Assembly: GCA_025361065.1 (NCBI GenBank)
Contig: JANYAY010000053.1
Location: 1 to 34,549 of the forward strand
DNA from: Deltaproteobacteria bacterium
Lineage (GTDB): Bacteria > Desulfobacterota > Syntrophia > Syntrophales > Smithellaceae
DNA: 34,549 nucleotides
Direction: 5' to 3'
The position numbers and the translations under genes were made by a program. Shown piece after piece: positions 1-34,549 of this stretch. Numbering within the stretch: position 1 is the stretch's first letter; every line of letters begins with the position of its first letter. The notes below the pieces were generated by a model. It saw only the letters and a program-made list of their open reading frames with translations, was not told the origin of the DNA and ran no database searches.

Positions 1-395
1 ATGCCCGGCCAGAACAGAGTGCCCGTGCCGGCTTTAGCAACCGCAGCACCAATCAGGCCGCCAATTAAACCGTGAGAAGAGCTGCTGGGCAGCCCGTAAT
101 ACCAGGTGGCTATATTCCAAATAATAGCACCAGTCAGGGCAGACAGAATCAACAAATTATCAACTATATCCAGATGGATTATTCCCTTGCCGACGGTATG
201 CGCGACAGCTGTACCCACAAAGAAAACAGCCGCAAAATTAAAAAAAGCCGCCCAGAGGACAGCATATTTCGGCGAAAGAACACGGGTGGAAACAACAGTA
301 GCAATGGAATTTGCCGAATCATGGAAACCATTCAGAAAGTCAAACACCAGGGCGACAACAACCAGAAAAATTACAAACCCCATGGACTCAAGCAT
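1..395 (-). CDS. pit: PiT-family inorganic phosphate transporter, N-terminal part
   Basis: The reverse strand is open from an ATG at 395 to the window edge, about 131 codons, so the C-terminal part lies outside. It encodes a hydrophobic membrane protein with the PiT signature near the start (FDFLNGFHDSANSIATVVST) and a second conserved segment, GLPSSSHGLIGG. The family imports phosphate with a cation across the inner membrane. The start codon overlaps the last 8 bases of the upstream DUF47 gene, so the two are translationally coupled. The DUF47-PiT pair is a common low-affinity phosphate uptake unit. The function is secure at family level; the exact substrate or coupling ion cannot be read from the sequence. 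Confidence 0.9.
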   Translation of the reverse strand, partial: MLESMGFVIFLVVVALVFDFLNGFHDSANSIATVVSTRVLSPKYAVLWAAFFNFAAVFFVGTAVAHTVGKGIIHLDIVDNLLILSALTGAIIWNIATWYYGLPSSSSHGLIGGLIGAAVAKAGTGTLFWPG

Positions 396-1008
396 GTTTT
401 AAGACGATTCCTTCCACAATATTGGAAACATCTTCGCACACATCAAGGGCTTCTTCGATGCGCTCAAAGATCTCTTTCCATTTCATCAGCTCAATGGCAT
501 CTTTTTCTTTCACAAAGAGATCGGCAATAATGGTTCGTAAAACAACATCGCCGGCATTTTCCAATGTGTTAATTTCGACACAAGCCTCGAGAATCATTTT
601 AGCATTCTTCATATCGCGCATGGCATGAATTACGGTTTTTATTTTAGCAACAGCTTCATCTAAAATTTTAGCTTGTTTTATTATTTCATCATCGGGTTTT
701 TTTACTTTATAAAGATAAATCCGGACAGCAGTGGCTTCAATCATATCCATAATGCTATCCATTTTATTGACTAAAGCGTGGATATCTTCGCGATCCAGCG
801 GCGTGAGAAAGGTTGTGTGCATTTTTTCATAAGTTCGATGGGTAATGACATCCGCTTCATGCTCCAGTTCTTTGAGTTTGGCAATTTTAGATTCCGAATA
901 ATCGTGGTTTTCCGTCATGGCCAGGAAAAAGCGGCTGCCCTCTACTATTTTATTGGCTAATTCTTCAAAATAATCGAAAAATTTTTCTTCTTTGGGAAAG
1001 AAACGCAT
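388..1008 (-). CDS. DUF47 / PhoU-like regulator of the phosphate transporter
   Basis: Encodes about 206 residues beginning MRFFPKEEKFF, rich in charged helices and typical of the TIGR00153/DUF47 family, which is PhoU-like. Proteins of this family usually sit next to PiT transporters and are thought to regulate phosphate uptake in the cytoplasm. The frame is open for 18 more codons upstream, but an AAGGAGG ribosome binding site lies about 8 bases before the ATG at 1008, which decides the start. Its 3' end overlaps the pit start. There is no signal peptide or membrane segment. The residues EHEADVITH and the helix periodicity fit metal-binding PhoU folds, but this was not tested by alignment. 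Confidence 0.9.
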   Translation of the reverse strand: MRFFPKEEKFFDYFEELANKIVEGSRFFLAMTENHDYSESKIAKLKELEHEADVITHRTYEKMHTTFLTPLDREDIHALVNKMDSIMDMIEATAVRIYLYKVKKPDDEIIKQAKILDEAVAKIKTVIHAMRDMKNAKMILEACVEINTLENAGDVVLRTIIADLFVKEKDAIELMKWKEIFERIEEALDVCEDVSNIVEGIVLKHA

Positions 1009-1169
1009 GAATAAACCCTCCTTGGGGTTAAGATAGATATCCCTATAAATGCGAGCAGACATCTAGCGGATTATGAAGAAAAATGCAAGATTTTTAAGCT
1101 GGAACAATAATTAGATTTAGACGCAGCAAATGACGCTGGAGAAGGTAAAACGATCATCAAAAAATATAA

Positions 1170-1661
1170 TTATATGAGTGCTTTAGAATATATAACCTTG
1201 CTGTCGCCTTCGGCATAAAAATCTTTCAGGAGAGCTTCCCGGATATAACCGCAGCCTTCATAAAATCTGTGAGTCGTTTGGTATTGATGACGGGAAGATG
1301 TTTCCACATAAATATGCCGGCCGCCTTCATTATGGATAATCTCTTCCGTTTTTTTCAGCAATTGTCTACCCAGACCATTGGCACGTAGATGATTATCCAC
1401 CGCAATCCAATAAAGATCGTAGCTGCCGGCGGTGGCCGGAATTAAACCGAAGCAGGTATATCCCCAGACAAAATCTTCATCTTCACCGAAAAGGAACTGG
1501 TAGGAGCAGGCAGCGCCATCCGAGAGCTTTTCGGCAGCCAGTTCGTAAGCCAGATCAATTTCTTCTGCGGAAAAGAAGGTGCTTGACTTTACTATTCTGG
1601 CGATTGCCTCCAAATCGGCTGGTTTAATCTGCTGACGATATTTTATCCGGGAAATGTTCAT
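1170..1661 (-). CDS. GNAT-family N-acetyltransferase of the kamA operon
   Basis: A 163-residue protein with a GNAT fold. The acetyl-CoA pyrophosphate-binding motif A is visible as HLRANGLGRQLL (R-x-x-G-x-G pattern), followed by the motif B region with YEGCGYIREALLKDFY. It is the last gene of a four-gene minus-strand operon, and its start overlaps the end of the preceding ATP-grasp gene by 4 bases (ATGA), implying coupling. A known pairing is lysine 2,3-aminomutase (AblA) with the beta-lysine N6-acetyltransferase AblB. This protein is much shorter than AblB as I remember it (roughly 270 residues), so it is not a simple orthologue. Acylation of the operon's beta-amino-acid product is inference. 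Confidence 0.85.
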   Translation of the reverse strand: MNISRIKYRQQIKPADLEAIARIVKSSTFFSAEEIDLAYELAAEKLSDGAACSYQFLFGEDEDFVWGYTCFGLIPATAGSYDLYWIAVDNHLRANGLGRQLLKKTEEIIHNEGGRHIYVETSSRHQYQTTHRFYEGCGYIREALLKDFYAEGDSKVIYSKALI

Positions 1662-2650
1662 AAAATTTGTTTTAATGCATCATGAACAATCAATTCAATA
1701 GCTTCGGAATATTTCAGCGCTGCCCGCTCAACGGCAAAGGCAAATCCCGCCTCGAGAGATAAACAGGGGTTGGCATTTATTTCCAGCACCCAGGGCTTCC
1801 CGTTTTTATCTATACGGAAATCAACCCGGGCATAGCCGCGCAACCCAAAGAGATTCCAGCAACGTTTGGCAATGTCCTGTAAATCAGAAATTAATTGATC
1901 ATCTTCGGGCGAAAAATCCATCGTGCGGGAAGTATTTTCGTATTCGAAGGTGCCCTCTACCCATTTAGCACTATAATCCAGCAATTTTAATTTTCCCGGT
2001 GCATATCCAATAAACTGCATTTCAGCAGGGGGCAGAGCCTGCACCCCCGACTTTCCGGCAATTAACGCCATATTAAATTCACGTCCATCAATGTAAGCTT
2101 CGGCAAAACAAGGAACCCCGATGCTTTTCTTACGAGCATTCATGAGAGCGACAACATCTGTTGTGTCGGTAAGTTGAAAAATGGAATTCTCGTCCAGTCC
2201 TACGGAAGCATCTTCCCAGGAAGCTTTCAGGAGATAAGTGCTCGATGGCGCTACGCCGGAGTAAACACCAGTTGACGAAATCCAGGCCGGGGTGGAAATT
2301 ACCGCACTCTGCATGATTTCTTTGGTTAAAGGTTTATTGGAAGCAAGAAACATGGCATCAGTACCGCAACCGGTATAAGGAATGTTCAGATAATCCAAAA
2401 GAGCCGGGGCAAAATGAATAAGACTGCCTTTGCCGTTGATCGTCTCCACGAGATTAAAAACAAATTCGGGCTGCAGCGCGTTTAATGCTTGAATTGTCTG
2501 ATTCAGATCAAGAACAAAAGGCATTAAAACAGGGTCATAACCAAGCTCACGGAGCGCTGCGGCAATTGTATCGGCCTGCCGCAGACAATCCAATTCATCT
2601 TCGCTGGCATTAGGCGGTACATCGCTGTGAAGTATTACGGCTTTTTTCAT
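1658..2650 (-). CDS. D-Ala-D-Ala-ligase-like ATP-grasp enzyme (first copy)
   Basis: A 330-residue protein with the Ddl-type ATP-grasp layout. The N-terminal lobe has FNLVETINGKGS and YTGCGTDAMFLASNK. The central ATP-grasp part has LLKASWEDASVGLD, and the C-terminal metal-binding strand is VLEINANPCLS (E-x-N pattern). The family joins a carboxylate to an amine through an acyl phosphate. The end of the active-site strand (EINANPCLS) differs from canonical Ddl enzymes (EVNTLPG), which argues for another substrate. The ATG at 2650 has an AGGTGA ribosome binding site. It lies between a second ATP-grasp gene and a GNAT gene in the operon with KamA, so it probably ligates an amino acid during small-molecule synthesis rather than making peptidoglycan precursors. 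Confidence 0.85.
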   Translation of the reverse strand: MKKAVILHSDVPPNASEDELDCLRQADTIAAALRELGYDPVLMPFVLDLNQTIQALNALQPEFVFNLVETINGKGSLIHFAPALLDYLNIPYTGCGTDAMFLASNKPLTKEIMQSAVISTPAWISSTGVYSGVAPSSTYLLKASWEDASVGLDENSIFQLTDTTDVVALMNARKKSIGVPCFAEAYIDGREFNMALIAGKSGVQALPPAEMQFIGYAPGKLKLLDYSAKWVEGTFEYENTSRTMDFSPEDDQLISDLQDIAKRCWNLFGLRGYARVDFRIDKNGKPWVLEINANPCLSLEAGFAFAVERAALKYSEAIELIVHDALKQIL

Positions 2651-2691
2651 TTCACCTATTCCGGAAAGTTATTTTTATCTGATATTGATTG

Positions 2692-3696
2692 TTATTTGTT
2701 TATTTCTGCACGCCGCAATGCCGATTCGATTATGGAACCGATCAATTCATGGTAAGTGATTCCCAGGAGATTGCAGAGAATGGGCAGATCCGAACGTACG
2801 GGGTTTAATCCGGCCAGCGCATTCACTTCCATAAAATTGGGCACACCGGAAGCATCGGAACGCAAATCTACGCGGCCGGCGTCTTTTAAATCCAAGCCGC
2901 GCCAGACTGCAAGCGATATTTCCATGGCGAGCCTCGCTTCGTCATCATCGACCAGCACATATTGTACGAGCTTGTCATAATTTTCCTTATTTTCATAGGA
3001 ATAAGCGTTTTTTTCTGCCGTTGGCCGCAAGATGACTTCTATTGCTCCCAGTGCTCGGGCATCTTTACCCGTACCCAGAATCCCGACGGTAAACTCGCGG
3101 CCGGGAAGGTAAGTTTCCAGGAGGACGGGTTGCCGAAAAGTATTTAAGAGGTTTTTACAGACCAGGTTTAATTCTTCGCCGGTGTTTATTTTCGACGACG
3201 CTGTTATGCCCTTGCCTGTTCCTTCGGCAACGGGTTTGGCAAAAAGGGGAAAAGGCAACGCCACTCCCGCGATATCTTCGTCACTTTTGATTACGGTAAA
3301 AGCGGGTGTAGGAATGCCCAGATCAGAAATGATATGCTTGGTCATGCCCTTATGCAGAGTTAAAGCAAGACCAAGAGGATCAGAAAAAGTATAGGGGATG
3401 TTGAAAGCTTCCAGCAATGCAGGAACCTGCGCTTCGCGACCAAAGCCGGATACGCCTTCGGCGATGTTAAAAACCATATCCCAACGCTCGCCGGCGGCCA
3501 GACTGCGAGTTAATGCTTTGATATTGCCGATACGGCAGGCCAGATAGCCACTATCTACGATAACTCTTTCAATTGCCTCAATTGTATCCGGAAGATCAAA
3601 CTCCGCCGTTTCTTCGTGGGTAAAACCTTCTTGCAAATAGTCATTCCGCAAATCATAAGTCATTCCTATTTTTAACTTAAAAACGGCATTGCTCAA
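2692..3696 (-). CDS. D-Ala-D-Ala-ligase-like ATP-grasp enzyme (second copy)
   Basis: A 334-residue Ddl-like ATP-grasp protein. Visible segments are FNIAEGVSGFGREAQVPALL and IPYTFSDPLGLALTLHK in the N-terminal lobe, PLFAKPVAEGTGKGI in the ATP-binding part, and a C-terminal EVNALAGLNP, closer to true Ddl (EVNTLPG) than the neighbouring copy. The likely start is a TTG at 3696, because a clear GGAGGT lies 11 bases before it. The first in-frame ATG (MTYDLRN) is 11 codons further in and has a poorly placed AGGA. Second gene of the kamA operon, about 20 bases after kamA. Two divergent ligases in tandem suggest two successive condensations. No van or mur genes are nearby, so a cell-wall role is unlikely but not excluded. 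Confidence 0.85.
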   Translation of the reverse strand: MSNAVFKLKIGMTYDLRNDYLQEGFTHEETAEFDLPDTIEAIERVIVDSGYLACRIGNIKALTRSLAAGERWDMVFNIAEGVSGFGREAQVPALLEAFNIPYTFSDPLGLALTLHKGMTKHIISDLGIPTPAFTVIKSDEDIAGVALPFPLFAKPVAEGTGKGITASSKINTGEELNLVCKNLLNTFRQPVLLETYLPGREFTVGILGTGKDARALGAIEVILRPTAEKNAYSYENKENYDKLVQYVLVDDDEARLAMEISLAVWRGLDLKDAGRVDLRSDASGVPNFMEVNALAGLNPVRSDLPILCNLLGITYHELIGSIIESALRRAEINK

Positions 3697-3715
3697 ATAA
3701 ATAATTTACCTCCAA

Positions 3716-5026
3716 TTAATGGATATCCTTTGTTTCTGCATGATTGTCCGGGTAGCGAAAAACATTGCCCTCATAGTTGCGCAGAAGCAAATCACCTTTG
3801 TCCCAGCCGATGGCATATTCGGGCAACAGAGGAATCTTTCCTCCGCCACCGGGAGCATCGACTACATAAGTGGGCACGGCATAGCCGGTTGTATGTCCGC
3901 GCAGTCCCGCAATGATTTCCAGCCCCTTACTAATCGGCGTACGGAAATGAGAGGAACCGGGAATCGGATCGCACTGATACAGATAATAGGGACGCACTCG
4001 AATCTGGATCAGGCCATGAACAAGGCGGGCCATCGTGGAAACTTCATCATTAATGCCGGATAGAAGCACTGTCTGGCTGCCCAGCGGAATACCGGCATCG
4101 GCCAGGCGGATGCACGCCGCACTCATCTCCGGCGTTAATTCATCAGGATGAGTTATATGAATGCTCATCCACAGGGGATGATATCTTCTTAACATCGCGG
4201 TGAGCGCCGGAGTTATCCGTTGCGGTAAGACAACCGGAACCTTGGTGCCGATACGAATGAGTTCAACGTGAGGGATCATCTTCAACCGGGATAGCAGCCA
4301 CTCCAGTTTTTCATCAGACAAAGTTAAAGGATCGCCGCCGGAAAGAAGCACGTCGCGGATGTTCGGATTACTTTCGATGTATTCAATTGCCTTTTCCCAT
4401 TTATCCTGATCAACAAAATGCTGGTTCTGGCGTCCGATAATACGGGAGCGTGTGCAATACCGGCAATAGGTCGAACAGATATCGGTGACTAAAAACAAAA
4501 CTCGATCGGGATAGCGATGAACTATACCGGGAACAGGAGAGTCGGTGTCTTCGCAAAGCGGATCTTCTTCTTCGCCGGCAGTGTGTAAACATTCATCCAC
4601 GACAGGAACAACAGACCTGCGCAATGGGGCGGAAGGGTCATGAGTATTCAGCAGGCTGGCATAATAGGGCGTTATCGAAACAGGCAGCGCTCCCGAATGA
4701 TGCATCATTGCCTGGCGCTCGTTTTCGGAAAGATGGATAATTTGCGCCAAGGTCTCTACGTCGCGAATCGCGTTGCTGAGCTGCCAGTGCCAATCGAACC
4801 ATTCAAAGCGGGTGATCTCCGGATAAAAACGTTTCCGGAAAATACGCGATCGAGGAGAATCTTTAAAAGGAAATGAAAGTCTTTCGGACTTTTGTTTAGC
4901 CGGGTAGTGCTGGAGGGTTTGTGTGTTTAAGGAAAAAAAATCTATGATTTCATTTTCAACTTTAACAAGACCGGTCGCAGGACCAGGAGGTTCCGCCTCC
5001 TCATTAAACAGGGTCTCGTTTTCCAT
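3716..5026 (-). CDS. kamA: Lysine 2,3-aminomutase-like radical SAM enzyme
   Basis: A 436-residue radical SAM protein of the KamA family. The [4Fe-4S] motif CSTYCRYC is at residues 184-191 (C-x3-C-x2-C). The PLP lysine lies in PGGGGK at K397. The two carboxylates that hold the substrate epsilon-amino group in Clostridium lysine 2,3-aminomutase (D293 and D330, with PLP on K337) correspond to D353 (YQCD) and D390 (VVDAPGGGG). The spacings to the PLP lysine, 44 and 7, match exactly. EpmB-type and glutamate-type enzymes differ around these positions as far as I recall, so alpha-lysine to beta-lysine is the best prediction. It has about 60 extra N-terminal residues. Strong ribosome binding site (AGAAGGAGG). 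First gene of the four-gene operon. Confidence 0.9.
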   Translation of the reverse strand: MENETLFNEEAEPPGPATGLVKVENEIIDFFSLNTQTLQHYPAKQKSERLSFPFKDSPRSRIFRKRFYPEITRFEWFDWHWQLSNAIRDVETLAQIIHLSENERQAMMHHSGALPVSITPYYASLLNTHDPSAPLRRSVVPVVDECLHTAGEEEDPLCEDTDSPVPGIVHRYPDRVLFLVTDICSTYCRYCTRSRIIGRQNQHFVDQDKWEKAIEYIESNPNIRDVLLSGGDPLTLSDEKLEWLLSRLKMIPHVELIRIGTKVPVVLPQRITPALTAMLRRYHPLWMSIHITHPDELTPEMSAACIRLADAGIPLGSQTVLLSGINDEVSTMARLVHGLIQIRVRPYYLYQCDPIPGSSHFRTPISKGLEIIAGLRGHTTGYAVPTYVVDAPGGGGKIPLLPEYAIGWDKGDLLLRNYEGNVFRYPDNHAETKDIH

Positions 5027-5051
5027 CTTTTCCTCCTTCTGGAAGCTTAAC

Positions 5052-5087
5052 TTCCAATTAAAGTTATTAAAAATATCTTAATTGGAA
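5052..5087. promoter_or_regulatory. Perfect 10-bp inverted repeat in the kamA leader (putative operator)
   Basis: TTCCAATTAA at 5052-5061 and TTAATTGGAA at 5078-5087 are exact reverse complements with a 16-base spacer. The right arm overlaps the predicted -10 box of the kamA promoter, and the left arm is in the leader just upstream of the ribosome binding site. The left arm also shares its GGAA with a second small stem (GGAAG/CTTCC, 5041-5055), so two leader structures could compete. The geometry fits a dimeric repressor site. No regulator is encoded next to it. Confidence 0.5.
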
Positions 5088-5113
5088 TTTACGCGAGCTA
5101 TAAAATTTGTCAA
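5086..5113 (-). promoter_or_regulatory. Sigma-70-type promoter of the kamA operon
   Basis: On the minus strand there is a perfect -35 TTGACA (5108-5113), a 16-base spacer and TAAATT (5086-5091) as -10. This places transcription start about 50 bases upstream of the kamA ATG. It is the best promoter-like sequence ahead of the operon. Confidence 0.6.
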
Positions 5114-5152
5114 CATTTTTTTTGTGTTTTGCACTAAAAAATGAAAATATTT

Positions 5153-5569
5153 TTACAATTGAAGTTTCCCTTGGAAATAAGTTTCTCTCACGATCTTTGC
5201 TTTTTCTTCCGCCCAGCGCTGCAGCCCCATTTTCTTGATCAGGCAAAGGTTATACACCTTGGTGTTATGCGGTCGCTGCGCCGCCAGATCAGCGTAGGGA
5301 TGCAGATGAGCACAAGGAAAGTCGGAACAATCGCCGCAAAATGAAATACCTTTTTGTGATATGCATCGGTATACCTTGCAGGGCTGAGTCATCTTTACCG
5401 CCGCAATTTGCCCGCCCTGAGCGCGGCAACCGGCACAGGCAGAGTCTTCCAGGGGTATCTGTAATTTATCGGCGATTACTTTCCTTAATTGCTCGTTGCT
5501 TTGGGCATGGTAAAGCGTACAATTAAAACAGTCGAGCCCGCAGGGAGCGGTCATTTGCAAATAGTCCAT
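5153..5569 (-). CDS. Cysteine-rich DUF3795-type protein
   Basis: A 138-residue protein with many cysteines in pairs: CGLDCFNC near the N terminus, CAGCRAQGG in the middle, then CKVYRC and CGDCSDFPC. This fits the DUF3795 family, small soluble proteins common in anaerobes and presumed to bind zinc or an iron-sulfur cluster; no function is established. The start ATG at 5569 has an excellent GGAGG ribosome binding site 6 bases upstream. It is a single gene on the minus strand, upstream of the kamA promoter and divergent from mutM. No membrane segment or signal peptide is seen. The family assignment rests on the cysteine pattern and length from memory. Confidence 0.75.
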   Translation of the reverse strand: MDYLQMTAPCGLDCFNCTLYHAQSNEQLRKVIADKLQIPLEDSACAGCRAQGGQIAAVKMTQPCKVYRCISQKGISFCGDCSDFPCAHLHPYADLAAQRPHNTKVYNLCLIKKMGLQRWAEEKAKIVRETYFQGKLQL

Positions 5570-5686
5570 TTTTAACCTCCGTTAAGTTTGTTTGCTGTGC
5601 TGTTTAATAAATAGCAGGCTAGTAATTGTCAAATAAAAATTATAGGCAAACTCAATAAAATTTAGTAAGCCGTTGTTCAGCAATAA

Positions 5687-5773
5687 CCGCCCCTGCGGGT
5701 CTTGTAACCTTCAGGTTATGGCAGGACTGTAACATTGCAATTTCGTAAACGGCATAAGGAGCCGTAACGAAAT
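5687..5773. repeat. Cluster of three hairpins in the mutM leader region
   Basis: Three stems follow each other in the gap between DUF3795 and mutM: CCGC/GCGG at 5687-5698; GTCTTG-TAACC with GGTTA and CAGGAC at 5699-5727 (TTCA loop, one 3-base bulge, one G-U pair); and ATTTCGT..ACGGC with GCCGT.ACGAAAT at 5740-5773 (12 paired bases, 7-base loop). None is followed by a T tract on either strand, so these are not simple terminators. They could be mRNA leader structure or decayed palindromic repeats. The rest of the 5570-5843 gap shows no gene. Confidence 0.45.
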
Positions 5774-5843
5774 AGAGAAAAAGAACAGATAATTTCATAA
5801 CGGCCCCTAACAGTGTGTGTAAGCCGAACAAAAGAGGTGTGTG

Positions 5844-6617
5844 ATGCCCGAATTACCGGAAGTGGAAACGCTGTGTCGTCAGTTACAAATGAAGATTGCC
5901 GGAAAGAAAATATCAGCTTCCGAAGTTTATGACGCAAAATTGGCCCATGTAAGGGACATTCAAGGATGCACAATAGTTGCGGTAAGACGCAGCGGCAAAA
6001 CCATTGAGATAATTCTCAACGACGGCTATTCCGTTTTGATACATTTGCGCATGACGGGCAGACTGCTCTGGCAAAGGGAATCCGACAGGCCAAAACATAG
6101 CCGCTGGCACATCTCTCTGTCCAAAGGTAATCTTTATCTGGTTGACCCGCGCCGCTTTGCCACAGTTAAGGTTTTGCCGACCAGGGATTCTTTAAACGGC
6201 AATGACATTATGCAGGGCTTTGATCAGCGAGCCTTTATCGCCGAACACGGCCGGCGTAAAACAAAGGTGAAGAACCTCATCATGGATCAAAAGGCCGTCT
6301 CCGGCATCGGCAATATTTATGCCTGTGAAACTTTACACTGTGCCGGTATTCAGCCGGAAAGAGCGGCGGCGACCTTAACAGACAATGACTGGGGAAAAAT
6401 ATTCAGGAAAGCTAAACAAATTCTGAAAAAAGCGATTGAGAAAAGAGGCACGTCAATTTCCGATTGGCGCGATCTTTATGGCCGCAAGGGAGAAAATCAA
6501 TTCGAGTTAAAAGCTTATGGGCGGGAAGGACAAAAGTGTCTTCAGTGTGGCGGGACAATCATCAGGATTAAACAGGGAGGCAGAAGCACTTTCTATTGTC
6601 GGAGCTGCCAGAAATAA
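5844..6617 (+). CDS. mutM: Formamidopyrimidine-DNA glycosylase
   Basis: A 257-residue protein starting MPELPEVETL. The proline and glutamate exposed after Met removal are the catalytic P1/E2 of Fpg, which excises oxidised purines such as 8-oxoguanine. The C-terminal zinc finger is present (C232, C235, C252, C255) with the conserved Arg in GGRSTFYC. The NIYACE segment matches the lesion-binding part of the helix-two-turn-helix (GIGNIY). The frame can be read from a GTG three bases earlier, but the family N terminus and the AGAGGT ribosome binding site 5 to 6 bases upstream favour the ATG at 5844. It is slightly shorter than the usual 270 or so residues. Ends 24 bases before a convergent gene. 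Confidence 0.95.
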   Translation: MPELPEVETLCRQLQMKIAGKKISASEVYDAKLAHVRDIQGCTIVAVRRSGKTIEIILNDGYSVLIHLRMTGRLLWQRESDRPKHSRWHISLSKGNLYLVDPRRFATVKVLPTRDSLNGNDIMQGFDQRAFIAEHGRRKTKVKNLIMDQKAVSGIGNIYACETLHCAGIQPERAAATLTDNDWGKIFRKAKQILKKAIEKRGTSISDWRDLYGRKGENQFELKAYGREGQKCLQCGGTIIRIKQGGRSTFYCRSCQK

Positions 6618-6641
6618 AACAGCAGCGTGGTATGGCGATAA

Positions 6642-7097
6642 TTATTTACGCAGAAAGAAATAACGCCAGCCGCGGTCAAACATTAAAGTAAAAACTGAAA
6701 TGGCCAGCAAACTGCTGTCGCGGACCAGATAGAACCAATTTATATTTCCGCTTTGCGCTCCGAAGCAGCCACAGGAGATATCCAGACCCCGCACTAAATT
6801 TATGGCCAGGGCTATGGCGAACGTTAGAAACAACAGTGCGGAGATCAGGGAAGCGCCACGCACATAAATGCCGGCAATAAGGCCTGTTGCCAGAAAGACT
6901 TCCAGCCAGGGTAACATAACCGCCAGCATATTAACTGCCCAATCGGGTAATAAACGATAGTTATAGATGGCTATGGCGAATTCCCGGGGAGCGATAATTT
7001 TCTCGATACCGGCGTAGAAAAAGACTATTCCCAAAGCCAGACGGCAAATCAGGGCTGTCAGCACAGCGATACGCACAGGGAAATTTTTCAGTTTCAT
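6642..7097 (-). CDS. DoxX/MauE-like membrane protein
   Basis: A 151-residue protein with four predicted membrane segments, beginning LTALICRLALGIVFFYAG and ending before a basic tail. It contains LDISCGCFG, a Cys-Gly-Cys pair typical of the MauE/DoxX group, small inner-membrane proteins associated with disulfide or quinone redox chemistry. It is the last gene of a three-gene operon; its ATG overlaps the stop of the rhodanese gene by 4 bases. The context (thioredoxin-like, rhodanese, MauE-like) suggests thiol or sulfur redox work at the inner membrane. The substrate is unknown. Confidence 0.75.
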   Translation of the reverse strand: MKLKNFPVRIAVLTALICRLALGIVFFYAGIEKIIAPREFAIAIYNYRLLPDWAVNMLAVMLPWLEVFLATGLIAGIYVRGASLISALLFLTFAIALAINLVRGLDISCGCFGAQSGNINWFYLVRDSSLLAISVFTLMFDRGWRYFFLRK

Positions 7098-7615
7098 TTT
7101 TTACCTTTCGCCACAGGATAACCGGCATCGCGCCAGAGACTCCAGCCATTAACCAAGACTTTCACAGCGGACAGGCCCTGCAACTGCAATCTCTGTGCTG
7201 TTTCTTTGCTGAGAGGACACTGCGGGCCATCGCAGTAGGTTATGACTAGGGAGCCCGGAGAAAGCATTTGTTTTAATATTGCTGCCTGAAGAATAGCCTC
7301 ATCGGGGTAAATATTTACTGCCCCGGCGATATGTCCTTCTTCATAACTAAAAGGGTCACGGGCATCAACAAAGACGACTTTTTTATTCAGATAAAGATCA
7401 TAAGCGGCGGAAAGGGTAATTACTGGAATGTTTGCTTGCTGTTCCTGAAGAATTATTGCTGAGGAAAATCCGCATAGAGGTATCCCCGAAGGCCGCAGCA
7501 TGTTGAATACGGTGGCAGCTATTACCGTTACAAGGCAAAGAATCACTGCTTCACGGATAGCCGGATAAAGTTTAGAGGCGACTTTTGATTGGCAGTTTTG
7601 TTGCGGATCAGTCAT
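7094..7615 (-). CDS. Membrane-anchored rhodanese-domain protein
   Basis: A 173-residue protein with one N-terminal membrane segment (about residues 20-40, EAVILCLVTVIAATVF) followed by a rhodanese domain. DARDPFSYEEGHIAGAVNI is the typical N-terminal rhodanese motif, and the active-site loop is TYCDGPQCPLS with the catalytic cysteine in YCDG. Rhodaneses carry a persulfide on this cysteine and pass sulfur to an acceptor. With a single N-terminal anchor the domain is probably periplasmic, which is an inference. Middle gene of the operon, with the downstream gene overlapping by 4 bases. The sulfur donor and acceptor cannot be told from the sequence. Confidence 0.85.
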   Translation of the reverse strand: MTDPQQNCQSKVASKLYPAIREAVILCLVTVIAATVFNMLRPSGIPLCGFSSAIILQEQQANIPVITLSAAYDLYLNKKVVFVDARDPFSYEEGHIAGAVNIYPDEAILQAAILKQMLSPGSLVITYCDGPQCPLSKETAQRLQLQGLSAVKVLVNGWSLWRDAGYPVAKGKK

Positions 7616-7635
7616 GAAAATATTTCTTCCCCGGC

Positions 7636-8148
7636 TTAGCTATTATCCTGGAGATTGCAAGTCTCAGTTATCCACTGGCGGATTTTACTTTTCGGCGGCA
7701 CTTCTCCAACCGATACCACTTTTTTGTTGATGACAAGAGCCGGTGAGCCCATGACGCCATAACTTGCGATCTCCTTGATGTCGGTCACATGGCGTAAGTC
7801 AGCTGCGATTTTCATCTCCGACAAAATGTCACGAACATCTGATTCCAGTTGGGAGCAGCGGGCGCAACCCATACCCAACACAGCTATTCTTAATCCCGAA
7901 ACATCTTCGGAGGCAACGGGTAATCCTTGAGCTATTTTGAATTCCCGTAAAAAAGCCTTTCCGTAAGCCTCGCGCATATTCGCCGGTATATAGTTATTCA
8001 ATGAAATTAATTCGAGAAGTCTCTTTTGAATTTCATCATCACCAGGGCTACTTTGAATTCCGGCTATTTTATGTATGGCTTCATCTACGCCGCTAAGACC
8101 AATCAGCCTGCCCTTTATCATCACTTGCTTAATTTCATTGTTCGGCAT
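7636..8148 (-). CDS. Two-domain thioredoxin-like protein (redox-active disulfide type)
   Basis: A 170-residue protein. Residues 1-80 form a small helical domain I do not recognise. Residues 86-165 form a thioredoxin-like domain with the redox pair C95-A-R-C98 in GMGCARCSQL and the cis-proline region GVMGSPALVINKKV. This layout resembles the small redox-active disulfide proteins (TIGR00412-like) rather than a general thioredoxin. The ATG at 8148 has AGGGAG as ribosome binding site. It is first in the operon with the rhodanese and DoxX/MauE-like genes, so it may supply or remove electrons for the rhodanese persulfide chemistry; that link is inference. Confidence 0.8.
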   Translation of the reverse strand: MPNNEIKQVMIKGRLIGLSGVDEAIHKIAGIQSSPGDDEIQKRLLELISLNNYIPANMREAYGKAFLREFKIAQGLPVASEDVSGLRIAVLGMGCARCSQLESDVRDILSEMKIAADLRHVTDIKEIASYGVMGSPALVINKKVVSVGEVPPKSKIRQWITETCNLQDNS

Positions 8149-8220
8149 GATTTCTCCCTAGAATGATATATTTATTGGTGTGCCGCAATTTCGTCAAGAA
8201 CAATATTTAAATGAGGCGCA

Positions 8221-8284
8221 ATTAATCAACAACCTCGCGAGCTCGCTGCGGAGAATTAACGCTCGTCCCGCGTGAGAGGGATTA
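8221..8284 (+). repeat. Dispersed palindromic repeat, copy A (internally shortened)
   Basis: This gap sequence shares an exact 27-base block (8245-8271) with the reverse complement of 30032-30058. It also shares the flanking arms, a TCAAC-ACCTCGC part on the left and GGGATTAA on the right. Relative to copy B it lacks about 45 internal bases. It lies between a minus-strand redox gene and the BirA operator and encodes nothing. Confidence 0.7.
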
Positions 8285-8315
8285 AATAGTTTTGATTTGA
8301 TCTCTTTGAATAGCA

Positions 8316-8347
8316 TTGTCAACCATGTTAAATATTATGGTTGACAT
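8316..8347 (+). promoter_or_regulatory. BirA (biotin repressor) operator upstream of bioB
   Basis: TTGTCAACC (8316-8324), 14 bases, then GGTTGACAT (8339-8347). The inner nine bases GTCAACCAT and ATGGTTGAC are perfectly palindromic, and the arms and 14-base spacing fit the known BirA box architecture. The next genes include birA itself, with its DNA-binding domain intact, so autoregulation of the operon by biotinyl-AMP-loaded BirA is expected. The right arm overlaps the best -35 element. Confidence 0.85.
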
Positions 8348-8369
8348 TTTGTCTATTTTTGCTTAAAAA
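8341..8369 (+). promoter_or_regulatory. Putative promoter of the biotin operon
   Basis: A perfect -35 TTGACA at 8341-8346, a 17-base spacer and a weak -10 TAAAAA at 8364-8369, about 30 bases before the bioB ATG. The -35 box lies inside the right arm of the BirA operator, so binding would block RNA polymerase. Confidence 0.5.
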
Positions 8370-8398
8370 TTTCGCATAACTTGCTTTGGGGCTATTCT

Positions 8399-9451
8399 AT
8401 GGATCTAATTGATAAACTGAAAAACCAAGCTATTAAAAACAACGGCCTTACCGCCGATAGTGCCCTCGATCTTTTCAGCGCAGGCGTGGACTATCCTTTC
8501 CGGGTTATGGCTGCGGCTACCGAAATACGAGAGCATTTCAGAGGACGAAAGATCATTCTTTGTGGTATCGTCAACGTAAAAGCAGGTAAGTGCCCGGAAG
8601 ATTGCTCCTTTTGCGCCCAGTCTGCCCACTATGAAACCGGAGTATCATCTTATCCTCTGAAAAAGGCCGCTCAGATCATCGCGGAGGCCGCAGTGGCCGC
8701 CCGCAACGGCGCAGAACTGTTCGGGATTGTCACTAGCGGCAAGATGATTAAAGCAAAAAAGGAGTGGTCGGAAATTTTCCGAGCTATTGAAAGTATTGGT
8801 AAAATGGGACTCAAGCCCTGCATCTCTCTGGGCATCATCGATGCCCAGAGGGCAAAGGATCTGAAATCTGCCGGCCTCTATCGCTACCATCATAATTTGG
8901 AAACGTCCCGGAGTTTCTTTCCCAACATTTGTACGACCCATGCATACGAAGAAGATGTAGCAACAGTGCAGTCAGCAAAAGCTGCCGGCCTCTCCGTCTG
9001 TTCGGGAGGTGTTATTGGAATGGGAGAGAGAATAACCCACCGGATAGAACTTATTGAAACCCTGCGGAAACTCGACGTAGATTCCATACCCGTTAACATC
9101 CTGAACCCGATCAAAGGAACGCCCCTTGCTCGCATGGCGCCGCTGCCTCCCCTGGAAATCCTTATAACTATTGCCGTTTTCCGCTTCCTGCTTCCCGATC
9201 GGGACATCAAACTCTGCGGCGGTAAAGAGAAAAATCTGCGTCAACTGCTGCCCCTGGCCATTGTGGCCGGTGCCAATTCCTTGATGACCGGTAATTATTT
9301 AACAACAGATGGACGGGACAGTGCCCTGGATCAGGAAATGATCACCGACCTTGGGCTCACGGCCACACGGGAGCTCAAACCCCTGTGCACCTGTTCAACC
9401 AAGGCACGAAAAACCTGCGGCCGCCGGAAAGTGGCAAAGAAACAAGGATGA
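8399..9451 (+). CDS. bioB: Biotin synthase with altered auxiliary-cluster ligands (type II-like)
   Basis: A 350-residue radical SAM enzyme that inserts sulfur into dethiobiotin. The SAM cluster motif is C65-x3-C69-x2-C72 (CPEDCSFC). Conserved segments YHHNLETS, CSGGVIGMGE and NILNPIKGTPL are all present. Of the four ligands of the E. coli [2Fe-2S] sulfur-donor cluster (C97, C128, C188, R260), two are kept (C141, C201) and two are changed: C97 is G109 and R260 is K271. A new cysteine (C273) sits beside K271, and the tail carries C330, C332 and C340. This fits the anaerobe-specific type II enzymes reported with a different auxiliary cluster. Start chosen at 8399, after a TGGGG. No bioF, bioA or bioD is in the operon. 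Confidence 0.93.
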   Translation: MDLIDKLKNQAIKNNGLTADSALDLFSAGVDYPFRVMAAATEIREHFRGRKIILCGIVNVKAGKCPEDCSFCAQSAHYETGVSSYPLKKAAQIIAEAAVAARNGAELFGIVTSGKMIKAKKEWSEIFRAIESIGKMGLKPCISLGIIDAQRAKDLKSAGLYRYHHNLETSRSFFPNICTTHAYEEDVATVQSAKAAGLSVCSGGVIGMGERITHRIELIETLRKLDVDSIPVNILNPIKGTPLARMAPLPPLEILITIAVFRFLLPDRDIKLCGGKEKNLRQLLPLAIVAGANSLMTGNYLTTDGRDSALDQEMITDLGLTATRELKPLCTCSTKARKTCGRRKVAKKQG

Positions 9452-9456
9452 CCGGC

Positions 9457-10458
9457 ATGACCAAACAGCCTGCGAAAGTGACTGTCCCGGGAAATATTCT
9501 GTTGGACACTCTGAGGTTAAATCAAGGAAAGTGGGTTTCCGGAGAGGCACTGGCCAAGCGCTTATCTATGACCCGCTCCGCCGTATGGAAGAAGATCGGA
9601 ATCCTGAAGGAAGAAGGGTATGGTATTGAGTCATTACCCCGCAGGGGCTACCGACTCCTGGCCATCCCCGATCTGATGCTGATCCAGGAGATCCGCGACG
9701 GGTTGCTGACCTCCGTTTTGGGCAAAGCGGATATTTATCGTTACGTAAGCACGGACTCTACCAACAGCAGGGCCAAGGAATTAGCCGCCCGGGGCGCGTC
9801 TGAAGGCGTACTGGTTATAGCCGAGGAACAGGCCGAAGGGCGTGGGCGTCTCGATCGGCCCTGGTTTTCCCCCGGGGGAGAAAATATTTACGCATCCTTG
9901 GTTATGAGACCGTCCCTGCCACCCCAAACAGCATCGCGGATGGTACTTCTCGTTGCCGTTGCAGCTGCCGAAGCTTTAATCGATGTCACCGGTCTTCAGG
10001 CAACTGTAAAATGGCCCAATGACATTCTGGTTGGCGGCAGAAAAATAGGGGGCATCCTCCTGGAAATGGCTGTGGAAATGGATGCAATTGATTACGTGGT
10101 CGTCGGTCTGGGCATCAATGTCAACAGCGCCGCCGAACGATTTCCCGAAGAAATCCGCAGGAAAACGACAAGTATTCTGATGGAAACAGGCAAGCCCTTT
10201 TCCCGGGTTCTCCTTTTATGCAGATTTCTGGAATTTTTAGAGGACGGTTATAACACGTTCCGGGAATCCGGATTTGAGTCCATTTTAACCCGCTGGAAAG
10301 CCTTGACGGACATGGTGGGCAAGCAAGCGTCGATCCGGACAATCAATGGCCTTTATAATGGTGTAATTGTGGACATGGATCACAATGGATTTTTAATTCT
10401 CCGGGATAACCAAGGCGGTGAGATGCGCTTATTTTCCGGAGACATAACGATTATGTGA
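9457..10458 (+). CDS. birA: BirA bifunctional biotin ligase and repressor
   Basis: About 333 residues. The N-terminal winged helix-turn-helix is visible as WVSGEALAKRLSMTRSAVWK with the following EEGYGIESLPRRGYRLL. The central ligase domain has GRGRLDRPWFSPGG, the biotinyl-AMP loop, and KWPNDILVGGRKIGGILLE, and a small C-terminal domain follows. It therefore both attaches biotin to carboxylase carrier proteins and represses the operon through the palindrome at 8316-8347. An ATG at 9448 overlaps the bioB stop (ATGA), but the ATG at 9457 has AAGGA at a better distance; either is possible. Second gene of the operon, with bioY 12 bases downstream. Confidence 0.95.
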   Translation: MTKQPAKVTVPGNILLDTLRLNQGKWVSGEALAKRLSMTRSAVWKKIGILKEEGYGIESLPRRGYRLLAIPDLMLIQEIRDGLLTSVLGKADIYRYVSTDSTNSRAKELAARGASEGVLVIAEEQAEGRGRLDRPWFSPGGENIYASLVMRPSLPPQTASRMVLLVAVAAAEALIDVTGLQATVKWPNDILVGGRKIGGILLEMAVEMDAIDYVVVGLGINVNSAAERFPEEIRRKTTSILMETGKPFSRVLLLCRFLEFLEDGYNTFRESGFESILTRWKALTDMVGKQASIRTINGLYNGVIVDMDHNGFLILRDNQGGEMRLFSGDITIM

Positions 10459-10470
10459 GATTTTAGCGCA

Positions 10471-11013
10471 ATGGCAGCAGAAAAAAGATCCCTCCGGGGA
10501 ATGGCTTACGCATCCATGTTCGGCGCCCTGACGGCGGTCGGGGCTTATATCATGATTCCCCTGCCGCCAGTGCCTGTCACAATGCAAACTCTCTTCGTGA
10601 GTTTAGCCGGAGCACTCCTGGGCGGATACCTCGGGGCCCTGAGCCAGGTGGTTTACATCCTGCTGGGGGTTATCGGCCTCCCCGTCTTTGCCGGCGGCAA
10701 GGCCGGTTTCGGTGTCCTCATCGGACCGACAGGCGGCTATCTTATCGGCTTTGTAGTCGGCGCTTTTATCATCGGCAAACTGACGTCGTTGCGCCAAGAG
10801 CCCGGCCTCCTCTGGCTGATGGTCGCAATGACTGCCGGAATCGGTATCGTTTACACTTTGGGAATAATACAGCTCATGATTGTGGCGAAATTGAGTTTCG
10901 TTAAGGCTATCTGGGTCGGGCTGCTGCCGTCTCTTCCCGGCGATATGATTAAGATTGTCGTCGCTGCTCTTATCTGCCGAAAAATCCGGAGGCGTATTTT
11001 TAATAAGATATGA
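10471..11013 (+). CDS. bioY: Biotin-specific ECF transporter S component
   Basis: A 180-residue membrane protein of six predicted helices. It carries the BioY signature IPLPPVPVTMQTLFVSLAG near the N terminus, then LLGGYLGALSQVVYILLGVIGLPVF and GPTGGYLIGF. BioY binds biotin with high affinity at the inner membrane and hands it to the energising module. The start ATG at 10471 is 12 bases after birA, and its stop overlaps the bioM ATG. The presence of bioM and bioN immediately downstream makes this a dedicated tripartite BioMNY system rather than one sharing a common module. Import of dethiobiotin as substrate for BioB is possible, because no earlier biotin genes are nearby. Confidence 0.95.
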   Translation: MAAEKRSLRGMAYASMFGALTAVGAYIMIPLPPVPVTMQTLFVSLAGALLGGYLGALSQVVYILLGVIGLPVFAGGKAGFGVLIGPTGGYLIGFVVGAFIIGKLTSLRQEPGLLWLMVAMTAGIGIVYTLGIIQLMIVAKLSFVKAIWVGLLPSLPGDMIKIVVAALICRKIRRRIFNKI

Positions 11014-11855
11014 TTAAAATTCAGAATGTATCCTATCAATATGACGGCTGCGGCATTGAGGCGCTAAACGATATCAGCCTGGACATTAATGCAGAAGAAT
11101 ACGTGGCCTTGATCGGTCCGAATGGCTGCGGGAAAACTACATTGATCCGGCAGCTCAACGCACTTTGCAGACCGGATCGGGGCATCGTAACCGTCGATGG
11201 ACTGGATACGGCTGTTGCGGCAAACCACAAAGAAATCCGCCGCGCCGTCGGCATGCTCTTTCAGAATCCGGACAATTCGATCGTGGGAATGACCGTTGAG
11301 GAGGACATAGCCTTCGGACCCGGGAATCTCAACCAGCCACCGTCGGAAATCCGTCGGCAGGTCAGCGAGATACTCCAGAGCCTCGGGCTGCAATCTCTGG
11401 CGGGACGCGCTCCCCATACCCTCTCCGGAGGGGAGAAGCGTCTCGTTTCTCTGGCCGGCGTGTTGATCATGAACCCCCGGTACATCGCCTTTGATGAACC
11501 GACCGCCTATCTTGACCCCACCGGAAGAAGACGCGTTCTGGAAACTATGGGCCAGCTGCACCGGTCAGGGATCGGCATTATTCATATAACCCATGATGTG
11601 AACGACATGGCCAAGGCCGACCGCCTGTTGGTTATGGATAAGGGGGAAATTATCCGTGATGGTAATCCCCGGGACGTATTATGTAAAATGGCCGAGGATC
11701 AAAACTGCTGCATGTCGGTGCCGCCCGTTATGGAATTGATACATCATTTGAATCGCCGGGGATGGCCCCTGGCGCCGGACATTCTCTCCGTAGACGACGC
11801 CGTAAGAGAAATCGATCGCTTGCTTATCGGCGCGACACACAAGGAACAGTCATGA
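11010..11855 (+). CDS. bioM: ECF transporter ATPase for biotin (BioM)
   Basis: A 281-residue ABC ATPase of the CbiO/EcfA type. Walker A is GPNGCGKTT, the Q-loop is LFQNPDNSIVGMTVEEDIAFG (the typical ECF form), the signature is TLSGGEKRLVSLAGVL, Walker B is YIAFDEPTAYLD and the H-loop is IHITHD. It powers biotin uptake together with BioN and BioY. The ATG overlaps the bioY stop (ATGA) and its own stop overlaps the bioN start, so the three are tightly coupled. It has an extended C-terminal region of about 50 residues after the ATPase core, within the range seen in EcfA proteins. Confidence 0.95.
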   Translation: MIKIQNVSYQYDGCGIEALNDISLDINAEEYVALIGPNGCGKTTLIRQLNALCRPDRGIVTVDGLDTAVAANHKEIRRAVGMLFQNPDNSIVGMTVEEDIAFGPGNLNQPPSEIRRQVSEILQSLGLQSLAGRAPHTLSGGEKRLVSLAGVLIMNPRYIAFDEPTAYLDPTGRRRVLETMGQLHRSGIGIIHITHDVNDMAKADRLLVMDKGEIIRDGNPRDVLCKMAEDQNCCMSVPPVMELIHHLNRRGWPLAPDILSVDDAVREIDRLLIGATHKEQS

Positions 11856-12637
11856 TTTCCTTCGGCCAATATCGGAACGGTAATTCCTTCGGGCACCGTC
11901 TGGACGCACGGGTCAAGATTCTGGCGATGGTCATATTGTCGATTCTCATATTTCAGGCCCGGGGCTGGGAAATTTACCTGCTCAGCGCTTTCCTCTGCGC
12001 CGTCTGCTTCATTTCCCGATTAAAGTTTTCCGCAGTGCGCGAAGCACTCCGGCCGCTGGTCTTATTTGCAGTTTTATTGTTCGTCATGCATCTTTTCTTT
12101 ACGGACGGCACCCCTCTGTTCCCAATTCCGTATCTGCCTGTTCAGATTACCGGGGAAGGACTTTTTCGCGGCTTGCTCATCTCCTGGCAGTTTCTCGCCC
12201 TGGCCCTGAGCGGCGCTATCCTCACCATGACCACTTCACCGTCGGATCTGGTTTGCGGACTGGAGAGTCTCCTGCGTCCATTGAGGCTCATTCGTGTCCC
12301 CGTTTCGGACATTGCCGTCATGGTCTCCATGGCCCTGCGGTTTGTGCCGACGCTTCTGGAAGAATATGACCGGATCAAAACGGCTCAGATGGCCCGGGGA
12401 GCCGAGGTGGAAACGGGTCGTTTGGACCGGAGAATGAAGTCATTGGCCGCACTTCTATTTCCCCTCATGGTCAGCGCACTGCGGCGGGCCGATGACTTGG
12501 CGGAAGCGATGGAGGCCAGAGGTTATGCCCGGGGACCAAGGACGACCATGCACCAACTGAGCTTTGGGCGCGAGGAAGCCACCGCCCTGATCGTTTTGGG
12601 GATATTGCTTTCCCTTGTCGTCTTGTCCAAATATTGA
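11852..12637 (+). CDS. bioN: ECF transporter T component for biotin (BioN)
   Basis: A 261-residue membrane protein of the EcfT/CbiQ family starting MISFGQYRNG. It contains the two Ala-Arg-Gly coupling motifs (QMARGAEVE and MEARGYARG) that dock into the ATPase, and at least four membrane segments. The open frame extends upstream, but the ATG at 11852 overlaps the bioM stop by 4 bases and gives the family-like N terminus. Last gene of the biotin operon; 34 bases after it begins the 3' end of a convergent gene. No clear intrinsic terminator is visible in that short gap. Confidence 0.93.
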   Translation: MISFGQYRNGNSFGHRLDARVKILAMVILSILIFQARGWEIYLLSAFLCAVCFISRLKFSAVREALRPLVLFAVLLFVMHLFFTDGTPLFPIPYLPVQITGEGLFRGLLISWQFLALALSGAILTMTTSPSDLVCGLESLLRPLRLIRVPVSDIAVMVSMALRFVPTLLEEYDRIKTAQMARGAEVETGRLDRRMKSLAALLFPLMVSALRRADDLAEAMEARGYARGPRTTMHQLSFGREEATALIVLGILLSLVVLSKY

Positions 12638-12671
12638 TCCAACGGTAGCCGAAAAATCAAACAATATGTTA

Positions 12672-13730
12672 TTACTTCACAAAAATAGGGTTGGAGAAAA
12701 TCCAGGGCCGATATTTTCCATATCTTTTCAAATAGGCCTCCACACGATAAACGCCGCTTTCCCTTAGAGACAGGATAATATCTTTGCTTGTTTCTTCAGC
12801 GAAGACAGCACCATCCCTGATTATTCTTACCAACGCTGCTACAGGAAGAGAAATGCATATCTGAGCCCTATCTTCCATAACCAGTGAATCTCCCATTGAA
12901 TATTCTTCGCCATTTTGGGTAATTAAAAAACTAAACCCTTTGGAAGGATGAAAATAATCCATGGCGACATAACAGCAGCCATAGCGCAATGCATTGAAGA
13001 GCAGGGGAATATCTTTTTGGTGGTTACCGCTCAATGGTTCGTTTGTGCAAATATGCGTATGAATAAATTTAAAGGCACGATTAAAAGGAAGAGCCGTTAG
13101 CTTAACAGGGCCGATTTTTACAATGCTGCCATGATTATCCAATTCACCAATGCCGACAATTTTCTTGATTTGATTTAACGAATCCCATCTTTCTAATGAA
13201 ATCCTTCGGGGACCGCGTAAGAAGAAAGCGGGAAAGAAAAAGCTGATCAAAGAAGGCAGGTATCCTTTTAAGCTGCTTTGCCAGTCAGTCATAAAATCCC
13301 AAATACCGATACCGGCATAACCGTCGACCGACCAATCCATCCAGGGATAGTGTTTCACGTGAAACGTTTTTGTGCCTTCATGGTCCGGATGGGATATAAA
13401 ACCAAAACCGCCGCCGGCATTCACCGCATCAATATATATTTGGGGCTGTTTATCCCGGGAATCATCGGGGGTCTTAACCGGTGTGCCGATATTAAATGCC
13501 AGGTAATGATTAAAACGCGGTGCAATTTCCTCGCCGACAATCAGGAGAACTTTCCCCTTCCACCCTTCCCAACCTTCATCCCGCGCTTGCAGATGATCGT
13601 GATCGGTCAGCAGTAAAAAATCAATGCCGTTTTTCGCAGCAGCATCAATTATTTTATCCAATCCCACGTAACCGTCAAAAGAAAATGCAGAATGGAAGTG
13701 AATTACTCCGGTATAGTCGTAAAATTTCAT
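12672..13730 (-). CDS. PHP-domain metal-dependent phosphoesterase-like protein
   Basis: About 352 residues. The N-terminal PHP motifs are clear: TGVIHFHSAFSFDG (motif I) and FLLLTDHDHLQA (motif II), with later metal-site candidates in FISHPDHEG and IGELDNHG. PHP proteins bind two or three metals and hydrolyse phosphate esters; the substrate here is unknown. An internal hydrophobic stretch (LPSLISFFFPAFFL) may contact the membrane. The C-terminal 80 residues look like an all-beta extension. A GTG two codons earlier is possible, but GAGAGGG lies 5 bases before the ATG at 13730, which I chose. Monocistronic, convergent with bioN. Confidence 0.85.
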   Translation of the reverse strand: MKFYDYTGVIHFHSAFSFDGYVGLDKIIDAAAKNGIDFLLLTDHDHLQARDEGWEGWKGKVLLIVGEEIAPRFNHYLAFNIGTPVKTPDDSRDKQPQIYIDAVNAGGGFGFISHPDHEGTKTFHVKHYPWMDWSVDGYAGIGIWDFMTDWQSSLKGYLPSLISFFFPAFFLRGPRRISLERWDSLNQIKKIVGIGELDNHGSIVKIGPVKLTALPFNRAFKFIHTHICTNEPLSGNHQKDIPLLFNALRYGCCYVAMDYFHPSKGFSFLITQNGEEYSMGDSLVMEDRAQICISLPVAALVRIIRDGAVFAEETSKDIILSLRESGVYRVEAYLKRYGKYRPWIFSNPIFVK

Positions 13731-14159
13731 CGTCACCCTCTCCGCCGCCAGCCGCGGAGCATCTATTAATTGTAGTTCCCTATTCGCCGCAGGTTACGGC
13801 AAATATGATGCAATTTATATCTTTTGCCCAACCCGGCAACACCAGGCGGAAACTGGTTTGAAAATCGGATAATTCCGGTTTTTTGCAGAACGTATTTCGT
13901 GGCATCAATTTTCCTGATAATGCAACCTTCACACCGATTCTTTTCCGCCGGCGGCACTTAGTTAATTCTTTCCCATCATTTTGTCCATATCAATTCTCTT
14001 TTAAAATCTAAGATTTTCCGGACGGCGATGATGAAACAACCCGGAATGCGAGGGATTCCTGCCGGTTCGGCAGCCGTACCGGCAACCGACATATCATGCC
14101 CGGAAGCAATAAACCGCGGTGATTCCAACAAAGGCAAGTCCCCGATATAGCGTTAGTAT
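13731..14159. other. Long gap with a near-perfect palindrome and no convincing gene
   Basis: No supported gene. A 63-codon frame from a GTG at 13957 on the minus strand contains CEGC but has a weak ribosome binding site and no family I recognise. At 14060-14084 there is a near-perfect palindrome: TGCCGGT paired with ACCGGCA, a T-T mismatch, then CGG with CCG around a CAG loop. It has no T tract and may be a REP-like element or a regulatory site. Confidence 0.4.
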
Positions 14160-14164
14160 AATAT

Positions 14165-14195
14165 AAAAAAGGCAGACTTCGAAAGCCTGCCTTTT
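14165..14195 (-). terminator. Intrinsic terminator of the HtrA-like gene
   Basis: On the minus strand, a stem GGCAGGCTT / AAGTCTGCC (9 pairs with one G-U) with a 3-base TCG loop is followed by six T residues. It starts 28 bases past the stop codon. The plus strand shows only four T residues after the stem, so termination is mainly for minus-strand transcripts. Confidence 0.85.
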
Positions 14196-14218
14196 CACGA
14201 TGGGTAATATTAAGTAGA

Positions 14219-15697
14219 TTATTTTTCCAGGCGCAAGCTAACAAAAAACTTTGATTTACCCCGCTGCACTAAAAGCATCACGCTTTTCTTTTCGGCCGCC
14301 TTGCCTATTTCTTTCACGTATTGTTTCATGGAAACAATTTTTACCTTATTTACCTGCAAAACTATATCCTGCGGCTGCAGGCCGACATCTTCCGCCGGAC
14401 TGCCATTTTCTATATCAATTATTATTACACCTGACTCATGTGCGATGCCTAATTGACGTGATATTTCCGGTGAAATTTCCTGGGCTATAATACCAAAATG
14501 TCCTCGTAATCCTTTGGCCGATGCAATTTCCGGTCGATCTTTGCGTTCGGCAACAGTAAGAGAAAACACCATTTCTTTTCCATCACGAACAACCTTAATG
14601 GAAACTTTCTCCCCGACATGAAATGAGGAAATTCTTAGAAGTAAATCATGTGTATCTTTAACGGCTTTTCCATTTATCTCAATAATGATGTCTTCAACTC
14701 TAATCCCCGCCAGATCAGCCGGATCACCTTTAAATACATCGGTAACAATTGCTCCATTTTTGCTTTTATAATTCAAGTTTTTGGCTATATCGGCGCTGAC
14801 ATCCTGGACAGATATACCCAGCCAGCCACGGGTAACCTTACCTTTGGTTTTTAAATCAGCCAGAATACTTTTGGCCATGTTGATCGGTATCGCAAAACCA
14901 ATCCCCTGGCCTTGAGCAACGATGGCTGTATTAATACCTATTACTTTTCCGTCCATGCTGAACAAGGGACCACCACTGTTGCCGGGATTAATGGAAGCAT
15001 CAGTCTGAATGAAGTTATCATATGGCCCGGCACCAATTACACGCCCTTTGGCGCTGACAATTCCTGCGGTAACGGTTTGCTCCAATCCGAAAGGATTACC
15101 GATGGCAATGACCCATTCTCCAACTTTAACTTTGTCGGAATCACCGATTTCGACCACGGGCAAACTATTCAGTGGTTTTATTTTTATTAAAGCGATGTCT
15201 GTTTTGGCATCGGTACCAATAATTTTTGCTTCATATTCCTTATCATCGGAAACCTTAACAAGGATTTTATCAGCCTTCTCCACTACATGATTATTTGTAA
15301 AAATGTATCCGTCATTACTTATGATAAAACCTGAACCGAGACTGCGTTGTTTAAACTCCCGCTGCGGAACATCGCCAAAAAAACGGTCAAAGAAATCATC
15401 TCCAAAAGGGCCGCTGAATGGTGACCTGCCGAAAGGTGCACCAAACCCGCCTTGTCCTTTATATGTCTTCGTGGTGCTGATATTAACTACTGCCGGCTTT
15501 ACTTTTTCCGTCAGATCAGAAAAAGAAAAAGGAGCTTTTACTGCATCCGTCGAGGAAACAGCTGAGGCCATTTGAATTTCCGGCGCACCTGATGGTATAA
15601 ACGATGAACGTAGAACCTCCACTAAAGAGACAATAAAAAACGCAACCAGAAACGCCATTAAAAACATAAAAAATGTTTTACGATTTTGACTTTTCAT
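14219..15697 (-). CDS. HtrA/DegP-family periplasmic serine protease
   Basis: A 492-residue Do-type protease. It has an N-terminal membrane segment (FLMAFLVAFFIVSLVEVL, about residues 12-29) that may be a signal peptide or anchor. The chymotrypsin-like domain carries the triad His in FTNNHVVEKA, Asp in KTDIALIKI and Ser in NPGNSGGPL. Two PDZ domains follow (about residues 290-375, starting GWLGISVQDVS, and 395-490). The glycine-rich stretch GFGAPFGRSPFSGPFGDDFFDRFFGD before the protease core is typical of bacterial DegQ/DegS relatives. It degrades or chaperones damaged envelope proteins. Good GGAGG ribosome binding site. Single gene with its own terminator; divergent from the mla operon. Choosing between degP and degQ is not safe. 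Confidence 0.93.
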   Translation of the reverse strand: MKSQNRKTFFMFLMAFLVAFFIVSLVEVLRSSFIPSGAPEIQMASAVSSTDAVKAPFSFSDLTEKVKPAVVNISTTKTYKGQGGFGAPFGRSPFSGPFGDDFFDRFFGDVPQREFKQRSLGSGFIISNDGYIFTNNHVVEKADKILVKVSDDKEYEAKIIGTDAKTDIALIKIKPLNSLPVVEIGDSDKVKVGEWVIAIGNPFGLEQTVTAGIVSAKGRVIGAGPYDNFIQTDASINPGNSGGPLFSMDGKVIGINTAIVAQGQGIGFAIPINMAKSILADLKTKGKVTRGWLGISVQDVSADIAKNLNYKSKNGAIVTDVFKGDPADLAGIRVEDIIIEINGKAVKDTHDLLLRISSFHVGEKVSIKVVRDGKEMVFSLTVAERKDRPEIASAKGLRGHFGIIAQEISPEISRQLGIAHESGVIIIDIENGSPAEDVGLQPQDIVLQVNKVKIVSMKQYVKEIGKAAEKKSVMLLVQRGKSKFFVSLRLEK

Positions 15698-15832
15698 ATT
15701 AATCCTCCGCTTAGATTTTGCTTTTTTGCGGCTAAGTTATTGATTTGCCAAACTCTTATTTGCAAAAAACCAGTCTCAATATAACGATTACCGGATTTTT
15801 GTCAATTATAATTAATCAGCCTCCATCCATAT

Positions 15833-15861
15833 TTGAAGTATTAAGCATCATGTGCTAGGAT
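15833..15861 (+). promoter_or_regulatory. Putative promoter of the mla-like operon
   Basis: TTGAAG (15833-15838), a 17-base spacer and TAGGAT (15856-15861), ending 29 bases before the mlaE ATG. The fit to the sigma-70 consensus is moderate. Confidence 0.45.
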
Positions 15862-15890
15862 AAATTACTAAACTTGAAGAAAACTAACTT

Positions 15891-16673
15891 ATGGATTTAT
15901 TGGAAAATATAGGGCGAATGGGCAGAAAAACGGCAATGTCTTTTATCGAGACTATTTCCTTTGCCGGTATGGTTATCTTCCGCATGTTCCAGCCCCGCAC
16001 TTACAACAGCGCAATGCGTACGGTTCTCATAAACCAGATTTATTTTACTTCGGTGCAAATTCTACCCGTTTTCATCTTTGTATCAATAGTTTTAGGATCA
16101 TTTCTCATCGGTATTGTTTTTCAGCTTCTCAAACAGATGGGGCTAACCGGCTATTTCGGTAATGTTTTGATGGGGTTAATTGTTGCCGAATTATCACCTT
16201 TCTTTACGGTGCTTTTTATTACACTGCGGTCAGCATCGGCTATTAATACGGAAATGGCCGTAATGAAAGTCAACGGAGAAATAAAAACGCTAGAGATATT
16301 CCGGATCGATGTAATCAACTATTTACTGGTCCCCAGGATAATCAATGGCATTATCTCTCTGGTATTGCTCAGCAGTCTTTTTTCCATAGTATTAATGTTC
16401 AGCGGCATTCTTTTTTCATGGATAATTTTCGACATTAGCGTGGATGTCTATTCTAATATTTTATTAAGTTCAGCTAATTTTTCTGATATGGTTATATCAT
16501 TAATTAAATGCGCCGTTTTCGGCTTTTTTATTACTTTAATTCCTATTCGTTTCGGGCTGCGAGCTTCTCGGGAGTTTACAAGTATTCCCATTGTCGTTTC
16601 CAGCGGTATGGTTAACGTTTTTACCGCAATTATTATCATTGAGGTGCTGTCATTAATAACAAAATTATTTTAA
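15891..16673 (+). CDS. mlaE: MlaE-type ABC permease for lipid transport
   Basis: A 260-residue membrane protein of the MlaE/YrbE family. The conserved core VLGSFLIGIVFQLLKQMGLTGYFGNVLMGLIVAELSPFFTVLFI is visible around residues 65-110, followed by RSASAINTEMAVMKVNGEIKTLEIFRID, which holds the glutamate-rich cytoplasmic coupling helix, and several C-terminal membrane helices. MlaE forms the inner-membrane channel that moves phospholipids to or from the MCE protein. First gene of a four-gene operon (permease, degenerate ATPase, MCE protein, lipoprotein). The ATG at 15891 has only a weak ribosome binding site. The family match is strong; the direction of lipid movement cannot be told. Confidence 0.9.
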   Translation: MDLLENIGRMGRKTAMSFIETISFAGMVIFRMFQPRTYNSAMRTVLINQIYFTSVQILPVFIFVSIVLGSFLIGIVFQLLKQMGLTGYFGNVLMGLIVAELSPFFTVLFITLRSASAINTEMAVMKVNGEIKTLEIFRIDVINYLLVPRIINGIISLVLLSSLFSIVLMFSGILFSWIIFDISVDVYSNILLSSANFSDMVISLIKCAVFGFFITLIPIRFGLRASREFTSIPIVVSSGMVNVFTAIIIIEVLSLITKLF

Positions 16674-16720
16674 ATTTTTTTGATAATGACCAGGCGCTGA
16701 ACAAAGCCTTCCAGGAGTTT

Positions 16721-17125
16721 ATGGAAACCAACCGGCACCAGGCAGCTCCCGTTTCTATTGATGTGCCCCTTATTTCTAATCAGGAAGTATGGATGAATAT
16801 AGCGTTGATTAAGCAATATCATGAAAATATGCCCCGTTTGCAGGCCCAGAATATGGTCTTGAATGCTTTACAGCGCCTTGATTTGGTGCATATCGCCTAT
16901 AAGAGAAATCCGTCTTTAACCAACGAAGAAAGGTTTTGTGTGTTTCTGTTGAGGGCATGTATGGTAAAAGATGCCATCGTTATGATTGATCGTCCCTTTA
17001 AAATTATTCCGCACCTTCAAGACATCGATTTTATTTTTCAAACGCTAAAAAAAATTGATGACTTTTATCTAACCTGTCATATATATGATTATCAATGGAT
17101 GGCAGGAAAATACGGGGAAAAATGA
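16721..17125 (+). CDS. Half-length ABC ATPase without Walker A in the mla operon
   Basis: A 134-residue protein that aligns by eye to the second half of MlaF. QEVWMNIALIKQYH resembles the segment after the Q-loop; LTNEE (66-70) replaces the LSGGE signature; IVMIDRP (86-92) replaces Walker B DEP, so the catalytic Glu is Arg; and H120 in LTCHIYD matches the H-loop. The P-loop half is absent. The frame stays open upstream to 16643, but with no ATG, GTG or TTG; AGGAG lies just 3 bases before the ATG at 16721. It sits exactly where mlaF should be, between mlaE and mlaD, and overlaps mlaD by ATGA. It cannot bind ATP in the usual way. It could be a scaffold, a regulatory subunit or a decaying gene. 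Confidence 0.75.
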   Translation: METNRHQAAPVSIDVPLISNQEVWMNIALIKQYHENMPRLQAQNMVLNALQRLDLVHIAYKRNPSLTNEERFCVFLLRACMVKDAIVMIDRPFKIIPHLQDIDFIFQTLKKIDDFYLTCHIYDYQWMAGKYGEK

Positions 17126-18048
17126 GCCGCGAATTTAAAGTTGGATTATTTATCGTAAGCACAACCATAATTATATTGGCTGCTTTGCTTTACCTGGCTA
17201 ATGAAAAAGGGCTCTTTGCCAAGGTTTACACTTTTACCCTTTCTTCTAAATCCGGCGATGGGCTTACCGAAGGAATGCCGGTTGTTTTTTCCGGATTCAA
17301 TATCGGTAAAGTAAGTACATTGGAACTCAACGATAAAGGCCTGGTCCTCATTAAAATAAAGATTTCCCAGAAACACATTAAATGGATCAAGGCTGACAGT
17401 GCTTTTATTCTTTACCGACCTTTAATCGGGGTGGCCCGCATAGTTGTAACGACAAATAATTTAAATAGCCCCCCCCTGCCGGAAGATAAAATTGTTGTTA
17501 TGGAAACTGTTAATGATATCAATGATGCCATTACGAAGGTACAGCCTTTGCTCGAAAAAATCACCAAAATCGCGGATAATCTGGAGCATCTCAGCAACAA
17601 CCTGGCTAATCCGCAGGGTGATTTAAATCTTATCCTGGGTAACGCGCAAAAAATAACGACGACACTGTCCACCAAGAAATCGCTTTTAGAAATGGCTGTT
17701 GCGGATGAAGAGAGCGTCCAGTCAATACACGAAGCGCTGAAAAAAATTAAAGATATCGTGACTAAAATTGACAAAATTGCGGATAAAATGGATGTGCAGC
17801 TCTATGGTCAAGAAGGAACACTGCCGAATATTAACATAATCCTGAAGGATATTGCCGGGAAGCTGCAAAAGCTGGATACAACAGTGGACAATATCAACAA
17901 GATCGGCAAAGATACTTCCGAGGGCATGAAAGATTTCCGGATGCTGCGTTCCGATATTGACGATGCCGTTAACGCTATAGATAATGTAGTGAAGAAACTC
18001 GATAACCTGATTTCCTCAAAAAAGGATCCGGAGTTTAAGCTGCCATGA
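17122..18048 (+). CDS. mlaD: MlaD-like MCE-domain protein
   Basis: About 308 residues: a short cytoplasmic start (MSREFKVGLF), one membrane anchor (IVSTTIIILAALLYLA), one MCE domain (about residues 38-115, with SGDGLTEGMPVVFSGFNIGKV), then a long helical region full of heptad-like repeats (residues 130-300) ending in a lysine-rich tail. MCE proteins form hexameric rings that carry lipids across the periplasm; a long helical tail suggests a tube-like extension. The frame is open upstream, but the ATG at 17122 overlaps the previous stop and is preceded by a GGGGA. The following lipoprotein gene overlaps its stop, so the operon is tightly packed. Confidence 0.9.
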   Translation: MSREFKVGLFIVSTTIIILAALLYLANEKGLFAKVYTFTLSSKSGDGLTEGMPVVFSGFNIGKVSTLELNDKGLVLIKIKISQKHIKWIKADSAFILYRPLIGVARIVVTTNNLNSPPLPEDKIVVMETVNDINDAITKVQPLLEKITKIADNLEHLSNNLANPQGDLNLILGNAQKITTTLSTKKSLLEMAVADEESVQSIHEALKKIKDIVTKIDKIADKMDVQLYGQEGTLPNINIILKDIAGKLQKLDTTVDNINKIGKDTSEGMKDFRMLRSDIDDAVNAIDNVVKKLDNLISSKKDPEFKLP

Positions 18049-18707
18049 GAAATCTTCTCGTCATCGCCCTGCTTATGTTCCTTTGCGCTTGCAGCAGTTC
18101 ACCGCCCATCCCGCAATGGAAGGACACGTCTTCCCGCCAGCTGGAAAATTATAAGATTAATTTTCTGGCCGACAAAGAAGATGCAACAGAGCCCCACTTT
18201 ACCCAAGCCAAAAAAGCCATCTCCAGTAATAACGATTTAAATCTCCTGGCCACAGCCTATTTAACTAAATACGCCCTGCATACGGCGGCTCTGGAAGATT
18301 TTGATGACAGTGAATTTCTTCGAATCGATACATTACAGCCTCAGGCAGCCAATCGTGCCTACTATGATTTCTTAAAAGGTAATTTTGGAAAGATAGAACC
18401 AGGCAGGCTGCCGGCCAATTACAACAAGCTCTTGCCCTTTATGGCTGATAATAATCTGTCTGCCGCCACCCGCGAAATCGCTTCGATCAGCGATCCGTTA
18501 TCCCGCTTAATTGCCTGCGGTGTCTGGGTAAAATACCGGCCCTTTGATGATAATATGATACAGCTTGCCATCGATACTGCCGCCCGTCACGGCTGGCGCA
18601 GACCGCTGTGGGCATATCTGACCCACCTGCAAAAATATTATTCCGACCGCCAGGAAACAAGCAAAGCCGCCAATATTAAAGAACGTCTGGAATTGCTGAA
18701 GAAATAG
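18045..18707 (+). CDS. Lipoprotein of the mla-like operon
   Basis: A 220-residue protein with a lipoprotein signal: MRNLLVIALLMFLCACSSS, with the lipobox cysteine at residue 14 or 16. The rest is helical, without a family I recognise; it may have TPR-like repeats (several AATAYLTKYAL/AAREI-type helices), but this is only an impression. Serine residues after the cysteine argue against inner-membrane retention, so an outer-membrane location is likely. The ATG overlaps the mlaD stop by 4 bases. By context it is probably the outer-membrane partner of the lipid-transfer system, in the position of MlaA or a substrate-handling lipoprotein, though it does not look like MlaA. Confidence 0.8.
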   Translation: MRNLLVIALLMFLCACSSSPPIPQWKDTSSRQLENYKINFLADKEDATEPHFTQAKKAISSNNDLNLLATAYLTKYALHTAALEDFDDSEFLRIDTLQPQAANRAYYDFLKGNFGKIEPGRLPANYNKLLPFMADNNLSAATREIASISDPLSRLIACGVWVKYRPFDDNMIQLAIDTAARHGWRRPLWAYLTHLQKYYSDRQETSKAANIKERLELLKK

Positions 18708-18779
18708 TTCCCGGCAGTCTTATTCCGTGGAAGCTTACCGCGCATGCGGCTCAACAGTCTCCGGTACTGATACAGGCAA

Positions 18780-20087
18780 TTATATTTTCCGTTTATCAAT
18801 GACCCGGCTGGCCTTACCTTCGGAACGCTGGAGCGATTTTGGTTCCACAAGCTTTATTTTCGCCGTAATTCCCAGATAATCCTTCATGTCTTTTAAAATC
18901 ATTTTCTCCAGCTTCTGCAAAACCTTCACTTCGTCGGCATTGACAAACTGGCTTTCCGTAACTTCTACCTGCACTTCCAAAGTATCAAGAGTACCTTCAC
19001 GATCGACAATAAGCTGATAATGCGGTTGCAGGCCTTCGATAGCAACCAGGACAGCCTCAATTTGTGAAGGGAAGACATTGACGCCGCGGATTATGAGCAT
19101 ATCGTCGCTCCGGCCCATGACGCGATCCATGCGGTAAGATGTCCGCCCGCAGCGGCAGGGCACCCGATACAGACGGGAAATATCCCGAGTCCGGTAACGG
19201 ATCAAGGGAAAGGCCTCCTTGGTCAGGGTTGTAAAGACCAGCTCGCCCTGCTCGCCGGGAGGGAGAACCTCCCCCGTTTCCGGATTGATGGTCTCTACCA
19301 GGAAATGATCTTCAAAAATATGCATGCCTTCGCGCGCGTCGCTGCATTCCATAGCGACTCCCGGCCCCATTATTTCGGAAAGGCCATAGATATTCATGGC
19401 TTTTATATCAAAAGCTCTTTCGATTTCCTCGCGCATCTGCTCGCTCCATGGTTCGGCGCCAAAGATTCCCACACGCAGGTTCAAAGAGCGCATATCGATA
19501 CCCAGCATTTGTCCCTGCTCAGCCAGATTCAGGGCATAAGAAGGAGTAGCGCAGATTGCTGTCGGGCCGAAGTCCTGAAGAATCATGAGCTGCCGTTTGG
19601 TGTTGCCGCCGGACATGGGGATAACACTGGCCCCGAGCTTTTCCGCTCCGTAATGCAGTCCCAGGCCGCCGGTAAACAGACCATAACCATAAGCATTGTG
19701 GATTACATCGTTCTTCGTAAGGTTGGCGGCAACAAGGCAGCGCGCCACCAGTTCCGCCCATGTGTCGATATCCCGCTTCGTATAGCCGACAACCGTAGAA
19801 CGGCCTGTTGTTCCCGAAGACGCGTGCAGGCGGACGACACTGCTCATGGGTGCGGCAAATAATCCAAAAGGGTAATTGTCCCGCAAATCCTGCTTTGTGG
19901 TAAAGGGGAAGCGCTTAAGATCATCAAGGGTTTTGAGGTTATCCGGGACTACTCCCGCTTTGTCAAAGGACTTTTTATAAAAACCGACACAGTGATAGAC
20001 GCGGTTAACAACTTGCTGCAATCGCTTTAATTGTAGTGCTTCCAGTGCTTCTCTGGGCAGTGTTTCGTATTCTTCATTATAGATCAT
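18780..20087 (-). CDS. paaK: Phenylacetate-CoA ligase (first copy)
   Basis: A 435-residue adenylate-forming enzyme of the PaaK family. The P-loop-like AMP motif is [20 protein letters not shown], the next conserved core is [15 protein letters not shown], then [26 protein letters not shown], and TRDISRLY with the C-terminal lysine-containing [20 protein letters not shown]. It activates phenylacetate or another aryl acid as acyl-AMP and transfers it to CoA. The ATG at 20087 starts with [19 protein letters not shown] paralogue at 31724-33031 is nearly co-linear. It is alone on the minus strand with no ACT gene beside it. The substrate could be another aromatic acid; indolepyruvate and phenylacetate ligases look alike. 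Confidence 0.9.
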
Positions 20088-20568
20088 CTATCCCGGACTC
20101 CTGTAGATATATTTTTCGTCCTATAACATAAGCAGAGCAAGGAGCAAACAATAATATTCATCACCTTTAGAGCATATCTTTGCGCCCTTCTTGTTATCTT
20201 TTTTTCACCAGATCCAAGATATCACAAGTGTTCGGCCGCCTTATGTTATTTCGCCCCGCAAATACTGCTGTCGCAATTGATCGAGATCAGACGGATGTCT
20301 GAACCGAAATAACGCCAGCTATGACATATTACCTCTTCATTGCTATTGTCTATAATAATAAACACTTATACCGCTGCCAGACCAGAACGACACATTCAAC
20401 GAAAATCAGGAGAACTAATTTTCAATAAGCCCGGCCCTTCCTGCAACCTCGGCAACCATGCATCGTGGAACTTTCATTATATTTTCCTTTCATTGTGACA
20501 TTATTTTTATATAATGAGTTTTATAATAGCAAAATACAAAATGAGAAACAAAGCTGCAGGAACAGACT
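20088..20568. other. Gap between paaK and pyruvate kinase; promoter-like AT-rich part
   Basis: No gene is supported here. The last 70 bases are AT-rich and contain two TATAAT boxes (20510-20515 and 20522-20527) ahead of the pyruvate kinase ATG, without a good -35. Scanned by eye for riboswitch cores and tRNA; none found. Confidence 0.45.
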
Positions 20569-22002
20569 ATGAGAAAGAAAACAAAAATCATCGCAACATT
20601 ATCCGATAAATACTGCTCCATTGACTTTATTAAAAGGCTCCATCAGGCGGGAATGGATGCAGTCCGCCTCAATACCGCTTTCCAATCCATCGAAGGGGCA
20701 CAAAGAATCATCCGCAACGTCAGACAGGTATCGGACCGGTTGGCCATCATTATCGACACCAAAGGGCCGGAAGTCCGAACGACCGAAGCCGCCGAAAAAA
20801 TCAGCGTCGGTAAAGGTCATCTGATTACTATTCAGGGCGATTCCGACAAACAATCCACACGGGATTGCATCTATGTAGGCTACGGAGGGTTTGCCGCCGA
20901 AGTTCCCCTGCATAGCCACATCTTTATCGATGACGGCTCTCTGGAGCTTCAGGTGCGTAAGAAACAAGAGAATGCCCTGATCTGCGAAGCTCTGAACAGC
21001 GGAAATATAGAGGGGCGCAAAAGCGTTAATGTACCCCGGATAAGTTTTCAACTACCTTCCCTCAGCGAAAGGGATAAAAATTTCATCTTGTTCGCAATCC
21101 GCGAAGAAATCGATTTCATCGCCCACTCCTTTGTCCGGAACAAGGAGGATGTTTTGGCCATTCAAAACATCCTTGATGAGCACCACAGTCCCATTAAAAT
21201 CATCGCCAAGATCGAAAACCAGGAAGGGGTGGACCGGATCGACGACATTCTCGACCATGCTTACGGGGTTATGGTTGCCCGTGGTGATCTGGCCATTGAG
21301 ATCCCCTATGAAAAGATTCCGGGCATTCAGAAAATGTTGATTAACAAATGCATTGCGAAACGCAAACCGGTTATCATCGCCACGCAGATGCTCCATTCCA
21401 TGATCCATAATCCCCGGCCGACCCGGGCGGAGGTCAGCGATATCGCCAGTGCCATTTACAGCAAAAGCGATGCCCTCATGCTGAGCGCCGAAACAGCCCA
21501 TGGCCTGTATCCTGTCGAAGCGGTAACCACGATGGCCAAAGTTGCCATTGAAGTGGAGAAGTCGCGCAGCGATATTCATGATGCAAGGACCGTTGTCCTC
21601 ACCAATGAGCGTTCTGCTTTTCTCACCAAAACAGCAGTTGAGGCCGCCATCATACTCAATGCCAAAGCCATAATCGCCGACACATCATCGGGATCATCCA
21701 TTCGTAATATGGCCGGGTTTCGGGGCCGCAAGTCCGTGTTCGCCCATTGCTATAACCGATCTACCGTAAGACAGCTTGCCCTTTCGTTCGGCGTTTTCCC
21801 GGAATTCATCGAAAAGACGCATAGCAGCCGGGAATTCGTTCACAAGGCTCTGCTCAGCCATCTCCAGTCGGGTAACCTCACAGAAAAAGATCTCGTCGTG
21901 ATCATCGCCGGAAATTTCGGAGACAGCTTTGGTGCCTCCTTTATCGAGATCAGCTCCGTAAAACAGTTACTCCTGGATAAGCTGATGGACAAGGAGATCT
22001 GA
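20569..22002 (+). CDS. pyk: Pyruvate kinase, Bacteroidota-like variant
   Basis: A 477-residue pyruvate kinase converting phosphoenolpyruvate and ADP to pyruvate and ATP. Present are DTKGPEVRT, the catalytic Lys in KIIAKIENQEG, the metal site VARGDLAIEIP, ATQMLHSMIHNPRPTRAE, and a C-terminal regulatory-type domain. Deviations from the usual enzyme: the K+/ATP motif RLNFSHG is VRLNTAF, the motif SGETA-GKYP is SAETAHGLYP, and FIAHSFVRN replaces the usual AxSFVR. These variants, together with ARKSVNVP-like GRKSVNVP, resemble Bacteroidota pyruvate kinases as I remember them, hinting at horizontal transfer. It is monocistronic. The ATG at 20569 lacks a strong ribosome binding site (GCAGGAAC). Confidence 0.9.
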   Translation: MRKKTKIIATLSDKYCSIDFIKRLHQAGMDAVRLNTAFQSIEGAQRIIRNVRQVSDRLAIIIDTKGPEVRTTEAAEKISVGKGHLITIQGDSDKQSTRDCIYVGYGGFAAEVPLHSHIFIDDGSLELQVRKKQENALICEALNSGNIEGRKSVNVPRISFQLPSLSERDKNFILFAIREEIDFIAHSFVRNKEDVLAIQNILDEHHSPIKIIAKIENQEGVDRIDDILDHAYGVMVARGDLAIEIPYEKIPGIQKMLINKCIAKRKPVIIATQMLHSMIHNPRPTRAEVSDIASAIYSKSDALMLSAETAHGLYPVEAVTTMAKVAIEVEKSRSDIHDARTVVLTNERSAFLTKTAVEAAIILNAKAIIADTSSGSSIRNMAGFRGRKSVFAHCYNRSTVRQLALSFGVFPEFIEKTHSSREFVHKALLSHLQSGNLTEKDLVVIIAGNFGDSFGASFIEISSVKQLLLDKLMDKEI

Positions 22003-22097
22003 AATCCAATCACTTCCGGCTTATTTATCTATGATTACAAACAAATAACTGCTTACAGCATTGCGGATATTGTTGCCATAAGGTCTAATATTGAAGC

Positions 22098-23099
22098 TTA
22101 TTCTCTGATTCTTTTGCGGAGACCTTTAATGAGAGCATCGAGTACGTCGCCGGCATCGCCGACAATCGCGACATCTGCCATCTTCATCATTGCGGCCTGC
22201 GGGTTTTTATTTACGGTAATAATAAAGTCCGCTTCGCCCAAGCCCGCTGTATGTTGAATGGCTCCGCTGATCCCGAAAGAAAAAAGAATTTTCGGTTTGA
22301 TATGCTTGCCTGCCTGGCCGACAAGCGAGTTATGGTCTGCCCAGCCTGAATAAACGACAGGTCTGGTAGCGCCGACATCGCCGCCTAAGAGCTTGGCCAG
22401 ATCATGCAATTTTTTAAATTTCTTTTTATTGCCCATGCCCCGGCCACCACACACAATAACCGCTGCATTTTCGATGGTGTGCTCTCTTTCCGCCGAACGT
22501 TCATATTCCACCAGACGAATCCGTGGTTGGGGTAGATTTTTCATCAGGGGCAGTCTTTCCACAACGCTTTTCCGCTCATAGTTATGCGGAATTTCCTTAA
22601 AAGTTCCCGGCCGCACCGTGGCCATCTGCGGACGATGATCCGGCGTGATAATTTCCGCCAGCATATTGCCGCCAAAAGAAGGTGCTATTTGCACTAACAA
22701 TCCCTCTGTGGTCATTTCCAGTCCCACACAATCAGCGGACAAACCAGTTTGGAGACGCTTGGCCAGCCGCGGCGCAAATTCGCGGCCAAAGTCAGTTGCT
22801 CCAATCAGAATAATATCCGGATCTCTCTCGGAAGCCAGATTTTCCAGGAGTGCCAAGTATCGCTCCGTACTGTAGCTTTTTAAAGCGGGATCATCGATTA
22901 CCAATAAACGATCCGCGCCATGGGCCGTATATTCCATTATATATTCGTCAACTTCATGGCCGAAGACAACTGCACATACTTCGGCCTGAATTGCGCGGGC
23001 AAGATCCACTGCCTTGGATAACAATTGCAGTGTCACCCTGTTCTGGAAATAATTGCGGTAATCGCCAAACACCCAGATGCTTTTTTGCTTGCTATTCAT
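22098..23099 (-). CDS. etfA: Electron transfer flavoprotein, alpha subunit
   Basis: About 333 residues. The N-terminal domain has VDLARAIQAEVCAVVFG and DIILIGATDFGREFAPRLA. The C-terminal FAD domain has AAVIVCGGRGMG, GATRPVVYSGWADHNSLVGQAGKHIKP and FGISGAIQHTAG, all standard FAD contacts. It accepts electrons from acyl-CoA dehydrogenase and passes them toward the membrane. A GTG precedes the chosen ATG at 23099; both overlap the end of etfB. Last gene of the acd-etfB-etfA operon. Whether this ETF bifurcates electrons cannot be decided by reading. Confidence 0.93.
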   Translation of the reverse strand: MNSKQKSIWVFGDYRNYFQNRVTLQLLSKAVDLARAIQAEVCAVVFGHEVDEYIMEYTAHGADRLLVIDDPALKSYSTERYLALLENLASERDPDIILIGATDFGREFAPRLAKRLQTGLSADCVGLEMTTEGLLVQIAPSFGGNMLAEIITPDHRPQMATVRPGTFKEIPHNYERKSVVERLPLMKNLPQPRIRLVEYERSAEREHTIENAAVIVCGGRGMGNKKKFKKLHDLAKLLGGDVGATRPVVYSGWADHNSLVGQAGKHIKPKILFSFGISGAIQHTAGLGEADFIITVNKNPQAAMMKMADVAIVGDAGDVLDALIKGLRKRIRE

Positions 23100-23925
23100 C
23101 ACCGTGGTCTTCTTCCTCGATATCTTTGCCTATTGCCCAGCTGATCTTGCTTTCATATTTGTTGAGAAATTCATTAACAACATTTGCCGCGGTACCCTTA
23201 AGCACAACGTTTTCCTTTTTCTCTTTTCTCAAAAACACATTCCGCACTTGTGTGCGTGAACCATCCGCGGCCATTGATGCCGAACTTATTCCCAAATCCC
23301 GTGCATTAAGACTGATAATATTGCCGCTAGCAAACGCATTTTCCAAACCGGCAAGCGCTGTGTAACGCGGCTGGTATTTTTCCAGGGAAACGGTAACCAG
23401 CGCGGGGAATTCCATTTCCAGAGTTTCGCGGAAATTATCGACCAGACGCCGCACTCGTAAAGTCCGGCCGTTAATTTCCAGTTTTTCAATATAAGCCGCG
23501 GCAGGTATTGCCAATTCTTCCGCAATCTGCGGGCCAACTTGCGCCGTTTCGCTGTCCGAAGTGTATGAACCGCAAAGGATCAAATTATAATCGGCACATT
23601 CTTTCTTTATAGCTTTGGCTAAAAGCAAAGATGTCGCGTAGGTATCGGAACCGGCAAATATCCGGTCGCAAAGATGGATGCCCCGGTCGGCTCCCAGAGC
23701 GACAGCTTCACGCAGCACTTCCTGGGCCGCAGGCGGCCCCATAGTAACAGCGGTAATATTGGCCATATATTGTTCTTTGATTTGCAGAGCCGCCTCGAGC
23801 GCATGCAGGCAGGCAAGATTCATCTGGCCTGAGGCCAGATCACGCCGCAGTGTGCCTGTCTTTTCATCCCAGGGCAACTCCGTCACCATCGGAACTTGTT
23901 TTAAACAAACGATCAGATTCAGCAT
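23092..23925 (-). CDS. etfB: Electron transfer flavoprotein, beta subunit
   Basis: A 277-residue EtfB starting MLNLIVCLKQVPMVTELPWDEKTGTL. Typical segments are ALEAALQIKE, ITAVTMGPPAAQEVLREAVALGADRGIHLCDR and LILCGSYTSDSETAQVGPQIAEELAIP, matching the nucleotide-binding fold, where AMP or a second FAD sits. It forms the heterodimer with EtfA. It follows acd after 12 bases and overlaps etfA, so the three are one transcript. The tail (residues 245-277) is rich in charged residues (DIEEEDHGDE). In syntrophic fatty-acid oxidisers such operons feed electrons from butyryl-type dehydrogenases to membrane carriers; that role here is by context. Confidence 0.93.
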   Translation of the reverse strand: MLNLIVCLKQVPMVTELPWDEKTGTLRRDLASGQMNLACLHALEAALQIKEQYMANITAVTMGPPAAQEVLREAVALGADRGIHLCDRIFAGSDTYATSLLLAKAIKKECADYNLILCGSYTSDSETAQVGPQIAEELAIPAAAYIEKLEINGRTLRVRRLVDNFRETLEMEFPALVTVSLEKYQPRYTALAGLENAFASGNIISLNARDLGISSASMAADGSRTQVRNVFLRKEKKENVVLKGTAANVVNEFLNKYESKISWAIGKDIEEEDHGDE

Positions 23926-23937
23926 AGTTCCTTAACC

Positions 23938-25089
23938 CTAAAACATCATCGAGGAAAGCACGGCACGGGCTATAACCATCCTCTGAATTTCACTGGTGCC
24001 CTCGTATATTTCCGTTACCTTGGCATCGCGGAAAAAACGTTCCACATCGTATTCCTTACTGTACCCATAGCCTCCATGAACTTGTACGGCCAACGACGTA
24101 ACGCTTACCGCAACTTTACTGCAATAAAGCTTGGCCATAGCTGCCTCAGTACTGAAACTCATCCCTGCATCTTTTAAACTACACGCACGATACAGAAGCA
24201 AGCGTGCCGCAGCAACTTCTGTAGCCATATCAGCAAGATAATTTTGGATTGTCTGTTGAGCAGCGATTGGTTTTTTAAACTGGTGCCTTTCCTTGGCATA
24301 TTTGACAGCTGCTTCCAGCGCCCCCTGGGCAATACCCAGGGCCTGTGAGGCAATACCGATGCGCCCGTTATCTAAAGCAACAAGCGCGATTTTCAAACCA
24401 TCACCGTTTTTACCCAATATATTCTCCTGGGGCACCAGGCAATCTTCCAGAAACAACGAGGAAACCGGGTTGGCGCGCATACCGCAAAGATTTTCCACCT
24501 CCCCGCGTAAAAAGCCTTTAAACCCGCTCTCGACTATAAACACGCAGGTCTGCTGTCGCGCATCATCAGACCCGGATGAAGCAAATATTAAAACCAGATC
24601 GCAAATGCCGCCGTTAGTAACAAATATCTTTGTGCCATTAATAATATAGCTCTCGCCTTTTTTCGCTGCAATGGTCTCGATACTACCGGCATCTGACCCG
24701 GCATTAGCTTCGGTAAGACTGAAAGCACCGATAATCTCACCGGCGGAAAGCCTGGGCAGGTAATGCTCTTTTTGCTCCTGAGTGCCAAATTTGAGAATCG
24801 GATAAACCGCAACACCGTTATGCACCGTAATGCAAAGTCCTACCGCCGCACAAACCCGGGATATTTCCTCGACTACAATGGCCGAGCTTACCGCATCAAG
24901 TGCCGCACCGCCAAATTCCCGGGGCACTTGCAGGCCAAAATAATTCAGTTTCTTCATCTTTTCGATGACAGATAAGGGAAAGACGGCGTTCTGATCGATT
25001 TCGGCGGCAATCGGCGCCAGCTCGGTTTCGGCAAAATGCCGGACTGAACTGCGGATAAGTTTATGTTTTTCGCCGGGGTTTTGCTGCAA
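23938..25089 (-). CDS. Acyl-CoA dehydrogenase, short-chain type
   Basis: A 383-residue flavoprotein of the ordinary acyl-CoA dehydrogenase fold: N-terminal helical domain, central beta domain with GAFSLTEANAGSDAGSI (FAD contact) and YIINGTKIFVTNGG, and a C-terminal domain with HQFKKPIAAQQTIQ and VQVHGGYGYSKEY. The catalytic base is Glu363 in IYEGTSEIQ, the position used by short-chain and butyryl-CoA dehydrogenases. It oxidises acyl-CoA to enoyl-CoA with ETF as acceptor. First gene of the operon with its own ETF pair. The exact chain length or a benzyl-type substrate cannot be inferred. The ATG at 25089 is preceded by a GGAGGG about 8 bases upstream. Confidence 0.93.
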   Translation of the reverse strand: MQQNPGEKHKLIRSSVRHFAETELAPIAAEIDQNAVFPLSVIEKMKKLNYFGLQVPREFGGAALDAVSSAIVVEEISRVCAAVGLCITVHNGVAVYPILKFGTQEQKEHYLPRLSAGEIIGAFSLTEANAGSDAGSIETIAAKKGESYIINGTKIFVTNGGICDLVLIFASSGSDDARQQTCVFIVESGFKGFLRGEVENLCGMRANPVSSLFLEDCLVPQENILGKNGDGLKIALVALDNGRIGIASQALGIAQGALEAAVKYAKERHQFKKPIAAQQTIQNYLADMATEVAAARLLLYRACSLKDAGMSFSTEAAMAKLYCSKVAVSVTSLAVQVHGGYGYSKEYDVERFFRDAKVTEIYEGTSEIQRMVIARAVLSSMMF

Positions 25090-25243
25090 ATTTTAATCTC
25101 CCTCCAGAAACTGTGGTTGAACCAATAACTCAAAAGAAAAGCAAAATCAAGAAAATGCAACAAGAAAACTTTGTCTGGCATATCAGGGAAAGGAGATGTA
25201 AAATCAACTGACGTTATAATAACTTTGGAAAAAGGAGAAATAT

Positions 25244-25603
25244 ATGAAAATACGCATTTGTTTGCTGGCGGTGATATTCTTTTTCTTGTGCGGGCCAATA
25301 GTCCAGGCGCAGGAATATGGTAAGATTCGGGCGCTAAAACAGCGGGCTGCTTTCGTCACTAACCAGAAGAATGATTTTGTCGCCCGTGTCTTGACTTCGT
25401 ATAAAATCCCTTACGAACGCAATGCCCAGGGTGCTATTGTCCGGATAAATTTAGAAAAAAGCTGGCTTGATATTACTGCTATTGAAATTGTTCCTATCCT
25501 TCAAGAATCAGCCGATAAACGCCAGCAAGTCACGGCTCATGAGTTATATTTTTATACTCCCGGTGGGATTCTGGATTTAGTATCGGAGCTTATTATTCAA
25601 TAA
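25244..25603 (+). CDS. Small secreted protein of unknown function
   Basis: A 119-residue protein with a clear signal peptide, MKIRICLLAVIFFFLCGPIVQAQ, probably cleaved after the AQA-like site near residue 22. The mature part is about 97 residues, mostly charged, with no family I recognise. The ATG at 25244 has an AAGGAG ribosome binding site. The stop TAA overlaps the ATG of the DMT transporter (TAATG), so the two are coupled and may act on the same process. A TATAAT at 25216-25221 may be the -10 box. It is not a lipoprotein by my reading: the cysteine at 16 is not in a proper lipobox. Confidence 0.7.
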   Translation: MKIRICLLAVIFFFLCGPIVQAQEYGKIRALKQRAAFVTNQKNDFVARVLTSYKIPYERNAQGAIVRINLEKSWLDITAIEIVPILQESADKRQQVTAHELYFYTPGGILDLVSELIIQ

Positions 25604-26508
25604 TGCTCTATGAAGCTCAAAGAAAAGCGCCACTTGCACCGACGGGACTTTTCCATTTAGGTGTGGTTTATTTAGTCTGGAGTAGCACCTATCTGGCCAT
25701 GCGTATTCTGGTCGCACCCGACAGTGGATTTACACCGTTTACTGCCGGCGCCAGTCGCATGCTGATCGCCAGTATGATTATTCTGGCCATTGCTTATTTT
25801 CGCAACACTAATATCTGGCCCTCCGGCAAAGAATGGCTCTTAATTGCCATAACCGGCACACTTTTCTGGGTTACCGGCAATGGTTTAATCCTGTGGGCGG
25901 AAAAACACGCTTACTCCGGTTTGGCAGCACTTTTTGCTTCGACAACACCAATCTGGGCGGCATTTTTGGAATCAATCTTTTCTAAAAAACGACTATCCCC
26001 GCAGCTCATCGGATCGTTATTGCTTGGCCTGACCGGCATAGCCGTTCTGATGGCTCCCGCACTGGCGAATTTTAATTCTATAGATATAGTTTCAGGATTG
26101 GCGCTTGTTTGCGCCTCTTTGAGCATTGCCACTGGTTCCGTTATTCAATCGCGGCATGCCGTCCACATACCCATCCTGGCCCTGTCCGGTTGGCAACATC
26201 TATTTGCCGGAATCCTTTTTCTGATAATTACTGCATTCAATGGCGATCCTTTTCCTTTGCCCAATATTAATTCTTTGCTGGCTCTGGTTTATATGATCAT
26301 ATTCGGATCAGTTATTGCCTTTACCTCTTACACAATTACTCTTAAGCTGCTGCCTATCAATATCGTTATGACTTATGCTTATGTAAATCCGGTGCTGGCG
26401 CTTTTTCTGGGCTGGTGGATTTTGCATGAACCGATTACCTACTGGACTATCGCCGGGGCAATCATCGTTCTGCTTGGTGTCGTCGGCGTTTTCCGCCAGC
26501 ACAAATAA
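25603..26508 (+). CDS. EamA/DMT-family transporter
   Basis: A 301-residue protein with ten hydrophobic segments arranged as two EamA repeats. VYLVWSSTYLAMRI is the usual first helix; GLAALFASTTPIWAAFLESIF and LLLGLTGIAVLMAP end the first repeat; YVNPVLALFLGWWILHEP and GAIIVLLGVVGVF end the second. These transporters usually export amino acids or metabolites (RhaT/YdcZ/EamA group); the substrate is unknown. Coupled by TAATG to the upstream secreted protein. An inner-membrane location is certain from the hydropathy, while polarity and substrate are inference. Confidence 0.9.
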   Translation: MLYEAQRKAPLAPTGLFHLGVVYLVWSSTYLAMRILVAPDSGFTPFTAGASRMLIASMIILAIAYFRNTNIWPSGKEWLLIAITGTLFWVTGNGLILWAEKHAYSGLAALFASTTPIWAAFLESIFSKKRLSPQLIGSLLLGLTGIAVLMAPALANFNSIDIVSGLALVCASLSIATGSVIQSRHAVHIPILALSGWQHLFAGILFLIITAFNGDPFPLPNINSLLALVYMIIFGSVIAFTSYTITLKLLPINIVMTYAYVNPVLALFLGWWILHEPITYWTIAGAIIVLLGVVGVFRQHK

Positions 26509-26583
26509 AGCGAATTGGTATGAGAAAAAGATTGCATTTGCAGGACATTTCTCTTAGAAAATAGTCAATCTAAAAAAAGCGGT

Positions 26584-26799
26584 GTGCATTTGATAATTAC
26601 CGATACTGCAGGTATTTGCAAGATCTGCCAAAAGAAGCAAAGTGTAATTCTTTGTGATGGCTGTGAGATTGGCCTTTGTCAGGATTGCCGGAAATTTGAT
26701 TTATGGGGCTACGGCTGTGGACACGTTAATACGCGTGTTTTCTGCCCTAAGTGCTTTGATGATATTACGATTAATCCCTATTCCGGCAAAATCGACTAA
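26584..26799 (+). CDS. Small zinc-binding cysteine-rich protein
   Basis: A 71-residue protein read from GTG (26584). It has a clear treble-clef-like cysteine ladder: CKIC, CDGC, CQDC, YGCGHV and CPKC. This suggests two zinc sites (LIM or RING-like arrangement). There is no other domain. The start is uncertain: no ATG is in frame, and a TTG six bases further in is also possible. It lies between the DMT transporter and ybaK. I do not recognise the family. No nuclease or DNA-binding motif is seen; it could act as an adaptor. Confidence 0.6.
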   Translation: MHLIITDTAGICKICQKKQSVILCDGCEIGLCQDCRKFDLWGYGCGHVNTRVFCPKCFDDITINPYSGKID

Positions 26800-26845
26800 G
26801 CCGTTGTTCATTGCCTTTTACATTTTCATCATTACTTTATACAAC

Positions 26846-27328
26846 ATGGTCAAAGAAAAGATTCCTTCATCGCCTGCAATTCTGGCCCTAAAAGCGCACT
26901 TTGCTGTTTTTACATTGCATTCTTATCAGTATGAAGAAAAAGGCGGAACAAAAGTATCCGCAATGAAATTGGGCGTTGATGAACATTGTGTCGTTAAAAC
27001 ACTGGTCATGGAAGATGAAAAGGCCCATCCACTGATAATTTTGATGCATGGTGATAAGGAAGTTTCCACAAAATCATTGGCACGTATTATCGGGGCGAAG
27101 TCAATTTTACCCTGCCGTCCGGAAATTGCCCAGAAGCATACCGGTTACCAAGTGGGCGGAACGTCTCCTTTCGGCACAAGAAAATCATTGCCGGTATATA
27201 TGGAAAAGACTATTCTTGACTTGCCGGCAATTCTGATTAATGCCGGCAGTCGGGGGTTATTGGCCCAAATGGCTCCAGCGGAAGTGGTGAGAATACTCAG
27301 CCCGGTTATAGTTAACGTTTCTCTATGA
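26846..27328 (+). CDS. ybaK: YbaK/EbsC-family aminoacyl-tRNA deacylase
   Basis: A 160-residue protein with the YbaK fold: GTKVSAMKLGVDEHCVVKTLVMED carries the conserved Lys of the active site, then IGAKSILPCRPEIAQKHTGYQVGGTSPFGTRKSLPVYMEK with the GTSPFG motif, and AGSRGLLAQMAPAEVV. YbaK removes cysteine mis-attached to tRNA(Pro). The ATG at 26846 starts MVKEKIPSSPAILAL; the frame is open further upstream, but that stretch overlaps the cysteine-rich gene and is not used. There is no clear ribosome binding site. Same strand as the thioredoxin gene, 30 bases upstream of it. Confidence 0.9.
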   Translation: MVKEKIPSSPAILALKAHFAVFTLHSYQYEEKGGTKVSAMKLGVDEHCVVKTLVMEDEKAHPLIILMHGDKEVSTKSLARIIGAKSILPCRPEIAQKHTGYQVGGTSPFGTRKSLPVYMEKTILDLPAILINAGSRGLLAQMAPAEVVRILSPVIVNVSL

Positions 27329-27358
27329 TTTGTATTTTTTCAGGAAATAGGTGAATAC

Positions 27359-27916
27359 ATGCCTGATAATGTAATAATCCGCTGTCTGAACTGCGGCACT
27401 AAAAATCGCATACCCTATCAGAAATTTCAGAAACGGCCGACATGCGGCAATTGCCATGCGCCTCTGGATGATTTGATTATCCGTTGCCTCAAATGCGGCA
27501 CTAAAAACAGAATGTCGGAAGAAAAACTCCATCAAAAACCACTGTGCGGCAAATGCCATGAACCGCTGGTTATTGCCCAGCAACAAACAAAGCCTGTCGA
27601 AGTAACCGATGATTCTTTTGCCCGGGAAGTGCTGGCTGCCGATACTTCCGTATTAGTTGATTGCTGGGCGCCCTGGTGCGCTCCTTGCCGCAAACTCTCA
27701 CCCATTATCGAAGAACTGGCCTCCGATTATGCCAATGGGGTAAAAGTGGCCAAACTCAATGTTGATGAAAATCCGGTTACAGCTTCGCAATATGGAATTC
27801 GCAGCATCCCGACAATGCTGCTTTTTAAGGATGGCAAGTTAGTGCATAGGCTTGTCGGTGCTCTGCCTAAAGAAGAAATTGAAAAGAATTTATTGTCAAT
27901 TATCAAAACTAATTGA
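27359..27916 (+). CDS. Thioredoxin with two N-terminal zinc ribbons
   Basis: A 185-residue protein. Two near-identical zinc ribbons open it: C9, C12, C29, C32 and C43, C46, C63, C66, each starting IIRCL-CGTKNR. The thioredoxin domain (about residues 78-185) has WCAPC at C107/C110, the cis-Pro in RSIPTMLLF, and normal length. Thioredoxin 2 (TrxC) of enterics has one such ribbon; two are unusual. It should reduce protein disulfides in the cytoplasm, with the ribbons as possible oxidant- or zinc-sensing parts. AGGTGA lies just before the ATG at 27359. The Nudix gene begins 8 bases after its stop. Confidence 0.92.
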   Translation: MPDNVIIRCLNCGTKNRIPYQKFQKRPTCGNCHAPLDDLIIRCLKCGTKNRMSEEKLHQKPLCGKCHEPLVIAQQQTKPVEVTDDSFAREVLAADTSVLVDCWAPWCAPCRKLSPIIEELASDYANGVKVAKLNVDENPVTASQYGIRSIPTMLLFKDGKLVHRLVGALPKEEIEKNLLSIIKTN

Positions 27917-27923
27917 AGCGAAT

Positions 27924-28478
27924 ATGTCCTCCATGAAACAAAAAAAACAAAATTTAATGTATCACTGTAAAATATTTGATGTCTGGGAAGAAGACGTTTC
28001 TTTACCCGACGGCAAAACGACCAAACAAAACATGATTGATCATAAACCTACCGTTGCCATTGTTGCCGTAAATGATAAACAGGAAATACTTTTAATAAAG
28101 CAATACCGCAATGCCGTAAAAAAACATCTCCTGGAAATTCCCGCAGGAACCATCGACAGAGAATCAGAAACAGCGCTGCTTTGCGCAAAACGCGAACTTG
28201 CCGAAGAAACGGGTTTTGCAGCGAAAACATTTATCGAGTTATTTGAAGGCTATTTATTGCCGGGATATTGCAACGAATACATGTACTTTTTCCTTGCCCA
28301 AAGCCTTTTTCCGAACCCCCTTCGTCCTGATGATGATGAATTTATTGAAGTTGTACCGACAAGCTTTTCCCAGGCAAAAAACATGGTAAGGGACGGTAGA
28401 ATAATCGATGCCAAAACTGCCCTCGGTATTATTCTGGCCGATACTTATGTGAAGGGGGAAACTTTATTTGAAAAGTAA
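27924..28478 (+). CDS. Nudix hydrolase, ADP-ribose pyrophosphatase type
   Basis: A 184-residue protein with the Nudix motif at IPAGTIDRESETALLCAKRELAEETG, containing the REL-EE-G core. The spacing between the first Gly and Glu is six residues, one more than the usual G-x5-E. PAG before the motif and a conserved EGYLLPGYCNEYMYFFLA after it fit the ADP-ribose diphosphatase (NudF) group, which cleaves ADP-ribose to AMP and ribose-5-phosphate. The start MSSMKQKK at 27924 is chosen over the longer open frame because it follows the thioredoxin stop at once. Its 3' end overlaps the HD-GYP gene tail to tail by 15 bases. Confidence 0.85.
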   Translation: MSSMKQKKQNLMYHCKIFDVWEEDVSLPDGKTTKQNMIDHKPTVAIVAVNDKQEILLIKQYRNAVKKHLLEIPAGTIDRESETALLCAKRELAEETGFAAKTFIELFEGYLLPGYCNEYMYFFLAQSLFPNPLRPDDDEFIEVVPTSFSQAKNMVRDGRIIDAKTALGIILADTYVKGETLFEK

Positions 28479-29429
28479 AACGAATTTCTCAAAGACTTCC
28501 TTGTGAAAGTGATCCAGCATTTCATCCCTCATAAGCTTCAGAGCTTCAAAAGGATTAAGCCTTTTTTTATAAGGCCTTTCGGAAACAAGCGCATCAAAAA
28601 CATCAGCCACCGAACATATTCGGCCATAAATGTGTATATCTTCGCCGCGCATTTTTCGGGGGTATCCGGTACCGTCATGCCGTTCATGATGCTGTAATAC
28701 AATCAAACGGCATTCGTCATTGATTTGTTTTGTTTCCGTCAAAAGCTTAAAACCCATGCTCGGATGCCTGCGCATCAGAGTCATTTCATCTTCGGTGAGC
28801 TTACCCGGCTTATTGATAATGGCTTCATCGATATATACTTTACCGACATCATGCAAAAAGAAACCGGCCCCCAGAGCATGCATGTCATGTTTATCCTCCT
28901 TGGCAAGAATTGCTTTTGCCAGAGATACTCCATAAACACCCACATTAACCGAATGAATGTAAGTATTATAGTCGTGGGAAGTGAGTTTCAGTAAATGATC
29001 GCTGGTGGCATCGTCGGCAAGAATCAAATCTACAACATCAACAATACCCTTCTTAAATTGCGCAATATTTTCTCCGGAAGGATTTTCCCATAGCTTGCCA
29101 ATCATGTTGATAGAATGTAAATGAACAGCCTGCGCTTTCGGTTCCGGCGCCATTTTCTTATCCTGGATAACTTCCTTTAATTTCTCCGGTACAATATTTT
29201 CTGAAAAGTCCTTTTCCGGTTGTTCTTCCCGTGTAAACATTACCGGAGCCGTAATGCCTTTTTTTTCATTAATATTGACTTCTAAAATGCCATATTCGAT
29301 AATTTTATCTATTTGTTTTTGAGAAGTAATCGTAAAGTTGTTTCTTAAAAAAGGATGAGCACGCCATGCTTTAGGTAATTCTATGTACATGCCGGTTTTT
29401 AATTCAGTTACTTTAATTCTTTTTATCAT
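28464..29429 (-). CDS. HD-GYP cyclic-dinucleotide phosphodiesterase
   Basis: A 321-residue protein. Residues 1-130 are a DUF3391-like N-terminal domain (IKVTELKTGMYIELP). The HD-GYP domain has H193-D194 in LHDVGKVYIDEAIINKPGKLT and HHERHDGTGYP at 247-257 (GYP at 255-257), and the downstream D276 in SVADVFDALVSERPYKK. All metal ligands look intact, so it should be an active phosphodiesterase opening c-di-GMP or related cyclic dinucleotides. Soluble, cytoplasmic. It follows a lipoprotein and a membrane GGDEF protein on the same strand (43 and 101-base gaps), so the three probably act together. See the finding on the GGDEF partner. Confidence 0.9.
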   Translation of the reverse strand: MIKRIKVTELKTGMYIELPKAWRAHPFLRNNFTITSQKQIDKIIEYGILEVNINEKKGITAPVMFTREEQPEKDFSENIVPEKLKEVIQDKKMAPEPKAQAVHLHSINMIGKLWENPSGENIAQFKKGIVDVVDLILADDATSDHLLKLTSHDYNTYIHSVNVGVYGVSLAKAILAKEDKHDMHALGAGFFLHDVGKVYIDEAIINKPGKLTEDEMTLMRRHPSMGFKLLTETKQINDECRLIVLQHHERHDGTGYPRKMRGEDIHIYGRICSVADVFDALVSERPYKKRLNPFEALKLMRDEMLDHFHKEVFEKFVLLFK

Positions 29430-29472
29430 TAACTAATTTTCCCTGGTATCAGTATTACAGGAGCCAATATTT

Positions 29473-29997
29473 TTACTTCAGCATTTTTTCTCTTTTGTCC
29501 ATCTGTATTTCCAATTGTTTTAAAAGTGCAATATCTTTTTTCAATTGCTCATTTTCCTGCTGGAGTTTAGCTGTTTCGGTTTGATATCTTTCTTCTGAAT
29601 ATTTATAATCTTTTTTCAGTTTTGCTTTTTCGGCATTGGCCTTTTCCAGCGCTATTGATTCGGTTTTAACTTTTTCCTGCAAATCGAGTAAATTATTAAT
29701 GGTCAGGATCAAGGCTTGAGCACTTTCGGCCCATTTGCTCTTGGGATGCCCCTGAAGAAAAATTGTCAGTTTAGCCTTGACCGCATTATAATCCGGTTCT
29801 CCCTGTCGATTATTCAAATAAGTCAATGCTTCACTGATAATATCCGCATCAGAAGGGAATAATTCAAAAACACTTTTTTGCCTTTCAGCAGCCATTTTCT
29901 GGCTATTTGATTTATCGATAACCGCTCTATTTGCACAGCCTGCAATAAAAAATGCTATTATAAAAAAAATGATTGTCCCTTGGCATTTTTTCAACAA
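29473..29997 (-). CDS. Coiled-coil lipoprotein
   Basis: A 174-residue lipoprotein: MLKKCQGTIIFFIIAFFIAGCANRAV, with the lipobox IAGC. Residues 40-100 look like a small TPR-like region with ALTYLNNRQGEPDYNAVKAKLTIFLQGHPKSKWAESAQALI, and residues 105-174 form a strong coiled coil (LEKANAEKAKLKKDYKYSEERYQTETAKLQQENEQLKKDI). Asn follows the cysteine, so outer-membrane sorting is possible. It lies between the GGDEF and HD-GYP genes on the same strand. In such modules envelope lipoproteins often link signalling to the cell surface. No family name is claimed. Confidence 0.8.
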   Translation of the reverse strand: MLKKCQGTIIFFIIAFFIAGCANRAVIDKSNSQKMAAERQKSVFELFPSDADIISEALTYLNNRQGEPDYNAVKAKLTIFLQGHPKSKWAESAQALILTINNLLDLQEKVKTESIALEKANAEKAKLKKDYKYSEERYQTETAKLQQENEQLKKDIALLKQLEIQMDKREKMLK

Positions 29998-30017
29998 TGA
30001 TCCATCTCCCCTTCACC

Positions 30018-30120
30018 TTAATCCCGCTGCTGCGGGACGAGCGTTAATTCTCCGCAGCTTGCTGCTATATGATAACGTTCATTTCATACCTCGACAGCTT
30101 ACTGCGAGGTGGTTGATTGC
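30018..30120 (-). repeat. Dispersed palindromic repeat, copy B (full length)
   Basis: About 103 bases with two hairpins: TCCCGC-TGCT-GCGGGA at 30022-30037, and ACCTCG.CAG-CTTA-CTG.CGAGGT at 30088-30110. The 27 bases at 30032-30058 match copy A at 8245-8271 in reverse orientation. The repeat fills the gap between the GGDEF and lipoprotein genes and encodes the last codons and the stop of the GGDEF gene. Confidence 0.7.
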
Positions 30121-31478
30121 TCAGCCGGATGTAAAATATTGTGTTTTTCCCAATCTTCCTGGGTCACATAATTGCTGCCGGGAAGCAATTTGGCATATTC
30201 TTTTAGTTCTGCGGCAGTCATAGCAATATCGAGCGGATTCTTAAATCTTGTTCCATCATCTGTAACTATGGCTACGGAAACTGTAATTAAAGGAAATTTT
30301 TGCATTGCTCCCTGACGGTCTTTTCCGGTTATATAACCTCTTTGTGCATCCTGAGCATCGTAAAACCGACCAATGCGTTTTTCAAAATCCGCTACCAGTT
30401 TTTGGCAAATTCTTTTCGCATGCTCCGGTCCTGCTATTACGACAAAGTCATCTCCGCCTATATGACCGATAAATATTTCTTCCTGCGGTTTTTTTGCCAC
30501 ATACTCTGTAAGGATATCGGCAACCTCTTTAATTACTTCGCTGCCCCAAGCATATCCGTATTTATCGGCAAACGGCTTAAAATTGTCAAGATCAACCTGA
30601 CAAAGAGAGAATAATTGGCCCGTGGCGAACATATCCATGATCCGCTTTTCAATGGCAATATTCCCCGGCAGACCGGTAAGGGGACTGGCATTTAAATTCA
30701 TTTCTTCAAGTATTTTAAGTCTTTGTGTCATATAAATAAAATCTTTCGCCAGCGCTCCAATTTCATCATTACGCCTTACGGTGATTTGATGGTTGAGTTT
30801 CCCTTCGGCAATTAAACCTGTTGCCTGCTGCAGTTGCCGCAGTGGCTTGGAAATATTGCGTCTAATCAAAAGAGCCAACGCAATTCCCAAAATCAGACTA
30901 AATAAACTCAAGCCCAAAGTCATGTTAGTCGCATTAGAACTTTGACTGGCAATAAAATTCATCTTATCGCTAATTGCTTTTTCCGTTCCCGTCTGGATAT
31001 TTTTTAGCTGTAATGCAATTTCTTCAACTGTTGCTTTGCTCGCAGAATCGGAAAGTGCCATGGCATCCTGCAGGCGATTGTCTTTTAACAAGGCAACTTC
31101 CTGAGAGAAAAAAGTTCCATAGCGATCATGGAGGAGGGCAAGATTATTTAAACCTTTATCACTGTCCCGGTATTTTCCGGTATTAAGTTTCTTTATCTTT
31201 TCCAGACCAGCTTGGAAATCGCCGGCGCGTTGCCAGAATATTTGTTCCAGAGAAGCATCTTTAAAAATAAAGTATTTCTTTTCGGTACTTTCCTGCGCCA
31301 GCAGCGCATCTCGCATGCTTTTAGTCGTTTCCACCACACTAAAATGACGATTCGTAATGTCATATGCCGCCTGATTAAGCTTCTGCAGATGAAATATGGC
31401 ATAAGCACTCACCAGCAATGTCAGCAGCGCCATAAACAGATAACCGAACAAAAGTTTGCTGCTTATGGTAAGTTTCAT
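30099..31478 (-). CDS. Membrane GGDEF protein, candidate cGAMP synthase (Hypr type)
   Basis: A 459-residue sensor: membrane helix at residues 8-30, periplasmic four-helix domain (about 35-183), second helix (186-206), HAMP (207-260) and GGDEF domain (265-425) with GGDDF at 341-345. Compared with PleD, the guanine-binding Asn335 is A304 and Asp344 is S313 (DNFKPFADKYGYAWGSE). Characterised hybrid promiscuous GGDEF enzymes (Geobacter GacA, Bdellovibrio Bd0367) carry Ser at the Asp344 position and make 3',3'-cGAMP. The RxxD inhibitory site is absent. The GGDEF Glu is Asp. The C terminus runs into a dispersed repeat. It lies upstream of a lipoprotein and HD-GYP gene. Activity is inferred from these residues only. 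Confidence 0.88.
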   Translation of the reverse strand: MKLTISSKLLFGYLFMALLTLLVSAYAIFHLQKLNQAAYDITNRHFSVVETTKSMRDALLAQESTEKKYFIFKDASLEQIFWQRAGDFQAGLEKIKKLNTGKYRDSDKGLNNLALLHDRYGTFFSQEVALLKDNRLQDAMALSDSASKATVEEIALQLKNIQTGTEKAISDKMNFIASQSSNATNMTLGLSLFSLILGIALALLIRRNISKPLRQLQQATGLIAEGKLNHQITVRRNDEIGALAKDFIYMTQRLKILEEMNLNASPLTGLPGNIAIEKRIMDMFATGQLFSLCQVDLDNFKPFADKYGYAWGSEVIKEVADILTEYVAKKPQEEIFIGHIGGDDFVVIAGPEHAKRICQKLVADFEKRIGRFYDAQDAQRGYITGKDRQGAMQKFPLITVSVAIVTDDGTRFKNPLDIAMTAAELKEYAKLLPGSNYVTQEDWEKHNILHPAEQSTTSQ

Positions 31479-31666
31479 AGTATCGTTTACCCTTTAATAT
31501 ACTCAGGCCGTGGAAAACCAAAATTTTGCCGTTATCTGCTCAATGCTTCTTTTTCAGGAAAAGCGGTTTTACCTGGAATAGCAGTCCACTGAAGAAGTAA
31601 CATAACCAATGCTCGGGAGTAAAGTATAAACTTGTTTCGGACGAATTGTTTTTTCCGGAAAGCTTC

Positions 31667-31695
31667 TTGCCACTAACATAAAGTTTTGCTAGACT
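31667..31695 (+). promoter_or_regulatory. Putative promoter of the paaK2-ACT pair
   Basis: TTGCCA (31667-31672), a 17-base spacer and TAGACT (31690-31695), about 30 bases before the ATG at 31724. Moderate consensus fit. The preceding gap 31479-31666 shows no other feature. Confidence 0.5.
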
Positions 31696-31723
31696 GAAAT
31701 CCTTGATGAAGGGAGGCGACCAT

Positions 31724-33031
31724 ATGTTTTATAATGAAGAATTTGAAACCCTGCCCCGAGAAGCAATTAAAGCACTGCAAATCAAAAGACTGCAACAAGT
31801 CCTGCAACGTGTTTATCATACTGTGGGGCATTATAAAAAGTCACTCGATGCCGCCCGGGTCAAGCCCGACGATATCAAATCGCTTACCGATCTGTCCAAA
31901 ATTCCCTTTATAACGAGACATGACTTGCAAAACAATTATCCGTTTGGTTTGTTCGCCGTCCCGATGAGTAGCATAGTTCGGCTGCATGCCTCCTCCGGTA
32001 CCAGCGGGCGTTCTACGGTATTTGGTTATACCAAGCGGGATATTGAAACATGGTCGGAATTAATGGCGCGCAGCCTGGTTGCTGCCGGGCTCACCAAAAA
32101 TGATATCATTCATAACGCTTTCGGCTATGGACTGTTCACCGGCGGCTTAGGTCTGCAATACGGCGCGGAAAAGATCAGCGCCAGCGTTATACCGATGTCC
32201 GGCGGTAATTCTAAAAGACAAATCATGATCCTGCAGGATTTCGGACCAACCGCTATTTGCTGCACACCTTCCTATGCCCTGCATCTGGCCGAACAAGGTT
32301 CGGCGCTCGGCGTGGATATGAAAGCATTAAAACTGCGTGTCGGCATCTTCGGGGCGGAACCCTGGAGCAAGGCCATGTGTGACGAAATTGAAAAAATCTA
32401 TGGAATAACCGCTCTGAACATCTTCGGCATTTCGGAAGTATTGGGGCCTGGTATAGCAATGGAGTGTCCGGAAGGCCGTAATGGGATGCATATTTTCGAA
32501 GATCATTTTCTTGTCGAAACAATTAACCCCCAAACGGGTGAAGTTTTGCCCGAAGGGTCCGAAGGAGAACTTGTTTTTACCACTCTTACCAAAGAAGCTT
32601 TTCCCTTAATCCGTTACCGCTCCGGTGACATATCGCATCTGATTACTGATCCTTGCCGCTGCGGCCGCAGCCATATCAGAATGGAGAGGGTGTTAAAAAG
32701 AAGCGATGATATGCTGATCATCCGTGGCGTCAATGTATACCCTTCGCAAGTTGAAGCTATTTTGACCGACATTGAAGGGCTGGAGCCTCGTTATCAGCTC
32801 ATCGTCGATAAAAGCGGTGCTCTTGATTCGCTGGAACTGCGAGTCGAAGTCAGCGAAAAAACATTCAGCAACTCCGGCAGCGTCAAGGAATTGCAGAATA
32901 TCGAAAAAAGAATTATCAAAGATATGAAAGACTATCTGGGTGTTGCCGCCAGGGTAAAACTGGTCGAACCCAATACATTGCAGCAATCCCAAGGCCCGGC
33001 TGCTAAGGTCATTGATAACCGTCGCATCTGA
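31724..33031 (+). CDS. paaK: Phenylacetate-CoA ligase (second copy, with ACT partner)
   Basis: A 435-residue PaaK-type adenylate-forming ligase starting [19 protein letters not shown]. Core motifs are [60 protein letters not shown] and the C-terminal [19 protein letters not shown]. The start at 31724 is set by GGGAGG about 8 bases upstream; the open frame extends slightly further. It resembles the copy at 18780-20087 along its whole length. The next gene is an ACT-domain protein, and PaaK-ACT pairing is common in anaerobes and archaea. The aryl-acid substrate is unknown; CoA activation of phenylacetate or indoleacetate is likely. Confidence 0.92.
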
Positions 33032-33057
33032 TAAAACACAAAGGAGGAAGTGAAAGC

Positions 33058-33489
33058 ATGAAAGTTGAACAAATATCAATATTCTTAGAGAATAAACCAG
33101 GCTCGTTGGAACATGCCACGCGCATTCTCCAGGAAGCCAATATTAATATTCGAACTCTCTCTCTTGCCGAAACTACCGATTTCGGTATTTTGCGCCTGAT
33201 CGTCAATGACGTGGAACAAGCCAATAGAGTACTGAAAGAAAGCGGTTTCCGGGTTAATAAAACGGTTGTGGTCGCAGTCGAAGTACCGGACAAACCGGGC
33301 GGCCTGCACTCCATTATGGAAGTCCTTTCCCGAGAGGGAATCAATGTGGAATATCTTTATGCCTTCGTGGAAAAAAGCGGCGAGAACGCGGTCATTATCT
33401 TCCGCTTCGATAATCCCGAAAAAGCCATCGAAGTGCTGCTCGCGCATAAGTTTACGGTGGTTCCGGGAACAAAACTGTACGATTTCTGA
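33058..33489 (+). CDS. Tandem ACT-domain protein
   Basis: A 143-residue protein with two ACT domains, residues 1-68 ([32 protein letters not shown]) and 70-140 ([34 protein letters not shown]). Each shows the ligand-binding pattern with KPG. ACT domains bind amino acids and control partner enzymes. It has a strong AAGGAGG ribosome binding site and follows the phenylacetate-CoA ligase by 26 bases, so it probably senses an aromatic amino acid and tunes that ligase or its pathway. No catalytic domain is attached. Cytoplasmic. Confidence 0.9.
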
Positions 33490-33514
33490 TGCAGTTGGGC
33501 TTTGCCTATGCAGA

Positions 33515-33670
33515 GCATATCCGGCGAATGCCGGATGCGCTTCATCCCTCGTCGTTGCGGCGTACGCCAAAAGTACGCCTCACTCCTCAGGCTTTGCGCG
33601 CCTTGCCTCTGAGACATTTTACGGCGTCATTAAGTTATTGTAGGGTGGAACAAACGCAGTGGTTCCACCA
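33515..33670. repeat. Cluster of REP-like palindromes
   Basis: Three palindromes stand in a row: TCCGGC-GAAT-GCCGGA (33520-33535), GGCGTAC-7-GTACGCC (33560-33580) and GGTGGAAC-10-GTTCCACC (33644-33669). The sequence style is that of REP or BIME elements and of RAYT-associated palindromes. No transposase is in the window. The first stem could also slow transcription leaving the paaK2-ACT pair. Confidence 0.6.
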
Positions 33671-33994
33671 GCTTTGATATCTGTGGAGGCATTTCGTGTC
33701 ATTTACCCTACCGCTACTCTTTATTCGTGTCTTAAAAAACACCTTTCCAAGCAGCTCCTGAATGAGGTCGGATGGGTCAAATCTGCCGTTGACTATTGCT
33801 ATGCGTCAAAGGTGGATGTACCTACAACTGGTTTAATTGTCCTTCGATTAAACGGTAACATTTTCAATCACTTAGTTGAAAAAACAAGAAATGCCGGTTT
33901 CCGTGTTAAACGCTTATCAATAAGGATAATTGCGGAAAATAATCTAAAAGATTCCTCGGCTATACGCATCTGGGACAACATGTCACGGTTATAG
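33659..33994 (+). CDS. Doubtful ORF, hypothetical
   Basis: An open frame of 111 codons whose first codons lie inside the right arm of a REP-like palindrome. It has no recognised domain and no good ribosome binding site. The sequence after residue 55 (GLIVLRLNGNIFNHLVEKTRNAGFRVKRLSI) looks plausible as protein, so it may be a fragment of an older gene. Confidence is low. The rest of the gap to 34133 contains an imperfect AAATTAGG / CCTATTT palindrome at 34064-34086. Confidence 0.25.
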   Translation: MVPPALISVEAFRVIYPTATLYSCLKKHLSKQLLNEVGWVKSAVDYCYASKVDVPTTGLIVLRLNGNIFNHLVEKTRNAGFRVKRLSIRIIAENNLKDSSAIRIWDNMSRL

Positions 33995-34133
33995 AACAAG
34001 TAAAATAACATAATAAACACACAAAAAGTCAGCTAACAAAGCAAATCACCGAATCAGCGAGGTAAATTAGGGGCAGCGTCCTATTTTGAAATTCACCTTG
34101 ACGGCTGTAAACAAATTGTTTATCCTTCTCCTC

Positions 34134-34415
34134 ATGATTAAGTCATTCGCGGATGCTGAAACAGAACTTTTTTATACCACCGGGAAAACCAGACGTTTCC
34201 CGCCCGACATTCTGAAACGGGCCATAAAGAGGTTGACGCAGCTTGATGCGGCAACACTGCTTGAAGATTTGCGCATGCCGCCGTCAAACTGCCTGGAAGC
34301 GTTGACCGGAAATCGCGCGGGAAATTGGAGCATCCGCATCAACGACCAATGGCGCCTCTGTTTCCGGTTTAAAAACGGTGAGGCTTATGACGTTGAAATT
34401 GTCGATTATCGGTAG
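34134..34415 (+). CDS. higB: HigB-family (RelE-like) toxin
   Basis: A 93-residue protein starting MIKSFADAETELFYTTGK, with ALTGNRAGNWSIRINDQWRLCFRF and a C-terminal VEIVDYR. These are the hallmarks of HigB: the LxGxRxGxWSIRINxxWRxCFRF segment holds the catalytic basic residues that cut mRNA on the ribosome. Length is as expected. The frame is open upstream, but MIKSF is the family start. HigA antitoxins normally follow in the next gene; the 134 bases to the window end show no recognisable HigA start, so the antitoxin is absent, distant or very short. It sits in repeat-rich, gene-poor DNA, typical of acquired toxin genes. Confidence 0.85.
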   Translation: MIKSFADAETELFYTTGKTRRFPPDILKRAIKRLTQLDAATLLEDLRMPPSNCLEALTGNRAGNWSIRINDQWRLCFRFKNGEAYDVEIVDYR

Positions 34416-34549
34416 TGTCAAAAGTTTTATGAAAACTAGCACGGATAAATGAAAAGAGAGATAGGATTTGGTTCGGGAGTAAAAGCAAGAGCCATTTGAC
34501 ATAGCGATAATGTTTGTCGGAAGATTTCAGGCAAACTTAGGCCATAAAA

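Follow-up and report, generated by a model that had tools for sequence, protein, structure and literature searches.

A GSU1937-type GGDDF cyclase and a candidate lipoprotein activator in a member of the Smithellaceae

The stretch of DNA analysed here (the window, 34,549 nucleotides of contig JANYAY010000053.1) carries a row of three genes that probably make up a dinucleotide signalling unit. Its centrepiece would be a periplasm-sensing cyclase of the GSU1937 type, gated by a lipoprotein and making cGAMP along with some c-di-GMP, while an HD-GYP protein would hydrolyse the product. In the mechanism that we propose, the QseG-like lipoprotein would engage the QseE-like four-helix sensor of the cyclase from the outer membrane, and this engagement would pass through the HAMP domain to bring about dimerisation of two GGDDF domains. 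The Ser that replaces Asp at the base-recognition site would let the domain accept ATP besides GTP, and the HD-GYP protein encoded in the same gene row would then act on the resulting cGAMP and c-di-GMP. The activity and product of the cyclase in this organism, its control by the lipoprotein and the substrate of the HD-GYP protein are the parts that we infer.

The case is a comparative one. Alignment with related proteins and loci brings out the orthology of the cyclase, an invariant Ser in its base-recognition site, a QseE-like sensor, a conserved lipoprotein neighbour and intact HD-GYP motifs. The cyclase family is already known; the proposed lipoprotein switch is a new observation, and a QseG-like lipoprotein offers a testable answer to the question of how GSU1937 is switched on. 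If the reading is true, histidine kinases and dinucleotide cyclases draw on the same envelope sensing device.

Few bacteria are known to use GGDEF enzymes for cGAMP signalling, which came to light through riboswitches. The range of cGAMP signalling could exceed the riboswitch-based one, because the present family occurs in about half of the genomes sampled from the order to which the window belongs and in other families of the phylum as well, mostly where no cGAMP riboswitch was found. A broader generalisation is tentative, and we would not yet bet on it: these may be deep-rooted cyclases gated by outer-membrane lipoproteins, which have lost Asp344 (here Asn335 as well) and make an adenine-containing dinucleotide without a cGAMP riboswitch, so that a protein receptor must read the product.

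Organization of the gene row

All three reading frames lie on the minus strand, exactly where the initial annotation had placed them. The cyclase gene (30099..31478, minus strand) encodes 459 amino acids, comprising a transmembrane segment, a four-helix periplasmic sensor, a second transmembrane segment, a HAMP domain (aa 204-255) and a GGDDF domain (aa 266-445); in Pfam it matches 4HB_MCP_1, HAMP and GGDEF (41.4 to 48.7 bits; cut-off 23.8). The lipoprotein gene (29473..29997, minus strand; 174 aa, TTG start) specifies a signal peptide, a lipobox with Cys21, a BamD/YbgF-like helical repeat and a long C-terminal helix, and its product has no match above cut-off in Pfam or NCBIfam. The last gene (28464..29429, minus strand; 321 aa) encodes a DUF3391 and HD-GYP protein, matching DUF3391 and HD in Pfam, which is the candidate phosphodiesterase of the row. 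The row contains no regulator gene. An intergenic repeat between the cyclase and lipoprotein genes was considered and dropped, as it is present in a single copy in the window.

Relationship to GSU1937

On these comparisons, the window cyclase is a member of the Geobacter sulfurreducens GSU1937 orthologue group. Orthologues were found in 72 of the 149 genomes of the window's order (E <= 1e-53) and also in other families of the phylum. A quick tree gathers the family into a clade of 84 rows (SH-aLRT 99), separate from paralogues with Asn335 and Asp344. The window cyclase has the same architecture as a Geobacterales member (L106), with which it is 34% identical over 437 aa; across the Geobacterales members, identity amounts to only about 35%, which counts against our preferred explanation.

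Because G. sulfurreducens lies outside the genomes searched, none of which contains GSU1937 itself by primer match, we placed GSU1937 by way of its published deletion primers (PMC8835794) and its Geobacterales relatives, an indirect placement that likewise counts against our explanation. The primers match the Geobacterales members at the expected places, with 2-4 mismatches in the upstream neighbour nadC and, for L106, 4 at the N-terminus and 6 at the C-terminus. One of them encodes STPGSNY, the C-terminal motif of the family.

GSU1937 has been described as a 4HB-HAMP-GGDDF enzyme whose cGAMP was detected with a reporter and with a biosensor in E. coli, the biosensor also revealing c-di-GMP (PMC8835794). 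Its deletion lowers the cGAMP reporter by 25% on fumarate and by 70% on Fe(III) citrate, and a GacA-GSU1937 fusion yields both cGAMP and c-di-GMP, neither of which is made by the GADDF mutant (PMC8835794). That unfused GSU1937 is inactive in E. coli (PMC8835794) weighs against our explanation. Since the orthologue group includes an enzyme with demonstrated cGAMP synthesis, the window protein is best read as a Hypr-like cyclase and is likely to be capable of making cGAMP. The earlier suggestion that this sensor may make cGAMP is therefore supported through orthology to GSU1937, but GacA is not its best precedent. GacA and Bd0367 were rejected as nearest relatives, the family grouping instead with LTxLPGN-GGDDF proteins and GSU1937.

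The sensor and the lipoprotein

The window cyclase has a QseE-like four-helix sensor followed by HAMP. When the family profile was run against 177,635 PDB sequences, the top match was 9m08_C, the QseE chain of the QseG-QseE complex (E 1.6e-11, columns 5-256). Comparison of the sensor family by hhalign gave 96.7% for E. coli GlrK and 11% for NarX; Tsr also matches (91%), so part of the QseE score reflects general HAMP similarity. Sensor Glu63 (31290..31292, minus strand) aligns with QseE Glu69, the contact of QseG Arg219 (PMC12691602), and is Glu in 44 of 47 family members. Ile71-Phe72 (31263..31268, minus strand) corresponds to QseE Val77-Leu78, the pocket of QseG Leu209, with I/V/L and L/F/M at the two positions in 47/47. 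QseE Arg70 and Arg73 are not kept; the window protein has Ser64 and Lys67, and Arg occurs in 12 of the 47 at each position.

Of 85 loci, 65 have a lipoprotein gene downstream of the cyclase gene, and the two genes commonly overlap by 4 nt. Conservation within the lipoprotein is highest in its C-terminal motif, Leu159...Arg169 (29491..29523, minus strand), spaced like QseG Leu209...Arg219 (L in 43/43, R/K in 40/43), and mutation of these QseG residues abolishes the QseG-QseE complex. These features suggest that the lipoprotein is probably an outer-membrane, QseG-like activator of the cyclase. The initial annotation had proposed it as an envelope partner, an idea that is borne out and extended by its association with the cyclase across the phylum and by the QseE-like sensor.

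The lipoprotein might instead be a co-transcribed envelope factor of the BamD/CpoB kind that makes no contact with the sensor. Its N-terminal half matches BamD and YbgF (CpoB) and does not resemble QseG. The hhalign comparison of the lipoprotein family with QseG reached 18%, the C-terminal match being equalled by 4 to 9% of shuffles, and hhalign, PDB profile and Foldseek searches established no homology between the two. Against this stand the conservation of the downstream position and overlapping genes throughout the phylum, and a conserved C-terminal motif that matches the QseG contact residues and has counterparts on the sensor, so we hold simple co-transcription to be rather doubtful.

The HD-GYP protein and riboswitches

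The HD-GYP protein contains its HD, HHExxDGxGYP and metal-binding residues in full, the signature reading HHERHDGTGYP (aa 247-257; 28659..28691, minus strand). PmGH, which cleaves c-di-GMP, is its first PDB match and V-cGAP3 its second. The order cyclase-lipoprotein-HD-GYP recurs in 7 of 21 sampled genomes. The earlier idea that this protein removes cGAMP thus keeps the intact catalytic motifs in its favour but is weakened by so infrequent a downstream position, and such a role may be suggested only cautiously.

No GEMM-Ib riboswitch was detected in the genome, either with RF01051 or with a model based on 17 riboswitches from Geobacterales, a result that counts against our explanation. The only strong GEMM-I element lies on another contig and carries a G where the ligand is contacted, like riboswitches of the c-di-GMP type. 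This agrees with the reported absence of a GEMM element from the window; the expectation that a GEMM-Ib receptor would be found elsewhere in the genome was disappointed.

Base recognition and the product of the cyclase

The motif DLDNFKPFADKYGYAWGSEVI can be aligned with GGDEF domains of the DgcZ/GcbC type without any gap. Ala304 (30567..30569, minus strand) falls at PleD Asn335, the sugar-face base contact, and Ser313 (30540..30542, minus strand) at PleD Asp344/GacA Ser348, the Watson-Crick-face contact. As Ser is found in 39/39 aligned near orthologues and Ala in 38/39, neither substitution is due to chance or sequencing error. The GGDDF motif (aa 341-345; 30444..30458, minus strand) has GGDD invariant in 47 orthologues, with no RxxD I-site upstream. 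Alignment thus upholds the original description of the site. Across the wider family, the PleD 335 position holds A, S, G or N (A or G being fixed in the window protein's clade) and the 344 position S or N, with D only in paralogues. The paralogous LTxLPGN-GGDDF proteins, one of them (L013) encoded in the same genome, retain N and D.

Of the Hypr hallmarks, the window cyclase has the Ser/Thr at PleD Asp344 and lacks the sugar-face Asn (GacA Asn339). Ala304 had been taken as part of a Hypr signature, a role that the Asn of GacA and the variability of the wider family argue against; on alignment, it does away with the second contact that GacA makes to the base, a point against our explanation. 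GacA-type Ser348 enzymes have been stated to carry GGDE[F/Y] exclusively, whereas the window protein combines GGDDF with Ser, which also speaks against our explanation; GSU1937 is a published active exception to that rule (PMC8835794). The invariance of D296, K301, GGDD, K426 and K430 argues for a working active site. The counterpart of PleD R446, a phosphate contact, is Ser, which also counts against us.

The protein could in practice be a diguanylate cyclase whose Ser313 tolerates GTP, with the HD-GYP protein removing c-di-GMP and c-di-GMP receptors reading it. The c-di-GMP output of the GSU1937 fusion in E. coli equalled that of GacA (PMC8835794), a D-to-S mutant of GSU3350 remained a pure diguanylate cyclase, and both the GEMM-I element and PmGH, the best solved relative of the HD-GYP protein, fit such a circuit. 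We nonetheless think it unlikely: the loss of Asp344 is fixed family-wide while paralogues keep the residue, a pattern indicating that strict recognition of GTP was selected against, and deletion of GSU1937 reduces cGAMP in vivo (PMC8835794). That the GGDDF domain is non-catalytic in this clade, a nucleotide- or dinucleotide-binding switch signalling by other contacts, seems distinctly improbable. GGDDF, Ala304, Ser313, the Ser for PleD Arg446 and the missing I-site each distinguish the domain from working diguanylate cyclases, and the GGDDF of PA3258 is inactive (PMC8835794), but no variation is seen across the phylum in the metal and phosphate residues (D296, K301, D343, D344, K430), and the orthologue GSU1937 shows an activity that its GADDF mutant lacks (PMC8835794). 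Given the loss of both guanine contacts (N335A, D344S), the fixation of A or G at 335 in place of the remaining sugar-face contact, and the production of some c-di-AMP by Hypr enzymes in vitro, a clade that prefers ATP and makes mainly c-di-AMP is conceivable, but Geobacterales members with Ser at 335 come from cGAMP-riboswitch-rich genomes. Loss of the sugar-face Asn need not favour ATP, as this residue also contacts atoms shared by the two purines, and a c-di-AMP synthase is very improbable.

Comparison with known systems

The GSU1937-type reading can be set beside several characterised systems. Like GacA (GSU1658/Gmet_1914) and Bd0367, the window cyclase has Ser at the base-recognition position; unlike it, both carry GGDEF and an I-site, and GacA retains Asn at 335 and is a receiver-domain protein. 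The HD-GYP protein shares complete motifs with PmGH and V-cGAP3 and differs from them in its N-terminal DUF3391. In the YfiBNR system an envelope lipoprotein, the OmpA-like outer-membrane YfiB, acts on a HAMP-GGDEF cyclase, YfiN/DgcN. DgcN is the top NCBIfam match, at a score far under its cut-off, but the window locus has a different sensor and no YfiR-like gene.

With the enterobacterial QseE-QseG (GlrK-QseG) pair (PMC12691602, PMC6075780), the locus has in common a four-helix sensor with HAMP, a downstream lipoprotein gene and matching contact residues on both partners. It departs from that pair in its output, a GGDDF cyclase rather than a histidine kinase with QseF, in the N-terminal half of the lipoprotein, and in QseE Arg70, which the sensor family does not conserve. 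In contrast to GSU1937 and its kin, which have Asn, Ser or Gly at 335, the window cyclase has Ala there, its locus includes an HD-GYP gene in the row, and its genome is without GEMM-Ib riboswitches. What the two share is a four-helix sensor, HAMP, LTxLPGN...GGDDF with Ser at Asp344, a C-terminal PGSNY and, in the Geobacterales relatives checked, a lipoprotein gene directly downstream.

Gene organization

The minus strand of the window carries three consecutive genes, in the order cyclase, lipoprotein, HD-GYP. The cyclase gene (30099-31478) encodes a 459-aa protein to which Pfam, the source of the domain assignments for this row, gives a four-helix periplasmic domain, a HAMP domain and a GGDEF domain. 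Its AlphaFold model is confident (pLDDT 88.8), and the GGDEF part matches solved diguanylate cyclases. A gene for a 174-aa lipoprotein with a TTG start (29473-29997) follows about 100 nt past the cyclase gene, and 43 nt beyond it lies a gene for a 321-aa DUF3391-HD-GYP protein (28464-29429). The gap between the first two genes (29998-30098) is single-copy within the window, and contrasts with a 7-nt gene overlap in the two nearest relatives (L024 and L025). At 27359-27916 there is a thioredoxin with two N-terminal zinc-ribbon repeats, adjoining a NUDIX hydrolase with an overlapping frame.

The HD-GYP protein carries the full set of catalytic motifs; among proteins of solved structure, PmGH and V-cGAP3 are its best relatives. 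A same-strand HD-GYP gene follows the lipoprotein in 6 of 20 sampled relatives as well as in the window, spanning two or more families of the order, and is a recurring, not obligatory, part of the gene row. Two relatives have it as a tandem pair (L055:3607-5642 and L057:6388-8376), with copies 55-57% and 63-87% identical to that of the window. The sequence here gives no sign of a substrate preference, and the protein would be a candidate phosphodiesterase for the cyclase product.

A probable GSU1937-type cyclase

The GSU1937-type family is itself already known. Geobacter sulfurreducens GSU1937, described in 2022, combines HAMP, GGDDF and the Hypr serine and has many homologues in Deltaproteobacteria; when it was deleted, the output of a cGAMP reporter fell by 25% with fumarate and by 70% with Fe(III) citrate (PMC8835794). 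Because the exact G. sulfurreducens primer site was absent from all genomes searched, the published GSU1937 deletion primers (PMC8835794) were mapped onto relatives instead, in genomes that we read as Geobacterales from their riboswitch content. The primers match family members there, with mismatches, at the gene start, the gene end and the upstream neighbour, and the STPGSNY encoded by the C-terminal primer is the C-terminal motif of the family. These members share about 35% identity with the window protein over their full length, and a quick tree joins them with it in one clade, paralogues apart (SH-aLRT 99). Taking primers, identity and clade together, we regard the window protein as a probable orthologue of GSU1937.

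The initial annotation had singled out Ala304 and Ser313, and the motif DLDNFKPFADKYGYAWGSEVI does place these at PleD Asn335 and Asp344. Ser313 is invariant in 39 of 39 aligned sequences from the order; at position 304, 38 of these have Ala and the remaining one Gly. In 47 sequences drawn more widely, Ser or Asn occupies position 313, with no case of Asp, and position 304 varies among Ala, Asn, Ser and Gly; paralogues sharing the LTxLPGN and GGDDF motifs, including one in the same genome (L013), retain both Asn and Asp. Loss of Asp344 therefore marks the family, and the state of position 335, Ala304 included, does not. Elsewhere in the phylum, orthologues from several further families (L085-L087, L090-L092, L095, L096 and L099) have Asn, neither Ser nor Asp, at the Asp344 position and keep Asn335. 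The doubly altered base pocket of the window protein's clade is a new point.

The best account is a cyclase of the GSU1937 type that the lipoprotein probably switches on, with cGAMP as its likelier product; for the window organism, activity and product are what we infer. The main rival is c-di-GMP as the product. A GacA-GSU1937 fusion in E. coli yielded both cGAMP and c-di-GMP, and its GADDF mutant neither (PMC8835794).

Riboswitches

The window's genome, which is 97% complete, holds one GEMM-I riboswitch over the cut-off (L016:1501-1593, contig C2:23246-23338), upstream of a prepilin peptidase gene and a pseudopilin-like gene. This has G at the position that we take, from the Vc2 structure, to be the ligand contact and, judged by that base, is c-di-GMP-type. 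The control was a set of 20 Geobacterales riboswitches of middling score, 17 of which showed A at this position and ACTAAACC...CGGAAAG, the signature expected of GEMM-Ib. The receptor had been placed elsewhere by the initial annotation, with GEMM-Ib riboswitches in mind; a covariance model of the Geobacterales GEMM-Ib riboswitches found none in this genome. Across 149 genomes of the order it gave one strong match, at 96 bits (G032 contig C49:13148-13224, L251), and no full-length orthologue of the cyclase was found in that genome. The cyclase occurs at E <= 1e-53 in 72 genomes of the order, 46 of them without a GEMM-I match at E <= 1e-4. The lack of a cGAMP riboswitch in a genome with a GSU1937-type cyclase is a new point.

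The lipoprotein and the sensor

A lipoprotein gene lies directly downstream of the cyclase in 65 of 85 loci, often with a 4-nt overlap; these are loci and not genomes, since some genomes were fetched twice. The rule was strict (a lipobox and a start close to the cyclase stop), and the loci scored as negative include contig ends and cases that it does not cover. The GSU1937 paper makes no mention of a lipoprotein (PMC8835794).

When a profile built from 47 family sequences was compared with all PDB sequences, the best match was a histidine kinase, 9m08_C (columns 5-256, E 1.6e-11), which we identify as QseE of the QseG-QseE complex through the adjacent entries 9M06 and 9M07 named in PMC12691602. 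By hhalign the sensor matches E. coli GlrK/QseE over its whole length (96.7%), Tsr over its second half and HAMP only (91%), and NarX at 11%. The lipoprotein family did not join QseG in hhalign, its C-terminal motif match to QseG was equalled by 4 to 9% of shuffles, and its N-terminal half is BamD/YbgF-like. In position, shape and contact residues the lipoprotein is like QseG; these comparisons did not place it in the QseG family.

In the known complex, QseG Leu209 sits on QseE Val77-Leu78 and Arg219 bonds Glu69 (PMC12691602), and mutation of either QseG residue abolishes the complex. At the same spacing the lipoprotein family has L159 (43/43) and R/K169 (40/43), and the sensor residues aligned to the QseE contacts are I71, L/F72 and E63 (E in 44/47). 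That the lipoprotein may control the cyclase is argued chiefly from this match on both partners, which, with the 65 downstream loci, favours the envelope partner suggested initially. Such lipoprotein-sensor coupling would be a new point for GSU1937-type cyclases: the lipoprotein would bind the sensor and switch on the cyclase.
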